64,000 nucleotides of DNA from the NCBI RefSeq assembly GCF_001592225.1, contig NZ_BCWN01000017.1:1-64000 (forward strand). The letters are read 5' to 3'. A model generated the notes under the pieces. That model made no database searches. It worked only from the letters and a program-made list of their open reading frames with translations, and was not told where the DNA came from. This document shows positions 1-64,000 of this stretch, one piece after another. The translations under genes were made by a program, and so were the position numbers. How positions within the stretch are numbered: the stretch's first letter is position 1; each line of letters opens with the position of its first letter. The stretch is from Castellaniella caeni NBRC 101664. Lineage in GTDB: Bacteria; Pseudomonadota; Gammaproteobacteria; Burkholderiales; Burkholderiaceae_B.

Positions 1-228
1 GCGCGCGCCGGGGCCGCTGGTGGCGGCCAGGCGGGGGCGCAAGCAGCGGGCAGCCGCGCGCCGCGTCTACCCGCGGCCGCCCCTGAAAAAGTGGTCAGCC
101 CCGCCCCGCAGCGGCCCCGCCGCACCGAGCCCAAGGCGGCCGAGCCCAGTTCAACCCGTACCGCCTTGCGCGCCCCGGGCAAGCCGGCCCCGGTGACCGC
201 CGACACGGAAGAGTGGACAGAGTTCTAA
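1..228 (+). CDS. Methyl-accepting chemotaxis protein, C-terminal tail (partial)
   Basis: The first frame is open from base 1 to a TAA at 226-228 and encodes about 75 residues rich in Ala, Pro, Arg and Lys. It ends in EEWTEF-stop. A C-terminal xWxxF pentapeptide on a flexible Ala/Pro-rich tail is the known tether for CheR and CheB on transmembrane chemoreceptors (NWETF in the E. coli receptors). I therefore read it as the tail of an MCP whose signalling domain lies left of the window. Only the tail is visible, so the ligand cannot be guessed. A likely terminator follows at 271-313. Confidence 0.62.
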   Translation, partial: ARAGAAGGGQAGAQAAGSRAPRLPAAAPEKVVSPAPQRPRRTEPKAAEPSSTRTALRAPGKPAPVTADTEEWTEF

Positions 229-270
229 ACCCTTCGTTCCTGGGCGCCGCCAGCGCCCAAGCCCTTCCCC

Positions 271-313
271 AAAGCCCCAATCGCCGGACACCAGCCAGCC
301 TTGGGGCTTTTTC
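271..313 (+). terminator. Rho-independent terminator after the chemoreceptor
   Basis: AAAGCCCCAA at 271-280 pairs with TTGGGGCTTT at 301-310 across a 20-base loop and is followed by a short T run. It lies 43 bases after the chemoreceptor stop and before the next gene's start. Confidence 0.65.
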
Positions 314-408
314 ACGGCACTTGCCCACAGCCCGCATTTCCACCAAGATATCGTCCGCGGCGCCCACCTGCGCGCCACCCAACAAAACCCACATTCTGGA
401 GACCGCGC

Positions 409-1557
409 GTGCGCATTCAACTACTGGCAACCGCCCTGGCCACGGCCCTGCTGGCCCTTCCCGCAAGCAGCTTCGCCCAGGTGAAGATCGGCGTGGTCGC
501 CTCGACCACCGGGCCCACGGCGCTGATCGGCATCCCGCAGAAAAACACTGTACCCTTGCTGCCCACGCAGGCGGGCGATCTCAAGATCGACTACATCACG
601 CTGGATGACGCCAGCGATCCCACGCAAACCGTCACGGCCTTCAAGAAGCTGATCTCCGAAAACCACGTGGACGCCATCATCGGCCCCAGCGGCTCGCCCA
701 ACGCCATGAGCGTGCTGCAGTTCGCCGCCGAATCCGGCACGCCCATGCTGGCCCCCGTGGGGGCGGCCTCGGTGGTACTGCCCATGACCGAGCAGAAAAA
801 GTGGGCCTTCAAGACCACCCAGAACACCGGCATCATCGCCCAGGCGCTGGTGCAGGACATGGTCAAGCGCGGCATCCACACGGTTGGCTTCATCGGCTTC
901 GGCGATGCCTACGGCGACGACTGGTATCAGGTGTTCAGCACCCTGGCCAAGCAAAACGGCATCCAGATCAGCGCCGCCGAACGCTACCAGCGCACCGACA
1001 GCTCGGTCACCGGCCAGACGCTCAAGCTGCTGGCGGCCAAGCCGGACGCCATCCTGGTGGCGGGCACGGGGGCTGCCGCCGCCCTGCCGCAAACCACTCT
1101 GGTGCAACAGGGCTATCACGGGCAGTTCTATCAAACCCACGGGGCCGCGCTGCCCGCCTTCCTGAAGCTGGGCGGCAAAGCCGTGGACGGCACGATCCTG
1201 GCCGCCAGCCTGATGCTGGTGCTGCCCGAAATACCGGACAGCAACCCCTCCAAGCCCATCGCCGAAGACTACATCCAGCGCTATCAGGCCAAGTATGGCG
1301 AGCGCCCGGCCACGTTCGGCGCCAATGTATACGACGCGGGGCTGTTGCTGCAGCACGCCATCCCAGCCGCCGCCCAGGCGGCGCAGCCGGGCACCCCCGC
1401 CTTCCGGGCCGCCTTGCGCGATGCGCTGGAACAGACCCGCGAGCTGGTGGCCACACAGGGCGTGTACAACATGAGCCCGGCCGATCACAGCGGCTTCGAT
1501 CAGCGTGGCCGCGAACTCATCACCGTCAAGAACGGCGCCTGGACACTGCTGAAATAG
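409..1557 (+). CDS. Branched-chain amino acid-type ABC transporter substrate-binding protein
   Basis: Periplasmic binding protein of the LivK / Peripla_BP_6 type, 382 aa, which would deliver an amino acid or other small organic ligand to a Liv-type ABC permease. The GTG start at 409 is preferred over upstream in-frame codons because a GGAG lies just ahead and the protein then begins with a clean signal peptide ending in SSFAQ. The mature protein opens with VKIGVVASTTGPTALIG, typical of this fold, and contains the family-like GPSGSPNAMSVLQFA and GFGDAYGDDWY segments. No permease or ATPase genes are adjacent, so it is an orphan binding protein, as is common in Burkholderiales. The ligand is unknown. 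It converges on the GGDEF-EAL gene only 5 bases away. Confidence 0.85.
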   Translation: MRIQLLATALATALLALPASSFAQVKIGVVASTTGPTALIGIPQKNTVPLLPTQAGDLKIDYITLDDASDPTQTVTAFKKLISENHVDAIIGPSGSPNAMSVLQFAAESGTPMLAPVGAASVVLPMTEQKKWAFKTTQNTGIIAQALVQDMVKRGIHTVGFIGFGDAYGDDWYQVFSTLAKQNGIQISAAERYQRTDSSVTGQTLKLLAAKPDAILVAGTGAAAALPQTTLVQQGYHGQFYQTHGAALPAFLKLGGKAVDGTILAASLMLVLPEIPDSNPSKPIAEDYIQRYQAKYGERPATFGANVYDAGLLLQHAIPAAAQAAQPGTPAFRAALRDALEQTRELVATQGVYNMSPADHSGFDQRGRELITVKNGAWTLLK

Positions 1558-1562
1558 GCCGC

Positions 1563-3812
1563 TCAGGCCGACGCGCCGCGGCCGCCGCCAGCCAGCACGA
1601 CACCCAGGGGGCCGTCGGCGTCCAGCCGCAAATCCAGCGCCTGTGACGCGGGCACGGGCCGGCCCAGCAGATAGCCCTGGATCAGATCGCAGCCCAGGCG
1701 CCGCAAGTGCGCCAGCTGCTGCGGGGTTTCCACCCCCTCGGCCACCACCTCCAGGCCCAGGCCATGGCCCAGGGCGATGATGGCCGTGACGATCGAGACG
1801 TTGCCAGGATTGGTCTCCAGGTCACGGATGAACGACATGTCGATCTTCAGCCGGTGCACCTTCAAGTGCTGCAGGTACGACATGGACGAATAGCCCGTGC
1901 CGAAGTCGTCGATGGACAGGCGCACGCCCAGCCGCCGCAGGGTTTCCAGGGCGGCGATGGCGCGCACCCGATCCACCATCAGGCAGCTTTCGGTGATTTC
2001 CAGTTCCAGGCGCTCGGGGGCCAGGCGGTTGGCCCGCAGTACGGCCTGCACGTTGTCGGCAAAATCTTCGCCGCTGAGCTGCAAGGCGCACAGGTTCACT
2101 GCCACGTAGCCCGGCGAGCGGCCCTGATCGGCCCACTCGCGCAGCTGGCGTCCAACCTCTTGCAGCACCCAGTTGCCCAGCGGCACGATCAACCCGCTTT
2201 CCTCCGCCAGCGAGATGAATTCGCCCGGGGCAACCAGGCCGCGCTGCGGATGCGCCCAGCGCACCAGGGCCTCCAGCCCTGTGACCACCCGTTCGCCCAG
2301 GTGCAGCTGCGGCTGGTAATACACCTGAAACTCCCCTTGTTCGAGCGCGCGGCGCAGCTCGGCTTCCAGCGACAGGCGCGCCTGGGCGCGCTGCATGATC
2401 TCCGGCGAGAAGAAGCGCAGGCTGCCACGGCCATCCTCCTTGGCCTGGTGCAGCGTCGCATCCGCCCGGCTCAGCAGCATTTCAGCCGTCGCGCCATCTT
2501 CCGGGTACAGGGCCACGCCGATGCTGGCGCTGACGTAGACCGGCTGGCCATCGACCTCGAACGGCGCCACCAGGGCATCGAGCAGGCGCTGCGCGGCCAG
2601 ATCCGTGCCATGCCCCCCCGGGCCACGGGCCAGGATCAGGTCAAACTCGTCGCCGCCGACCCGGGCCAGGGTGTCGTGCTCCGCCAGCAGGCCGCGCAAG
2701 CGCTGGGCCACCTGAACCAGCACCCGGTCGCCCTGTCCATGGCCTTGGGTTTCATTGATGGCGGCAAACTTGTCCAGATCCAGACACAACAGGGCGAAGC
2801 GCCCGGCCCCACCCCCGGCCTGCTGGGCGGCATGCGCCAGCAGCTCGGCGAACAGCACCCGGTTGGGCAGGCCGGTGAGCGGATCGCGCTGGGTCAGCAT
2901 CCGGTATTTTTCTTCGCTCAGCCGCAGCATGGCCGTACGCTGCGCCACCAGGTCTTCGAGAAAGCGGCGCAGGTGCGCGAGTTCGAGGTGGGCTCGCACC
3001 CGGGCGCGCACCTCCTGGATGTCGAACGGCTTGGTGACGTAGTCCGCGGCCCCCAGGGCAAAGCCCCGCAGCTTGTCCTGCGTATCGTCGGCCACGGTGA
3101 CGAACATGACCGGCAGGTGCCGCCCCGACGGGGCGGCCTTGATGCGTCGGCAGACCTCGTAGCCATCCATGTCCGGCATCATCACGTCCAGCAGCACCAA
3201 GTCGGGCGGCGTCGGCCCCTGGACGATTTCCAGCGCCCGGGCGCCGTCGCTGGCCACCAGGATGCGGAACTCGTCGCGCAGGGCCGCCAGCAGTTCGTGG
3301 ATGTTCTCGGGCACGTCATCGACCACCAGCAGCGTCGCCGCGGGTGCCGCCTGCGCCTGGGGCAGGATGTCGAACGCCGTCGGCATGCGCCGGTAGCGGG
3401 CCAGTTCGAGCTGATTGCGCACGCGGGCCTTGAACAGCTCGGGGTCGATGGGCTTGGTGACGTAGTCCGCCGCGCCCATCAGCAGGCCACGCGCGGCGTC
3501 CGCCGCCCCGGTCAGCGCCGTCACGAAAATGACGGGAATGCCGGCGGTCGAGGCGTCCTGCTTCAAGGCGGCCAGCACGGCGTAGCCATCCATGTCCGGC
3601 ATCTGGATGTCGAGCAGGATCAGGTCGGGATGCGGCGCGCGGCGCGCCATCTCGATGGCCTTGCGCCCGCTGGTGGCCGCCGCAATGGCATAGTCGCCCC
3701 GAAACACGCCCACCAGCGTATGCAGATTGGCGGCGGCGTCATCGACGATCAGCAGCCGGGGGCGGCCGTCCATGCCCGGTGGCACGGGCGGCAGGCAAGC
3801 GGGCGGGTTCAT
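1563..3812 (-). CDS. Double-receiver GGDEF-EAL cyclic-di-GMP protein
   Basis: Cytoplasmic response-regulator protein of 749 aa. Two receiver domains (about 18-135 and 155-272) both keep the phospho-acceptor motif ([11 protein letters not shown] and [11 protein letters not shown]) and the TKP lysine. A GGDEF domain follows (about 305-470) with an intact VGGDEF signature, but the upstream RxxD inhibitory-site position reads AEHD, so product inhibition is probably absent. The EAL domain (about 480-735) has [23 protein letters not shown] and VVAEGVET, so phosphodiesterase activity is plausible. The start overlaps the stop of the upstream hybrid kinase gene by 4 bases, which implies co-translation and makes the kinase the likely phosphodonor. 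Net cyclase versus phosphodiesterase output cannot be told from sequence. Confidence 0.93.
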
Positions 3813-6800
3813 TGCGTACCCTCCGCCCGGGCCGCCAGCGCATCCATGCGGGCCAGGGCCGCATCCAGGTCGAACTGGTCGATGAGCGCATCGATCTCCT
3901 GGGCGCCCGCCTGCAGCGGCGTGCCCGCCACCCCGCGACGCAATTCGCCCAATACCGCCTCGGCAGCCCCCAGATCGGATTCGACCGCCTGCCGCAGGCG
4001 CTCGAGCACATCTCGCAGCGCATCGGGCGCCAGCCGGGACGCGGGTGCCGACGCGGGGGCCTGCTCGGCGGGCAAGGTCTCGATATCGGCCAGCACGCCC
4101 CGCAGCAGGGCTTGCGCCTGATCCAGCAGCGCGGCTTCGGGCGGCTGCCCCTGCTTGAGCCGGGCATCGATTTCCGACACGCAGGCAAACAGCGCGCGGG
4201 CGCCGATATTGCCGGCCACGCCCTTGAGCATGTGGCAGTGCGCCTCGGCCTGCCGCAGCGGCGCGCGCGCCAGCAGTTCGCGCAATTCGGTCACGGCCCC
4301 GCCATACTGCGCCTGAAAGCGCCGCAGCTGCCTGCGGTAGGCGTCGGCCCGTCCGCCGATGCGGCGCACGCCGTCGGCGGCGTCCAGCTGCGTCATGGCC
4401 CGCAGCGCGGCGGGCAGACCCGCGTCGGTCTCGCCCGTTGCGGGCGGCGCCGCGGCGGCGGCCCGGCCCCCTGGCACCGTCACCCAGCGCATGAGCGTCG
4501 CCAGCAGGTGATCCGGGTCGATCGGCTTGGTCACGTGATCGTTCATGCCGGCCTCCTGGCTGGCCTGCGCATCAGAGGCCATCGCCAGCGCCGTCATGGC
4601 GATGATGGGCAACTGAGCCAGGCGCGCCTCGCCCGGTGCCTGGCCCAGGCGCCGGATGCGCCGCACCGCCTGCAGGCCGTCCATGATGGGCATCTGGATG
4701 TCCATCAGCACCGCGTCGTAGTGCTTGCGCTGCACCCGATCCACGGCTTCCCGTCCGTCCACGGCCTCGTCCACGACGATTCCCTCGCTGCGCAGCAGCT
4801 CGACGGCGAACTCGCGGTTGATGTCGTTGTCTTCGACCAGCAGGATGCGGGCGCCCGCCAGCCCCGTGTCGCCGGCCAGCCGCCCCGGCGCGGGCGTCTC
4901 CGTGTCCGTGTCGGGCATCAGGCGGCCCCGGCCCAGCACCGACAGCATCGTGTCGAGCAGCGAGGACGGCGACACCGGCTTGATCAGGAAGCCGTCCATG
5001 CCCGCCTGCGAGGCGCGGCGCATGACGTCCTCGCTGCCGTAGGCCGTCACCATCACGATCTTGGGCTGGTGTGCGATGGCGGTATCGGCCTGGATGCGCC
5101 CGGCCACTTCGTCGCCGTTCATGCCGGGCATGCGCCAGTCCATGAGCACCAGATCGAAGGGCTGACCACTGGCCTGCCGCAGCATGGTCAGGGCCTGCGC
5201 CCCGTGGCTGGCGGTGCTGACGTCCAGCTGGAAGAAGCGCAGCATCTCGGACAGGATTTCCAGCGACACCGGATTGTCGTCCACGACCAGCACCCGCCAG
5301 CCCTGCAGCCGTGAACCGATACGCGCCAGCAATTGGCGCTGCTGATCTTGCGCCTGCTGCGCCACGGCCAGCCGCACGCTGAAGCACATGGTCGTCCCCT
5401 GCCCCGGCAGGGAGGATTCCACCCACAGGCGCCCGCCCATGAGCTCGACCAGGCTGCGGCAGATCGCCAGGCCCAGCCCCGTGCCGCCATAGCGGCGCGT
5501 CATCGACTGATCAGCCTGGGTGAACTTCTGGAACAGCAACCGCACCTGATCGGGCGTCATGCCGATGCCGCTGTCGCGCACACAGACCCGGATCGTGACG
5601 CTGTCGGCGGTCTGCTCCTGGCACAGCAAAGACAGTTCGACTTCGCCCTGCTCGGTGAATTTGACCGCATTGCCGCACAGATTGAGCAGCACCTGGCCCA
5701 GCCGCAGCGGATCGCCCAGCAGCACGGTGGGGATGGCGGGGTCGTGCCGGATCAGGAATTCGACCCCCTTGGCCTCGGCCTGCAGGCCCACCGCATCGAC
5801 CAGCCGCTCCAGCACGGTTTCCAGTTCGAACTCGACGCGCTCGACCGCCAGCTTGCCGGCCTCGAGTTTGGAAAAATCCAGCACGTCGTTGATGATGCCC
5901 AGCAGCGACTGCGCCGCGCCCTGCGCCTTGACCAGCCGGTTGCGCAGGCTGACCGACATGTCGTCCTTGAGCGCCAGGTACAGCATGCCCAGGATGGCGT
6001 TCATCGGCGTGCGGATTTCGTGGCTCATGGTGGCCAGGAAGTCGGACTTCACGCGCGTGGCATGCTCGGCGGTTTCCTTGGCCTGGCGCAGCTCTTGTGT
6101 GCGGGTCGCCACCTTCGATTCCAGCGTCTGGTTCAGCTCTTCGAGCGCGCACATCGACGCCGACAGGCGCCGGCGGCTGTCGCGCAGGGCGTCCACCAAT
6201 TCGCCCAGCTCGTCGGCATAGGGGTACGACAGCGGCATGGCCTGCGCGTCGTCGCCATCGAAGCGCCAGCTCTTGACGGTGGCGGCGACCGCCGCCAGCG
6301 TCTTCGAGAGCCGGCTGCGGATCGCCCAGACGAAGAGCAGCCACAAAATACCGCTGAGAATGAGGGAATTCAGCAGCACGACCATGAAGCCGTACTTGAT
6401 GCGATCCCAGATGACAGAGGGATCCGTGTAGAGATCGAGCGTGCCGATCGCCCGTGGTTCGCCGTCGCCAGCGAGGTGGCGCAGCGGCACGGTCACGGCA
6501 TCGCCGCTGACGAACAGGCTGGATTGCCGCACATCGGCCGACGCGTGCGGCCAGTCGTGTTCAGCCAGCATCTCGCCATCCGAGGACACGACCCGCAGGC
6601 CGCTGATGATGGCGTTCTGGCGCACGCTGGCCAGGGCCTTGAGCAGCTGGCCACGGTCGAGTTCCCAGACGGCATCGGCCACGGTCGGCGCGATGGTACG
6701 GCCCAGCGAGGCCAGGTCGCCGGACACCGCCCGGCTGATGCTGACGTATTGGATGCTCAGCTGCACGGCCACCATGCCGATGGTAGCCAGCAGATACCAG

Positions 6801-6850
6801 GGCAACATGGAACGCAGCAGGCGCCGGGACAGGGTGGAGGGAGTCTTCAT
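3809..6850 (-). CDS. Hybrid sensor histidine kinase with two receivers and an Hpt domain
   Basis: Inner-membrane hybrid kinase of 1013 aa with BarA/TorS-like architecture. It has TM1 near residues 13-33, a periplasmic sensor region, TM2 near 150-175, a HAMP-like linker, a short coiled coil, and a HisKA domain with [18 protein letters not shown] carrying the phospho-His. The HATPase has [17 protein letters not shown] and GTGLGLAI. Two receivers follow ([14 protein letters not shown] with [11 protein letters not shown], and [13 protein letters not shown] with [11 protein letters not shown]), then an Hpt domain with [13 protein letters not shown]. It supports an internal His-Asp-His relay ending on the Hpt histidine, from which the downstream double-receiver GGDEF-EAL protein could be phosphorylated. 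It sits 13 bases after a periplasmic binding-like gene that may supply its input. Confidence 0.94.
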
Positions 6851-6863
6851 TCATGCTTCCGCA

Positions 6864-7742
6864 TCAGGGCCACCACCATCGGGTATCGATGGCCGCCGTA
6901 CCAGGGGGCAGCAGGGGGTTGTCCAGGCGGATGACCCGGCGCGTGGCGTGCTTCATGTCTTCGATCATCGTGGCGTGATAGGCCTGGAACAGCCGCTGGA
7001 ACGAGCCATCGGCCAGCGCGCCCTTCAGCCCGCGCTCGATCTGCCCGGCCAGCCGCACGTCGTTGCGCCGCACCCAGAAATAGATGGGGTACGGGAAAAA
7101 CAGGGCGCGGGTCTTTTCGAGCGCCAGCTGGGGGTAGGCCAGCCGCCGGGCGGCGAGTTCGATGCCGGCCTCGCCCACCCCGCGGGGCATGGCATCGAAG
7201 CGGTGTGCGGCCAGCATGGGGAAGAGACGGTCGTAGTCGGTCGATGTGACGACCGTATAGCCATTGGCCCGCATGACGGGCACGTCCGCCCACTGGCTGC
7301 CCAGGCCGAACGTCAGCTGCGTGCGAAAGGCCTCATCGTCCATGTGTGCGATGCGATCCTGGTCGTCGGCGGAAATCAGGAACACCCGGTAACCGACGAT
7401 ACCGCGAGAAATGTCGATCTTGATGGGCCGCATGGCCGCTTCGCGCTCGCTGGTGGTGCCCAGCGCGATGACGTCGATGACGCCGTCCCGCAGCAGGTGG
7501 ATGCCCCGGTTTTGCGTGACGTCTTCTTCGTAAGGCCGCAGGTCGAGCGCCACCCCTTCGGTCTTGCGCACGTAATCCAGCGCCAGCCCCAGTACCTTCC
7601 AGCGATATTCGTAGATGGGGCCAACTGGAAAATACGTCAGGGTGCGGCTGGTGGCCTGCGCGGCGGCACCCGCCAGCCACAGGCAGGCGGCCAGGACAAC
7701 CGCCAGCACCCTGCGCCCCGCTCGCTGGTTCAAATACCGCAC
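6864..7742 (-). CDS. Periplasmic solute-binding-like (type 2 PBP) protein, probable sensor partner
   Basis: 292 aa with a signal peptide ending near GAAAQATS and a body resembling bacterial extracellular solute-binding family 3 proteins (YEYRWKVLGLALDYV near the N terminus, then a hinge and lobe pattern). The GTG start at 7742 is supported by GGAGG about 8 bases upstream. It is the first gene of a minus-strand operon with the hybrid kinase and the GGDEF-EAL protein. Because no transport genes accompany it, I infer that it binds a ligand and modulates the kinase rather than feeding a transporter. The ligand is unknown. Confidence 0.75.
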   Translation of the reverse strand: MRYLNQRAGRRVLAVVLAACLWLAGAAAQATSRTLTYFPVGPIYEYRWKVLGLALDYVRKTEGVALDLRPYEEDVTQNRGIHLLRDGVIDVIALGTTSEREAAMRPIKIDISRGIVGYRVFLISADDQDRIAHMDDEAFRTQLTFGLGSQWADVPVMRANGYTVVTSTDYDRLFPMLAAHRFDAMPRGVGEAGIELAARRLAYPQLALEKTRALFFPYPIYFWVRRNDVRLAGQIERGLKGALADGSFQRLFQAYHATMIEDMKHATRRVIRLDNPLLPPGTAAIDTRWWWP

Positions 7743-8060
7743 AGTGCATCCTCCCGCCAGCCGCGGCCGGGCGCCAGCAATGCAGGCGCCGAATCAGGCA
7801 ATACCCCTACAAACAGGAAGGGATATTGGCCGTACCGACTGACGCTGTCATCCCCCACCGACCCTCGGACTTCGACTTGTTTCTCTATGAAGAAATCATT
7901 CTAGCCGCAACCCGGGATATTTCAAGCCTGAAACACATCGGAACAAATTGTGAATGCGAGCCGATCCCTGTGGATCGGGGGCTCCCCCACGTCGCGGCTG
8001 GTACGCCGCTCCGATTCGCCAGGCGCGGATCAGTCCGCAGGGACTGATCCGATCGGGGGC
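7743..8060. other. Intergenic region with short inverted and direct repeats
   Basis: 318 bases with no credible gene. The left part (about 7790-7960) is AT-richer and presumably carries the promoter of the minus-strand signalling operon. The right part holds GATCC-CTGT-GGATC near 7964-7978, two copies of GATCGGGGGCTC (near 7974 and 8051), and the perfect inverted repeat at 8026-8051 listed separately. Confidence 0.5.
8026..8051. repeat. Perfect 11-bp inverted repeat downstream of dsbC
   Basis: CGGATCAGTCC at 8026-8036 and GGACTGATCCG at 8041-8051 form a perfect stem with a GCAG loop. It lies 10 bases beyond the stop of the minus-strand dsbC gene. No T run follows on either strand, so it is either a 3-prime stability or Rho-associated structure or a REP-like unit rather than a standard intrinsic terminator. 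Confidence 0.6.
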
Positions 8061-8903
8061 TCATCCATGCTGTTCGTCGAATTTTTTCTTCAGGGCGTCG
8101 AGCGGCAGGGCGCCGCTGACGCGGCTGCCGTCGGCAAAGAACAGCGCGGGCGTGCCCTGCACATTGAGCTTGCGGCCCAGTTCGAGGTTCTTTTCAAGCG
8201 GCGTGGCGCACTCGGCCTTGGGCGGTAATTCGCCCTTCAGCATCCAGTCTTTCCAGGCCTGGGCCGGATTGGCGGCACACCAGATGTCGCGCGCCTTGGT
8301 GCTGGAATCCGCCGCCAGAATCGGGAAGAGGAAGGTGTAGACCGTGGTGTTGTCGATACCTTCGAGAGTCTTGTGCAGCTGCTTGCAGTAACCGCAATTG
8401 GGGTCTTCGAACACGGCGACCTTGCGCGCCCCGGTGCCCTTCACCTGCCGGATGGCCTGGTCGAGCGGCAGGCTGTCGAAGGCCACGCGTTGCAAGACTT
8501 CAAGGTGCTCGGCGGTCAGATCGCGCCGGGCCTTGGCATCGATGAGCGAGCCCTGCAGCACGTAATCGACCTTGGCGTCGGTGTAGAGCAGATCCATGCC
8601 CACCTGCACCTCGTAGAGGCCGCCCATGGGCGTGACGCGCACCGCATCGACCCGGATGCCGGGAAAGCGCTGTTCGAAGGCCTGGGCGATGGCCTGCTGC
8701 TGCGCCGTGTCCGTCGGCGCCGTGGAGACGACCGTGTCGTCGGCCCGTGTGCTGGAAGCCCCCGGCACGGTGCTGACGACCACGTCCGAGGCGGGGTGGC
8801 TGGCGGGGGCGGTGCTCGTGAGCGAATCACCCGCGGGCTGCGCAAAGGCCGACACGCCAACGCTCAACAAACCCGCGGCCAGGCAAAGAGAATAATGGTT
8901 CAT
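8061..8903 (-). CDS. dsbC: Thiol:disulfide interchange protein DsbC
   Basis: Periplasmic disulfide isomerase of the DsbC/DsbG family, 280 aa from the ATG at 8903. That start follows a GAGG and gives a normal signal peptide ending SAFAQ; an upstream in-frame start would add 13 residues that spoil it. An N-terminal dimerisation domain leads into a thioredoxin-like domain with VFEDPNCGYCKQLHKTL, where CGYC is the active-site pair. The cis-Pro loop is QGTPALFFADG, and a second Cys pair (IWCAAN and AECATP) matches DsbC. The insert after the signal peptide (about 20-60) is Ser/Thr/Ala-rich and longer than usual. The gene follows the UbiH-family gene by 45 bases in the same direction. Confidence 0.93.
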   Translation of the reverse strand: MNHYSLCLAAGLLSVGVSAFAQPAGDSLTSTAPASHPASDVVVSTVPGASSTRADDTVVSTAPTDTAQQQAIAQAFEQRFPGIRVDAVRVTPMGGLYEVQVGMDLLYTDAKVDYVLQGSLIDAKARRDLTAEHLEVLQRVAFDSLPLDQAIRQVKGTGARKVAVFEDPNCGYCKQLHKTLEGIDNTTVYTFLFPILAADSSTKARDIWCAANPAQAWKDWMLKGELPPKAECATPLEKNLELGRKLNVQGTPALFFADGSRVSGALPLDALKKKFDEQHG

Positions 8904-8948
8904 GAAAACCTCGAAAACAGGGCCTGCCGCACGGCAAGCCACAAATGA

Positions 8949-10133
8949 TTACTGCCCCATGGCCGCGCGAATCAGCTGCCGCTTGATGAACGGCAGCTGA
9001 TCGACCAGGCTCATGCCCTGGTTGCGCGCCCAAGCCAGCGGCATGCACGACGTGCCAAAGAGCCGGTGCAGGCCGTGCGTGACCAGCCCCATGGCCAGCA
9101 CGGGCTCGGCCCGGCGGCGGCGATAGCGCGCCAGCAGGCGCGCCTCGCCCAGGTGCTGCTGGGGCGCGCGCGCCGTCAGCACCTGGATGAGCGTCTGCAC
9201 GTCGCCCAGGCCCAGGTTGAGCCCCTGCCCGGCCAGCGGATGCACGCGGTGCGCGGCGTCGCCCACCAACGCCACCCCGGGCGCCATCATGGCGCTGCGT
9301 TCGAGCGTCAGGGCAAAGCCCTGGGGGCGGGTGCGCAGGCCCAGGCGCCCCAGTCGGCCTTGCGTGATGGCCGCCGCCTGCGCTGCGAAATAGGCCTGCT
9401 GGGCCTCGGGCGGCTGCGCCAGCCAGGCCTGGGCCTGTCCCTCGGGCATCGACCACACCAACGAGGCCTGCGCCCCCTGGGCGGTGTCCGGCATGGGCAG
9501 CACGGCCAGGACGCTGTCGCCCGTGAACCACTGATAGGCCCGCTGCTGGTGCGGCCGTTCGATATCCAGGTGCGCGACCACGCCCATGTCGCCATACGGG
9601 GTGTATTCGTGCGGGATGCGCGCCGCCACCCGGACGGGCGAGCGCGCGCCGTCGGCCCCCACCAGCAGGCTGGCGGACAGCTGCCGCCCTTGGGCCGTAT
9701 CCACCTGCACGCCCCGCGCCTGCGGGGTCAGGCCGACAAATTTGTCTTCGTGCCAGGCGATGCCCATCACCTGCGCGGCCTGCTGCAAGGCGCGCTCGAT
9801 CTCGCCGGATTCGACGATCCAGGCCAGCGATTCGCGCGCATCCTGCCAGGCCGACAGGTCGAGCAGCCCGTCGGCATCGCCGTGGATTTCCATGGCCTCG
9901 ACGGCGGTGATGCGCCGCGCCTCGATCAGGCGCCACGCGCCCAGCCGGTCGAGCAGGGCACGGCTGGATTCGGAAATGGCATAGACGCGCGGATGGTAGT
10001 CGTCGGCGGCCCGCACGGGAGGCGTCTGGCGCGGCCCCAGCAAAGCCACCGGCAAACCGGCGCGCGACAGGCCCAGGGCGCAGGCCAGGCCGGCGATGCC
10101 GGTGCCGCAAACGAGAATGGATTCTTGCTTCAT
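8949..10133 (-). CDS. UbiH/UbiF/COQ6-family FAD-dependent hydroxylase
   Basis: Flavoprotein monooxygenase, 394 aa from the ATG at 10133. The start was chosen because the FAD-binding beta-strand begins at once (SILVCGTGIAGLACALGLSRAG). The second FAD motif reads VALVGDAAHRVHPLAGQGLNLGLGD, the GD-x6-P signature of ubiquinone-biosynthesis hydroxylases. Members oxidise the aromatic ring of the ubiquinone precursor at the membrane. Which ring position this one acts on (UbiH, UbiI or UbiF-like) cannot be fixed from sequence alone. It probably shares a transcript with dsbC. Confidence 0.9.
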   Translation of the reverse strand: MKQESILVCGTGIAGLACALGLSRAGLPVALLGPRQTPPVRAADDYHPRVYAISESSRALLDRLGAWRLIEARRITAVEAMEIHGDADGLLDLSAWQDARESLAWIVESGEIERALQQAAQVMGIAWHEDKFVGLTPQARGVQVDTAQGRQLSASLLVGADGARSPVRVAARIPHEYTPYGDMGVVAHLDIERPHQQRAYQWFTGDSVLAVLPMPDTAQGAQASLVWSMPEGQAQAWLAQPPEAQQAYFAAQAAAITQGRLGRLGLRTRPQGFALTLERSAMMAPGVALVGDAAHRVHPLAGQGLNLGLGDVQTLIQVLTARAPQQHLGEARLLARYRRRRAEPVLAMGLVTHGLHRLFGTSCMPLAWARNQGMSLVDQLPFIKRQLIRAAMGQ

Positions 10134-10248
10134 GATGTCAGCATGGTACAGGGCCTGCGCGCAGCGGGACATGATCTGGCGCAGACCGCAAGGGTTAATG
10201 GCCGGGCGGGCTGGACACGCACCGAGCACCCGCGCGCCCGGCAGGCGT

Positions 10249-11526
10249 TCAGCGCGCGCTGGGCGCCCCGGCCTGGGCGGGCCACAAGAGCCACATGCGC
10301 CCGGTCTGCTTCATGCGGCCCGCCGCCGCGCCGGCCTCGTCGCCCGTGCCCCAGTAGAAATCGGCCCGCGCCGCGCCGCGGATCGCGGTGCCGGTATCCT
10401 GGGCGAACACCAGGCGCTGCAAGGGCCCCGCCCCGCCCGGGTGCTGGGTATCCAGCCAGAGCGGCGTGCCCAGGGGCACGAAATTGGGGTCGATGGCCAC
10501 CGAGCGCTGGGCCATCAGGGCCACACCGTAGCCGCCGCGCGGCCCCAGTTCGGGGTCGGTGATGGTTTCTTCGCGGAAAAACACCATGGCCGGGTTGACG
10601 TTGAGCATCTGCTGCACGCGGTCGGGATGCGCGCGCGCCCAGCGCTTGATGTTCTGCATCGAGGTCTGCGCTAGGGGCATTTCGCCCTGCCGCGCGAGCC
10701 ACTGCCCGATGGACACGTACGGCTGGCCATTGTGATCGGCATAGGCCAGGCGCGTGACCGCGCCATCCGGCAGCACGGCGCGTCCCGACCCTTGAATCTG
10801 CAGGAAAAAGGCCTCGACCGGGTCGTCGGCCCAGACGATCACGGGGGGCTGGCGGGCCGGGTCGGCGGCGATCTGGGCGCGCGTGTCGTACGGCACCACG
10901 CGGCGGCCTTCAAGCTTGCCACGGATGCGCTTGCCCGCCAGCTCGGGGTAGACGGCACCCAGGTCGACGGTGAGCAAGTCGGCGGGCGTGGCGTACAACG
11001 GCCACTGATAGGCGCCCTGTCGGCTGCGCGAAGCGCGGATGAGGGGTTCGTAGTAACCGGTGATGGTGCCGCTGGCCACCTGCCCCGAGGCCTGCTCGAG
11101 CCGCCAGGGCCGCAGCTGCGTTTGCAGGAAGCGGCGCACCGGCTCGCCCGAGGCCTGTGGCCCCAGCCCGGCCTGCGCGGCGGCCTGGCAGACGGGCTGC
11201 CAGGCACGCGGCGCGGCGCGCGCGGGCGCGGCCAGCGAGCCAGACACGGGCCGCATCAGCCCGCGGCAATCATTGAGCAGCGTTTTCCAGACGTGATTGA
11301 GGTCGTCGCCCGACCAGCCTGGCAGCTGCTGCCAGGAGACCGGCACATAGCGCCCCTGCAACGCACGCGCGGGCGTCTCGCGCAGGGCCGACAAAGGCGG
11401 CACCACCAGCGGCCCCGTTTCGGCGGGCGCAACCGCGAGTTCGCCCGGGGCGGATTCTTCGGGAGGCACAGAGGAACAGGCACTGAGCACGGCCAGAAGG
11501 GCCGCAGACCATAAAAGCTTTTTCAT
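10249..11526 (-). CDS. mltA: Membrane-bound lytic murein transglycosylase A
   Basis: Outer-membrane lipoprotein, 425 aa, with the lipobox LSAC after a short hydrophobic signal. The MltA barrel contains [15 protein letters not shown], and the C-terminal 3D domain contains [13 protein letters not shown] and [18 protein letters not shown] with the catalytic and conserved Asp residues. It cleaves the MurNAc-GlcNAc bond of peptidoglycan to form 1,6-anhydro-muropeptides. It is transcribed divergently from rpe, whose start lies 72 bases away, so promoters are tightly packed between them. The residues after the lipobox are Pro/Glu-rich and probably a linker. Confidence 0.95.
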
Positions 11527-11598
11527 GCAAAAACCGCGTGCACTAAAATGAAGAAATCACCAAACCGCCATCATGACATATCTGGACGCCGTTTCGCC

Positions 11599-12312
11599 AT
11601 GACCGAATTGCCCCCCGCCCGCATCGCCCCCAGCCTGCTGTCCGCCGACTTCGCCCGCCTGGGAGAAGAAGTCACGCAGGTCGTGGCCGCGGGCGCCGAC
11701 TGGATTCACTTCGATGTGATGGACAATCACTTCGTACCCAACCTCACCATGGGGCCCATGGTCTGCGCGGCCCTGCGCCCGCACACGCAGGCGCCCATCG
11801 ACGTGCACCTCATGGTCGAGCCGGTCGATGCCCTGGTGCCCGCCTTCGCCAAGGCCGGGGCCAACATCATCAGCTTTCACCCCGAAGCCTCGCGCCACGT
11901 CGATCGCACGCTGGCACTCATCCGCGACCACGGCTGCCAGGCGGGCCTGGTGTTCAACCCCGCCACGCCACTCGACTGGATGGATCACGTCCTGCAGCGC
12001 CTCGACCTCGTGCTGCTCATGTCGGTCAACCCCGGCTTTGGCGGGCAGTCCTTCATCCCGCATACGCTGGCCAAGCTGCACGAAGCCCGGGCCCGCATCG
12101 ACCGCTGGCAAGAGCAAGGCGGGCAGGCCATCGCGCTCGAGGTCGATGGCGGGGTCAAGACGGACAACATCGCCGCCATCCGCGCCGCGGGCGCCGACGC
12201 CTTCGTGGCGGGCTCGGCCATCTTCGGGCAGCCCGACTACGCCCGGGTCATCGCCGGGCTGCGTCAAGGCATCGCGCAGGGCGATCAGCAACGCCAGGCA
12301 TCCGGCAACTGA
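11599..12312 (+). CDS. rpe: Ribulose-phosphate 3-epimerase
   Basis: Cytosolic (beta/alpha)8 enzyme interconverting ribulose-5-P and xylulose-5-P, 237 aa. The start at 11599 is chosen because the protein then opens [19 protein letters not shown] like known Rpe; an ATG 51 bases upstream would add a non-conserved basic segment. Metal ligands and catalytic motifs are present: [37 protein letters not shown] and LEVDGGVK. rpe, gph and trpE lie in one direction, an order conserved in many beta- and gammaproteobacteria. The 274-base gap to gph has no credible gene; it contains a small GAAAC/GTTTC hairpin. Confidence 0.96.
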
Positions 12313-12586
12313 CGCGCCGCCGGTTGCGCGCCATGTCCACAGTCACGCACGGGCACGGCCTGACGTAATCGTACGTAATCGAGCCCCACGAGACGAAACA
12401 TTCGTTTCAAGTTGAGGCCAGGCTGATGCAGTCAAAGTGAAAATGGTACGATGCAGCGGGCCTCGACGCGCGTCTTGCGCACGTCTGGCGCCCCGCCCCG
12501 GAACCGGCAGATACGACACCGGCGCCCGTTTCGATTGATCCGCGCTGACAGGCAGGCGCCTCAGCCGCTCTAGTAGCTTGCACCTC

Positions 12587-13267
12587 ATGCATTTTTCCGG
12601 AATTCTCTTCGATCTGGATGGCACACTCGTCCACACCATCCCGGATCTGGCCGCTGCGGCCAATGCCATGCGCCTGGACATGGGCCTGCCCGCACTGCCC
12701 GAGGCCACCATCGCCACCTACGTCGGCAAAGGGGTCGAACAACTGGTGATCCGCGCGCTGGCCAACGACGGCAAGCCCGCCAGCGTCGATCTGGTGATGC
12801 GCGGCCTGGCGCGCTTTCAAGATCACTATCGCGCCCTGAACGGCCGCCACAGCCAGCTGTTTCCCGGCGTACTGGCGGGGCTGCAGGCGTTTCGCAGCCA
12901 GGGTGCCAGGCTGGCGGTGGTCACCAACAAAGGCACCGAATTCACTCTGCCACTGCTGCGTCACCTGCAACTGGACACCTACTTCGACGCCGTCGTCTGC
13001 GGCGATACCTGCGAACGCAAGAAGCCCGATCCCCTGCCGCTCTTTCACGCCTGCGACCTGCTGGGCATCCAGCCGTCCCAGGCGCTGTTCATCGGCGATT
13101 CGATCAATGACGCGCTGGCGGCGCAGGCGGCGCAGATGCGCGTGCTGGCCCTGCCCTATGGCTACAACGAAGGCCAGCCCGTGCAGAGCCTGCCCGTGGA
13201 TGCTATAGTGAACTCCATCATCGAAGCAGCCCGGTGGGCTGCCGACCAAACCCCGCTACCGGCATGA
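12587..13267 (+). CDS. gph: Phosphoglycolate phosphatase
   Basis: HAD-superfamily phosphatase, 226 aa, that clears 2-phosphoglycolate. Motif I is LFDLDGTL with both nucleophile Asps, motif II is VVTNKG, and motifs III/IV are CGDTCERKKPDP and FIGDSINDALAA. The ATG at 12587 begins the protein just before motif I; no good ribosome-binding site is visible. Its TGA stop at 13265-13267 overlaps the ATG of the Trp leader peptide at 13264, so ribosomes ending gph can re-initiate on the leader. The last 60 codons therefore lie in the probable control region of trpE. Confidence 0.93.
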   Translation: MHFSGILFDLDGTLVHTIPDLAAAANAMRLDMGLPALPEATIATYVGKGVEQLVIRALANDGKPASVDLVMRGLARFQDHYRALNGRHSQLFPGVLAGLQAFRSQGARLAVVTNKGTEFTLPLLRHLQLDTYFDAVVCGDTCERKKPDPLPLFHACDLLGIQPSQALFIGDSINDALAAQAAQMRVLALPYGYNEGQPVQSLPVDAIVNSIIEAARWAADQTPLPA

Positions 13268-13338
13268 ATCAACTGTCCCGCTATTACCCGATCACCACTG
13301 GCGCCACTTGGCGCTGGTGGTGTTTGTGTTCCGGGTAA
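13264..13338 (+). CDS. trpL: trpE leader peptide (Trp-rich)
   Basis: A 24-residue ORF, MNQLSRYYPITTGATWRWWC plus four residues, with three Trp codons within five positions (13309-13320). A short ORF with clustered Trp codons, placed before an RNA terminator and trpE, is the hallmark of ribosome-mediated attenuation. Its ATG overlaps the gph stop (ATGA) and has no visible ribosome-binding site, so translation is likely coupled to gph. It is too short for routine gene calling. Tryptophan shortage would stall the ribosome at the Trp codons and favour read-through into trpE. Confidence 0.88.
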   Translation: MNQLSRYYPITTGATWRWWCLCSG

Positions 13339-13417
13339 ATAGCCACCCGGCGCGCCCGAGCCCGCTCAGGCCGCCCGACTCCAAGCCCGAACCATCTCCA
13401 TTGGCCGGGCTTTTTTT
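13293..13417 (+). promoter_or_regulatory. trpE attenuator with intrinsic terminator
   Basis: The leader RNA contains a strong hairpin (13293-13306 with 13309-13322, 12 of 14 pairs) whose 3-prime arm holds all three Trp codons. A second hairpin, CCGGGT at 13331-13336 with ACCCGG at 13345-13350, spans the leader stop. The terminator is AAGCCCG at 13383-13389 paired with CGGGCTT at 13406-13412, followed by seven T from 13411 to 13417. A competing pairing, GTTCCGGG at 13328-13335 with CCCGAAC at 13386-13392 (one bulge), would hide the terminator's 5-prime arm and is my candidate anti-terminator. The terminator is clear; the switch pairing is inferred. Confidence 0.82.
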
Positions 13418-13448
13418 CTGTCCGGCCCAACCCACCCAGCAGACCGCT

Positions 13449-14969
13449 ATGACAGAAATCGAATTCAATGCACTGGCCGCCCAAGGCTACAACCGCATTC
13501 CGCTCATCGCGGAAACCTACGCCGACCTGGACACGCCGCTGGCCATCTACCTGAAGCTCGCCCACGCGGGCCCCGAGGCCGGGCGCAACAGCTGCCTGCT
13601 GGAATCGGTGGTGGGCGGCGAGCGCTTTGGCCGCTATTCGTTCATCGGCTTGCCCGCCAAAACCCTGATCCGCGCCACCGGCACCACCACCGAGGTCGTC
13701 AAGCAGGGTCAGGTGGTGGAAACCCACGAGGGCGACCCGCTGGCCTTCATCGAAGCTTTTCAGCAGCGTTTCAAGGTGGCCCTGCGCCCCGGCATGCCGC
13801 GTTTCGCGGGCGGCCTGGCGGGCTATTTCGGCTACGACACCGTGCGCCACATCGAGCCGCGCCTGGGGCCGTGCGTCAAACCGCGTCCCGCCGGCCAGCA
13901 ACCCGGTACGCCCGACATCATGCTGATGCAGGTGGATGAACTGGTCATCGTCGACAACCTGGCGGGGCGCACCTATCTCATCGTCTACGCCGACCCCACC
14001 CAGCCCGAAGCCTATGCCCTGGCGCGCCGCCGCCTGAAGGCGCTGCGCGAAAAACTGCGCACCCCGGTCGTCATCCCCTATGCCTACGCCAGCATGCAGA
14101 CGCCCACCGAGCGCGACTTCAAGAAAGAAGACTATATTGCCGCCGTGCTCAAGGCCAAGGAATACATCGCCGCGGGCGACCTGATGCAGGTGCAGGTGGG
14201 CCAGGTGATCGCCAAGCCCTTCCGCGATTCGCCGCTGTCGTTGTACCGCGCGCTGCGTTCGCTGAACCCCTCGCCCTATATGTACTACTGGAATTTCGAC
14301 ACGTTCCACGTCGTCGGGGCATCGCCCGAAATCCTCGTGCGCAAGGATCACGAGGTCGAGGGCCAGCACAGCCGCGAGGTCGTCACCATCCGCCCGCTGG
14401 CGGGCACGCGCAAGCGCGGCGCCACGCAAGACGAAGATCAGCGCCTCGAAGCCGAGCTGCTGGCCGACCCCAAAGAACGCGCCGAGCACGTCATGCTCAT
14501 CGACCTCGCCCGCAACGACATCGGCCGCGTGGCCAAGACAGGCACGGTCGAAGTCACCGACACCATGACCATCGAACGCTATTCGCACGTCATGCACCTG
14601 GTGTCCAACGTGCGCGGCGAACTCAACGAGGGCATGGGCAACATCGACGTGCTGCGCGCCACCTTCCCGGCAGGCACCCTCACGGGCGCCCCCAAGGTGC
14701 GCGCCATGGAAATCATCGACGAGCTCGAACCCGTACAGCGCGGCATCTACGGCGGTGCGGCAGGCTACCTGAGCTACGGCGGCGAGATGGATCTGGCCAT
14801 CGCCATTCGCACCGGCATCATCCGCGACGGCATGCTGTACGTGCAGGCCGCCGCCGGCATCGTGGCGGATTCCGACCCCGAAAAAGAATGGCAAGAGACC
14901 GAGGCCAAGGCCCGCGCCCTGCTGCGCGCCGCCGAACAAGTGCAGTTCGGGCTGGACGAACCCATCTGA
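13449..14969 (+). CDS. trpE: Anthranilate synthase component I
   Basis: 506 aa from the ATG at 13449, 32 bases after the attenuator T run. It converts chorismate with TrpG-supplied ammonia to anthranilate. The N-terminal region carries SCLLESVVGGERFGRYSFIG, including the LLES feedback-inhibition motif. The C-terminal chorismate-binding domain has IRPLAGTRKRG, DLARNDIGRV, YSHVMHLVSNVRG, FPAGTLTGAPKVRAMEIIDE and GGAAGYLSYGGEMDLAIAIRT. TrpG is not adjacent but lies about 5 kb downstream. A 7-bp stem without a T run (14996-15015) follows the stop and may help end transcription against the convergent vapC. Confidence 0.97.
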   Translation: MTEIEFNALAAQGYNRIPLIAETYADLDTPLAIYLKLAHAGPEAGRNSCLLESVVGGERFGRYSFIGLPAKTLIRATGTTTEVVKQGQVVETHEGDPLAFIEAFQQRFKVALRPGMPRFAGGLAGYFGYDTVRHIEPRLGPCVKPRPAGQQPGTPDIMLMQVDELVIVDNLAGRTYLIVYADPTQPEAYALARRRLKALREKLRTPVVIPYAYASMQTPTERDFKKEDYIAAVLKAKEYIAAGDLMQVQVGQVIAKPFRDSPLSLYRALRSLNPSPYMYYWNFDTFHVVGASPEILVRKDHEVEGQHSREVVTIRPLAGTRKRGATQDEDQRLEAELLADPKERAEHVMLIDLARNDIGRVAKTGTVEVTDTMTIERYSHVMHLVSNVRGELNEGMGNIDVLRATFPAGTLTGAPKVRAMEIIDELEPVQRGIYGGAAGYLSYGGEMDLAIAIRTGIIRDGMLYVQAAAGIVADSDPEKEWQETEAKARALLRAAEQVQFGLDEPI

Positions 14970-15031
14970 GGGTGTCAGGCGCCGCAGCCGACCGTCGTCA
15001 GCAGCACGGCTGACGGCTTGCTACGGCGCAA

Positions 15032-15439
15032 TCAGACACCAACCCAGTTCTCGACCACAAGCGCCGGCACACGGGCGAATTCCGAGACATTGTTGGTGAC
15101 CAGCACCAGGCCTTCACTGCGTGCATGACCGGCGATGTGCAGGTCGTTGACCCCAATGGGCTGGCCCTGTTTTTCAAGGGCCGCACGGATGGCCCCATAG
15201 TGCTGGGCGGCCTTGGCGCCATAGGAAAGCACATCCAGGCGGCTGCAAAAATCCTCGACAGCGGACAGGTTCTCGCTGACGCGGCTGCTTTTCTCTGCAC
15301 CATGCAAAAGCTCGGCCAAGGTGATGGCGGAAATCGCCATGCGGCCGCTATTGGCGTTGAATATGGTCAACAGATCCAGCGAACGCCGTTTCAGGACATA
15401 GATGACCATATTGGTATCGAGCAGGTAGCGCAGCATCAA
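15032..15439 (-). CDS. vapC: VapC-type PIN-domain toxin
   Basis: 135 aa PIN-domain ribonuclease of a type II toxin-antitoxin pair. The acidic metal site is intact: LLDTNMVIYVLK near the N terminus, ITLAELLHGAEKS in the middle, and VNDLHIAGHARSEGLVLVTNNVSEF near the C terminus. The start overlaps the vapB stop by 4 bases, so the two are co-translated. VapC proteins cleave initiator tRNA or rRNA; the target here is unknown. The pair sits between trpE and the lactate operon, interrupting the trp region, and is the only obviously mobile-type cargo there. Confidence 0.92.
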   Translation of the reverse strand: MMLRYLLDTNMVIYVLKRRSLDLLTIFNANSGRMAISAITLAELLHGAEKSSRVSENLSAVEDFCSRLDVLSYGAKAAQHYGAIRAALEKQGQPIGVNDLHIAGHARSEGLVLVTNNVSEFARVPALVVENWVGV

Positions 15440-15669
15440 AGCGATTCCCGCTCTGGTTGGTGCTGATTGGCGCGTTCGGCCATGAAATCGTCACTGACCG
15501 CCGGGCCATCGTGAAAAAAACTGTCCCAGGCCTGACCAACCGGTGCAATGATGCGTTCATTGCCCCGAATACGAACCTCTACCTTGTGTACGCCTTCCGG
15601 CAGACGCACGTCCACGGGAAGCCGGACGGCCTGGGTGCGGTTATTGATGAACACGGTGCCAATGGACAT
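15436..15669 (-). CDS. vapB: VapB-type AbrB-fold antitoxin
   Basis: 77 aa. The N terminus, MSIGTVFINNRTQAVRLPVD, is a swapped-hairpin AbrB-type DNA-binding domain; the C-terminal half (about 45-77) is acidic and aromatic, as in VapB segments that wrap the toxin. The start follows AGGAG on the minus strand. Upstream, 15695-15712 has a short imperfect AT-rich palindrome that could be the autoregulatory operator. It precedes and overlaps vapC, the standard order. Confidence 0.9.
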   Translation of the reverse strand: MSIGTVFINNRTQAVRLPVDVRLPEGVHKVEVRIRGNERIIAPVGQAWDSFFHDGPAVSDDFMAERANQHQPERESL

Positions 15670-15743
15670 ATCAAGCTCCTGATACAGTCAAGAGAAGTAT
15701 ATAGCCATAGTATCTAGCATCCATCGATCGGTCGAACTCGATG

Positions 15744-16880
15744 TCAATCGCGCACCAGCGAGTCGCGCGTGATGTCGGCAATGGTGCGCGCGCCGGTGAG
15801 CGTCATGGCCACGCGCATTTCTTTTTCGATCAGGGACAGCAGGTTGGCCACCCCGGCCTGCCCGCCCACCGCCAGGGCGTACAGCCAGGCGCGCCCCAGC
15901 AGGACGCTGTCAGCACCCAGAGCCAGCATGCGCACCACGTCCAGCCCCGTGCGGATGCCCGAGTCGGCCAGGATGGTGATCTGCCCCTTGACCGCATCGG
16001 CGATGGCGGGCAAGGCGCGCGCCGTGGACAGCACGCCGTCCAGCTGGCGCCCGCCGTGGTTGGACACAACGATGCCGTCGGCGCCGAAGCGCACGGCCTC
16101 GCGGGCATCTTCGGGGTCGAGAATGCCCTTGATCACCATCGGCCCCTTCCAGAAATCGCGAATCCACTGCAGGTCTTTCCAGGAAATCGACGGATCGAAG
16201 TTGGCACCCAGCCAGCCAATGTAGTCTTCCAGCCCGGTGGGCTTGCCCAGATACTTGGAGACGTTGCCCAGATCGTGCGGGCGCCCCAGCAGGCCCACGT
16301 CCAGTGACCAGCGCGGGTGCAGCACGGCCTGCACGTAGCGGCGCAAAGCCGCATAGGGGCCGCTCATGCCCGAATGCGCGTCGCGGTAGCGCGCGCCAGG
16401 CACCGGCATGTCCACCGTGAACACCAATGTAGAGACCCCGGCGGCCTGGGCGCGTTCAAGCACGCTTTTCATGAAGCCGCGGTCTTTCAGCACGTACAGC
16501 TGGAACCACATGGGGCGGCTGATGGTGGGCGCCACCTCTTCGATGGGGCATACCGAGACGGTGGACATGGTGAAGGGGATGCCGTGCTTGTCGGCGGCCT
16601 GCGCCGTCTGCACTTCGCCCCGGCGGGCGTACATGCCCGTCAGGCCCACCGGCCCCAGCGCCACCGGCATGGACAAGGTTTCGCCGAACAGGCGGGTGGT
16701 GAGGTCGAGCTTGGACATGTCGTTCAGAACCCGCTGGCGCAGGGCCACGCCCGACAGGTCGCTGACGTTGTGCCGCAGGGTGTACTCGGCGTAAGCGCCG
16801 CCATCCGCATAATGGAACAGGAAGGGCGGCAAGCGGCGTTTGGCGGCGGCCCGGTAGTCGGTGGAAGCGGAAATGATCAT
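15744..16880 (-). CDS. lldD: FMN-dependent L-lactate dehydrogenase
   Basis: 378 aa (beta/alpha)8 flavoenzyme of the alpha-hydroxyacid oxidase family that oxidises L-lactate to pyruvate at the inner face of the cytoplasmic membrane. The N terminus, [20 protein letters not shown], matches LldD. Conserved elements include [70 protein letters not shown] and the active-site [12 protein letters not shown]. It is the last gene of the minus-strand lldP-lldR-lldD operon, 26 bases after lldR. Confidence 0.96.
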
Positions 16881-16906
16881 GGCTTTATCGGTATCAACGT
16901 AAACGG

Positions 16907-17662
16907 TCAGGAAAAATGCGAGAGACGCGACGACCGCGCGCGGCGGGCCTCGTCTTCGTCCAGGGCGCGCACGGCGGCGTGCACGAATTCGAGGTGCTGC
17001 CAGACGGTATCGCGCGCCGCCTGGGCATCACCTTGCAAAATGGCCTCCATCAAGGCCTGATGCTGCTGGGTGAGCTGCTCGTGCGTGTGCCGCACGGTAT
17101 ACATGCGCTGGCGGTTTTCGGTGACGGTGGACTGCAGCAGCTGGAACAGCCCGCGCATCATCTGCAGCAGGATGGCGTTGTGCGAGGCTTCGGCAATCGC
17201 CAGGTGAAAGCGGGCGTCGGCCTGGGATGAGCGGTCGGCGTCGCCGATGTCCTGCTCGCGCAGCAAGTCGTCGAAGGCGGCGCGAATGTGCGCGCGGTCG
17301 TCGGGCGTGGCGCGCAAAGCGGCATGCCAGGCGGTGCCGCCCTCCAGCGCATGGCGCGCTTCGAGCACGTCGTAGCGGTATTCGGGGTCGTCCGACACCA
17401 GCTGGCCCAGCGTTTGCACCAACTGCTGCTGCGGCCAGGCAACAGAACCCTGCACGGGCGCCTGCAAGTAGGTGCCGCCGCCTTGGCGGCTGCGCAGCAG
17501 GCCCTGGCTGGCCAGCTGCTGGATGGCTTCGCGCACCGAAGGGCGCGAAGCCCCCAGTTCGAGCGCCAGCTGGCGCTCGGCGGGCAGACGGTCGCCGGGC
17601 CGCAGGCCCCGGTCGATGATGAGGGTCTGAAGCTGTTCGGCGAGACGATCTGCAAGACGCAT
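16907..17662 (-). CDS. lldR: FadR-family GntR regulator of lactate utilisation (LldR-like)
   Basis: 251 aa from the ATG at 17662; a TTG 27 bases further upstream would add nine residues. The N-terminal winged helix contains [47 protein letters not shown], abbreviated here to its recognisable GntR pattern, and the C-terminal all-helical FCD domain binds the effector, presumably L-lactate. The position between lldP and lldD matches E. coli lldPRD. Inverted repeats with TGGTC/GACCA half-sites at the lldP promoter (19496-19567) are its probable operators. Confidence 0.9.
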
Positions 17663-17747
17663 GGCAAAAGGCGTGTGGCGCAGTGGCAAGGCCCGGCAAC
17701 TGAGACCGGGCCTGCCGCCGTGCCGGGACGCGGCAAACGGGGCGGGT

Positions 17748-19433
17748 TTAAACGGCTGGAATCATCCAGGGCAGCACGTAGGCTTGCAAGGTCGTGAACA
17801 GCCCCACGATCACGGCAAAGAGCAAGCTGTACTTCAGGGTGAAGCGTAGCAGGTCGGACTCGCGCCCCACCAGCCCCACCGCCGCGCAGGCGATGGCGAT
17901 GGACTGCGGCGAAATCATCTTGCCCGTCACCCCGCCGGTGGAATTGGCGGCCACCAGCAGTACCTCGGGCACGCCGATCTGGTGCGCCGTGGCGGCCTGC
18001 AGCGCGGCGAACAGGGCGTTAGACGATGTGTCCGAGCCAGTCAGGAACACCCCCAGCCAGCCCAGCAACGGCGAGAAGAAGGTAAAGGCATGGCCCGAGT
18101 ACGACAGCGCCAGCGCCAGCGTGACCGACAGGCCCGAATAGTTGGCGATGAAGGCAAAGGCCAGCACGGTGCCGATCGTGTAGATGGGGATGGCCAGTTC
18201 TTTCAGGGTTTCACCGAAGACGCCGAACGCGGTCGAGGCTTTCATGCGCGTGGCCAGCACCGTGATGATGGCGGCGATCACGATCGAAGTGCCCGTGGCC
18301 GAGAACCAGTCGAACTTGTAGACGGCGCCATAGGTGGTGGCATCCGCCACGATGGGCGGCATTTTCTGCACCAGGCCGTCCAGGCCGGGCACCGCGATGC
18401 TGGCGATCCAGCCCTGCAGCGGGCCGCCTGCGGCAAACAGGTGCTTGAAGGGCGGAATCGACCAGATGGTGACCATCACCGTCAGCACGATGAAGGGCGA
18501 CCAGGCGCGCAGCACCTCGCCCGTGGTGAACTTGCGGCCCGTCGGGCGCGCGGCGGGTGCATCCGGGGACAGGTGTTCGGAGCCCTCGCCGGTTTCCGAG
18601 AAGCGGAAAATGGAAGCCGGTTGCCACACTTTCAGGAAGGCGGACAGCGCCACCAGCGACACCAGCGCCGACGTGATGTCCGGCAGCTCGGGGCCAATGA
18701 AGTTGGACGTGAGGTATTGGGTGATGGCGAAGGTGCCACCCGCCACGATCACGGCGGGCCAGGTTTCCTTCACGCCGCGCCAGCCGTCCATGATGGCCAT
18801 GATGACGAACAGCACGATGATGGTGAGAAACGGCAGCTGGCGCCCCGCCATTTCACCGATGGCGAAGGCCGGGATGCCCGTGACCTGCCCGGCCACGATG
18901 ATGGGGATACCCAGGGCGCCGAAGGCCACCGGCGCCGTGTTGGCCACCAGGCACAGGCCGGCGGCGTACAGCGGGCGAAAGCCCAGGCCCACCAGCAAGG
19001 CGGCGGTAATGGCCACCGGCGCGCCGAAGCCCGCCGCACCTTCGAGGAAGGAACCAAACGAGAAGCCCACCAGCAGCATCTGCAAGCGCTGGTCGGCAGT
19101 CAGCGTCAGCACCGATTCGCGGATGGTGTCGAACTGGCCGGTCTTGACGGCGATCTTGTACAGGAACACGGCGCCGACGATGATCCAGGCGATTGGCCAC
19201 AGGCCGTAGAAGAAGCCGTAGATGGCCGAGGCCAGCCCTTGCGTGACCGGCATGCCGTAGAAAAAGAGCGCGACGGCCAGGGCGCACAGTACGGTCAAGG
19301 TGCCCGCCAGCCAGCCTTTCAGGCGAAAGACCGTGAGCGACAGGAAAAACAGGATGATCGGCAGGCAGGCGATCAGGGCCGACAGCCAGATATTGCCTGC
19401 TGGATCATAAGATTGTTGCCAGATTGAGTTCAT
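17748..19433 (-). CDS. lldP: L-lactate permease
   Basis: 561 aa inner-membrane permease of the LctP family, taking up L-lactate (and probably glycolate or D-lactate) with protons. It has about twelve or more hydrophobic segments and the family features [20 protein letters not shown] at the start, [32 protein letters not shown], and [20 protein letters not shown] near the C terminus. It is the first gene of the lactate operon and ends 85 bases before lldR. A strong promoter with two operator-like repeats precedes it. Confidence 0.96.
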
Positions 19434-19495
19434 CTCGATGATTTCTCAGTTAGGGATCCGGTCGGCGTCTCCTGATGCAGCACTGAATTGGCCTG

Positions 19496-19567
19496 ACCAT
19501 TTATGGTTTTTTGAATTTCTGGCCGGATTATAGAAATGCACTGGTCAAGTGGTCAACGAATGACCAC
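19496..19567 (-). promoter_or_regulatory. lldP promoter with two LldR operator-like sites
   Basis: On the minus strand, TTGACC (19556-19551), an 18-base spacer and TATAAT (19532-19527) make a near-consensus sigma-70 promoter facing lldP. GTGGTCA-ACGAA-TGACCAC at 19549-19567 is a perfect 7-bp inverted repeat covering the -35 box. ACCAT-TT-ATGGT at 19496-19507 is a second inverted repeat just downstream of the expected transcript start. Two flanking sites fit the two-operator control known for E. coli lldPRD. Confidence 0.75.
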
Positions 19568-19804
19568 GAGGGCCATATTTCTCTCCCCCCTACGATGGAC
19601 GCTTGAATTCCCAATTTAAATCAATAAGATGGAATGCACTTTCAACCTGCGGAAAGCTTGTCGATTTCACCGAATACTAGGGAAAACGATAGGTTGTGTT
19701 TGCAAATGGTATTACCAATAAAGCTTGCAGACAGGTGCCCATAGAAGCGCGGCAAGCAGCGCAAGGCCAGGACAGGCGCGGCGGCGGATGCGTACTTACC
19801 CTGC

Positions 19805-19833
19805 TCGACAGGCCCGAAATCCCACTGTAGAAT
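19805..19833 (+). promoter_or_regulatory. Sigma-70 promoter of the trpGDC leader
   Basis: TCGACA at 19805-19810, a 17-base spacer and TAGAAT at 19828-19833 match five of six bases each of the -35 and -10 consensus. The expected transcript start, about 7 bases on, falls at 19840-19841, exactly at the leader ATG, so the leader mRNA may be leaderless. Confidence 0.6.
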
Positions 19834-19839
19834 CCCCGC

Positions 19840-19890
19840 ATGACTTTTCACGCGACGACTCACACAGCTTCCTGGTGGCGCCCCTTCTAA
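19840..19890 (+). CDS. trpL: trpG leader peptide with tandem Trp codons
   Basis: A 16-residue ORF, MTFHATTHTASWWRPF, with adjacent Trp codons at 19873-19878. It lies 111 bases upstream of trpG and immediately before mutually exclusive RNA hairpins. No ribosome-binding site precedes the ATG, but the predicted transcript start coincides with it, as known for the leaderless trpL of Sinorhizobium. It is a second, independent Trp leader, separate from the one before trpE. Confidence 0.8.
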   Translation: MTFHATTHTASWWRPF

Positions 19891-19954
19891 GGGCGGCACC
19901 CGATGCGTGACTTTTCGCACTTTGCCGCCGTTCTGGTTGGCAAAGCTATCTTCC
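19874..19954 (+). promoter_or_regulatory. trpGDC attenuator (alternative hairpins)
   Basis: Four segments behave as a classic attenuator. Segment 1, GGTGGCGCCC at 19874-19883 (containing the Trp codons), pairs with segment 2, GGGCGGCACC at 19891-19900, at 9 of 10 positions. Segment 2, GGCGGCA at 19892-19898, can instead pair with segment 3, TGCCGCC at 19923-19929, reinforced by TGCG/CGCA inside. Segment 3, CTTTGCC at 19920-19926, can pair with segment 4, GGCAAAG at 19939-19945. The 2:3 and 3:4 hairpins share bases and exclude each other. The 3:4 stem is followed only by CTATCTTCC, a weak U tract, so termination may be partial or factor-assisted. Confidence 0.7.
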
Positions 19955-20001
19955 CCCTCTGTCTCCAGCGCGGCGGCCTCTGACCAAGGAAATGCTTGAT
20001 C

Positions 20002-20568
20002 ATGAAGCTCCTGATGCTCGACAACTACGACTCCTTTACCTATAACCTGGTGCAGTACTTTGGCGAGCTCGACGTCACTGTGCAGGTGATCCGCAACGAC
20101 CAGATCGACCTCGCGGGGGTCGAGGCCCTCGCCCCCGACCGCATCTGCGTCTCGCCCGGCCCCTGCACGCCCGCCGAGGCCGGCATTTCCATCGACCTCA
20201 TCCGCCACTTCGCCGGGCGCATCCCCATCCTGGGCGTGTGCCTGGGCCACCAGGCCATCGGTGCCGCCTTTGGCGGGCGTATCGTGCGCGCCCAGACGCT
20301 CATGCACGGCAAGGTCTCGGCCATCACGCACACGGGCACCGACGTCTTCGCCGGCCTGCCCTCGCCCTTTGACGTCACCCGCTACCACTCGCTGGCCATC
20401 GAACGCGCCACCCTGCCCGACTGCCTCAGCATCACGGCGCAAACCGCCGATGGCGAAATCATGGGCGTGGCCCACAAGACGCTGCCCGTCTACGGTGTGC
20501 AGTTTCACCCCGAATCGGTGCTCAGCGAGCACGGCCACGCCCTGCTGCGCAACTTCCTCACCCTGTAA
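20002..20568 (+). CDS. trpG: Anthranilate synthase component II (glutamine amidotransferase)
   Basis: 188 aa from the ATG at 20002, where the protein opens [20 protein letters not shown] as usual. It is a class I amidotransferase, with nucleophile in [12 protein letters not shown] and the His-Glu pair in [13 protein letters not shown]. It supplies ammonia to TrpE and may double as PabA. It is the first structural gene of trpGDC and is encoded apart from trpE. trpD starts 28 bases after its stop. Confidence 0.97.
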
Positions 20569-20596
20569 AAAATCGCCGTCGCCACAAGGATCCCTC

Positions 20597-21631
20597 ATGC
20601 CCCCCATTACCCCCAACGAAGCCCTGGTCCGCTGCATCGAGCACCGTGAAATCTTCCACGACGAAATGCTGCAGCTCATGCGCATGCTGATGCGCGGCGA
20701 AATGTCGCCGCAGCTGGCCAGCGCCCTGCTGATGGGCCTGCGCGTCAAGAAAGAAACCGTGGGCGAAATCACGGCGGCGGCCCAGGTGATGCGCGAATTC
20801 GCCCTGGGCGTCTCCACCCCCTGCCCCGAAGACCTGCTCGACATGTGCGGCACGGGCGGCGACGGCTCGCATACCTTCAACATCTCGACGGCAGCCATGT
20901 TCGTGGCCGCCGCCGGCGGGGTAAAAATCGCCAAACACGGCAACCGCAGCGCCTCGTCCTCATCGGGCAGCGCCGACGTGCTCGAAGCCCTGGGCGTGTG
21001 CATCACGGCCACGCCCGAACAAGTGGCCGAATCCATCGCCGCCACCGGCATCGGCTTCATGTTCGCCCCGGCGCACCATGGCGCCATGAAAAACGTCGCC
21101 GCCGTGCGCCGCGAACTGGGCGTGCGCACCATTTTCAACATCCTGGGGCCGCTCACCAACCCCGCCGACGCCAAAAACCAGCTGATGGGCGTCTTCCACC
21201 CCGACCTCGTCGGCATCCAGGTGCGCGTGCTGCAGCGCCTGGGCTCGCGCCACGTGCTCATCGTGCACGGCAAGGACGGCATGGACGAGGCCTCGCTGGG
21301 CGCGGCCACGCTCATCGGCGAGCTGAAAGACGGCGAGGTGCGCGAATACGAAATCCACCCCGAAGACTTCGGCATGGCCATGGTGTCCAACCGCAGCATC
21401 AAGGTGGCCAACCGCGAAGAATCGGCCCAGCTGGTACGCGCCGCCCTCGACAACACCGCGGGCACGGCGCGCGACATCGTCATCCTGAACGCCGGGCTGG
21501 CGCTGTACGCGGGCAACCGCGCCGACTCCATCCAGCACGGCATCACGCGCGCCGCCGAACTCATTGCCTCTGGCGCTGCGCGCGACAAACTGGAACAATT
21601 CCGTCAGTACACACAAAGGTTCGCAGCATGA
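20597..21631 (+). CDS. trpD: Anthranilate phosphoribosyltransferase
   Basis: 344 aa. It transfers the phosphoribosyl group of PRPP to anthranilate. The ATG at 20597 follows CAAGGATC and gives the expected short helical N terminus. Signature motifs are [41 protein letters not shown] and [11 protein letters not shown]. Its stop overlaps the start of trpC (ATGA), so the two are translationally coupled. Confidence 0.97.
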
Positions 21632-22419
21632 GCGACATCCTCAAAAAAATCCTGGAAACCAAGCGGGCGGAAGTAGCCACCGCACGCCAGATGCGCAGCG
21701 AGGCCGAACTGCTGCGCGAGGCGCGCAGCCGCCAGGACATCCGCGGCTTCATCCGTGCCCTCGAAGACAAGATCGCCCAGGGCAAGCCCGCCGTCATCGC
21801 CGAAATCAAAAAAGCCTCGCCCTCCAAGGGCGTCATCCGGGCCGACTTCCAGCCCGCCGACATCGCCGCCAGCTACGCCTGCCATGGCGCCGCCTGCCTG
21901 TCGGTGCTCACCGACGTGCAGTACTTCCAGGGCGGCTACGACCACCTGCGCCAGGCGCGCGCGGCCTGCAGCCTGCCGGTGCTGCGCAAAGACTTTCTCA
22001 TCGACCCCTACCAGGTGATCCACGCCCGGGCGCTGGGGGCGGACTGCGTGCTGCTGATCGCCGCGGCCCTGGAGCCCAGCCAGCTGCGCGACCTCGAAGC
22101 CGTGGCCATTGACCTCGGCATGGACGTATTGGTCGAAATCCACGATCGCAACGAACTGGATGCGGCCCTGTCGCTGCAGACACCGCTGCTGGGCATCAAC
22201 AATCGCAATCTGCGCACCTTCCACACGCGCCTGGAAACCACGCTCGACATGCTCAAAGACCTGCCCGACGACAAACGGGTGGTCACCGAAAGCGGCATCC
22301 TGCTGCCCGAAGACGTCGATCGCCTGCGCGCGCACGGCGTGCAGGCGTTTCTGGTGGGCGAAGCTTTCATGCGCGCCGACGAACCCGGTGTGGCGCTGCA
22401 CGAGCTGTTTTTCTCTTGA
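21628..22419 (+). CDS. trpC: Indole-3-glycerol-phosphate synthase
   Basis: 263 aa (beta/alpha)8 enzyme that closes the indole ring. [17 protein letters not shown] at the N terminus, [37 protein letters not shown] and VTESGIL are all in place, including the catalytic Lys and Glu residues. It is monofunctional, with no TrpF domain. It is the last trp gene in the window; trpFBA must lie elsewhere. A HIT-family gene follows directly. Confidence 0.97.
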
Positions 22420-22420
22420 T

Positions 22421-22909
22421 ATGACCCAGCCCGCCTCCGCCACACCAACCGTTTGCGCTACACCGCCAACCTGCCCACTGTGCCATCTGCCTGCCGGACA
22501 GGTGCTGTGGCAAGACGCCCAGCTGAGCGTCATTCGCGTCGATGACACGGCATTCCCAGGCTATCTGCGCGTCATCTGGCACGATCACGTGCCCGAGATG
22601 AGCGACCTGGGTGCCGCCGAGCGCGCGCACCTGATGCAGGTGATCCACGTGCTGGAAGTGCAGCAGCGGCATTTTCTGCGGCCCGACAAGATCAACCTGG
22701 CCAGCCTGGGCAACCAGGTGCCCCACCTGCACTGGCATTTGATTCCGCGCTGGCGCGACGACCCCTGCTTTCCCGACGCCATCTGGGCCCCCGCCACGAC
22801 AGACGCCGCCCGGCACACCGCCTGGGCCGCACGCGACCGGCAGCTTCAGCAGCAAGCGCAGCAGCTCTTTGCCGCCATCCCGCAGGCGCTGACCGCGGTC
22901 GGCCCATGA
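22421..22909 (+). CDS. HIT-family nucleotide-binding protein
   Basis: 162 aa histidine-triad protein with the signature HLHWHLIPRW (H-x-H-x-H), implying a nucleotidyl hydrolase or transferase acting on AMP-type conjugates. Two CPLCHLP cysteines near residues 19-22 resemble those of other bacterial HIT proteins and may bind zinc. The start lies 1 base after the trpC stop, so it is probably on the trpGDC transcript. Linkage to trp does not by itself imply a role in tryptophan synthesis; the substrate is unknown. Confidence 0.9.
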   Translation: MTQPASATPTVCATPPTCPLCHLPAGQVLWQDAQLSVIRVDDTAFPGYLRVIWHDHVPEMSDLGAAERAHLMQVIHVLEVQQRHFLRPDKINLASLGNQVPHLHWHLIPRWRDDPCFPDAIWAPATTDAARHTAWAARDRQLQQQAQQLFAAIPQALTAVGP

Positions 22910-23052
22910 CGCAGGTGCAGCCAGCAAGCGCGTTGTAACAGCGCGGGGCTACGCTTCGCCGTCACTCAGCTCTGGCGTCATTGACCACCCGATCAGCCGC
23001 AAGCAAGCTGCAAAGCCCAGACATTTCATCCTTTCTACCTACTGACACGCTC

Positions 23053-24423
23053 ATGCCCGCAACATCAGCCTCTCCAGAAACCCCGGCGCCAGCGCCCGAA
23101 GCCCTCTCGCGCACGCTTAAGAACCGCCACATCCAGATGATCGCGCTGGGCGGCGCCATCGGCACCGGGCTGTTCTACGGCTCGGCCGCGTCCATCCAGC
23201 TGGTGGGCCCCGGCATCATCCTGTCCTACCTCATCGGCGGCGCCGTGATCTACCTGATCATGCGCATGCTGGGTGAAATGTCCACGCAAGAGCCGGTCTC
23301 CGGTGCCTTCAGCCACTACGCCTACCGTTACTGGGGCGGCTTCGCGGGTTTTCTCTCGGGCTGGAACTACTGGCTGCTGTACATCCTGGTCAGCATGGCC
23401 GAGCTGTCGGCGGTCGGCATCTACGTGGCCTGGTGGCTGCCGGACTTTCCCGCCTGGGCGAGCGCGCTCATCGTGCTGGGGGCCATCACGGCGCTCAACC
23501 TGCTCAACGTCCGCCTGTACGGCGAAAGCGAGTTCTGGCTGGCCTTCATCAAGATCGCCGCCATCATCGGCATGATCATCCTGGGGGTGGCGCTCATCCT
23601 CACGGGACACGACGAGCAATCCAGCGGTATCAGCAATCTGTGGGCGCACGGTGGCTTTCTGCCCAACGGCGTGCACGGCCTGCTGCTGTCGCTGGTGGTG
23701 GTGATGTTTTCATTCGGCGGCACCGAACTCATCGGCATCACGGCGGGCGAGGCCGACGATCCGCGCCGCAGCATCCCCAAGGCGATCAACCAAGTGCTCT
23801 GGCGCATCCTGCTGTTCTACATCGGTGCACTGGCGGTGCTGGTGGTGCTGTACCCCTGGAACGAGATCGGCATGGCGGGCAGCCCCTTCGTGCTGATCTT
23901 CTCGAAGCTGGGCATCCCTGCGGCGCCCGACATCCTCAACCTGGTGGTGCTGACGGCGGCGGTATCGGTCTACAACAGCGGCATGTACAGCAACGGACGC
24001 ATGCTTTATAGCTTGGCGCAGCAGGGCAATGCGCCCAAGGTGTTTCTGCGCCTGGGCAAGCGCCATGTGCCCTGGGTGGGCGTGCTGTTTTCGTCGGCCT
24101 GCACGCTGGTGATCGTGGTGGTCAATTTCCTGGTGCCCGAAGGCGCTTTCATGCGCATCATGGCGGTGGCGACAGCGGCAGCGGCCACGACGTGGATGAT
24201 GATCGTGCTGGTGCATTTGAAGTTCCGCCGGGCGCACGCGGTCTCCGAGCTGCATTTCCCCTCCCCGGCGTTTCCCTGGGCCAATTATGTCTGCGCGGCC
24301 TTTCTGGTGCTGCTGGTGGGTCTGATGACGCAGCTCGACGACACCCGCCCCGCCGTCTACGTGCTGCCAGTGTGGCTGCTGGTGTTGTACGTGGGCTATA
24401 AAACAGCGCAGCGGCGGGGGTGA
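23053..24423 (+). CDS. Aromatic amino acid permease (AroP/PheP-like)
   Basis: Inner-membrane transporter of the amino acid-polyamine-cation superfamily, 456 aa from the ATG at 23053, almost the same length as E. coli AroP. It has about twelve TM segments. TM1 reads HIQMIALGGAIGTGLFYGSA, and IRLYGESEFWLAFIKI-type and FSFGGTELIGITAGEADDP motifs follow, as in AroP, PheP and CycA. The upstream TTG at 22981 would add a 24-residue tail. Location after the trp genes fits aromatic substrates, but GABA, proline or others cannot be excluded. Its stop codon lies within the left arm of a long inverted repeat. Confidence 0.85.
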   Translation: MPATSASPETPAPAPEALSRTLKNRHIQMIALGGAIGTGLFYGSAASIQLVGPGIILSYLIGGAVIYLIMRMLGEMSTQEPVSGAFSHYAYRYWGGFAGFLSGWNYWLLYILVSMAELSAVGIYVAWWLPDFPAWASALIVLGAITALNLLNVRLYGESEFWLAFIKIAAIIGMIILGVALILTGHDEQSSGISNLWAHGGFLPNGVHGLLLSLVVVMFSFGGTELIGITAGEADDPRRSIPKAINQVLWRILLFYIGALAVLVVLYPWNEIGMAGSPFVLIFSKLGIPAAPDILNLVVLTAAVSVYNSGMYSNGRMLYSLAQQGNAPKVFLRLGKRHVPWVGVLFSSACTLVIVVVNFLVPEGAFMRIMAVATAAAATTWMMIVLVHLKFRRAHAVSELHFPSPAFPWANYVCAAFLVLLVGLMTQLDDTRPAVYVLPVWLLVLYVGYKTAQRRG

Positions 24424-24606
24424 TGAAGGGGGGCTGGGGCGAACACATATGGGGCGCCGCATGCTTCCGAAGGGAGGCCGGGGGCAGTCGGCGCCCTCGA
24501 TCGGCCCGCAGGGACGATATAGGGCGCCGCCCGGCCGGACGAGGAAGATGCGGGCAGCCCGACCGCAGGGAGGGCCGCCGAATTGGACGCCCCAGCCCCC
24601 TTCATC
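24421..24606. repeat. 186-bp element bounded by a 20-bp inverted repeat
   Basis: The left arm (24421-24441) and right arm (24587-24606) are reverse complements except for one extra G; both read TGATGAAGGGGG at the outer end and CTGGGGCG inside. The interior has more symmetry: GCATGCTTCC near 24462 against GGAAGATGC near 24542, and a directly repeated GGGCGCCGC preceded by ATAT (near 24448 and 24520). The left arm contains the permease stop codon. It resembles a MITE or a long-range hairpin; no transposase is present. Confidence 0.6.
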
Positions 24607-24690
24607 ACCTCCGCAGCGGATCAAGAACGCAATCTCCGCTGCAGATCAAGCGCTCCCCCCCGCAGGAGTGCGCCCCTATCGGGCGCACCT

Positions 24691-24721
24691 AAAAAAAAGG
24701 CGCCCCCTGCGGAGCGCCCTT
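24691..24721 (-). terminator. Rho-independent terminator of the atp operon
   Basis: Read on the minus strand, GGGCGCTCC, a GCA loop and GGGGGCGCC form a stable stem followed by eight T (24698-24691). It lies 18 bases past the atpC stop. A second stem, GTGCGCCC (24668-24675) with GGGCGCAC (24681-24688), follows without a T run. The remaining sequence from 24607 to 24667 shows nothing recognisable. Confidence 0.88.
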
Positions 24722-24738
24722 TCTGTCACATAGAAAAA

Positions 24739-25164
24739 TCAGTGTGACGTCCGTTTGTGGCTGAACTTGCGTGCCGCCGCGGCTTGCGCCGCCAGCATCG
24801 CGAGTTCGGCCTCGACCACGGCGAGGTCGGCCTTGTCTTTCGTGTTGCGCAAGGCTTCTTCGGCGCGCTCGCGCGCCTTGACCGCCTTGGCCTCGTCCAG
24901 ATCCGCTGCGCGGATGGCGGTGTCGGACAACACTGTCACCGCGTGCGGCTGCACTTCGAGAATGCCGCCCGCCACGAAAATGTTTTCTTCCGAACCGTCT
25001 TCACGCTTGATTTTCAGCGTGCCCGGACGAATGCGTGAAATCAGCGGAGTATGCCCCGGCAGGATACCGAGGTCTCCCGATTCACCCGGCAAGGCGATGA
25101 ACGTCGCCTCACCCGAGTAAATCGAAGCCTCCGCACTGACCACTTCGATGTGAAGAGTCGCCAT
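24739..25164 (-). CDS. atpC: ATP synthase epsilon subunit
   Basis: 141 aa F1 central-stalk subunit that couples rotation and restrains ATP hydrolysis. The protein opens [20 protein letters not shown] and has the [20 protein letters not shown] segment of the beta-sandwich, then two C-terminal helices. The ATG at 25164 is chosen over a TTG six bases upstream. It is the last gene of the atp operon, 9 bases after atpD. Confidence 0.97.
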
Positions 25165-25173
25165 GTGCAATCC

Positions 25174-26640
<1,467 letters not shown>

Positions 26641-27540
26641 TCAGACTGCGGCAGCGCCGCCCACGATTTCCGAAATTTCCTTGGTGATGGCTGCCTGACG
26701 GGTCTTGTTGTAGACCAGTTGCAGATCGCCAATGACTTTCTTGGCGTTGTCAGAAGCCGCCTTCATGGCCACCATCCGCGCCGACTGCTCGCTGGCCATG
26801 TTTTCCGCCACAGCCTGGTACACCAGGCCTTCGACGTAGCGCATCAGCAGCTCGTCGATGACCGCCTGCGAGTCGGGCTCGTAGAGGTAATCCCAGCCGT
26901 ACTGCGTCTCGAGCGTGTCGTCTTCCTGGGCACCCGCCTGGAAGGGGTCTTCGAGGCCGGAGGGCAGCGGCAGCAAGCGGATGAAGCTGGGGTCTTGCTT
27001 CATGGTGTTCACGAAGCGGCTGGTTGCCAGGTATACCGCATCGACCTTGCCATTGACGAAGTCATCGATCTGCGCCTTGATGGCGCCGATGAGGCGTTCG
27101 AGGTTGGGCGCATCGCCCAGCTGCACCTCGGACGAGACGACGTTGACACCCACGCGGTTGAGCAGCCCCAGGCCCTTGGAGCCCAGCGCCGTGGCCTGCA
27201 CCCGGATGCCCTGGTGCTCGAATTCCTTGATCTGCGCCAAGACCAGGCGCGAGATGTTGGTATTCAGGCCGCCGCACAGGCCTTTGTCGGTGGTGACCAG
27301 AACCACGCCCACCGCCGAGAGCTTGGCGCGCTCGACCATGTAGGGGTGCGTGTAGTCCGGGTTCGCCTGCATCAGGTGTGCAGCAATCGCGCGAACCTTG
27401 GTGGCGTAGGGGCGGCCCGCCCGCATGCGATCTTGCGCCTTGCGCATTTTCGATGCGGCGACCATCTCCATCGCCTTGGTGATCTTGCGCGTGTTTTGCA
27501 CGCTCTTGATCTTGGTTCTAATTTCCTTGATTCCGGCCAT
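26641..27540 (-). CDS. atpG: ATP synthase gamma subunit
   Basis: 299 aa rotor shaft of F1. The N-terminal coiled-coil helix, [20 protein letters not shown], and the C-terminal helix with [20 protein letters not shown] match the family. Length and position between atpA and atpD are standard. Confidence 0.98.
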
Positions 27541-27592
27541 TGAACTATTCCCTTGGGCTGACCGGGACGCCTAACGGCACCCCGGCTGCAAC

Positions 27593-29134
27593 TTAAAACG
27601 TGCCGTGCTTCTTGAACTCTTGGATGGCGGCGCCCAGCGCGGCGTCGTCTTCCTTGGACAGTTCTTTCACGTCTTCGATGCGCTGGATCAGGGCTTCGTG
27701 CTTGGCCTTGAGGTGGTCTTTCAGGGCCTTTTCGAACTTCAGCACCTGGGCCACTTCGAGGTCGTCGAGGTAGCCGTTGTTCACCGCGTACAGGGCCACG
27801 GCGAGTTCCCAGACCTGCTGCGGCTGGTACTGCGGCTGCTTGAGCAGTTCAACCACGCGCTTGCCGCGTTCGAGCTGGCGACGGGTAGCGTCGTCGAGGT
27901 CGGAGGCAAACTGAGCGAAAGCGGCCAGTTCGCGGTACTGAGCCAAGTCGGTACGGATACCGCCCGAGAGCTTCTTGACGACCTTGGTCTGGGCCGAACC
28001 GCCCACGCGCGACACCGAGATACCGGCGTTGATGGCGGGACGGATACCGGCGTTGAACAGGTCGGTTTCAAGGAAGATCTGGCCGTCGGTAATGGAGATG
28101 ACGTTGGTCGGCACGAAGGCGGAGACGTCGCCCGCCTGGGTTTCGATGATCGGCAGCGCGGTGAGCGAGCCGGTCTTGCCCTTGACTTCACCCTTGGTGA
28201 ACTGTTCGACGTAGTGCGCATTGACGCGCGCGGCGCGTTCGAGCAGGCGCGAGTGCAGGTAGAACACGTCGCCAGGGTAGGCTTCACGCCCGGGAGGACG
28301 GCGCAGCAGCAGCGACACCTGGCGATAGGCCCAGGCCTGCTTGGTGAGGTCGTCGTAGACGATGAGGGCGTCTTCGCCGCGGTCGCGGAAGTATTCGCCC
28401 ATCGTGCAGCCCGAGTAGGCAGCCAGGTACTGCATGGCGGCCGATTCGGACGCGGCGGCGGCCACGACGATGGTGTATTCCATGGCGCCGTGCTCTTCGA
28501 GCTTGCGCACCACGTTGTTGATGGTGGACGCCTTCTGGCCAATGGCGACGTACACGCAGGTGACGCCCTTGCCCTTCTGGTTGATGATGGTGTCCACGGC
28601 CACGGCGGTCTTGCCGGTCTGGCGGTCACCGATGATCAGCTCGCGCTGGCCACGGCCGATAGGCACCATGGAGTCGATGGCCTTCTGGCCGGTCTGCATC
28701 GGCTGCGACACCGACTGACGCGCAATCACGCCCGGCGCGACTTTCTCGATGACGTCGGTCTGCTTGGCGTTGATGGGGCCCTTGCCGTCGATGGGGTTAC
28801 CCAGCGCATCGACCACGCGGCCTTTGAGCTCGGGGCCGACCGGCACGGCCAGAATGCGGCCCGTAGTCTTGACGGAGTCGCCTTCGGACACGCCGATGTA
28901 GTCACCCAGCACCACGGCGCCGACGGAGTCGCGCTCGAGGTTGAGGGCCAGGCCGAAGCGGTTGTTGGGGAATTCGAGCATTTCGCCCTGCATCACGTCG
29001 GACAGGCCGTGGATGCGGGTAATACCGTCGGTCACGGACACCACCGTACCCTGGGTACGGACGTCGGTGGACGCGCCCATGCCTTCAATGCGGCTCTTCA
29101 GCAGTTCGCTGATCTCGGACGGGTTAAGTTGCAT
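27593..29134 (-). CDS. atpA: ATP synthase alpha subunit
   Basis: 513 aa regulatory nucleotide-binding F1 subunit. It opens [20 protein letters not shown]; the P loop is [11 protein letters not shown], and the alpha-signature is [17 protein letters not shown]. It lies between atpH and atpG with short spacers (36 and 52 bases). Confidence 0.98.
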
Positions 29135-29170
29135 GGTAAGACTCCTGGAATCCTAGTGTGTGGCGCGCCA

Positions 29171-29710
29171 TCATGCGGCCAGCGTGTCGCGCAGGGTAGC
29201 CAGCCGGGCCTGCACGGAAGTGTCGAGCACATGATCGCCCACGGCGACGCGCACCCCGCCGATCAGTTCCGGGTCAACCGTCACTTGCGACTTCAGTTTG
29301 AGGCCGAACTTGCGCTCCAGACTTTGCAGCAAGCCAGCCACCTGGGCGTCATCCAGCGGAAAGGCGCTGGTGATCTGCGCCAGCGCCGTGCCTTCGAGCT
29401 GATTGCGCAGCAGTTCGAATTGCTCGGCGATCTGCGGCATGACCTGGATGCGGCCGTTTTCCACGACCAGCGCAAGCAGGTTGGCCGCCTGCTCGGGCAG
29501 GGCCTGCGGCACCAGGCTGGTGAGCAGCTGGATACGCTGTGCGTCGTTCAGACGCGGATCGCCCATGGATTCGAGCACGTCGGGCAGGCTCGACACCTGG
29601 GCCAGCAGCGACAGAATGTCGGACCATGTCTGCAGCCCCTGCGCGTCATCGCGCACGGCTTCAAACAGGGCCTCGGCATAGGGTCGTGCGATAGTAGACA
29701 GTTCAGCCAT
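29171..29710 (-). CDS. atpH: ATP synthase delta subunit
   Basis: 179 aa peripheral-stalk subunit. It opens [20 protein letters not shown] and ends with the family's [20 protein letters not shown] region. The ATG at 29710 is preferred to the GTG three bases upstream. It starts 12 bases after the atpF stop. Confidence 0.97.
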
Positions 29711-29722
29711 CACGCGTCCTGA

Positions 29723-30193
29723 TCAGAGTTGCGCCTTGAGCTGATCGAGCAGATCAGCGTGCGCCTTGGCATCGACCTCACGGCGCAGGATTTGTTCGGC
29801 ACCCTTGACGGCCAGCACGGCCACTTCGGCACGCAGGCTTTCGCGAGCGCGCTGGGCTTCTTGCGCAGCGTCCTGGCGAGCCTGTGCAACGATGCGGGCC
29901 TTTTCGGCCTCGGCTTCACGACGGGCTTCGTCGATGAGAGCCGCGGCCTGCTTTTCAGCTTCGGCCAGACGCGCGTGGTTTTCCGTCTTGGAGGCAGCTT
30001 CGATCAAACTGACACGGGCCTGAGCCTGGGCCAGATCGGCCTTGCCCTTTTCGGCGGCAGCCAGACCGTCGGCGATTTTCTGGCGACGATCATCGATTGC
30101 CTTCGTCATGGGCGGCCAGATGAATTTCATCGTAAACCAGCCCAGAACGAAAAACACGATCATCTGGAAAAAGAGAGTCGCGTTTAAATTCAC
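29723..30193 (-). CDS. atpF: ATP synthase b subunit
   Basis: 156 aa. One N-terminal membrane helix ([20 protein letters not shown]) is followed by a long Ala/Glu/Lys/Arg-rich helix that forms the peripheral stalk. The first half is typical of b subunits ([20 protein letters not shown]). Confidence 0.97.
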
Positions 30194-30324
30194 GGTCGTT
30201 TCCCTAATTTACCCACTCGTGCCTTGCAGCAAACCTGCAAGGCACCAAACCTGGCCTGCCCCGGCGCGCGGCGCGCCCGGACAAGCCCCTGGCCCACCCC
30301 GGTGGAGCAGGCCTCGCGCCGCGA

Positions 30325-30594
<270 letters not shown>

Positions 30595-30667
30595 TTAGTC
30601 AGAAAATCAAAAACCAGAATGAGGGCAAGCCCTGCCAACCCGCCCGGTGAATGCCGGGCGGATCATC

Positions 30668-31546
30668 TTAGTGGCCTTCGTGTGCTAGCCCGATGTACAC
30701 CAGGGTCAGCATCATGAAGATGTACGCCTGCAGCAGCACGATCAGGATATGGAAGATCGCCCACGCCGAGCCGGCCAGCACGTGCCCGAAAGCGAGACTG
30801 ACGCTGGTTGCATCAAACCCGGCCCAGGCACCCCCCAGCAAGGCGATCAGCATGAACAGCAGTTCGCCCGCATACATATTGCCGAATAGCCGCATGCCCA
30901 GAGAGACGGTCTTGGCGACGTATTCGATGAGATTCAGCAGCAGATTGAACGGCGCCAGCACGATGGCACCGATGCCGTGCGCGTGGAACGGCGCGGTGAA
31001 AAGCTCTTTGACGAAGCCGCCGGTGTGCTTGATCTTGATGCCGTAGTACAGCGTCAGCAGCAGCACGCCCAGCGACATGCCCATGGGCACGTTGAGGTCG
31101 GCGGTGGGCAGGATGCGCTGGTAGTACAGCGGATCGGAGTGGTGCGCGCCCAGGCCCGTCATGCGGAAAATCCAGCCCAGCAGATCGACCGGGATGAGGT
31201 CGAGGGCGTTCATGAGCGTGATCCAGAGGAACACGGTCAGCGCCAGCGGCGCGGCGTACAGACGCGATTTTTCGTTGGGAACGATGTTCTTGGCTTCTTC
31301 CTGCACCATGCCCACGAGCATTTCCACCGACATCTGGAAACGTCCGGGGACGTCGGTGGTGGCGCGGCGCGCGGCGCGCCACAGGAAATAGATGACAATG
31401 AGCCCCATCAGGATGGACCAGAACAGCGAGTCGTAGTTGACGACACTGAAGTTCGCAATGATGTCCTGTTTATGCCCGAGGTTGTTCATGTGCACCAGGT
31501 GGTGCTGAATGTATTCGGACTGAGGCGTCGTTACTACATCGCTCAT
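30668..31546 (-). CDS. atpB: ATP synthase a subunit
   Basis: 292 aa stator of the proton channel with five or six membrane helices. The essential Arg lies in [20 protein letters not shown]. The start at 31546 gives [20 protein letters not shown]; an in-frame codon 15 bases upstream is less likely. Confidence 0.97.
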
Positions 31547-31572
31547 CGGTAAGCCCTTCAAACGTAATCAAA

Positions 31573-32046
31573 TCATGGCAGGCGGCGCAAGGCCAGCAAC
31601 ACCACATACCCCTTCATGACGCCCAACAGGCCCAGCAGGAAGGCCGGCCACACCAGCCAGCCCGACCAGCGCCACGCCACCAGAACCACGACCCCCGCCA
31701 CTGCCAGCAGCTTGAGGGCCTCGCCCCAGAAAAAGGCGAGTGATCCGGGGCGTTTGGGCCCGAAATACCCCAACAGCAGCCGCAAGGCAAACAAAGTGTT
31801 GGGTACAAAATAGGCCGCCGCCCCTATGAAGGCGGAAGCCCCAGCGTCTTTTCCAGCAACCCCCCAAGCGCCCAGAACAACCAGCAAGGCCATGAAAGCC
31901 TGTGCCGCCAGCGCCCAAAACAGGCCGACCCGCGAACGTCTGGCGATAGCCGCGCGATCCGCATCGCTCAGCACCAGCCTGTCTGTCGCCTGCGGCGCAG
32001 AGGCATCCGACCCATTATTTGAATTGGACGTGGCCTGATCAACCAT
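31573..32046 (-). CDS. atpI: ATP synthase protein I
   Basis: 157 aa. A polar N-terminal 45 residues are followed by four membrane helices (AALAAQAFMALLVVLGAWGV-type, then GAAAYFVPNTLFALRLL, FFWGEALKLLAVAGVVVL and LVWPAFLLGLLGVMKGYVVL, approximate). Position as first gene of atpIBEFHAGDC and topology match AtpI, an assembly factor for the c ring. It starts 26 bases upstream of atpB. Confidence 0.9.
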   Translation of the reverse strand: MVDQATSNSNNGSDASAPQATDRLVLSDADRAAIARRSRVGLFWALAAQAFMALLVVLGAWGVAGKDAGASAFIGAAAYFVPNTLFALRLLLGYFGPKRPGSLAFFWGEALKLLAVAGVVVLVAWRWSGWLVWPAFLLGLLGVMKGYVVLLALRRLP

Positions 32047-32072
32047 GCAAGCAACCGTTCACTACCCGTCTT

Positions 32073-32099
32073 ACAGATACGCACACCGTTTGTATCTGT
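32073..32099 (-). promoter_or_regulatory. Inverted repeat in the atp operon 5-prime leader
   Basis: ACAGATAC (32073-32080) and GTATCTGT (32092-32099) are perfect 8-bp inverted repeats around an 11-base spacer. They lie 27 bases upstream of the atpI start and inside its predicted untranslated leader, so they can be a regulator site or an RNA hairpin. No known regulator motif is recognised. Confidence 0.55.
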
Positions 32100-32133
32100 G
32101 CCGATCACCGTAAGACCGCAGTCAAACTCGTAA

Positions 32134-32142
32134 ATTATAGCA
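32134..32142 (-). promoter_or_regulatory. Extended -10 promoter of the atp operon
   Basis: On the minus strand the sequence reads TGC-TATAAT, a perfect -10 hexamer with the TGn extension. No good -35 box is visible 17 bases upstream. The predicted start gives about an 80-base leader before atpI. Confidence 0.62.
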
Positions 32143-32262
32143 ATTTCGACAGAAGCCTTGGCCTCTGACCCGAAAGGCGCACCATTTTAACCTAGTTCGG
32201 CCAGGATTGCTTAGGGTTGTCCCCAGGGCCTGGCCAGACCGGCGCTTTGCCTACCCTGTTTG

Positions 32263-32294
32263 GCCGATCAGACGCACCTTTTCGGCTGATCGGC
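32263..32294 (+). promoter_or_regulatory. Inverted repeat upstream of csgE
   Basis: GCCGATCAG (32263-32271) and CTGATCGGC (32286-32294) form a perfect 9-bp inverted repeat with a 14-base spacer, about 135 bases upstream of csgE. It is a candidate binding site for the regulator of the curli operon; no regulator can be assigned. Confidence 0.45.
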
Positions 32295-32429
32295 GTAGTT
32301 TGTCCATCCTATGGGTAAGGGCATTGCCCGCACGTACCATCCTCTCTACGCCATACAGCTCGATACGTTCGGAAAGATTTTTGTCTCCGTTCGAGTCCAA
32401 CCCGGCGTCGAGGTTCAAGGGAGCATGCC

Positions 32430-32879
32430 GTGCGGCATTCAAGGTTCAGCGTCAGCATCATTGCACTCGTCCTGTCAGGCGGGATGGCGGCTGCGCAAGA
32501 GCCCGAGGCCCCCAAGGCACCCCCGCCCCTGGATCAGGGCCAGATCGACAGTGACCCGCTGCAGGGGCTGATCCTCAGCCGGACGATGACCGTCCTGGGC
32601 TGGGATTTCTACAAGAACTTCGCCGAAGTCTGGCAAGCGCTCTACCCCGACTCGCGCGACACGATAACGGTGATCGAGCGCCCCACGGCGCAGTTCGGCA
32701 GCGAAATCTGGATCAACTACCTGAACCAGGCCGTGTTTCACACATTTCTGTCGCCCGCCCGTTCGCGGGCGCGGGAAGAAAGCAAGAACGCCGTCGAGGC
32801 CGTCCACAACAACATCGAAGCCATCAATATCCAGCGCCGGTATGCACAGGATGCCGACCTGGGGCCCGAGGAGATGTAA
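32430..32879 (+). CDS. csgE: Curli assembly protein CsgE
   Basis: 149 aa with a signal peptide ending GGMAAAQ. It is the periplasmic adaptor that caps CsgG and guides CsgA. The core DPLQGLILSRTMTVLGWDFY and the IWINYLNQAVFHTFLSPARS segment match CsgE. The GTG start at 32430 is set by an AGGGAG 6-8 bases ahead; an ATG five bases earlier is in another frame. It is the first gene of csgEFG, with csgF starting right after its stop. Confidence 0.9.
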   Translation: MRHSRFSVSIIALVLSGGMAAAQEPEAPKAPPPLDQGQIDSDPLQGLILSRTMTVLGWDFYKNFAEVWQALYPDSRDTITVIERPTAQFGSEIWINYLNQAVFHTFLSPARSRAREESKNAVEAVHNNIEAINIQRRYAQDADLGPEEM

Positions 32880-33341
32880 ATGCGCTTACATATCGCCAGA
32901 TTTCATTCAGGCAATGCGCCGCTCAGGGCATTGCTGGCCGCCGTGGCCACCGGGCCGCTGATGCTGGGCGGCGCCTCGGCCGGGCAACTGACCTACACGC
33001 CGGTGAACCCGTCGTTTGGCGGCAGCCCGCTCAATGGCTCGTACATGCTGCAAAGCGCCCAGGCGCAGAAGCGCTATCCGATGCCAATGGACGATTATGA
33101 CCTCGGCAACGGCAACGTCAAGGTTCTTAATGCCGGGAACTACCCGGTCATTCAGGTGGGCAGCCAAGTCTACATCTATGATGCGGCAAATGGCGGCTGG
33201 GTTCTGTTCGATCCCAACACAGTCGGAGGCGCAGGCACCACCGGTTTGAAGAGCAGCGCGCTGGCGACTGAATCCAGATCCCTTCTGGGAGGCGCACCTG
33301 CCCAGACCGATGGCAAGCTCGACAGCGGGGTGGTGCAATGA
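32880..33341 (+). CDS. csgF: Curli assembly protein CsgF
   Basis: 153 aa secreted accessory protein that plugs CsgG at the cell surface and positions the nucleator. After the signal peptide the mature N terminus reads QLTYTPVNPSFGGSPLNGSY, the CsgG-binding signature of CsgF. The C-terminal half (about 80-153) is less conserved. The ATG abuts the csgE stop and the end overlaps csgG by 4 bases. Confidence 0.93.
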   Translation: MRLHIARFHSGNAPLRALLAAVATGPLMLGGASAGQLTYTPVNPSFGGSPLNGSYMLQSAQAQKRYPMPMDDYDLGNGNVKVLNAGNYPVIQVGSQVYIYDAANGGWVLFDPNTVGGAGTTGLKSSALATESRSLLGGAPAQTDGKLDSGVVQ

Positions 33342-34297
33342 GCGCGCCCAGCATCCCCGATTCGGCACCGACGAGGCAATGGTCGCGGCTTTGCCTGGCG
33401 ATGGCGGCTTCGCTGACACTATCGGCTTGCGCCCTGCAACGCCCCGCCAATGTCTCCAACGAGGCAAAGCTGACGCCACCCACACCATCGACGGTCGATC
33501 TGCTGCAACTGCCTCCACCGCAAAAGAAGATCGTGGCCGCCGTCTACGGTTTTCGCGACGAAACGGGCCAATACAAACCTTCGCCTGACAGTTCATTTTC
33601 AACTGCGGTCACACAAGGCGCCGCCTCGATGCTGATGAAGGCCCTGAAGGACTCCGGCTGGTACATCCCGGTGGAACGCGAGGGGCTGCAATCGTTGCTG
33701 ACTGAGCGACGCGTGCTGCGCGCCGTGGATGAACACCTCAAAAACGGCACCCCGCAAAACACCACGGTGCCCAACCTGCTGCCCGCCAGCATCATCCTGG
33801 AAGGCGGCATCGTGGCCTACGACAGCAACGTGCGCACTGGCGGCCTGGGCGCGCAGTTTCTGGGCATCGGACTCTCAACCCAGTACAGCGTGGATCAGGT
33901 GACCGTGAACCTGCGCGCCGTGGACGTGAACACCGGAGCCATCCTGAACAGCGTCTCGACCACCAAGACCATTTTTTCGCACGAAATCCATCCCAGCTAT
34001 TTCCGCTTCGTCAATTACTACGACCTGCTGGAGATCGAGGGGGGCTACACGCACAACGAACCGGCCCAGCTGGCCGTGAAAGAAGCCATCGATGCCGCTG
34101 TCATGCACCTGACCGTGCAAGGCATCAAGGACAACCAATGGCGCTTGCGCAACCCATCAGACTGGAACAGCCCGCTGATACAGCGTTATCTGGATGCTGA
34201 GAAGGAATACACCGTCACCGTCACCCCGCGTCAGCCCGCCGCGCCAGAACACCCCCCTGCGGCCAGCCCACAAGGCACATCAAGTGCCACGCCCTAG
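33338..34297 (+). CDS. csgG: Curli secretion channel CsgG
   Basis: 319 aa outer-membrane lipoprotein forming the nonameric curli pore. The lipobox LSAC is near residue 31, preceded by a signal peptide with a long polar start. Family segments include KIVAAVYGFRDETGQYKPSP, SMLMKALKDSGWYIPVEREG, LEGGIVAYDSNVRTGGLGAQ and the tail PLIQRYLDAEK. The last 30 residues are a Pro/Ala-rich extension not typical of E. coli CsgG. It overlaps csgF (ATGA). Confidence 0.95.
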   Translation: MSAPSIPDSAPTRQWSRLCLAMAASLTLSACALQRPANVSNEAKLTPPTPSTVDLLQLPPPQKKIVAAVYGFRDETGQYKPSPDSSFSTAVTQGAASMLMKALKDSGWYIPVEREGLQSLLTERRVLRAVDEHLKNGTPQNTTVPNLLPASIILEGGIVAYDSNVRTGGLGAQFLGIGLSTQYSVDQVTVNLRAVDVNTGAILNSVSTTKTIFSHEIHPSYFRFVNYYDLLEIEGGYTHNEPAQLAVKEAIDAAVMHLTVQGIKDNQWRLRNPSDWNSPLIQRYLDAEKEYTVTVTPRQPAAPEHPPAASPQGTSSATP

Positions 34298-34339
34298 GGC
34301 AAACCAGGGCAACGTACGGGAGATACAGGAGGACTCATC

Positions 34340-34885
34340 ATGATCCATCACACATTTTCAGCGACCCGCCTGGGCGGCCGCTCCAGGCGGGTCGGCAGCC
34401 TGCTGGCCGCGCTCTTGCTGACCCCCTTGGTTGGCTACTGCGCCACCCCCGATCTGGCCTCGTTTTCCGAACTGCCGCCCGCCGAGCTGAGCTCGTCCCT
34501 GCAAGCCCGCAGCACACAAACCGGGGCACTGAACACCAGCGATATCCAGCAGACCGGCTCGCGCAGCCAGGGTTCGGTGCATCAGGCAGGCATAGGGAAC
34601 AGCGCCAGCATCTCTCAAGGCGGCGTGGCCAATCAAGCCAGCGTCGTTCAACTGGGCCTCGGCAACCAGGCGGACATCGCCCAATATGGCAGTGGCAATT
34701 ACGCCGAGGCCAACCAGTTTGGCACGGGCAACCAGGCCACCATCGACCAATACACCAGCAACGCCTACGCCAGCGTGAACCAGGCAGGCAACTTCAACCA
34801 GGCCACCGTCAAGCAGACACGACCAGGATTCGCCTTCCCGGTCATCCAGATTGGCGACCACCTGAAGATCACTGTCTATCGCTGA
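34340..34885 (+). CDS. csgB: Curlin-repeat protein, probable nucleator CsgB
   Basis: 181 aa with an N-terminal signal region (hydrophobic at about 19-34) and then curlin half-repeats with an 11-residue period: QAGIGNSASIS, QGGVANQASVV, QLGLGNQADIA, QYGSGNYAEAN, QFGTGNQATID and two more. The tail, HLKITVYR, is basic and lacks repeats, as in the CsgB anchor segment. Position directly before csgA supports a minor, surface-anchored nucleator. The start is set by AGGAGG 6 bases ahead. The first 45 mature residues are not repeat-like. Confidence 0.85.
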   Translation: MIHHTFSATRLGGRSRRVGSLLAALLLTPLVGYCATPDLASFSELPPAELSSSLQARSTQTGALNTSDIQQTGSRSQGSVHQAGIGNSASISQGGVANQASVVQLGLGNQADIAQYGSGNYAEANQFGTGNQATIDQYTSNAYASVNQAGNFNQATVKQTRPGFAFPVIQIGDHLKITVYR

Positions 34886-34898
34886 GGTGGCACGACAT

Positions 34899-34963
34899 CC
34901 ACCAGCCGTCCACTCTTTCCCATACAAAGCCCGGTAACAAGGCCGCTGGGTGGCGTATTTTTT
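34899..34963 (+). terminator. Terminator-like hairpin between csgB and csgA
   Basis: CCACCAGC (34899-34906) can pair with GCTGGGTGG (34945-34953) with one bulge across a long loop, and TATTTTTT follows at 34956-34963. It sits just ahead of csgA and might attenuate read-through or reflect a separate csgA transcript. The loop is long, so confidence is modest. Confidence 0.35.
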
Positions 34964-34997
34964 GTACAGGTCTTGATGCCCTTAGAGGAGTCACACC

Positions 34998-35615
34998 ATG
35001 AAGATTCAACTTTGCGCACTCGCGTCTGGTCTTGCCCTGGCGTTTGCAGGTACTGCCAGCTTCGCGGCAACCGACGGGACAACCGTCCAGGAAGGCTTCG
35101 GCAACGACGCAACCATCACGCAAGCTTACAACGCGAACACAAGCGCACTCATCGACCAACTGGGTGCAATCAACCAAGCGACGACGTCGCAGAATGCCAA
35201 CCTGGGCTCAAAGGCCAAGACGTATCAACGTGGCTTTAACAACAACGCCGACACCACGCAGCGATACACGGTGAGTGCATACTCGGAAATCGTGCAGCAT
35301 GGCGGTTTCAACCAGGCTGACGTCGCACAAAGCAACGGCTACGACCAGTACTCGAAGGTCTACCAGAAAGGAGTCGGCAACTCGGTGGACGTGAGCCAGA
35401 GCTGGAACAGCAATGCCGATTCCGATATCGTGCAGCACGGCTGGTTCAATACGGCCAGCGTTACCCAGACGTCGGGCCGCCACCAAGACGCCGAGGTATA
35501 CCAAGGCGGTATCGCCAACAGTGCGACGATCATGCAGACGGGCTCGTACCTGAACGCCTCGGCCAGCCAGAAGGGCTTCATGAACACCAGCAACATCACC
35601 CAGACCGGCTGGTAA
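34998..35615 (+). CDS. csgA: Major curlin subunit CsgA
   Basis: 205 aa secreted amyloid subunit. A signal peptide ends ASFAA, followed by eight curlin repeats of about 23 residues with the Q-x-G-x2-N-x-A/D-x3-Q pattern (for example VQEGFGNDATITQ, YQRGFNNNADTTQ, VQHGGFNQADVAQ, YQKGVGNSVDVSQ, VQHGWFNTASVTQ). E. coli CsgA has five. Even-numbered central repeats carry VQHG-x-FN and odd ones YQ-x-G, so the repeats alternate. The ribosome-binding site AGAGGAG is strong. A very stable hairpin follows the stop. Codon use is visibly less GC-rich than in the flanking genes. Confidence 0.92.
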   Translation: MKIQLCALASGLALAFAGTASFAATDGTTVQEGFGNDATITQAYNANTSALIDQLGAINQATTSQNANLGSKAKTYQRGFNNNADTTQRYTVSAYSEIVQHGGFNQADVAQSNGYDQYSKVYQKGVGNSVDVSQSWNSNADSDIVQHGWFNTASVTQTSGRHQDAEVYQGGIANSATIMQTGSYLNASASQKGFMNTSNITQTGW

Positions 35616-35638
35616 GTGGCTGCGGCCCCCTAAAGCCC

Positions 35639-35665
35639 CCCGGGAGCGACGTGGTCGCCCCCGGG
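35639..35665 (+). other. Stable RNA hairpin just after csgA
   Basis: CCCGGG (35639-35644), an A/C mismatch and GCGAC (35646-35650) pair with GTCGC (35654-35658) and CCCGGG (35660-35665) around a GTG loop. No T run follows, so it should block 3-prime exonucleases rather than terminate, and could raise csgA mRNA over the downstream gene. Confidence 0.6.
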
Positions 35666-35696
35666 CAGTTTCCGACAGTATCAACCGGAGATCGCA

Positions 35697-36014
35697 ATGA
35701 TGACAGCCGACATCAACCTACAAGTCTGGCTAGACATCATCCCCGGCACCCAGCCCAGCGTGGTGGTTCCGTACGTCAAAAGCCCCACATCAGGCATCGT
35801 GCAGTATCAGCTAAACGCCACGAAGAAAGGACTCAGTGGTACGTCCAGCATCAGCCAGAGCGGCGGCGTCAGGGTGCAGGCCGACCACCCGACCGCTTTG
35901 ACACGCTTTTCCATGTCGCTGGGCGCGCAGGATCAATGCAAGATCGAGCTGACCTTGTTTGCCAACGGCCACGAGACAGGCACATACCAATTCGACTGCC
36001 CCAGACCCCGGTAG
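35697..36014 (+). CDS. csgH: CsgH/CsgC-like curli chaperone
   Basis: 105 aa. The core YQLNATKKGLSGTSSISQSG, then LTRFSMSLG and a C-terminal FANGHETGTYQFDC, resembles CsgH, the small beta-sandwich protein that blocks premature curli amyloid formation and replaces CsgC in some bacteria. Two Cys residues (about 81 and 101) might pair. Two things are odd: no signal peptide is visible, and there is no in-frame start upstream before a stop codon, although CsgC/CsgH act in the periplasm. GGAG precedes the ATG. A terminator follows, closing the csg operon. Confidence 0.72.
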   Translation: MMTADINLQVWLDIIPGTQPSVVVPYVKSPTSGIVQYQLNATKKGLSGTSSISQSGGVRVQADHPTALTRFSMSLGAQDQCKIELTLFANGHETGTYQFDCPRPR

Positions 36015-36037
36015 CGCAGGGGCAGGCATCTGCAAAA

Positions 36038-36060
36038 GAGGCACTGCATGCCTCATTTTT
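36038..36060 (+). terminator. Rho-independent terminator of the csg operon
   Basis: GAGGCA (36038-36043), loop CTGCA and TGCCTC (36049-36054) are followed by ATTTTT; AAAA precedes the stem, so it can act in both directions. It lies 24 bases after the csgH stop and separates curli genes from the polysaccharide genes. Confidence 0.75.
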
Positions 36061-36189
36061 ATACACAGCCGACGTTACGTTTTGCGCAACCTTGGCATAT
36101 TTCGAGCAGCCCGGTGCAATATTTGCCCGGCCGACGCCGGTGAACCGCCCGCAAAATCATGCATCCATTTCGCAAAGGGAGAACGCACG

Positions 36190-37524
36190 ATGACCAGCCG
36201 CCCACTCGCCGGGGCCTGTCTCTGCCTGAGCATCGGCGCCCCTCTCGGCATCGCTGCCGTCTGGTCGGCGGACGCTCTCCTGGGCTTCGCGTTTTTCTAC
36301 CCCTTGCTGATTGCGGTCGTATCGATACTGGGCGGCCTGTATTACTGGTTTCACTGGGAGCGGCACTGGGCCTGGGGGCTGGACGTGCAGCCGCCCGAAC
36401 TCAAGGGCAACCCATTGATCACGATCCTGATCCCCTGCCACAACCAGGCCGAACAGGGGCCGGACACGGTGCTGTCGGCCCTTGACCAGCACTACCTGAA
36501 CATCGAGGTCATCGCCATCGACGACGGTTCGACCGACGGCACCGGACGCCGACTCGATGCGCTGGCGGCCGTGCACGAACGGCTGCGCGTGGTTCACCTG
36601 GACAGGCATCAGGGCAAGGCCATGGCCCTGCGCATGGGCGCACTGGCAGCGCGCAGCGACTATCTGGTGTGCATCGACGGCGATGCGCTGCTGGATCGCA
36701 ACGCGGCCTCGTTTCTGGTGGCGCCGCTGCTGGCGTGCCCGCGGGTCGGGGCCGTGACGGGCAATCCACGCATCCGCACGCGCTCGACCCTGATCGGACG
36801 CATCCAGGTGGGCGAATGCGCGTCCATCGCCGGCCTCATCAAGCGTACGCAGCGGGTATACGGCCAGGTGTTCACCGTCTCGGGCGTGGTGTCCGCCTTT
36901 CGCCGCAGCGCACTCGACCGGGTCGGCTACTGGAGCCTGGACACGGTGGCCGAGGACATCGACATCAGCTGGAAACTGCAGCGCGACCACTGGTCGATCT
37001 TTTACGAACCCCGCGCCCTGTGCTGGATTCCGATGCCCGAGACGATCCGCGGCCTGTGGCGGCAACGTTTGCGCCGAGCCCAGGGCGGGGCCGAAGTCTT
37101 TCTGAGCAACGTACCCGCCATCTGGTCGTGGCGCTACCGGCGCCTGTGGCCCATGGTGCTGGAATACGGCGTGTCCTCGGTCTGGGCCTTCGCGCTGCTG
37201 CTGGCCGTCGTCCTTTGGACGATCGGGCTGTTCACGGCGCTGCCCAGCCGCCTCCACATCGACACGCCGCTGCCCCCGGCATTCACCGGCATGGTGCTGG
37301 TCATGGCCTGCCTGCTGCAATTCGCCCTGAGCATCTTCATCGACCAGCGCTACGAGCACGGCCTGGCGCGTTCGCTCTACTGGGCCGTCTGGTATCCCCT
37401 GGCCTATTGGGTCGTGCACTTGCTGACCACCCTGTGCAGTTTTCCCGCCGTCCTGCTCAAACGATGCCGCCCGAGGGCGCGCCGGGAAAGCCCGGATCGC
37501 GGCATCAAGGCACCCACGTCATGA
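36190..37524 (+). CDS. pgaC: PgaC-type glycosyltransferase family 2 polysaccharide synthase
   Basis: 444 aa inner-membrane processive GT2 enzyme resembling PgaC/HmsR, which polymerises beta-1,6-GlcNAc. Two N-terminal TM helices precede the GT domain: ITILIPCHNQAEQG, AIDDGSTDGTG, CIDGDALLD, and the catalytic-base region VAEDIDISWKLQ. TM helices follow. The acceptor motif expected as QRLRWAQGG reads QRLRRAQGG, so the conserved Trp of QxxRW is Arg. pgaA and pgaB are not adjacent. The ATG at 36190 is set by AGGGAG upstream. It overlaps pgaD by 4 bases. It could make a polymer other than poly-GlcNAc. Confidence 0.85.
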   Translation: MTSRPLAGACLCLSIGAPLGIAAVWSADALLGFAFFYPLLIAVVSILGGLYYWFHWERHWAWGLDVQPPELKGNPLITILIPCHNQAEQGPDTVLSALDQHYLNIEVIAIDDGSTDGTGRRLDALAAVHERLRVVHLDRHQGKAMALRMGALAARSDYLVCIDGDALLDRNAASFLVAPLLACPRVGAVTGNPRIRTRSTLIGRIQVGECASIAGLIKRTQRVYGQVFTVSGVVSAFRRSALDRVGYWSLDTVAEDIDISWKLQRDHWSIFYEPRALCWIPMPETIRGLWRQRLRRAQGGAEVFLSNVPAIWSWRYRRLWPMVLEYGVSSVWAFALLLAVVLWTIGLFTALPSRLHIDTPLPPAFTGMVLVMACLLQFALSIFIDQRYEHGLARSLYWAVWYPLAYWVVHLLTTLCSFPAVLLKRCRPRARRESPDRGIKAPTS

Positions 37525-38036
37525 TCATCATCAAGACCGCGCGCTCGCGTCTGCGGATGGCGCTCGAAGGCTTGCTGACAGCCCTGGTCTGGGGCGCCTG
37601 CCTGTCCCTGTTCAGCGTCGGCATCCGCTCGATCGCACCAGGCACGCTACGCGGCCTGGCAGGCCCCCTGGCCGCGCGCCTGCCGCCGGGCCTGCACACA
37701 TTGCTGCTCTACGCCCTGGTGGCTCTGGGCGTCGGCGTCCTGCTGTTTTCCTGGGCGAGCTACAACGCGTTGCGCTATGGCGGGCTGGATCGCCGCAAAT
37801 CGGCATCAACCCTTACGCGGCAGGCGCTGGCGCAGCGCTTCGGCATCGATGCGGGCCAGCTGGACGCCTTGCGCGACAGCCAGATCGTGCACATTCTTCA
37901 TGACGAGACAGGAAATATCCTGCAACTGCGGGCAAATGACGAAAATTCAAACACAGCAGACCACAACAGGCTTTCGCCGTCCCGATGCGGCGTTTACGAT
38001 ACACATGGAAATCATATAAGTCATTTTTCACAATGA
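37521..38036 (+). CDS. pgaD: PgaD-like auxiliary subunit
   Basis: 171 aa with two membrane helices (about 13-37 and 58-80) followed by the PgaD-like SWASYNALRYGGLDRRK segment and a soluble C-terminal half. PgaD binds PgaC and cyclic-di-GMP jointly and is needed for synthase activity. It is coupled to pgaC by an ATGA overlap. The last 50 residues (after DETGNILQLRAND) are longer than in E. coli PgaD, which is about 137 residues, and are His/Asn/Ser-rich. Confidence 0.8.
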   Translation: MIIIKTARSRLRMALEGLLTALVWGACLSLFSVGIRSIAPGTLRGLAGPLAARLPPGLHTLLLYALVALGVGVLLFSWASYNALRYGGLDRRKSASTLTRQALAQRFGIDAGQLDALRDSQIVHILHDETGNILQLRANDENSNTADHNRLSPSRCGVYDTHGNHISHFSQ

Positions 38037-38068
38037 TTATTTCCATAAACTGATGACATAGTGAACAA

Positions 38069-38098
38069 TTCTGTTTCATACAAGTTCTGTTTCATACA
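38069..38098 (+). repeat. Direct repeat in front of the LuxR-type gene
   Basis: TTCTGTTTCATACA occurs twice, at 38069-38082 and 38085-38098, a 16-base period, ending 21 bases before the regulator's start codon. The region is AT-rich compared with its surroundings. It may be an operator for the regulator itself. Confidence 0.65.
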
Positions 38099-38119
38099 GG
38101 CTTTAAGGAGGTTCCATCA

Positions 38120-39019
38120 ATGGTGACAGTCACCGTGGTAGAGCCCAATGCGCTGCTTCGCTTGGGTATCCTGAATCTTCTGGAGACGCTCGACTGTGAG
38201 ACGATCACAGTCGGCGTGGACTACGTACAGCTCTTTCAGGGCGCGCAGCGGCATCTGGCGGGCACCGATCTCCTGCTGCTGTCCGTGCCGGACGCCTACG
38301 AACGCATGATCGAACTGCTTGCCGCCGCCCAGCAGCACTACGAACCGCGGCGCATCCTGTTCCTCTCGGACACGCACGTCCTGCCCTACTCGCTGCTCAA
38401 GCTGCCCGCTACCCTGGCGGGATACGTCTGCAAACACGCCTCGCAAGACGTGCTCAAGACCTCGGTCATGCTGGTGCTGGCGGGCGGCAAGTGCTTTCCC
38501 GCCCCGGAAACCCTGCAACTGAAAGAGACGGAACCCGGGATCGCGGGCGACGGCCGCGCGCTCAAGCGGCGCTGGTACGAGAAAGACACTACCTTGCCGG
38601 ACACGCGCGATGCGCTACAGCAGCCCGACAACCTGCTGCAGCTGCGCCCCACGGGGCACGCACAGGCGCCCACCCCGGCCCACGCGCCGCGCCCCCCGCT
38701 GGCACAGGCCAAGGGCGCGGCACCCGAAGCCTCTCCCCTGAGCCCCAGGGCCACGGCCCTGGAAGCCGAGCTGCTGGGCTTGACGCCCCGGCAATACGAA
38801 GTGCTGGCCCTGATGGCCAAGGGCTACCCGCTGAAAAAAATCAGCCGCGAACTCAATATTTCGGTGGCCACCGCCAAGACCCACACCGAGGCGCTCTACC
38901 AGCGGCTGTCGGTCAACAACCGCAACGCCGCGGTCTATGCCGCCATCTCACGCGGGGCCACCCTGGGTTGGGCCGGGTCCGCCGTCGAGGCCGCCGGTTC
39001 GCCGCACATCAGTGCCTAG
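38120..39019 (+). CDS. LuxR-family regulator with degenerate receiver domain
   Basis: 299 aa. Residues 1-120 resemble a NarL-type receiver (VTVVEPNALLRLGILNLLET, then GYVCKHASQDVLKTSV with the conserved Lys), but the acidic pair is replaced by EPN and the phospho-acceptor position reads LLLLSVPD, with Ser for Asp. Phosphorylation is therefore unlikely, as in CsgD. A Pro/Ala-rich linker (about 150-215) leads to a LuxR helix-turn-helix, LTPRQYEVLALMAKGYPLKK and ISVATAKTHTEALYQRL. A perfect AAGGAGG precedes the ATG. Location after csg and pgaCD suggests it controls the matrix genes, like CsgD in E. coli; orthology is not shown. Confidence 0.85.
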   Translation: MVTVTVVEPNALLRLGILNLLETLDCETITVGVDYVQLFQGAQRHLAGTDLLLLSVPDAYERMIELLAAAQQHYEPRRILFLSDTHVLPYSLLKLPATLAGYVCKHASQDVLKTSVMLVLAGGKCFPAPETLQLKETEPGIAGDGRALKRRWYEKDTTLPDTRDALQQPDNLLQLRPTGHAQAPTPAHAPRPPLAQAKGAAPEASPLSPRATALEAELLGLTPRQYEVLALMAKGYPLKKISRELNISVATAKTHTEALYQRLSVNNRNAAVYAAISRGATLGWAGSAVEAAGSPHISA

Positions 39020-39032
39020 TGTGCTGTTCGGC

Positions 39033-39755
39033 TCACACGGGCTCGGGAAACGTGGCCAGGCACCACTGGGCAATCGCGGCGGCGGCCTGGCTGGCCACCG
39101 CGGCGGGCCGATACTGCGTCACCGGCATCTTGTGAGCCAAGGCCTCGTGCACGCTTTCGTCCAGTGCCACCGCCTGTGGCACCACCTGCGCCCCATAGCG
39201 AAACCGCCAGTCGAGCACGACGTCGCACGCCAGCTGCCGGGCGCTGTCCAGGCCGTTGACGAGCACGTGCGTGGTCTGCTCCAGGCCGATCTGGGCGAGC
39301 AAGACATGCGCGGCAATGTCGGGGTGGACGACCAGTACGTCCAGCGTGCTGCGAAAGCGCAGGGCAGGCGCCAGGCGATTGGGATATGGCGGACAGTCGA
39401 ACAGCACCCAGTCGTAATCCGCCCCCAGGTCGGGCGCCACCTGCAACCAGAAATCATCTCCCCGCAGCAAGTGGGACACGCCGGAATCTTCGATGGCCTT
39501 GCGCCCGAAGGGCGCCAGCGTGAGGCCCGGGCGAATCTCGCAAGCCTGCTGGCGCCACTCGGCGGCAAAGGCGGAAGACACCCAGCCACGGCCATCGCGG
39601 TGGGGAATGTCGAAGTGCAGCCGCAGCAGGTCGGCGGCATTGAGATCCACCAACAGCACCCGTTGGCCCCGGGCATGCAGGGCATCCCCCAGCATGCCCG
39701 CCACGGTCGTGGTGCCGCCCCCACCCCGCACGCCAGTCAAGGTCACCAGATTCAT
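39033..39755 (-). CDS. bcsQ: BcsQ-like MinD/ParA-family ATPase
   Basis: 240 aa. The N terminus, LVTLTGVRGGGGTTTVAGML, has the same lysine-less deviant P loop (GVRGGxGTTT) as E. coli BcsQ, followed by LLVDLNAADLLRLHFDIPHR matching the BcsQ DNLLRLSF region, and YDWVLFDCPP. BcsQ forms a complex with BcsR, localises cellulose synthesis at the pole and stabilises BcsA. No bcsA, B, Z or C gene is present in this window. It overlaps the bcsR-like gene (ATGA) and converges on the LuxR-type gene 13 bases away. Confidence 0.88.
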   Translation of the reverse strand: MNLVTLTGVRGGGGTTTVAGMLGDALHARGQRVLLVDLNAADLLRLHFDIPHRDGRGWVSSAFAAEWRQQACEIRPGLTLAPFGRKAIEDSGVSHLLRGDDFWLQVAPDLGADYDWVLFDCPPYPNRLAPALRFRSTLDVLVVHPDIAAHVLLAQIGLEQTTHVLVNGLDSARQLACDVVLDWRFRYGAQVVPQAVALDESVHEALAHKMPVTQYRPAAVASQAAAAIAQWCLATFPEPV

Positions 39756-40000
39756 GGCAAGGCCCGGCTGGCGGCTTCGACCGCCGCTTGCGCCCGCTGC
39801 CGCTCCTGCAGTACCCGATCCATCTCCGCCAACAGCGGCCAGCGATCCAGCGCATCCTGCAGCGCCTGGCGGGCGGCGGCATCCAGGCCACCCGCCGCCG
39901 ACGCCCCCGGCGGGACGGGCAGCGACGTGACACGTCCGGATTGATTCTGGTCGTCCTGCGGGTCGTCACCCGGAGGCTGGGAAACCGTCGGGTGTGCCAT
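39752..40000 (-). CDS. bcsR: BcsR/BcsP-like small protein
   Basis: 82 aa from the ATG at 40000. That start is set by AAGGAG 8 bases upstream; longer in-frame versions lack it. The first 40 residues are Pro/Gly/Asp-rich and probably disordered. RWPLLAE at residues 53-59 is the motif I know from the C-terminal end of E. coli BcsR, followed here by a charged helix. It is translationally coupled to bcsQ, as in bcs operons, where BcsR and BcsQ form a heterocomplex. It might instead be named BcsP, the Pro-rich partner seen in betaproteobacteria. Confidence 0.68.
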   Translation of the reverse strand: MAHPTVSQPPGDDPQDDQNQSGRVTSLPVPPGASAAGGLDAAARQALQDALDRWPLLAEMDRVLQERQRAQAAVEAASRALP

Positions 40001-40367
40001 GAATGGGCTCCTTGGTGGCCTGAGACGGCGCCTGGCTGTCGCCGGAGCCCCCACTTGGCACGCAGGCAACGGCCATGCGCCCAGGCCCCATGACTCTTGC
40101 TGATCGAACATCTCACCATCCCCGTAACAGCGCCAGAGTTTTCACAACATTCTGTGTCTGGAAACGATAAGGGTTTCTGTAAAAATCGGTGAGGGATAGA
40201 TGGCTGACCAGCCGTTTGGCCTAAGATCAGCTGTCGGGATGAACCCCGCCGCCGCGAGGCGCGGCGGGCGTGCCAGGATAGCCGCCAGAGGGGCCAGGCA
40301 CGGCGCGATGGCGGCATCCGGGGCGGCCGCGAGACGGCCCGCAAGTGGGCCGCCCCGGCTTGGGTGC
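40001..40367. other. Intergenic region upstream of bcsRQ
   Basis: 367 bases without a credible gene. The left half (40110-40200) is AT-rich and probably carries the bcsRQ promoter on the minus strand. The right half holds two GC-rich stems: CCCGCCGC (40245-40252) with GCGGCGGG (40261-40268), and GGGGCGGCC (40320-40328) with GGCCGCCCC (40348-40356). The latter lies just beyond the enoyl-CoA hydratase stop and lacks a T run. Confidence 0.5.
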
Positions 40368-41144
40368 TCAGCGGTGCTTGAAATCGGGCTTGCGCTTTTC
40401 CACGAAGGCCTTCATGCCTTCTTTCTGGTCTTCGGTGGCAAACAGCGCGTGGAAATTGCGCCGCTCGAAGAGCAGCGATTCGTCCAGTGTGGCCTCGAAA
40501 GCGCGGTTGACGCACTCTTTGGCCATCATCACGGCAGGCAGCGACATGGCGGCGATGACCGTGGCGGCCTCGATGGCTTCGTCCAGCAGTTTTTCGACCG
40601 GCACGATGCGGGCCACCAGCCCAGCGCGCTCGGCTTCATGCACGTCCATCATGCGGCCCGTCAGGACGAGGTCCATGGCCTTGGCCTTGCCGACGGCGCG
40701 CGGCAGGCGCTGCGTGCCGCCGTAGCCGGGGATGACCCCGAGCTTGATTTCCGGCTGGCCGAACTTGGCGTTTTCGGCGGCGATGATGAAGTCGCACAGC
40801 ATGGCGAGTTCGCAGCCGCCCCCCAGGGCATAGCCCGAGACGGCGGCGATGATGGGCTTGCGCGCGCGGCGCAGCGCATCCCAGTTGCCGCCCAGGTAAT
40901 CCGCCTTGTAGACGTCCATGTACGACCAGTCGGCCATGGCACCGATGTCGGCCCCGGCGGCAAAGGCCTTCTCGCTGCCCGTGAGCACCAGGGCGCCGAT
41001 GTTGTCGTCGGCCTCGAAGGCGCGGATGGCCGCCGAGAGTTCGTCGATGACGGCATTGCTGAGTGCATTGAGAACCTGGGGCCGATTGAGGGTCAGCAGG
41101 CCCACGCGTCCACGAACTTCGACTTTTACCAGTGCTTCGCTCAT
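40368..41144 (-). CDS. Enoyl-CoA hydratase
   Basis: 258 aa crotonase-fold enzyme hydrating 2-trans-enoyl-CoA. Oxyanion-hole and catalytic segments are canonical: [23 protein letters not shown] with the first catalytic Glu, and [19 protein letters not shown] with the second. Length and sequence fit short-chain enoyl-CoA hydratases (Ech/PaaF/FadB1 group); the pathway is not set by neighbours. The start lies only 25 bases from the divergent M61 peptidase gene, so promoter elements must overlap coding sequence. Confidence 0.94.
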
Positions 41145-41169
41145 AGTGTCTCCAAAGTAAAATGCCAGG

Positions 41170-42966
41170 ATGAAAACTGAACTGATCCGCTACCGGGTGC
41201 AGCTGGCCGACCCGGCGGGCCACCGCTATCGCGTCCGGCTGACGATTCCGCACCCCGCCCCCGAAGGGCAGGCGCTGCGCTTGCCGGCCTGGATACCCGG
41301 CAGCTATCTGATCCGTGATTTTGCCCGACAGATCGAAACTCTGCAGGCCAGCGACGCACAAGGGCCGCTGGCCTGCCACAAGACCGACAGCCATACCTGG
41401 CAATGCGCGCCCGCCCATGGGCCGCTCACCCTCGACTACACCGTCTACGCTTGGGATCTTTCCGTGCGTGGCGCGCACTTCGACGACAGCCATGCCTTCT
41501 TCAATGGCTGCAGCCTGTTTCTGGCGGTTCTGGGGCAAGAAGACCGGGCCTGCCTGCTCGAACTGTGCGCCCCCGCACACACGCGCCACTGGCACGTCTA
41601 CACCAGCCTGCCGCCCGCCACCGGCCACGTCGGCTGCGCGCCGCTGCGCGGCTTTGGCTGCTATCTGGCACCCGACTACGACGCGCTCATCGACCACCCG
41701 GTCGAAATCGGCACACCGCAGCACATCAGCTTCGTGGCGCACGGGGCGGTGCACGACCTGGTCTTCACCGGGGTGGCGCCGCAGCTCGACCTCGAACGGC
41801 TGGCGGCGGACGCGCAGAAAATCTGCGCCGCGCAAATCGCGCTCTTCGAGCCCGACACCTGCCGCGCGCCCTTTCTGGACAGCGCCTCGCGCTACGTGTT
41901 TCTCGTCACGATCACGGGCGACGGCTACGGCGGACTCGAACACCGCGCCTCGACGGCCCTGATGGCCAGCCGCGCGGTGCTGCCCATGCGCGGCTGCGCG
42001 GCCCCCAAAGAATACGACACGTTTCTCGGGCTCGTCAGCCACGAATACTTCCACACCTGGAACGTCAAGCGCATCAAACCCGCAGCCTTTGCGCCGTACG
42101 ACCTCAGCCAGCCCAATCACACCGGACTGCTCTGGGTCTTCGAGGGCTTCACCTCGTACTACGACGATCTCATGCTCGTGCGCGCGGGCGTCATCGACGA
42201 GGCCGCCTACTTCAAGCTGCTGGCACGCACGCTCGATCAGGTCATGCGCGGCCCGGGGCGCGGCAAGCAGTCGGTGGCCGAAAGCTCGTTCGACGCCTGG
42301 ACTCGCTACTACAAACAGGACGAAAATTCGCCCAACGCGCTGGTGAGCTACTACACCAAGGGCGCGCTGGTGGCGCTGGGGCTCGACCTCGAAATCCGCC
42401 ACCACAGTGGCCAGACCCGCAGCCTGGACGACGTCATGCGGCTGCTCTGGGCGCGCTTCGGGCGTGATTTCTTCCAGGGCAAACCCGTGGGGCTGGCCGA
42501 AGACGCGCTGCCCGCGCTCATCCACGAAGCCACGGGGGTGGACACCGAAGACTTCATCCGCCGCTACGCGCTGGGCCGAGAAGACGTCCCCCTGCAGGCG
42601 CTGCTGGCGCGCACGGGCATCACGCTGGCAGGCGCCCCCGAACACCCGCGCCCCAGCCTCGACATCCGCACCCGGGCCGACGCCGGGGGGCTGCGCATCG
42701 CCACCGTCTACGAACACGGCCCCGCGCACCTGGCGGGGCTGTCGGCGGGCGATCTGCTGATCGCGCTCGACGGCCTGCGCGTCACCGACGCCGCCAGCCT
42801 CGACCAGCTGCTCGACGCCCACCAGGCGGGCGACACGGTCGTGCTGCACGCCTTCCGGCGCGACGAACTGCGCCAGTACAGCGCCGCGCTGGGGCCTGCG
42901 AGGCCGATCAAGCACACGCTCGCGCGCCTGCCTGGCGGGCACGACGCGCAGCCCGTCACCCCCTGA
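41170..42966 (+). CDS. M61-family metallopeptidase with PDZ domain
   Basis: 598 aa, with the M61 (glycyl aminopeptidase) N-terminal beta domain ([20 protein letters not shown]), the zinc site [16 protein letters not shown], and a downstream Glu in [18 protein letters not shown]-terminal PDZ domain spans about 495-585 ([20 protein letters not shown]). No signal peptide is visible, so it is probably cytosolic. It is commonly linked with folate or metabolic genes; here folB follows by 21 bases. Confidence 0.92.
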
Positions 42967-42987
42967 CCCATCACCAACCCACACAAC

Positions 42988-43404
42988 ATGCACCCAGCCC
43001 ACGTTCAGCCCACGTCCGCCAGCCTCCCGGGCCTGCCAGCCACTCGCCGCATCATCCTGGACGACCTGCGGGTCTCGGCCTCGATCGGCATGCTCGACCA
43101 CGAACGCCAGGCGCGCCAGGCCCTGCGCATCCACGCCGAATTCGACACCGACGCCTCGCGCCGCGTGGACGACCACGACATCGGGACGGTGCTCGATTAC
43201 CGCCTGCTGCGCGCCGCCCTGATTGAAGAAGCCACCCAGGCACATACCGACCTGCTGGAAACCCTGGTCGATCGCACGCTGGCGCGCATCCTGCGCGATT
43301 TCCCCACGGTGCTGCACGCACGCATCCGCATCTGCAAACCGCAAGCCTTCGAAGATTGCGCCGCCGTCTGCATCGAACAGGCGCGCAGCCAGCCACCCGC
43401 CTAG
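42988..43404 (+). CDS. folB: Dihydroneopterin aldolase
   Basis: 138 aa. It cleaves 7,8-dihydroneopterin to 6-hydroxymethyl-dihydropterin in folate synthesis. IILDDLRVSASIGMLDHERQ carries the catalytic Glu/His region, and TVLDYRLLRAALIEEA and TLVDRTLARILRDFP follow. A Cys in FEDCAAVCIEQ replaces parts of the usual VGV segment but does not affect the catalytic site. It is probably co-transcribed with the M61 gene. The first 22 residues precede the conserved domain, so a later start is possible. Confidence 0.88.
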   Translation: MHPAHVQPTSASLPGLPATRRIILDDLRVSASIGMLDHERQARQALRIHAEFDTDASRRVDDHDIGTVLDYRLLRAALIEEATQAHTDLLETLVDRTLARILRDFPTVLHARIRICKPQAFEDCAAVCIEQARSQPPA

Positions 43405-43420
43405 TGTGCCCGGCCGCTGA

Positions 43421-44911
43421 CTACACCCAGTACATGGCCCCGACATCGTGGGTGAAAAGGGGCAGGTTCATGGGCACCCCCTTGAGGCCCTTGCGCGTCA
43501 CCGAACCGATCTGGGGCGTGAAAATCCAGGCGCTGGCGGCATCGTCGGCCAGCTTGCGCTGAATCTGGCGGAACAGGCGGTGCTGCTCGCGCGGGTTGCC
43601 GCTGATGGCATGGTTGACCACCAGCGCCCGAAACTCGGCGCTGTCGTAGCCGAAGTAGTAATCGGGGCGGGCGTAGATGGCGTAATCCAGTGGTTCGACG
43701 TGCAGGATGAGCGACAAGTCGAAGTGGCCGCGAAAGACCTGCGCCATCCAGGCTTCCCATGACATGGGCACCAGGCGCGCCTGCACGCCCACGGCCCGCA
43801 GGTAGCGGACCACGACTGGCCCGCCCCTGAGCGCGTAAGGCGTGGGCGGCAGGGCCAGATCCAGCGTCAGTGGAGCGCGCACGCCGGCCTCGCGCAGCAG
43901 GCTGCGGGCCTGGGCCGGATCGTACGGGTTCACCGCGGTGAGATTGATGAAATCGGACTCGCTGGGTGCAAAGTGGCTGCCGATCGCAACACCGTAGCGG
44001 TGCTGCACCTCGCGGATGAAGGCCTCGCGATCGATGGCCATCGTCAGGGCGCGGCGCACCCGGGCGTCGTTCAGGGGCGGCCGACGGTGGTTGATGGCCA
44101 CCAGGCCCTTGCCCGACGAGCTGCCCAGCAGCACCTCGTAGTCGCTCAGGTTCATCACGCCGTCCAGGCTGCCGCTGGCCGCCGCGAACAGGGCGTCGAG
44201 CTCGCCCGCGTGGATGGCGCGGATCTGCTCGGCGGGGTTGGAGATGAAGTGAAAGCTGGCCGCCGGGATGGCAGCGGCGTTGGCATCGCGAAACTCGCTC
44301 CAGCGGACGAGTTCGATTTCGCCGTCAGCCCCCCGGCGAACGAAGCGGTAGGGGCCGGTGCCAATGGGATGGCGCACCGCCTGGCCCGCGGTTTCGGGGT
44401 GCAAAATGGCCGCCGGGGGTTCGCCCAGGCGAAACGTCAGGAAGGGGTCGGCGTGCCGCAAGGTGATCTCGACCGTCTGCGCGTCCAGCGCGCGGACGGC
44501 CGCCATGTTCTGCCAGGTTTCCACCAGCTTGTTGGCGGTGCCCAGCGCCTGGGCCCGCAACAGGCTGGACGCCACCACGGCGGCATCCAGCCGCGAACCA
44601 TCGTGAAACAGCACCCCGGGGCGCACGCTGAAGCGGTAGCGCAGGCGGTCGTCGGAGATATCCCAGTGGCTGGCCAGGCAGGGAACGACCTGGCTGTCTT
44701 CCAGCACTTTGGTGAGCCCCTCGAAAATATTGCAATGCACCACTTCGCCGATGGCCGCCGCGGGCGCGCGCGTCGGATCGAGGCTGTCGGGCCGCAGGGA
44801 CAGGCCGATGGTCACGGCCTGATACTGGCTGCGAGCCCGCGCCGACCTGGGCACGCTGGCGGTGGCGGCCCACACCCAGGGAAAGGAAATCATCGCACGA
44901 CGAGAAATCAC
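43421..44911 (-). CDS. Peptide/nickel-type (SBP family 5) substrate-binding protein
   Basis: 496 aa periplasmic binding protein of the DppA/OppA type. The N terminus, MISRRAMISFPWVWAATASV, has an SRRxM pattern resembling a twin-arginine signal. The body has the family segments ILHPETAGQAVRHPIGTGPY, ALTMAIDREAFIREV and VNPYDPAQARSLLREAGV. The GTG at 44911 follows an AGGGG. No permease genes are adjacent, so this is an orphan. The ligand is unknown. Confidence 0.88.
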   Translation of the reverse strand: MISRRAMISFPWVWAATASVPRSARARSQYQAVTIGLSLRPDSLDPTRAPAAAIGEVVHCNIFEGLTKVLEDSQVVPCLASHWDISDDRLRYRFSVRPGVLFHDGSRLDAAVVASSLLRAQALGTANKLVETWQNMAAVRALDAQTVEITLRHADPFLTFRLGEPPAAILHPETAGQAVRHPIGTGPYRFVRRGADGEIELVRWSEFRDANAAAIPAASFHFISNPAEQIRAIHAGELDALFAAASGSLDGVMNLSDYEVLLGSSSGKGLVAINHRRPPLNDARVRRALTMAIDREAFIREVQHRYGVAIGSHFAPSESDFINLTAVNPYDPAQARSLLREAGVRAPLTLDLALPPTPYALRGGPVVVRYLRAVGVQARLVPMSWEAWMAQVFRGHFDLSLILHVEPLDYAIYARPDYYFGYDSAEFRALVVNHAISGNPREQHRLFRQIQRKLADDAASAWIFTPQIGSVTRKGLKGVPMNLPLFTHDVGAMYWV

Positions 44912-45029
44912 CGGAAAACCCCTGGCAAAACAAACGTGACAAGTACTTACACAGTAAGATGCTCACATTATCACCGACGCATGACACCACGGCGCAGTAC
45001 GCCATGAATGCTTCAAGCCGACATCCAAC

Positions 45030-46583
45030 ATGAGCCTCGAACACCTGAGCCCCTGGCGCAAATCCGCCCTGGTGCTGACCCTCGTGTCCGGCATCCTGAT
45101 GATTCTAGGCGGCATGCTGGCCTACCGCATCATGCAGCAGCGCCACGTGCAGGAAATCGAACGCGAAATGCAGCTGATCAACAAGCTGCAGTCGCAAAAT
45201 GTCTACACTTGGCGCCATGCCCGCCTCACTGAGGCCGACCTGCTCACCGGCGCGCCCCTGTTCGGCGAGGCCATCGCCAACTGGCTGCACGCGCGCGCGG
45301 CGCTGGACACCGAGGCCAACAGCTGGCGCGCGCCCATTCTCAGCCAGCTGCGCCAGCTCACTGAACAAGCCAACTACGACGCCGTCTACCTGCTGGACAC
45401 GTCGGGGCGCGTGCTGCTGAGCCCCGGCAGCCCCCGGCAGCGGGCCCTGCCGCCGCAAGAGCAACTGGCGCTCGAACAGGCCCTGAGCCAGGCGCGCGCG
45501 GCCACCGTCGAGCCGCACCGCGACCCCAGCTTCGCCTTTCCCTATTTCAGCCTGGTCGCGCCCATCTACCTGAACGACGAACCGATCGCCGCCGTCTGGA
45601 TGGTGATGGACGTGCGCAAGTCGCTGTTCCCGCTGGTTGATCAGTGGCCGTCGGCCAGCCGCACGGCGGAATCCGCCATCGTCACGCGTGACGGCTCGGG
45701 GGTGCGCCTGCTCAGTCCGCTGCACGACCAGCCCGAGGCCGCCCTGCGCTTTCGTATTTCAAGCGCCCACCAGCAAGACCCCATGGTGCTGGCCGCCAGC
45801 GGCATGCGCGGCCTGTTCGAGGGCACGGACTACCGCGACCAGGCGGTGATCGCCGTGGCCTCGCCGGTGCCGGGCTCGCCCTGGTATCTCGTCTCGAAGA
45901 TCGACAAGGCCGAAGCGCTGCACAGCCGCACCCGCGACGCCTGGATGATTCTGCTGCCGGTACTGGCCGGCCTGCTCTGCATCTGGCTGGCCCTAGCCTA
46001 CGTCCAGCACCTGGCCTGGCGCCAGGAACGCCTGCTCAAAGAACTGCTCGAAAGGCAGGTGCGCCACGACCCGCTCACGCAGCTGGCCAACCGCGTGGCG
46101 CTGAACGAGCGCTTCGAGCTGAACTGGCATCAGGCGCTGCGCAAGCGCCAGCCCCTGTCGGTACTGATGATCGATGTGGATCACTTCAAGGAATACAACG
46201 ACCACTTCGGCCACGTATCGGGCGACCACTGTCTCAAGCGCATCGCCGACATCCTGGCGGCGGCGACGCGCCGCGCCACCGACCTGGCGGCCCGCTACGG
46301 CGGCGAAGAGTTCGTCATCCTGCTGCCGGACACCACCGCCGAGCGCGCCTGGCAGCTGGCGCGGCAGCTGTGCCAGGCCGTGCACGAAGCGGAGATCCCG
46401 CACCCGCTGTCGCGGCACGACCAGCGGGTCACCATCAGCATCGGCCTGAGCACTTTCGTGGCCGACCATGCCACGGCGGGCAGCAGCTTCACGAAAGTCC
46501 GCAAGGCCATGCTCGAACAGGCCGACGCCGCGCTCTACGAGGCCAAGCGGGCCGGGCGCAACCAGGTGGCCATGGCGCCCTGA
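45030..46583 (+). CDS. Membrane-bound diguanylate cyclase
   Basis: 517 aa. TM1 (about 13-33), a periplasmic dCACHE-like sensor region (about 34-300) and TM2 (about 305-325) precede a GGDEF domain (about 345-515). The active site is RYGGEEFVILLP, and the RATD five residues before GGEEF is a proper RxxD inhibitory site, so it should make cyclic-di-GMP with product feedback. DVDHFKEYND and DPLTQLANR are standard. It is divergent from the binding-protein gene, with 118 bases between them. Confidence 0.95.
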   Translation: MSLEHLSPWRKSALVLTLVSGILMILGGMLAYRIMQQRHVQEIEREMQLINKLQSQNVYTWRHARLTEADLLTGAPLFGEAIANWLHARAALDTEANSWRAPILSQLRQLTEQANYDAVYLLDTSGRVLLSPGSPRQRALPPQEQLALEQALSQARAATVEPHRDPSFAFPYFSLVAPIYLNDEPIAAVWMVMDVRKSLFPLVDQWPSASRTAESAIVTRDGSGVRLLSPLHDQPEAALRFRISSAHQQDPMVLAASGMRGLFEGTDYRDQAVIAVASPVPGSPWYLVSKIDKAEALHSRTRDAWMILLPVLAGLLCIWLALAYVQHLAWRQERLLKELLERQVRHDPLTQLANRVALNERFELNWHQALRKRQPLSVLMIDVDHFKEYNDHFGHVSGDHCLKRIADILAAATRRATDLAARYGGEEFVILLPDTTAERAWQLARQLCQAVHEAEIPHPLSRHDQRVTISIGLSTFVADHATAGSSFTKVRKAMLEQADAALYEAKRAGRNQVAMAP

Positions 46584-46658
46584 GGCGCGCCACGCCCCGG
46601 CGGTTTCGCCTTCCGCAGGCAAGACGCCCGCAGGTGCGCCGTTTCGCGGACGCGACAC

Positions 46659-48761
46659 CTACGCACACACGTGAAAGCGCAGGAAGGCCCCGACCGGCAC
46701 CTGGGCCAGGCGGTCGATATCGCGGCTACGCACCACGGCAATGACGGGATAGCCGCCCGTCAGGGGGTGATCGGCCAGAAACAGCACGGGCTGGCCGTCG
46801 GTCGGCACCTGAATCGCCCCGGCGACCGCGCCCTCGCTGGGCAGCTCTTGATCGTTCGAGCGCCGCAACGGCCGCGCCCCCGCCAGGCGCATCCCCACCC
46901 GGTTGGATTGTGGCGTCACCCGCCACGCCTGGGCCGCCAGCAACGCCAGGGCCTCCGGGGCAAACCAGTCGTCCCGTGGCCCGGGGATGACCTCGACGGT
47001 CACCACGTCACCCGGCTGCGGCAGCGGCGCCGTGCGCTGCGGTTGTCGCTGCGCCCATCCAAGGGACTGTGTCTGTGCCTGCACACAATGATTGTCGGAC
47101 GTCCGGCCTTCCCTCTGCCCATCCGCCGTGAGGCCGGGCGCAGCGGGCGGACAGAGCGGCGCACCGCTGGCCGCAGTGCTGTCAACGACAACACCGGCTG
47201 GTGTATCGCTGCGGGCATCGCCGCTTGAGCCGCTGCCAGGCGACGCATCGGGTGCGCCGATTTCGAGCCGGTCGCCGGGGCGCACAGGGGCGGGCCCGAT
47301 GCCCGCCAGCACGTCCGTGGCGCAGCTGCCCAGCACGGGCGGGACGGCCCAGCCGCCGCGCACCGCGACGTAGCAACGCACCCCGGCGCGGGGCGCACCG
47401 ATGCGCAGCACTTGCCCGTCTTCCAGGCGCAAGGCGTGTCCGGCGGCCGCGGGCAGTCGCACGCCCGACGCGGTGGTGAGAAATACCGGTGCCTGTGCCC
47501 CCGTGACGGCCACCACGGCCCGCCCATGGCACGACAGCCGCAAGCCGCCCAGGGCGTTCTCCAGCACCGCCAGCCCCGGTGGATTGCCCACCAGCTGGTT
47601 GGCCTGCCGCGCCGCCGCGCGATCGAGCGCCCCGGAACGAGAAACCCCCAGCCCCGCCAGCCCGGGCCGCCCCAGATCCTGAAACAAGGTCTGAGCGCCC
47701 GCGCGCAACACCTCCAGGCAAGCAGCCCCCCGCCCCGCCGTGTTCCGTGCTGCCGCGCTCGGCGCCGCAGCCCCCTGCTCTACCGCACTCTGCTCTACCG
47801 CATCCCGTCCTGCCGCATCCCGTCCTGCCGCATCCTGCTCCGCCATCGCCCGCCCTGCGGTCAAAGTACCGCGGGCGCCGGGTTGCGCGAGGCGGCGCTC
47901 GACAGCGCCGGACGCGGGCAGGCTGACGCGGACAGCGGGATCGTCCAGGTCGATGAACCGCACCTGGAAGCCCGGCTGGATGAGGGCGGGCTCGGCGCGG
48001 TGCAAGTCCCACATCCGCACGGGCGTCACCCCCAGCAGCTGCCAGCCGCCAGGGCTTTCCGAGGGATACACGGCGCTGAACCCGCCGGCAAGCGCCACCG
48101 ACCCTGCGGGCACCCGGGTGCGTGGACTGGGTCGGCGCGGCACACCCCCAAAGCATGGATCGCCCCCGGCCAGATAGACAAAGCCCGGCGCAAACCCGGC
48201 AAAGGCGGCCTGATACACGCTACCGGTGTGCCGTTCGACGACTTCGCGCCGTGTCAGCCCCAGCCAGTCGGCAACGGCATCGAGGTCTTCGCCGACGTAA
48301 TGGACGGGGATTTCGACCAGACGGCCAGATGTCGGCTGTGGTTGTGGTTGTACTGGCGTAGAGGTCGGCTCGGGCACCTGTGCCAGGCATCGGTGCAGCC
48401 ATGCGCACACGACAGGCCGCGCGATTTGATCGGGGCGGAAGCGCACCAGCAAGGTGCGCGCCGCAGGAATGAGATCGGTCACCCCCGGAGGCCGACTGTC
48501 GCGGGCCACCGGAAACAGCGCCAGAATCTGATCGAGCGACCGCCATTCGAGCAGCACGGCGGCGTCTCCACAAGACAGCAAACGAGGCGCCGCGTCCCCA
48601 GGCGAGCCACAGGACAAGCCCAGCGAGGCCAGCAACGCCGACGAGCCGCCAGCCGGGTCTGGCGAAGTGCCAGGCGCTGCCGACAGCGTGGACGAACCGT
48701 CCGTCGCACTTGGCGAGGCCGACGAAGCACCGGAACCGGACGGGCCAGAGGGGGCGGCCAT
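46659..48761 (-). CDS. pxpBC: Fused 5-oxoprolinase subunits PxpB-PxpC
   Basis: 700 aa. An N-terminal low-complexity Ser/Gly/Ala segment (about 1-60) precedes a PxpB/KipI-type domain (about 60-290) with VEIPVHYVGEDLDAVADWLG, HTGSVYQAAFAGFAPGFVYL and VALAGGFSAVYP. A linker (about 305-345) made of EQDAAGRD-type repeats leads to a PxpC/KipA domain (about 346-700) with LFQDLGRPGLAGLGVSRSGA and ILENALGG-like and VIPGPRDDWF segments. With PxpA this hydrolyses 5-oxoproline to glutamate using ATP. PxpC also has a 70-residue Ser/Gln-rich insert near 500-570. The B and C subunits are separate genes in E. coli. Start overlaps the pxpA stop (TGATG). Confidence 0.87.
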   Translation of the reverse strand: MAAPSGPSGSGASSASPSATDGSSTLSAAPGTSPDPAGGSSALLASLGLSCGSPGDAAPRLLSCGDAAVLLEWRSLDQILALFPVARDSRPPGVTDLIPAARTLLVRFRPDQIARPVVCAWLHRCLAQVPEPTSTPVQPQPQPTSGRLVEIPVHYVGEDLDAVADWLGLTRREVVERHTGSVYQAAFAGFAPGFVYLAGGDPCFGGVPRRPSPRTRVPAGSVALAGGFSAVYPSESPGGWQLLGVTPVRMWDLHRAEPALIQPGFQVRFIDLDDPAVRVSLPASGAVERRLAQPGARGTLTAGRAMAEQDAAGRDAAGRDAVEQSAVEQGAAAPSAAARNTAGRGAACLEVLRAGAQTLFQDLGRPGLAGLGVSRSGALDRAAARQANQLVGNPPGLAVLENALGGLRLSCHGRAVVAVTGAQAPVFLTTASGVRLPAAAGHALRLEDGQVLRIGAPRAGVRCYVAVRGGWAVPPVLGSCATDVLAGIGPAPVRPGDRLEIGAPDASPGSGSSGDARSDTPAGVVVDSTAASGAPLCPPAAPGLTADGQREGRTSDNHCVQAQTQSLGWAQRQPQRTAPLPQPGDVVTVEVIPGPRDDWFAPEALALLAAQAWRVTPQSNRVGMRLAGARPLRRSNDQELPSEGAVAGAIQVPTDGQPVLFLADHPLTGGYPVIAVVRSRDIDRLAQVPVGAFLRFHVCA
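47781..47840. repeat. Four 15-bp tandem repeats in the pxpBC linker
   Basis: Imperfect 15-base units start at 47781, 47796, 47811 and 47826; the central two share TGCCGCATCCCGTCC or differ by one base. They encode the five-residue DAAGR-like repeats that link the PxpB and PxpC domains. Being in frame, changes in copy number would alter linker length without breaking the gene. Confidence 0.75.
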
Positions 48762-49525
48762 CAGGCCTCCAGGGCTGCGGCAAAGGGCCGCAGCGCGACG
48801 CCGGCGGCATCCAGCCGGGCGCGCACGGCGCGCGCCATCGCCACGGCGCCGGGGCTGTCGCCATGCACGCAGATGGAATCCGCCTGCACGCGGATCGGCG
48901 TGCCGTCGATGGCGGGCAGCGTCCCGGTGCGCACCCAGTCGAGCATGCGCGCCGCCACGTGGTCGGGATCGTGCAGCACGGCGCCGGGCGCGTGCCGGGG
49001 CACCAGCCCGCCATCGGGCCGGTAGGCCCGGTCGGCAAACGCCTCGGCCACGGCCCGCAGGCCACGCTGCCGCGCCCAATCGAGCACTGGCGCCCCCGCC
49101 AAGCCCACGAACGTCAGCCGGGGATCGAGGCTGAGGATGGCCGTGAGGACGTCGTCGGCCTGGCGCGCATCCCGCGCGATGGTGTTGTACAGCGCGCCAT
49201 GCGGCTTGACGTAGCGCACCTGGGTGCCCGCCGCCGCAGCCAGGCCCTGCAAGGCACCAATCTGGTAGATGACGTCGGCCACCAGCTCGGCGCTGGAGGG
49301 CGCCATGGCCCGGCGGCCAAACCCGGCGAGGTCGCGGTAGCCGACATGCGCGCCCACCGCCACCCCGCGGGCCGCCGCCGCCCGCAGCGTACGCAATATG
49401 CCCGCCGGGTCTCCGGCATGAAAGCCGCAGGCCACGTTGGCGCTGGTGACAACCGCCAGCATGCTGGCATCGTCGCCCATCGTCCAGGCGCCGAAGCTTT
49501 CCCCGAGATCGCTGTTCAAGTCCAC
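48761..49525 (-). CDS. pxpA: 5-oxoprolinase subunit PxpA
   Basis: 254 aa LamB/YcsF-family protein. The protein opens [20 protein letters not shown] and contains [35 protein letters not shown] and [14 protein letters not shown], with the metal-binding His and Asp residues. The GTG start at 49525 is used because the family starts here. It is the first gene of pxpA-pxpBC. Confidence 0.94.
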
Positions 49526-49866
49526 GTTGGATTCCCGCTGATTGATGCTGATTGATACACGGGGCGCAATGCCCCCATCCCCTATTCTGCCCGGATCGCC
49601 GGGCCATGACCATGCCCGCCACGGCCTGTCGCAGGCCCCGCCAGCCTGAACCTGGGTTCAATCAATTTCTGAACGGCGTCCATACAATTGATAACAAATC
49701 CAAGTCTGCCGGGCCGCCTTTCTTGCGCGGCGCACGCGAACAGACGATAGCCGGAGACACCCCTCCTCCCCCCATCGCCGCCCCGTCATCCACCCGATGC
49801 TTCGGCTCGCACACGGTCGCCCGTCCGGCTTGGCCAAGCTTCCTGTGTAGAAACGAGAGGATCATC
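49526..49866. other. Divergent control region between pxpA and norS
   Basis: 341 bases without a credible gene. It contains the tandem repeat at 49537-49556 and, near 49687-49700, a TTGAT half-site followed at a Dnr-like spacing by AATCC rather than ATCAA. No full TTGAT-N4-ATCAA site is seen. Confidence 0.5.
49537..49556. repeat. Tandem 10-bp repeat GCTGATTGAT
   Basis: GCTGATTGAT occurs twice head to tail at 49537-49546 and 49547-49556, one helical turn apart, 11 bases from the pxpA start and upstream of the norS-like gene. Each unit contains TTGAT, the Fnr/Dnr half-site. It may be a regulator site for either direction. Confidence 0.55.
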
Positions 49867-50409
49867 GTGACCGTTCAAAACGTAGTCTGGCCATTGGCGC
49901 TGCTGGGCATTGCCGCCGTGGCGCTGATTTTCATCTTCGTCATCAGCCAGGCCGGCAAACCGGCCAGCGTCGAAGAAACCCGGCAAGCGGCGCACACGGC
50001 GCACGTCATCCAGGCCCGCTTTTTCGCCGTCCTGGTCGTGGGCTTTGCCGTCGGCACCTGGCTCACCCTGCGCCACTTTCCCATCCCCCAGCAGCACCAG
50101 CCCCTGCACGCCGACCAGGCCATCGATGTCGAAGGCTTCATGTGGGGATGGAACATCCAGCCCACCACGGTGCGGGCCGGCCAGACGGTCGAATTCCGCG
50201 TCACCAGCAAGGACGTCAACCACGACTTCGCCATCTACGGCCCGGACGGCAACGTCGTGGCGCAGACGCAGGCCATGCCCGGCTTCACCAACAAGCTGCT
50301 CTACACCTTCCAGCAGGCGGGCGTCTACACGGTGCAGTGCCTCGAATATTGCGGCGTGGGGCATGGCGTCATGAGAACCACGATCACCGTTGCCGCCGCA
50401 GGAGACTGA
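49867..50409 (+). CDS. norS: Small CuA subunit II of a heme-copper enzyme (probable NorS)
   Basis: 180 aa, much shorter than a standard CoxB. Two N-terminal TM helices (about 6-27 and 50-69) anchor a periplasmic cupredoxin domain with a complete CuA site: His119, then CLEYCGVGHGVM giving Cys158, Cys162, His166 and Met169. It should accept electrons from a c-type cytochrome or copper protein. The GTG start follows GAGAGGATC. It is followed within 4 bases by the subunit I gene. I read it as NorS of an sNOR because of gene order and the subunit I active site; a ba3-type cytochrome oxidase subunit II is the alternative. Confidence 0.82.
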   Translation: MTVQNVVWPLALLGIAAVALIFIFVISQAGKPASVEETRQAAHTAHVIQARFFAVLVVGFAVGTWLTLRHFPIPQQHQPLHADQAIDVEGFMWGWNIQPTTVRAGQTVEFRVTSKDVNHDFAIYGPDGNVVAQTQAMPGFTNKLLYTFQQAGVYTVQCLEYCGVGHGVMRTTITVAAAGD

Positions 50410-50413
50410 CACC

Positions 50414-51877
50414 ATGGCCACCCTCACAATGTATCCCGCAGACGAAGCCCTCGCCCCGCGCGCGCGCCTGGGCTTCAACCTGTACATGATCACCTCGATC
50501 ATCGCCATTTTGCTGTTCATGCTGCTGGGGCTGACCATGCGCCTGAACGAAGCGCAGTGGATCAGCATCCCGCCCACCCTGTTCTACGAACTGCTCTCCA
50601 TGCACGGCACCGGCATGGTGGGGATCACCTCGCTCGCCACCACCGCCGTCATGTGGTATTTCCTGCGCAAGTACGTCACCCTGCACCTGTGGGTCTTCAT
50701 CGCCAACTACGTGCTGTTTCTGGCGGGTGCCGTCTGCATCGTGCTGGCCATCTTCGTCGGCGGCTACGGCGCGCTCTGGACATTCCTGTACCCGCTGCCC
50801 GCCAAGGGCATGGGCCTGTGGTCCAGCGGGGCTTCCGAACTCTACGTATTCGGCTACATCCTCATCGGTTTTGGCTCGCTGCTGTTCTACTTGGACGCTA
50901 CAGCGGGCATCGTGCGCCGCTATGGCGGCCTGGGCAAGGCCATGGGCTGGCAGTGGCTCTTTGGCGGCACCGTCGATCCGGATCATCCCAAAGCCGTCAT
51001 CGCCAGCGCCGGGGTCATCATCGCCAACTCGCTGGGCATCATCGCCGGTGAAGTGGCGCTGTTCATGACGCTGGTCAACCTGTTCTACCCGGACATCGTG
51101 CTCAATGCCCTGCTGGCCAAGAACCTGATCTATTGGTTCGGCCATATGTACGCCAACGCCACCATCTACATGGGCGTCATCGCCGTCTACGAACTGCTGC
51201 CGCGCTACACCGGCAAGCCCTACGTCGTCTCGCGTCCCTTCATCTGGGCCTGGCTGGCCACGGCCCTCTACGTCATCGTCGTCTTCCCGCACCACCTGTT
51301 CATGGACTTCGCCCAGCCGCGCTGGGTGGCCGTCATGGGGCAGGTGGCCTCGTGGGTGGGCGGGTTTCCGGTGTTCGTCATCACCGTCTACGGCGCGCTG
51401 GTCAACCTGTACCGCTCGCACATCCGCTGGACGATGCCCTCGATGCTGCTCATTCTGGCCATGTTCGGCTGGGCCGCGGGGGTCGTGCCCGCCATCATGG
51501 ACGGCACCATCCGCGTCAACGCCGTGATGCACAACACGCTCTGGGTGCCTGGCCACTTCCACTTCTACATGCTGATCGGCATGCTGCCCATGGTGCTCGC
51601 GCTGATGTATCACGAGATCGGCCGCCTGGGGCAAGCCCCGGTGAAATCGGCCGCTGACCAGGTGGGCTTCCCGCTCTTTTTCATCGGCGCCCTGATCTTC
51701 GTGCTGGCCTTCCTGTACGGCGGGCAATCAGGCGTGGCCCGACGCATGGCCGAACACTGGGCCGCCTGGACGGCCAGCGACGGCGTGGGCGCCCTGGGCG
51801 CCAGCCTGGTGGTGCTGGCCGTGATCTACTTCGCGGGCCGTATCACGCTGGGCCTGCTCAGGAAACCGGCGGCCTGA
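50414..51877 (+). CDS. norY: Heme-copper oxidase subunit I, probable nitric oxide reductase NorY
   Basis: 487 aa with about twelve TM helices. All metal ligands are visible: low-spin heme His64 (LSMHGTGMVG), CuB His244, His293 and His294 (VVFPHHLFMDF), and His381/His383 of LWVPGHFHFYM for the hemes. The crucial difference is at CuB: the HPxVY motif of oxidases reads HMYAN, so the cross-linked Tyr at +4 is Asn248. Loss of that Tyr is a known mark of nitric oxide reductases, including sNOR. The order of small CuA subunit, subunit I, SenC and a membrane protein matches my recollection of norSY-senC-orf1. Cytochrome oxidase cannot be excluded, because Tyr246 lies two residues away. Confidence 0.8.
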   Translation: MATLTMYPADEALAPRARLGFNLYMITSIIAILLFMLLGLTMRLNEAQWISIPPTLFYELLSMHGTGMVGITSLATTAVMWYFLRKYVTLHLWVFIANYVLFLAGAVCIVLAIFVGGYGALWTFLYPLPAKGMGLWSSGASELYVFGYILIGFGSLLFYLDATAGIVRRYGGLGKAMGWQWLFGGTVDPDHPKAVIASAGVIIANSLGIIAGEVALFMTLVNLFYPDIVLNALLAKNLIYWFGHMYANATIYMGVIAVYELLPRYTGKPYVVSRPFIWAWLATALYVIVVFPHHLFMDFAQPRWVAVMGQVASWVGGFPVFVITVYGALVNLYRSHIRWTMPSMLLILAMFGWAAGVVPAIMDGTIRVNAVMHNTLWVPGHFHFYMLIGMLPMVLALMYHEIGRLGQAPVKSAADQVGFPLFFIGALIFVLAFLYGGQSGVARRMAEHWAAWTASDGVGALGASLVVLAVIYFAGRITLGLLRKPAA

Positions 51878-51888
51878 CGCCCGACACC

Positions 51889-52515
51889 ATGCCCGCCCTA
51901 CGCACCTGCGCAGCCAGCCTGGCGATCCTCGCCGCGGGCACGGGTCTGTTTGCCGCAACCACGCACGGCTTTCACGTCTACACCAGTGAAGGGGCGCTGC
52001 GCCTGAGCGTACAGCAGGCCCCCCGCCCGCTGCCCGACGTCACGCTGCAGGCGGCTGACTGGCGTCGGCTCAGGCTGGCGGACTTCCACGGCACATGGCT
52101 GGTGGTCGGCTTCATGTACACGCGCTGCACGACCGTCTGCTCGATCCAGGGCAGCGGATTTGCCCAACTGCACGCCGCGTTGCGGCACGCCATCGGTGCG
52201 CACCAGGTCCGTTTGCTGAGCATCAGCTTCGACCCGCGACACGACGCGCCCGCCGCGCTGATGCGCTACCGGCAACGCTACGACGCCCCCGGCGCAGGCT
52301 GGCTTGCCGCCAGGCCCCGCAACGAGGCCGATCTGCGCGCGCTGCTGACGACGTTCGGTGTCCGGGCCATCCCCGACGGCCTGGGGGGCTACGAGCACAA
52401 TGCCGCCTTCAACATCATCGACCCGCAGGGTCGGCTGCTTGCCATCCTCGACTGGGACGACCCCCAGGCCGCGGCACGCTATGTCCTGGCGCAGCTGCCC
52501 GCCGCGCGGCGCTGA
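51889..52515 (+). CDS. senC: SCO1/SenC-family copper chaperone
   Basis: 208 aa, with an N-terminal membrane anchor or signal segment. The thioredoxin-fold domain has the copper-binding CTTVC (C-x3-C) in GFMYTRCTTVCSIQGSG and a distal His in GGYEHNAAFNIID. SCO proteins insert copper at CuA sites, which fits the CuA subunit two genes upstream. It starts 11 bases after norY. Confidence 0.93.
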   Translation: MPALRTCAASLAILAAGTGLFAATTHGFHVYTSEGALRLSVQQAPRPLPDVTLQAADWRRLRLADFHGTWLVVGFMYTRCTTVCSIQGSGFAQLHAALRHAIGAHQVRLLSISFDPRHDAPAALMRYRQRYDAPGAGWLAARPRNEADLRALLTTFGVRAIPDGLGGYEHNAAFNIIDPQGRLLAILDWDDPQAAARYVLAQLPAARR

Positions 52516-52522
52516 GGGCGCC

Positions 52523-53194
52523 GTGCGCCCCGCCACGCACACCATGCGCTCCGCTGCCGCACACGGCGCGCGGCCGCAGGCCGCCAACCGACGTACGCTC
52601 CGCCTGCTGGCGGGGCTCGCCGTCTGGCTGAGCCTGGGCCTGCCCGCCACCCGCCACTGGCTCGAAGCCGACATGAGCCTGCACATGCTGGTGCAGCTGC
52701 CCCTGCTGGCCTGGACGGGCTGGCAGCTGGGCCGGGCCTTGCCCGCGCCCCTGGCCCGGCGGTTGGCCCCCTGGAACCTCCAGGGCATCAGCGGCCTGCT
52801 GCTGGCCAGCCTGGTGATGGCCTTCTGGATGCTGCCCATCGCGCTCGACGCCGCCACCGAAGCGCCGTCTACCGCCCTGGCAAAGTTTCTCAGCCTGCCC
52901 CTGCTGCTGGGCCTGCCTTGCGCGCTCAGCTGGCCGCTGGCGGGCTTCATCACACGAGGCGTGTTTCTGGTGGAACTGATCGCCACCCTGTTTCGCAGCG
53001 GCTGGCTGTATCTGGCCTCGCCCGTGCGGCTGTGCACCAGCTATCTGCTGGACGCGCAGCAAAGCACGGGCGCAGGGCTGCTCGTGGCTGGCGGCCTGGT
53101 GCTGGCGCTGCTCGTACTGCGGCTGCTGGTCGGCCCGCTCAGGAAGACTGCAGATTCTGATAAGCGCGCAGACCCGGCTCATCGAGGATCGTGA
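52523..53194 (+). CDS. Integral membrane protein of the nor cluster (orf1-like)
   Basis: 223 aa with five or so hydrophobic segments (for example LRLLAGLAVWLSLGLPATR, LVQLPLLAWTGWQLG, GLLLASLVMAFWMLPIALD, LLLGLPCALSWPLAGFI and LVAGGLVLALLVLRLLVGP). No enzyme motif is recognised. A GTG at 52523 follows GAGGG; an ATG at 52544 is the alternative. It follows senC by 7 bases and may assist assembly. Its last 56 bases overlap the convergent Dnr-like gene. Confidence 0.72.
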   Translation: MRPATHTMRSAAAHGARPQAANRRTLRLLAGLAVWLSLGLPATRHWLEADMSLHMLVQLPLLAWTGWQLGRALPAPLARRLAPWNLQGISGLLLASLVMAFWMLPIALDAATEAPSTALAKFLSLPLLLGLPCALSWPLAGFITRGVFLVELIATLFRSGWLYLASPVRLCTSYLLDAQQSTGAGLLVAGGLVLALLVLRLLVGPLRKTADSDKRADPAHRGS

Positions 53195-53843
53195 TGTCGC
53201 GCCCCTGCACGGCAATGAGTTCGCGTTCCACGAGATCGTGCAAAATGCGCGAAAAATGCTGCGGGGTGAGGTTGAGCCGGGAGGCCACGACCCCCTTCGA
53301 GGTTGCCAGCCGGAACGCCGTCCCCCGCTGCGCCTGCGCTTCGCGCAGCAAATAGCCGATCAGGCGCTGGTGCCCTGTGTGCACGGTATACGCGCTGACG
53401 TCGCCCATGAGCATGTAGTAATGCTGCGCCAGGCTGTGCACCAGCTGCCGGGCCAGCGCCGCGCTGGCGGCCATCTGGTCGAGCAGCACGCTGCCCGGAA
53501 CGTACAGCAGATCGGCGTCGCTCAGGGCTTCCGCCGAGACGACATAGGGGCGCCCGAGCACCGCCAGCGCCTCGCCGAAGCTGTCGCCCGCGCCCACGAT
53601 GCGCATCACGCGTTCGAGCCCCGAGGCCGACTCGCAGCACAGCTTGACGCGCCCTTCGATCACCAGATGCACGCCTTCGCAGGGCTCGCCGCGGCGCACG
53701 ATCACGGCATCGCGTCGGACGCGCAGGCGGCGCGCGCGCTGCGCCACCTGCTGCAGGACGGGCAGCGGCACGCCGCCAAAATAAGGCAGTCTCAGGAGCA
53801 GATCCTGGGTGGATTCGGGAGGGCTGGAATGATCGTGGGACAT
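53139..53843 (-). CDS. Crp/Fnr-family regulator, Dnr-like
   Basis: 234 aa. The cNMP-like sensory domain lacks the N-terminal Cys cluster of oxygen-sensing Fnr. The helix-turn-helix and C terminus, TSKGVVASRLNLTPQHFSRI then ITILDEPGLRAYQ, closely resemble the Dnr/NnrR group (FSRIMHRL and ISILDRERL in Pseudomonas Dnr), heme-dependent sensors of nitric oxide. Location beside a probable nitric oxide reductase supports that role. The ATG at 53843 is preferred over a TTG nine bases upstream. It converges on the membrane-protein gene with a 56-base overlap. Confidence 0.8.
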   Translation of the reverse strand: MSHDHSSPPESTQDLLLRLPYFGGVPLPVLQQVAQRARRLRVRRDAVIVRRGEPCEGVHLVIEGRVKLCCESASGLERVMRIVGAGDSFGEALAVLGRPYVVSAEALSDADLLYVPGSVLLDQMAASAALARQLVHSLAQHYYMLMGDVSAYTVHTGHQRLIGYLLREAQAQRGTAFRLATSKGVVASRLNLTPQHFSRILHDLVERELIAVQGRDITILDEPGLRAYQNLQSS

Positions 53844-54051
53844 GGTGACCAAGGGCTCTTGAAGAAAACGGCACGCACTCGGCCTGGCGCTTCACATCTT
53901 ATCCGCCAGGCGCGCCAAAACCGCCATAGACAGCACTTGCAAGAGGGTGTCGGCGGCAAGCGGCGACACGCGGCGACAGCAGACGGCTGTGCGGCGCGGC
54001 CAGCGCCCGAAACCTGGTACTTACCCGTACTGTCAGAAAAGTCCTGTCTTT

Positions 54052-54066
54052 TGCACGGAAAGTGCA
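54052..54066 (+). promoter_or_regulatory. Inverted repeat upstream of the flavin hydroxylase
   Basis: TGCAC-GGAAA-GTGCA is a perfect 5-bp inverted repeat, followed by TTTTTCTATATC. It lies 72 bases before the hydroxylase start. It could be an activator site for the HpaA-like regulator or part of the promoter (TTGCAC as a -35 element). Confidence 0.4.
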
Positions 54067-54137
54067 TTTTTCTATATCACTAACATATTTATGATTTCTC
54101 CAGTCACACCAAAATTCATGACCCAGGAGACATCGAC

Positions 54138-55307
54138 ATGACCACCGCCAACCCCATGCTGGAACGCATTCAGTCCATCCTGCCCGACATTGCCGCGCGC
54201 GCCAACCAGGCCGAACAAGAACGCCGGGTGCCCGCGGAAAACATCGCCCTGCTGAAAAATACCGGCCTGCACCGCGCCTTCCAGCCCAAGGCCTACGGCG
54301 GCCTCGAGATGTCGCTGCCGGACTTCGCCGAATGCATCGTCGCCCTGGCGGGCGCCTGCGGCGGCACCGCCTGGGCCTTCAGCCTGCTGTGCACCCACAG
54401 CCACCAGCTGTCGATGTTCTCCAAGCAGCTGCAAGACGAACTCTGGGGCACGGACCCGGACGCCACCGCCAGCAGCAGCATCGCCCCCTTTGGCCGGACG
54501 GAAGAGGTCGAGGGCGGCATTCTGCTCAGCGGCGAAATGGGCTGGAGCAGCGGCTGCGACCACGCCGACTGGGCCATCCTGGGCTTCAACCGTGTCAACG
54601 AAGCGGGCGAAAAGATCTACAGCTTCGCCGTACTGCCCAAAAGCGACTACACCATCCGCGACGACTGGTACGCCATGGGCATGCGCGGCAGCGGCTCCAA
54701 GACCCTGGTGATCGACAAGGCCTTCGTGCCCGAGCACCGCATCCAGGCCGCCAAGCCCATGATGGAGGGTACGTCGGCGGGCTTTGGCCTGTACCCCGAC
54801 AGCGACATCTACTACACCCCCTACCGGCCCTATTTCGCCTGCGGCTTTTCCGCCATCAGCCTGGGCGTGGCCGAGCGCATGCTGACGGCCTTCCAGGAAA
54901 AAACCAAGAACCGCGTGCGCGCCTACACCGGCGCCAGTGTGGGCACGGCCACACCGGCCCTGATGCGGCTGGCCGAATCCACCCACCAAGTGGCGGCAGC
55001 GCGTGCCTTCCTGGAGAAGACCTGGGAAGATCACCGGGTACACGGCCGGGAAAAACGCTACCCCAGTCCCCGCACGCTCACCTACTGGCGCACGAACCAG
55101 GCCTATGCCGTGAAGATGTGCGTCGAGGCCGTGCGCCGCCTGTTCGAAGCCGCCGGGGCGGGCGCCTGGTTCGACGGCAACGAGATGCAGCGCCTGTTTC
55201 GCGACAGCAACATGACCGCCGCCCACGCCTACACCGACTACGACGTCTGCGCACAGATTCTGGGGCGCGAGCTGATGGGTCTGGCCCCCGACCCCTCGAT
55301 GATCTAA
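54138..55307 (+). CDS. Flavin-dependent aromatic hydroxylase, large component (HpaB/C2-like)
   Basis: 389 aa of the acyl-CoA dehydrogenase-like fold, resembling group D flavin monooxygenases such as the C2 component of 4-hydroxyphenylacetate 3-hydroxylase of Acinetobacter and HsaA. It uses reduced flavin from its reductase partner to hydroxylate a phenol. Features include FQPKAYGGLEMSLPDFAECI, GGTAWAFSLLCTHSHQL, GEMGWSSGCDHADWAILG and YAMGMRGSGSKTLV. The start follows AGGAGA. The reductase gene follows by 10 bases and hpaD lies nearby, so the substrate is inferred to be 4-hydroxyphenylacetate. Confidence 0.85.
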   Translation: MTTANPMLERIQSILPDIAARANQAEQERRVPAENIALLKNTGLHRAFQPKAYGGLEMSLPDFAECIVALAGACGGTAWAFSLLCTHSHQLSMFSKQLQDELWGTDPDATASSSIAPFGRTEEVEGGILLSGEMGWSSGCDHADWAILGFNRVNEAGEKIYSFAVLPKSDYTIRDDWYAMGMRGSGSKTLVIDKAFVPEHRIQAAKPMMEGTSAGFGLYPDSDIYYTPYRPYFACGFSAISLGVAERMLTAFQEKTKNRVRAYTGASVGTATPALMRLAESTHQVAAARAFLEKTWEDHRVHGREKRYPSPRTLTYWRTNQAYAVKMCVEAVRRLFEAAGAGAWFDGNEMQRLFRDSNMTAAHAYTDYDVCAQILGRELMGLAPDPSMI

Positions 55308-55317
55308 GGAGAGCGCC

Positions 55318-55962
55318 ATGACCACCGCCATCGCCGCCAGCACCACCGATACGCGCACGCTGCGCCGCGCCCTGGGCAACTTCGCCACCGGGATCACCGT
55401 CATCACGGCCCAGCACGAGGGCGTGCGTGCGGGGGTCACGGCCAACAGCTTCAGCTCGGTCTCGCTCGACCCGCCGCTGGTGCTCTGGTGCCTGGACAAG
55501 CGCTCGGGCAGCGCCCGCTTGTTTCAGCAGGCCAGCCACTTCGCCATCAACATCCTCGCCGTGGATCAGATCGGCCTGTCAAAACGTTTTGCCGGCGGGC
55601 AGGAAGACCGTTTCGCCGAGCTGGCCCTGCAGGAAGGCCTGGGCGGCTGCCTGCTGCTGGAACACACCAGCGCCAGCTTCCAGTGCGCCCGCCACCAGAT
55701 TCTGGATGGCGGCGACCACTGGATTCTGCTGGGCCGCGTCGAGGTCTTCGAGGATCATGGCCGCGCGCCGCTGGTCTACCACCAGGGCGCGTATTCCCTG
55801 GTGCAGCCGCATCCCGCGCCCAGCAGCCCCAGCCAGTACCCGGCCAAGCACATGGCGGCCCGACGGCGCGAAGACCCGCGCCGACCCGGCGCCCAGCAGC
55901 CCCGGCAGAGGCAGGCTCTCAAAGAAGCCCTGTCCAGCCTCATGGCGACGGCCAGAACCTGA
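55318..55962 (+). CDS. Flavin reductase partner of the aromatic hydroxylase
   Basis: 214 aa. The flavin-reductase domain (about 14-165) has LGNFATGITVITAQHEGVRA, GVTANSFSSVSLDPPLVLWC and FAINILAVDQIGLSKRFAGG, typical of HpaC-type NADH:flavin oxidoreductases. A 45-residue basic Pro/Arg/Gln-rich tail (about 168-214) is unusual. The start follows AAGGAGAGC. It supplies reduced flavin to the hydroxylase encoded upstream. Its end overlaps the convergent AraC-type gene by 23 bases. Confidence 0.9.
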   Translation: MTTAIAASTTDTRTLRRALGNFATGITVITAQHEGVRAGVTANSFSSVSLDPPLVLWCLDKRSGSARLFQQASHFAINILAVDQIGLSKRFAGGQEDRFAELALQEGLGGCLLLEHTSASFQCARHQILDGGDHWILLGRVEVFEDHGRAPLVYHQGAYSLVQPHPAPSSPSQYPAKHMAARRREDPRRPGAQQPRQRQALKEALSSLMATART

Positions 55963-56845
55963 CGTCCTCGGCCATCTGCACGCGACACTGGCTAGGGGTC
56001 AGTTTCGCGTGCCGCTGAAAGAACCGGCTGAAGTAGGCCGGGTCGTCGAAGCCCAGCACGTAGGCGATCTGGCTCACGGGTTCCTGGGTGTAGAGCAGCA
56101 GGCGGCGGGCTTCCTGGATCAGACGCTCATCGATCAGCTGCTTGGGTGTCTTGCCCGCCAGCTGGCGGCAGGCATCATTCAGGCGCCGCTCGGTGACCCC
56201 CAGTTCGGTCGCATAGCGCGGGATGGCCCAATGTGCATGAAAATGACTCTCCAGCAAGCTGCTGAAGCGCTGAAACAAAGGCAGCTCTTCGCGGCTGGCC
56301 GTGGGCACGTCCACGGCCTGGTGCATCAGGCGCAGCAGGCTGATGAAGATCAGCTGGCTGAGCAGCAGCAGGCCCTGCCCGCGCCCCGGACGCTGGCCTT
56401 TGAACTCGACGCGCAGCTGGCCGAACAGGGCATCCATGCGCGCGGCCTCGTCGGCGATCTCGCCGTGCAGACCAGCCAGCCCCAGGCACATGGGCAACAA
56501 GGCCGCCGCCTCGCCCGCCAGCGCGGCATCCTGGCCGAGCATGGGCCAGATGCACTGCTTGCGCACCGTCAGCACGTGGCCGTCAGCGTCGTCTTCGGTG
56601 ACGAAGGCATGCAGAAACGCGGGCGGCGTCATGAACACCATAGGGCCGTCGAGACGGTACAGGCGGTCTTCGAGCTGCACGCGCACCGGCCCTTCGAGCA
56701 CGTAGTGCACCTGGAAAAAATCGTGATGCTGGTGCAAGGCCATGCTGCGGCCCAGCTGGCTGGCGATGGTGCCCAGCGCCTCGTAGTGCAGATCGGCGTG
56801 GGCGAAACCCGGGCCGCCCAGGTGCGCCAGATCGAGATCGGGCAT
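55940..56845 (-). CDS. hpaA: AraC-family regulator of hydroxyphenylacetate catabolism (HpaA-like)
   Basis: 301 aa from the ATG at 56845; in-frame starts at 56890 and 56929 are possible. The N-terminal cupin-like domain (DFFQVHYVLEG, MTPPAFLHAFVTEDDADGHV, then LTVRKQCIWPML) closely follows E. coli HpaA. The C-terminal AraC domain has two helix-turn-helix motifs, ending with SQIAYVLGFDDPAYFSRFFQ. It probably activates the hydroxylase genes in response to 4-hydroxyphenylacetate. It is divergent from the chemoreceptor gene. Confidence 0.87.
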   Translation of the reverse strand: MPDLDLAHLGGPGFAHADLHYEALGTIASQLGRSMALHQHHDFFQVHYVLEGPVRVQLEDRLYRLDGPMVFMTPPAFLHAFVTEDDADGHVLTVRKQCIWPMLGQDAALAGEAAALLPMCLGLAGLHGEIADEAARMDALFGQLRVEFKGQRPGRGQGLLLLSQLIFISLLRLMHQAVDVPTASREELPLFQRFSSLLESHFHAHWAIPRYATELGVTERRLNDACRQLAGKTPKQLIDERLIQEARRLLLYTQEPVSQIAYVLGFDDPAYFSRFFQRHAKLTPSQCRVQMAEDVRFWPSP

Positions 56846-57146
56846 GGCCTGGCGGTGCGTCCTGGCAGGAGGTCTAGTCGGCGGGGTCATGGTTTTCAAC
56901 AACGCGTTTCCAGGCAAGGGATGACGCACCGTACCGGCTCGCGTCCCCTTGCCAGGGCTGACACACTACATCATCTCACGTCAATACCGACTAAACGCAT
57001 CACTTTATTGATCTATAGCAATGAAATCACAGGAAACGCACCGAAATCCGGCAATCTAAGGGTTTGCCCTGCTGTTCAGGAAATTTTCTTCCGATACGAT
57101 CTACCTGAACTAACTCACTAATAAGTTAGCTAAAAAGGGAGCCACC

Positions 57147-58430
57147 ATGTTCAGATACGTCAACAAGCAGCAGCAGGCCACTTTGCAGCAGCTGGATGCC
57201 CAGGCGCTGCAAGTGACCGTCGGCAACGCCAGCATGATGTCTTCCTTCACCAACGTGGTAACCGCCTCGCGGGAACAGGCCGTCGTCCTGCAAACCCTGC
57301 TGGGCCAGGTGGACGAACTCGCCCACAGCGTGCAGGCCGTCGACCAGTCGGCGCAGGACACGCGCACCGAGGTGCAAAGCATGCATGCGCTCTCGGCGCA
57401 AAGCCATCGCCTCGTGCACGAAACCTCCGGGCGCATCGCGTCCCTGGGCGAATCCGCCGATGGGCTTGGTCAGCGCTTCGAGGAAGTCCGGCAGCACGCC
57501 GAGGCCATCGAGACAGTGCTGCGGCTGATCCGCGAGGTCGCCATGCAAACCAATTTGTTGTCCCTGAACGCCGCCGTCGAAGCCGTGCGCGCCGGCGAGC
57601 ACGGCAAGGGCTTCGGGGTCGTCGCCGAAGAAGTCAGAAAACTGGCCGCCAAGGCGGACGACGCCACCGACCAGATCCACCGGATGATCGCCGGGATCAC
57701 CAGCAGCACGCAGGCCGCCGGCGACTTCCTCACGCGCGTCATCGACGACATCCAGACGGGGATCCGCAGCTCGCAGCAGGCCGAAACCATGCTGGCCGAC
57801 ATCCACCAGCATTCGCAGCGCACGCTCGACGCCGCCAACCAGATGGCCGACGCGGCGCAGACCCAGACGCGCCTGAGCGGCGACATCGTCCACGAGGTCG
57901 ATCAGCTCTCGGGCATCACGCAGCGCGCCATCGAATGGGTCGGCAAGAGCAACGCCAACATCCGCGACATCCAGGGCGTGATCGGCGACTTCAAACACAA
58001 GACCATGGCCCTGCAACCGCGGCAGCGCACGCTCGACGTACTGCTCACCTGCGCCGAGGAAATGCGGGCCTGCAACATCCTCATCAAGAACGCCGAATCC
58101 TTCCAGCAGATCGCACCGGTCGTCACGCGCATCCGGCAGATCGACCAGATCATCGACGACGCCTGGCAGCGCCACACGGCGCGGCACCCAGGCGCGGCAG
58201 GTCAGCAGGCGTTCGAGCAGGCGCTGGCCGCGTACCGGACGACCCGGGCGCGCATTCTGTCGGCTGCGCAACACGAGCAGTTCGACCAGGTGCGCAGCCT
58301 GATTTCCGCGCAGGGGCGTCCCGCGTACGAACGCATCAAAGCCACGCTCGACATGCTGTCCAGCCAGCCGCCGGCCCGGTCGTTTCCTCTTCATTTTCCG
58401 GCCTTGCCACGGCACAAGGCCAGCGGCTGA
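57147..58430 (+). CDS. Soluble methyl-accepting chemotaxis-like protein
   Basis: 427 aa with no TM segment. The signalling tip (about 125-180), REVAMQTNLLSLNAAVEAVR and GEHGKGFGVVAEEVRKLAAK, is a recognisable chemoreceptor hairpin. The N-terminal half is helical coiled coil; the C-terminal region (about 290-410) is another helical bundle of unknown ligand with two Cys in LLTCAEEMRACNILI. The start follows AAGGGAG. It lies inside the hydroxyphenylacetate cluster, so an intracellular signal from aromatic metabolism is possible. A CTAACT/AGTTAG inverted repeat lies at 57110-57129. Confidence 0.9.
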   Translation: MFRYVNKQQQATLQQLDAQALQVTVGNASMMSSFTNVVTASREQAVVLQTLLGQVDELAHSVQAVDQSAQDTRTEVQSMHALSAQSHRLVHETSGRIASLGESADGLGQRFEEVRQHAEAIETVLRLIREVAMQTNLLSLNAAVEAVRAGEHGKGFGVVAEEVRKLAAKADDATDQIHRMIAGITSSTQAAGDFLTRVIDDIQTGIRSSQQAETMLADIHQHSQRTLDAANQMADAAQTQTRLSGDIVHEVDQLSGITQRAIEWVGKSNANIRDIQGVIGDFKHKTMALQPRQRTLDVLLTCAEEMRACNILIKNAESFQQIAPVVTRIRQIDQIIDDAWQRHTARHPGAAGQQAFEQALAAYRTTRARILSAAQHEQFDQVRSLISAQGRPAYERIKATLDMLSSQPPARSFPLHFPALPRHKASG

Positions 58431-58493
58431 CACGCCGCCAGCACGCCGTCCCCTTCAGCAGCACCCCTTCCCCCTCACTTGCGGAGACATAAA

Positions 58494-59342
58494 ATGGGTA
58501 AAGTCGCTTTGGCAGCAAAAATCACACACGTCCCGTCCATGTACATTTCCGAGCAGGACGGCCCGCACAAGGGCTGCCGCCAGCCCGCCATCGACGGGCA
58601 CATCGAGATCAGCCGCCGCTGCCGCGCGCTGGGCGTCGATACGCTGGTGGTCTTCGACACCCACTGGCTGGTCAACTCGGGCTACCACATCAACTCGGCC
58701 CCTCACTTCGAAGGCATCTACACCAGCAACGAGCTGCCGCACTTCATCAAGAACATGCCCTACGCCTACCCCGGCAACCCGGCCCTGGGCAAGCTGCTGG
58801 CCGACGCCTGCACCGCCGACGGCGTGCGCGTGCGGGCGCACGACGCCACCAGCCTCGAACTGGAATACGGCACGCTGGTGCCCATGCGCTACATGAACGA
58901 AGACAAGCACTTCAAGGTGGTGTCGGTGGCCGCTTTGTGCACCGTGCACAGCCTGCAAGATTCGGCCAAACTGGGCGCCTCGATGCGCCGCGCGGTCGAA
59001 GAATCGTACGACGGCACCGTGGCCTTCCTGGCCAGCGGCTCGCTGTCGCACCGCTTCGCGCAGAACGGGGTGGCGGAAGACTACCTCTTCAAGGTCTGGA
59101 GCCCGTTCCTGGAGACCATGGATCACGCCGTCATCGACATGTGGCAGCGCGGCGACTGGAAGACCTTCTGCACCATGCTGCCCGAATACGCCGACAAATG
59201 CCACGGCGAAGGCAATATGCACGACACCGCGATGCTGCTGGGGGCGCTGGGCTGGGACGAATACCAGGGCAAGGCCGAGATCCTCACGCCATACTTCGGC
59301 AGCTCGGGGACGGGGCAGATCAACGCGGTGTTCCCCGTCTAA
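58494..59342 (+). CDS. hpaD: 3,4-dihydroxyphenylacetate 2,3-dioxygenase
   Basis: 282 aa class III extradiol dioxygenase that cleaves homoprotocatechuate. The protein has LAAKITHVPSMYISEQDGPH with a metal His, FDTHWLVNSGYHINSAPHFE, and later ASGSLSHRFAQNG. This matches HpaD of E. coli (about 283 residues). The ATG at 58494 follows CGGAGA. Downstream hpaE/F/G/H genes are not in the window. Confidence 0.95.
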   Translation: MGKVALAAKITHVPSMYISEQDGPHKGCRQPAIDGHIEISRRCRALGVDTLVVFDTHWLVNSGYHINSAPHFEGIYTSNELPHFIKNMPYAYPGNPALGKLLADACTADGVRVRAHDATSLELEYGTLVPMRYMNEDKHFKVVSVAALCTVHSLQDSAKLGASMRRAVEESYDGTVAFLASGSLSHRFAQNGVAEDYLFKVWSPFLETMDHAVIDMWQRGDWKTFCTMLPEYADKCHGEGNMHDTAMLLGALGWDEYQGKAEILTPYFGSSGTGQINAVFPV

Positions 59343-59356
59343 GGCGGCGCGCCCCC

Positions 59357-60235
59357 ATGCACCTGCTCGGCGTCATCTTCCTCATCTGCTCATCATGGTC
59401 GCTGTCCATGCTGGATGCCAGCGGCAAGTTTCTCATGGGGGCGGAAGTCGGCGTGACGCTGATGGTGCTGTGCCTGTGGCGCTATCTGGTGCATCTGCTG
59501 CTGGCCCTGTCGGTGGTCGTGCCCGCGCGGGGCTGGCACGCCATCCGCAGCGCGCGGCCCGGCATGCAGCTGGCCCGCGGCATTTCGCTGCTGGCCGTGA
59601 CCATGCTGTTTTTCATGACGCTGCACTATCTGCCTCAGGCGGAAGCCACAGCCATGAGCTTTCTCGCCCCGCTGCTGATGCTGGTCTCGGCCCCCTGGGC
59701 GCTGGGCGAGCGCGCCTACCTGTCGCGCTGGGTGGCCGCAGGCATCGGCTTCCTGGGGGTGCTCATCATCATCCGGCCAGGCTCCAGCCTCGACCCCGTC
59801 GGCGTACTGTACGGCCTGCTCACGGCGGGCTCGATGGCCCTGCTGTACATCGTCTCGCGCAAGCTGGCGGGCGAAGACCCCTACACGACGCTCATCTGGA
59901 GCGGCGGTACGGGCAGTGTGGCGCTGCTGGCCTTGCTGCCCTTGTACGCAGGTGACCTGCTGCGCGTGCTCAGCGGGCTTGAATCCTGGCACTGGCTGGT
60001 GCTGGCGGGCACCGGATTCTGGGGCGCGCTGGGCCATTTTCTGCAGATTCAGGCCTACCGCCATGCCCCCGCCTCGATGCTGGCCCCTTTTCTGTATTTT
60101 CAGATCATCAGCGCCACCGTGCTCGGCTGGCTGATCTGGGGGCAATTTCCCGACGCGATCTCCTGGCTGAGCATCTTCGTCATCTGCGCCAGCGGCATCG
60201 GCATCGGGGTGGTCGAATGGCGGCGCACGCGATGA
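59357..60235 (+). CDS. EamA-family (DMT) transporter
   Basis: 292 aa with ten predicted TM helices in two EamA repeats. RGISLLAVTMLFFMTLHYLPQAEATAMSF, abbreviated to its family-like ALxYLPxAxA pattern, and HFLQIQAYRHAPASMLAPF are typical. The substrate is unknown. It starts 14 bases after hpaD and may be co-transcribed. Confidence 0.88.
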   Translation: MHLLGVIFLICSSWSLSMLDASGKFLMGAEVGVTLMVLCLWRYLVHLLLALSVVVPARGWHAIRSARPGMQLARGISLLAVTMLFFMTLHYLPQAEATAMSFLAPLLMLVSAPWALGERAYLSRWVAAGIGFLGVLIIIRPGSSLDPVGVLYGLLTAGSMALLYIVSRKLAGEDPYTTLIWSGGTGSVALLALLPLYAGDLLRVLSGLESWHWLVLAGTGFWGALGHFLQIQAYRHAPASMLAPFLYFQIISATVLGWLIWGQFPDAISWLSIFVICASGIGIGVVEWRRTR

Positions 60236-60428
60236 GGCTCGCACGGGTGGCGGCCCCCTGGCCAATTCCAGCTTGAACATCGGGCCGTCTGTTCATTACG
60301 ATGGGAGCTTGTCGGCTATTTCACCCACAGGCTGAACCATGAGCAAACCGCTGCCTTTCCCCCTGCGCCGCAAGCGCGCGCCCCACGGCACCGCATCTTC
60401 CTCATGGCCCCTGTAAGCGACTCCCAGC

Positions 60429-61619
60429 ATGAAAAAACTCGTCTCGTGCCTGGTTCCCTGCTGCCTGGCCCTGCTGCTGACGGCCTGCGGCCAGCATCAA
60501 GATACGGCAGCGGCCGCCCCCCCGCCGCTGGTGGGTGTCATCACGGCGCACCCGGTCAGCGCGCCGCTTGAAAAACAGCTGGTGGGCCGCCTGTCGGCGT
60601 TTCGCAGCGCCGACGTCAACGCCCGCGTGGCCGGGGTGCTGCTCAAGCGCGCCTACGTCGAAGGCAGCGAAGTCAAGCAAGGGCAGCTGCTGTTCGAGAT
60701 CGACCCGGCGCCCCTGAAAGCGGCGCTGGCCAGCGTCTCGGCACAGCTGGCCAAAGACCAGGCCACCCTGGCCCAGGCACGCACCGATCTCGCGCGCTAC
60801 CAGCGGCTGCACCAGCAAAACGCCATCGCCGAGCAAACCTACGCCGACCAGAAATTCCTGGTGCTGCAGCAAGAGGCCACCGTCCAGGCGGATCAGGCCA
60901 ACATGCAGACCGCGCGCATCAACCTGGGCTACGCCAATGTCACCTCGCCGATCGATGGCCGCGCCGGCCAGCAGCAGGTGACCGAAGGCGCGCTGGTCGG
61001 CCAGGGCTCGGCCACCCTGCTCACCACGGTCAGCCAGCTGAACCCGCTGTACGTCAACTTCACCATCAGCGTCAACGACCTCACTGCGCTGCAGCAGGCG
61101 GCCGAACGCGGCGACATCCGGCTGACGCAAGCCAACAAGACCACCGTCAAGGTCACCCTGCCCGATGGCTCGGCCTACGCCGCGCCCGGCACGGTGGATT
61201 TTTCCGCCCCCACGGTCGATCCCGCCACGGGGTCGGTCTCGCTGCGCGCGCTGCTGCCCAACCCCGACTTCAAGCTGCTGCCAGGCAGCTACGTCAGGCT
61301 CGGCCTGACGCTGGGCGAACGCCACAACGCATTCCTGATCCCCCTGGCGGCGGTACAGCGCGACATCACGGGCACGTACGTGCTGGTGGTGGGCGCGGAC
61401 GACAAGGTCACGCACCGCAACGTCACGGCCGACGGCACACAGGGGCTCGATTGGGTCGTCACATCCGGCCTGACCGCGGGCGACCGGGTGATCGTGTCCG
61501 GCATCCAGACAGTGCAGATCGGCGCGCCCGCCCGCACGGAACCCTGGCAGCCGCCCGCTCCGGCGGCCCAGGCCGCCCATATGGCACCCGCCGCGGCACC
61601 ACACGCCAGCGGCTCATAA
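60429..61619 (+). CDS. RND efflux periplasmic adaptor lipoprotein
   Basis: 396 aa AcrA/MexE-type adaptor. The lipobox LTAC near residue 19 anchors it to the inner membrane. Lipoyl and hairpin regions (VNARVAGVLLKRAYVEGSEV, LFEIDPAPLKAAL) and the beta-barrel SPIDGRAGQQQVTEGALVGQ follow. It precedes the RND pump by 13 bases. A 25-residue ORF at 60339-60416 upstream is not supported. Confidence 0.95.
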   Translation: MKKLVSCLVPCCLALLLTACGQHQDTAAAAPPPLVGVITAHPVSAPLEKQLVGRLSAFRSADVNARVAGVLLKRAYVEGSEVKQGQLLFEIDPAPLKAALASVSAQLAKDQATLAQARTDLARYQRLHQQNAIAEQTYADQKFLVLQQEATVQADQANMQTARINLGYANVTSPIDGRAGQQQVTEGALVGQGSATLLTTVSQLNPLYVNFTISVNDLTALQQAAERGDIRLTQANKTTVKVTLPDGSAYAAPGTVDFSAPTVDPATGSVSLRALLPNPDFKLLPGSYVRLGLTLGERHNAFLIPLAAVQRDITGTYVLVVGADDKVTHRNVTADGTQGLDWVVTSGLTAGDRVIVSGIQTVQIGAPARTEPWQPPAPAAQAAHMAPAAAPHASGS

Positions 61620-61632
61620 CCAGGATCCCCTC

Positions 61633-64000
61633 ATGTCGAACTTCTTCATCGACAGGCCCATTTTCGCCTGGGTGATCGCGATCCTGATCACGCTGGGCGG
61701 GGTGCTGGCCATCGGCAGCCTCGGGGTGCAGTCCTACCCCAACATCGCGCCACCCCAAGTGTCGATCGTCGCCCACTACCCAGGCGCCAGTTCCAGCACC
61801 GCCGAAGGCTCGGTCACCGAAGTCATCGAGCAGCAGCTCACCGGCATCGACAACCTGCTGTATTTCAGCTCGTCCACCAGTTCCAGCGGACGCGTCGCCA
61901 TCACCCTCACCTTCAAGCCCGGCACCGACCCCGACATCGCGGCCATGCAGACGCAGAACCAAGTCTCCCGGGCCGAACCCCGGCTGCCGCCCGCCGTGCT
62001 CGCGCAGGGCATCATCGTCGCCAAGGCCAACCCGGACACCCTGATGGCGATCGCCCTGCAGTCGAGCGACCCCGCGATCGGCCGCGACCGGCTCAATGAC
62101 ATCATCGCCTCGCAGGTGCTCAATCCGATTTCACGCATCGCGGGCGTGGGGGCCACCAACCAGTTCGGCGCCGAATACGCCATGCGCATCTGGCTGAACC
62201 CGGAAAAAATGCACGGCTACGGCCTGTCGGCCACCGACGTGATTGACGCGCTGCAGACGCAAAACATCCAGGTGGCGGCCGGCGCGCTGGGCGCGGATCC
62301 CGCCATCAAGGGCTGGGGCTTTACCGCCAACGTGGCGGGCGAAGGCCTGTTCTCCACTCCCGAACAATTCCTGGGCATCATCCTGCGCGCCAATCCGGAC
62401 GGCACCGCGGTCAAGCTCGGGGACATCGCCACGGCGGATTTCGGGCCGCAGGGATACGGCTTCGACACCCTCTACGACGGCAAGCCGGTCGGCGCCTTCG
62501 CCATCCAGACCCTGCCGGGCGCCAATGGCCTGGCGGTCGCCAAGGCGGTGCGCGCCGAGATGGCCAAGCTGCAGGTGGGCTTTCCCGAGGGGGTCACCTG
62601 GTCGGTGCCCTACGACACCACGACGTTCATCACGATTTCCATCCAGGACGTGCTGACCACACTGGTCGAGGCGCTGGTGCTGGTGTTTCTGGTGATGCTG
62701 GTCTTTCTGCAAAACTTTCGCGCCACCATCATCCCGGCGGTCGTCATCCCGGTGGCGCTGCTCGGGGCCTTCATCGGCATGGACGCGCTGGGCTTCACCA
62801 TCAACCAGCTCAGCCTGTTTGGCATGGTGATGGCCATCGGCATCGTCGTGGACGACGCCATCGTCGTCATCGAAAACATCGAACGCATCATGTCCGAGCA
62901 GGGCCTGTCGCCCAAAGAGGCCGCGCACAAGGGCATGAAAGAAATCTCCGGCGCGGTGGTGGCCATCACCGCCGTGCTGCTGGCGGTGTTCGTGCCCTCG
63001 GCGCTGCAAACGGGCTCCACCGGCATCATCTACCGCCAATTCGCGCTGACGATTGCCGTGTCGATGTTCTTCTCGGCCTTTCTGGCGCTGACCTTCACCC
63101 CCGCCCTGTGCGCGGCCTACCTGAAGCCCGAACACGAACGCGCGAAGAACGTGCTGTTTCGCAAGTTCAACGCACTGTTCAACTGGACACACGGCACCTA
63201 CCTCGGCCACATCGCCCACGCCGTGCGCCACGCGCCGCGCTGGATGATGGTGTTTGCCGTGGTCGTGGCCAGCGCGGGCTTTCTCTACGTCAAGCTGCCC
63301 AACAGCTTCCTGCCCCAGGAAGACCAGGGCTACGTGCTGGCCATGGTGCAGCTGCCGCCCGGCGCCACCAAGCAGCGCAGCCAGGCGGTGATGGGCCAGG
63401 TCTGGGACGTGCTGCGCAAAGAACCCGACATCCAGCACGTCATGCAGATCATCGGCTTCAGCCCGGTGGGTTCGGGCGAGAACAACGGCATGGCGTTCAT
63501 CCAGCTGAAAGACTGGGGCGCCCGCGCGCAGTCCGCCGAGCAGCTGATTCCACAGCTGAATGCCCTGCTGCACAAGCACATCCGCGATGCCTCCATCGTC
63601 GTCGTCAATCTGCCCACGGTGCACGGGCTGGGGCAGTTCGGCGGCTTCGACATGTACCTGGAAGACACGGCGGGCCTGGGGCGCACGGCGCTCGACCAGG
63701 CCCTGCAGACGGTGCAGGCCAAATCCAAAGACAAGCCGGTGCTGGTCAACGTGCGGGCCAACCAGCTGCCGCCCGCGCCCCAGCTCGATTTCAATATCGA
63801 CCGTGTGCAGGCCGCCTCGATGGGGCTGTCGGCCACCGACGTGGCCAGCGCCGCCAGCCTGATGCTGGCCCCTACCCAGGTGGGCCAGATGTTCGCCGAG
63901 GGCCGCGTGAAGTTCGTCATGCTGCAGGCCGACGCGCCCTACCGCATGAGCCGCGCGGCGTTCGACGACATCTACACGCCCAGCAGCACGCAGAAAAACG
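61633..64000 (+). CDS. RND efflux permease (AcrB/MexF-type), 3-prime truncated by window end
   Basis: The first 789 residues of an expected 1,040-1,060. It opens MSNFFIDRPIFAWVIAILIT; pore and TM features include FLQNFRATIIPAVVIPVALL, GIVVDDAIVVIENIERIM with the proton-relay Asp pair, and FALTIAVSMFFSAFLALTFT. PNSFLPQEDQGY begins the second porter half. It is a proton-driven multidrug exporter of the HAE-1 type; the substrate range is unknown. The frame is open to the last base. Confidence 0.96.
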   Translation, partial: MSNFFIDRPIFAWVIAILITLGGVLAIGSLGVQSYPNIAPPQVSIVAHYPGASSSTAEGSVTEVIEQQLTGIDNLLYFSSSTSSSGRVAITLTFKPGTDPDIAAMQTQNQVSRAEPRLPPAVLAQGIIVAKANPDTLMAIALQSSDPAIGRDRLNDIIASQVLNPISRIAGVGATNQFGAEYAMRIWLNPEKMHGYGLSATDVIDALQTQNIQVAAGALGADPAIKGWGFTANVAGEGLFSTPEQFLGIILRANPDGTAVKLGDIATADFGPQGYGFDTLYDGKPVGAFAIQTLPGANGLAVAKAVRAEMAKLQVGFPEGVTWSVPYDTTTFITISIQDVLTTLVEALVLVFLVMLVFLQNFRATIIPAVVIPVALLGAFIGMDALGFTINQLSLFGMVMAIGIVVDDAIVVIENIERIMSEQGLSPKEAAHKGMKEISGAVVAITAVLLAVFVPSALQTGSTGIIYRQFALTIAVSMFFSAFLALTFTPALCAAYLKPEHERAKNVLFRKFNALFNWTHGTYLGHIAHAVRHAPRWMMVFAVVVASAGFLYVKLPNSFLPQEDQGYVLAMVQLPPGATKQRSQAVMGQVWDVLRKEPDIQHVMQIIGFSPVGSGENNGMAFIQLKDWGARAQSAEQLIPQLNALLHKHIRDASIVVVNLPTVHGLGQFGGFDMYLEDTAGLGRTALDQALQTVQAKSKDKPVLVNVRANQLPPAPQLDFNIDRVQAASMGLSATDVASAASLMLAPTQVGQMFAEGRVKFVMLQADAPYRMSRAAFDDIYTPSSTQKN

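Follow-up and report, generated by a model that had tools for sequence, protein, structure and literature searches.

Why are BcsR and BcsQ, which passages of PMC11470070 treat as cellulose-secretion subunits, encoded beside genes for curli and PNAG in Castellaniella caeni NBRC 101664? The genes lie in an island within a 64,000-nucleotide stretch of contig NZ_BCWN01000017.1 (the window). An earlier note, made from the sequence alone, had named csgEFG-B-A-H, pgaC and pgaD, a LuxR-type regulator, and a bcsR-bcsQ pair, and had proposed that BcsRQ was recruited to a PgaCD-type synthase. The gene calls were right: all of the named genes lie at these positions (Table 1). For the role of BcsRQ, we lean toward a different explanation, in which a BcsRQ pair derived from type II cellulose operons resides in a curli-PNAG island, the PNAG branch has been lost in this genome, and BcsRQ serves matrix machinery.

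Table 1. Features of the matrix island (feature, position in the window, strand, and evidence).
csgE, curli assembly factor	32430..32879	+	PF10627 E 4.6e-32; order kept in congeners
csgF, curli assembly factor	32880..33341	+	PF10614 E 1.4e-14
csgG, curli secretion channel	33338..34297	+	PF03783 E 3.1e-70
csgB, curlin minor subunit (nucleator)	34340..34885	+	PF07012, 4 stretches; best NCBIfam model is CsgB, below cut-off
csgA, curlin major subunit	34998..35615	+	PF07012, 4 stretches; best NCBIfam model is CsgA, below cut-off
csgH/csgC-like curlin chaperone	35697..36014	+	NF041112 CsgH 53.7 bits (cut-off 35); PF10610 CsgC 40.9 (cut-off 25)
pgaAB scar, 175-nt spacer at pgaA/pgaB position of relatives	36015..36189	+	congener alignment, hairpin scan
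pgaC, PNAG synthase, probably inactive (W296R in QxxRW, T254A in TED)	36190..37524	+	TIGR03937 553.7 bits (cut-off 422.3)
pgaD, PNAG synthase subunit, diverged	37521..38036	+	TIGR03940 71.5 bits (cut-off 31.45)
CsgD-like LuxR regulator, receiver without phospho-acceptor Asp	38120..39019	+	GerE at C-terminus; receiver fold; Ser in congeners
orphan BcsQ, SIMIBI (MinD/ParA-like) ATPase	39033..39755	-	PF06564 1.1e-77, 261 bits
BcsR-like partner, RWPLLAE kept, BcsA-docking plug absent, start codon uncertain	39752..40111	-	motif; 4-nt overlap with bcsQ

The gene order that the earlier note had described, csg-pgaCD-luxR-bcsRQ, is conserved in six of nine congeners, with pgaA and pgaB added: csgEFG-B-A-H-pgaA-pgaB-pgaC-pgaD-luxR><bcsQ-bcsR, with a complete pgaABCD. 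The window island has the components of a curli (type VIII secretion) operon, namely CsgG, CsgE and CsgF, two Curlin_rpt proteins, and a CsgC/CsgH chaperone, and its CsgG is 82–88% identical to those of the six congeners whose island is complete. At sites that are deeply conserved, csgE, csgF, csgG, csgB and csgH each have 0–1 changes that are found only in the window (1 in csgG, vs. 0–2 in other lineages), and csgA has 6 (vs. 1–3 in other lineages).

The pga genes have fared differently. Profile searches found no match for the PgaA barrel or for PgaB on any contig of this genome, while 8 of the 9 congeners were positive. In close relatives, pgaAB sits exactly between csgH and pgaC. Because a complete pgaABCD is present in this island in six of nine congeners, we interpret the missing porin (PgaA) and deacetylase (PgaB) as a loss in the window lineage. 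Thus the earlier note correctly reported PgaCD without PgaAB, and both are absent from the entire genome, but this is not the original state. Nor did we find the complete pga operon elsewhere in the genome that the note had raised as a simpler explanation. (One weak PgaA-like match, on contig C22 with E = 1.6e-5, is a 603-residue frame that has TPR repeats by eye, and the barrel model finds nothing in the genome.) By blastn, the spacer matches nothing in the islands of four congeners. It contains a terminator-like hairpin at 36038–36054; there are 9 such sites in 8.5 kb, vs. 6.6 expected. It is very improbable that the gap is an artefact of assembly or binning. The assembly is a draft with 60 contigs, but the junction is internal to a contig of 77 kb, the genome is 99.95% complete, neither gene is on any contig, and the changes in PgaC are independent support for a loss.

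As in pgaABCD operons, PgaC and PgaD are above their curated NCBIfam cut-offs, but here PgaA and PgaB are missing and the tryptophan of QxxRW is replaced by arginine. In the alignment, the motif is QRLRR in the window and QRLRW in six congeners and E. coli, and W296R is still unique to the window after adding two more congeners (G003 and G005). In all, 19 residues of PgaC that are invariant in E. coli and eight congeners have changed in the window (the QxxRW tryptophan and 18 others, with T254A also altering the TED motif), vs. 1, 3, 4 and 1 in the other four lineages. In PgaD, 12 residues that the seven compared congeners have in common are changed only in the window, vs. 0–3 in other lineages. 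Because PgaC has lost the QxxRW tryptophan and 18 other invariant residues, PNAG synthesis in this genome is probably dead. And because pgaA and pgaB are gone as well as active-site residues of PgaC, the island probably now builds curli only.

Counting all window-only changes gives a similar picture, but the islands are mosaic according to their gene trees, which confounds comparisons between lineages. With this caveat, pgaC has 57 window-only changes vs. 20 in other lineages, while the csg genes have 53 vs. 118 (Fisher p = 2.6e-10). The ratios for luxR (24:19, p = 0.004) and pgaD (22:14, p = 0.001) are also above that of csg; the ratio for bcsQ (21:25, p = 0.08) is not clearly so, and three flanking genes (43:109, p = 0.63) show no excess. 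The M61 gene has 13 window-only changes at deeply invariant sites, vs. 3–14 in other lineages. A BLOSUM comparison did not show the changes in PgaC to be significantly more radical than in other lineages (p = 0.20 and 0.18). We also considered relaxed selection across the whole gene as proof of the decay of PgaC, and rejected it. In a branch codon model (13 genes in 7 genomes, with M61 left out), pgaC is the only gene whose dN/dS on the window branch is above the background, and the difference is not significant (0.068 vs. 0.057, 2ΔL = 0.60); for pgaD, the window branch is below the background (0.101 vs. 0.245). Since relaxation of the whole gene is not supported, the loss of pga may be recent, and so continued constraint on BcsQ says little about its partner.

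BcsQ itself has the expected ATPase family match (PF06564, 261 bits), matches the solved BcsQ of E. coli at 2e-29, and scores just below the cut-off of TIGR03371 (154.5 vs. 157.85). The orphan BcsQs form one clade (support 100/99), which is on the side of the BcsQ tree with the type II operonic proteins (midpoint root). The sequences thus indicate a type II cellulose operon as the origin of the bcsRQ pair. Among 268 genomes from the family, with at most 10 candidates scored per genome, BcsQ of the orphan type (at least 458 bits) is found in eight genomes, all of them Castellaniella; the next-best score is 234. None of these eight bcsQ genes has an internal stop. The dN/dS is 0.095 for the background and 0.044 for the window branch (7 genomes, 2ΔL = 4.39), both far below 1, and orphan bcsQ is under purifying selection. 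No lineage has a change in bcsQ at deeply invariant sites, a small set with 28 columns invariant across the orphan, operonic and E. coli proteins.

The Castellaniella loci resemble type II (E. coli-like) bcsRQABEFG operons in the family of BcsQ, in the order of bcsR and bcsQ and their overlap, and in the WPLLAE segment. But the loci that we read have no adjoining bcsA, bcsB, bcsE or bcsG, and the pair is linked to curli and PNAG genes instead. The earlier note had suggested searching the rest of the genome for bcsA and bcsB; no bcs operon was found elsewhere, with no match for BcsA or BcsB in the genome, and the only match for the CelA profile is PgaC itself. Seven of the eight genomes with orphan-type BcsQ lack a cellulose synthase that scores over the cut-off, but BcsA could be missed in three of the seven, which are 78% (G008), 89% (G009) and 92% (G007) complete.

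BcsR has also changed. The BcsR-like frame with RWPLLAE scores 23.1 against an NCBIfam cut-off of 46, and the Pfam model for BcsR matches nothing in the genome. WPLLAE and the 4-nt overlap with bcsQ are kept in all eight orphan loci with BcsR; in the remaining orphan locus (G007, the ninth), no motif of BcsR lies within 120 bp of bcsQ. In E. coli, the N-terminal plug of BcsR docks in BcsA, according to passages of PMC11470070. The plug is present in E. coli and in 13 of 13 operonic BcsRs (10 by a strict pattern; the other three, with V or L for I, and E. coli were scored by eye), vs. none of the eight orphan BcsRs. Conservation of BcsR outside the WPLLAE segment is poor (background dN/dS = 0.48 across 72 codons; on the window branch, the estimate reached a bound and could not be used). 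Because the orphan BcsQs form their own clade, in genomes without a BcsA over the cut-off, and the orphan BcsRs lack the plug, BcsRQ appears to be no longer involved in cellulose synthesis. This much of the earlier proposal of recruitment stands.

In one congener (G006), the island is not between atpB and echA but beyond M61, with csgE about 11.6 kb from M61. This island is 88.7–91.4% identical to that of G002, vs. 72.1–84.7% for flanking pieces, apart from one 130-nt piece at the edge, at 87.7%. In gene trees, G006 groups with G002 and G009 for all 11 island genes and for none of three flanking genes. From these comparisons, we conclude that bcsRQ moved together with the island as a single block in G006. 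There is no transposase or integrase beside the translocated block among the five frames that we scanned, of 16 listed with at least 180 amino acids (8.6 kb). Three of the scanned frames match a FAD oxidoreductase, a GntR regulator and an NAD-binding dehydrogenase, and two match nothing.

What might BcsRQ be doing? If the earlier note were right, BcsRQ would have been recruited to PgaCD and would still serve it. bcsRQ accompanies pgaABCD in all six congeners with a complete island, no synthase other than PgaC is seen in the island, and PgaCD and BcsA share a dependence on c-di-GMP (as described in passages of PMC8461298). But bcsQ is intact in the window genome even though this genome has neither PgaA nor PgaB and the tryptophan of QxxRW is missing from its PgaC. 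Because of these losses, a partnership with the nearby PgaCD is unlikely in this genome. Two congeners (G003 and G005) have both the pga and the curli genes with no BcsRQ adjoining either. And in G007, a BcsQ of the orphan clade lies outside the island, beside a diguanylate cyclase, and we found no PgaA, PgaB or PgaC over the cut-off (this is a metagenome-assembled genome, 92% complete). Overall, we consider a continuing role with PgaCD to be less likely than not. Alternatively, BcsRQ might serve curli, by positioning or assembling the CsgG/E/F secretion apparatus or by coordinating it with the cell pole. In the window, it is the curli part of the island that is still intact, and csg genes accompany bcsRQ in all seven genomes with the island, so curli is a candidate client that is linked equally with pga. 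However, curli export is not known to involve a cytosolic ATPase as a partner; the curli genes of G003 and G005 weigh against this idea as well; and the contig of G007 that bears BcsQ has no csg genes. We view curli as the specific client as doubtful.

It is also conceivable that BcsRQ is a functionless remnant of a type II cellulose operon that has since been lost, given its ancestry and the poor conservation of BcsR outside WPLLAE. But leftovers would decay, and bcsQ remains open in all eight genomes, with dN/dS below 0.1 in the seven modeled. Because of this constraint, the conserved coupling to bcsR (the overlap and WPLLAE in eight of eight loci), and the transfer of the pair within the block in G006, we judge this improbable.

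In our preferred explanation, BcsRQ would be a SIMIBI ATPase stabilized by BcsR, as in cellulose secretion, but would no longer dock on BcsA. It would most likely help in positioning or assembling the island's matrix machinery, which originally would have been the PNAG synthase and/or the curli apparatus. In the window genome, the sole remaining client would be curli, or else a target in another part of the cell. The BcsQ of G007, which is outside the island with no BcsR motif beside it, does not fit this explanation easily. More broadly, and more tentatively, BcsRQ could be a transferable ATPase module for positioning matrix machinery, whose client switched from cellulose synthase to PNAG synthase and/or the curli apparatus. 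The switch might have occurred by shedding the plug of BcsR while retaining the part that stabilizes BcsQ. A BcsRQ that is kept mostly without cellulose synthase, that moved with curli and PNAG genes, and that lost its plug would separate "positioning/assembly ATPase" from "cellulose." Castellaniella would then be a natural system for testing what BcsRQ does alone, and the window genome, with BcsRQ retained and the PNAG branch broken, a natural experiment. Among the matches listed in our literature search, no title or start of an abstract concerned BcsRQ with pga or curli, or the Castellaniella island (subscription papers were mostly outside its scope).

That bcsRQ lies next to the gene for the CsgD-like regulator, in convergent orientation, suggests that the pair is regulated together with the island. 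A receiver that lacks the phospho-acceptor aspartate is a defining trait of CsgD, and the earlier note had correctly named such a receiver here. The first 120 residues are modeled as a (βα)5 receiver that matches NarL/LuxR-type response regulators; overall pLDDT is 58.5, with 78–88 for 9 of the first 13 ten-residue blocks. Ser55 is at the end of strand 3, which, from the fold and the anatomy of receivers, we take to be the position of the phospho-acceptor. The same serine is present in all eight congeners aligned. Glu-Pro stands at the N-terminal acid pair. The regulator thus resembles the CsgD of Enterobacteria (we compared csg and csgD of E. coli) in combining a LuxR-type HTH with such a receiver-like domain, but it scores only 30.6 bits with NCBIfam's CsgD equivalog (cut-off 250) and is encoded beyond pga, at the island's far end. 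The curli genes themselves have the same components as in Enterobacteria (csgE, csgF, csgG, csgB, csgA and a CsgC/H chaperone), but they differ in forming a single collinear EFG-B-A-H unit.

The gene identities in the earlier note, and its overall observation of curli genes, pgaCD, a luxR-type regulator and bcsRQ side by side, are borne out by matches to Pfam and NCBIfam. Searching nine congeners with proteins from E. coli and from the window, we found that six (G001, G002, G004, G006, G008 and G009) have a complete island: csgE-F-G-B-A-H, pgaA, pgaB, pgaC, pgaD, luxR, then convergent bcsQ. The order csg-pgaCD-luxR-bcsRQ is kept in these relatives, with pgaA and pgaB between csgH and pgaC, and in all six a bcsR motif lies upstream of bcsQ, overlapping it by 4 nt. 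G003 carries csg, pgaABCD and luxR but has no bcsRQ beside them; its two bcs operons, each with its own bcsRQ, lie elsewhere. G005 has one stretch with csg genes, pgaA, pgaB, pgaC and a match to the C-terminus of LuxR; bcsQ is not there, and the orphan BcsQ profile gave no match in G005 at 1e-20. In G003, G005 and G006, the genes atpB, echA and M61 peptidase are adjacent, with no island between them. Some 3 kb separate a type II bcs operon on G003 contig C13 (loci L057/L092) from the echA-M61 pair, which in other species, unlike G003, flanks the island.

The island's regulator has a receiver fold (from a structure model and its match to structures), and serine stands at the expected position of the acceptor aspartate in the window and in the 8 congeners aligned. 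Because of these features it is CsgD-like by architecture, although it scores below the NCBIfam cut-off for CsgD equivalogs.

A search of the named genomes for orphan BcsQ gave 8 loci: six from Castellaniella, one from an Alcaligenaceae bacterium, and one from a distant Chromobacterium. Within the genus, BcsA exceeds the cut-off only in G001 and G003, so seven of the eight genomes with orphan BcsQ show no BcsA (completeness of three of the seven: 78, 89 and 92%). BcsB is absent from the window's own genome. The cellulose operon of G001 has its own, different BcsQ (L068). Across 268 family genomes, with at most 10 candidates scored per genome, the orphan profile scored 458 bits or more in those eight genomes and no more than 234 bits in any other. 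All 13 places at 150–234 bits adjoin bcsA sequence, which in G179 is only a 214-residue stretch. In a tree of 38 BcsQ rows (leaving out L061, L075–L077, L044, which is the second copy from G009, and E. coli), the 8 orphan proteins form one clade (100/99), whose side of the midpoint-rooted tree also holds the 13 rows from type II operons (split 99/97). In a branch codon model, omega for bcsQ was 0.095 in the background and 0.044 on the window branch; by this measure the gene is under constraint.

According to portions of PMC11470070, E. coli BcsQ is a SIMIBI ATPase that cellulose secretion cannot do without and for which BcsR acts as a chaperone. Towards its N-terminus, E. coli BcsR folds as a plug (Asp21, Leu25, Phe29, Leu31, Ile34, Tyr36) that sits in a pocket of BcsA, and the BcsQ dimer is held by the C-terminal helices of BcsR. 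The plug signature is present in 13 of 13 operonic BcsR loci (three of which, like E. coli, were judged by eye because the search pattern was too strict) versus none of 8 orphan loci from 7 genomes. All 8 orphan loci keep WPLLAE, which from its position we read as belonging to the BcsQ-binding helices.

The island of G006 appears to have moved as one block. The block (L090/L048) measures about 12.4 kb; one end lies about 0.2 kb upstream of bcsR and the other 0.2–0.3 kb upstream of csgE, and it occupies another site than the G002 island (L047/L089). It is 88.7–91.4% identical to G002, versus 72.1–84.7% for flanking pieces (87.7% for one 130-nt edge piece). In gene trees, all 11 island genes place G006 with G002/G009 and none of the 3 flanking genes does, so bcsRQ travelled inside the block. 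None of 5 scanned frames neighbouring it matched a mobile-element family. Within the island, the history is mosaic: the window pairs with G002/G006/G009 in the trees for csgE, pgaD and the concatenated island, but differently in those for four other curli genes (see table).

Coordinates of features in the window and in other Castellaniella sequences
Feature	Location	Observation
csgF, csgG, csgB, csgA	window 32880-35615	trees pair window with G001
Terminator-like site	window 36038-36054	just 3' of csgH; perfect 6-bp hairpin, then T run
Frames with GT2 domains	G000:C34:9044-16010	pair of very long frames, of 1460 and 1270 aa, each with several GT2 domains
GGDEF cyclase and orphan-clade bcsQ of G007	L049 3617-6304	bcsQ directly behind GGDEF diguanylate cyclase; contig of 6.8 kb

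PgaCD of the window really does stand without PgaA and PgaB, which this lineage has lost: neither the PgaA barrel (PF21197) nor PgaB (PF14883) matches anywhere in its genome (3.28 Mb in 60 contigs, 99.95% complete, with the window at C17:1-64000), versus 8 of 9 congeners positive for each. The gap between csgH and pgaC is 175 nt, and blastn finds no match for it in four congeners' islands. PgaC is an open frame above the family cut-off, with Arg for W296 of QxxRW and Ala for the Thr of TED. QxxRW matters in processive GT2 synthases, hence its importance in PgaC; BcsA also carries it (a passage of PMC7112194). The window's PgaC differs at 19 positions that do not vary across E. coli and 8 congeners; the corresponding counts for the other four lineages are 1, 3, 4 and 1. 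From these sequences we conclude that the usual export route is closed to PNAG, which is probably not made. The loss may be recent, because the branch codon model by itself shows no relaxation (omega of 0.068 in the window versus 0.057 in the background for pgaC, 2dL = 0.60; 0.101 versus 0.245 for pgaD). The hairpin after csgH could separate pgaCD from the curli transcript, although such hairpins are common by chance (9 found versus 6.6 expected).

On the simplest reading, Castellaniella retained BcsQ as a positioning or assembly ATPase. We propose that BcsRQ would have dropped the contact with BcsA and been applied instead to the island's own machinery. The earlier note suggested recruitment to PgaCD, an interpretation that finds partial support. 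The pga and curli genes are equally linked to bcsRQ, only curli is intact in the window's island, and the BcsQ of G007 (a MAG, 92% complete) has neither an adjoining BcsR (no motif within 120 bp upstream) nor detectable Pga (no PgaA barrel, PgaB, or PgaC above the cut-off in a genome search). So PgaCD is a possible client in the six complete islands but is unlikely to be operating as one in the window's genome. The G007 BcsQ contig has no match to luxR, csg or pga, including no luxR in the last 0.5 kb past bcsQ. Given its cyclase neighbour, a link of orphan BcsQ to c-di-GMP is possible.

Two further loci were noticed. The GT2-rich frames on C34 of the window's own genome form a separate glycan locus. 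And short G009 contigs C86 (L044) and C64 (L096) carry island-end and M61 sequence a second time; the C86 BcsQ resembles those of G004/G008, and these copies are probably from a co-binned second Castellaniella.
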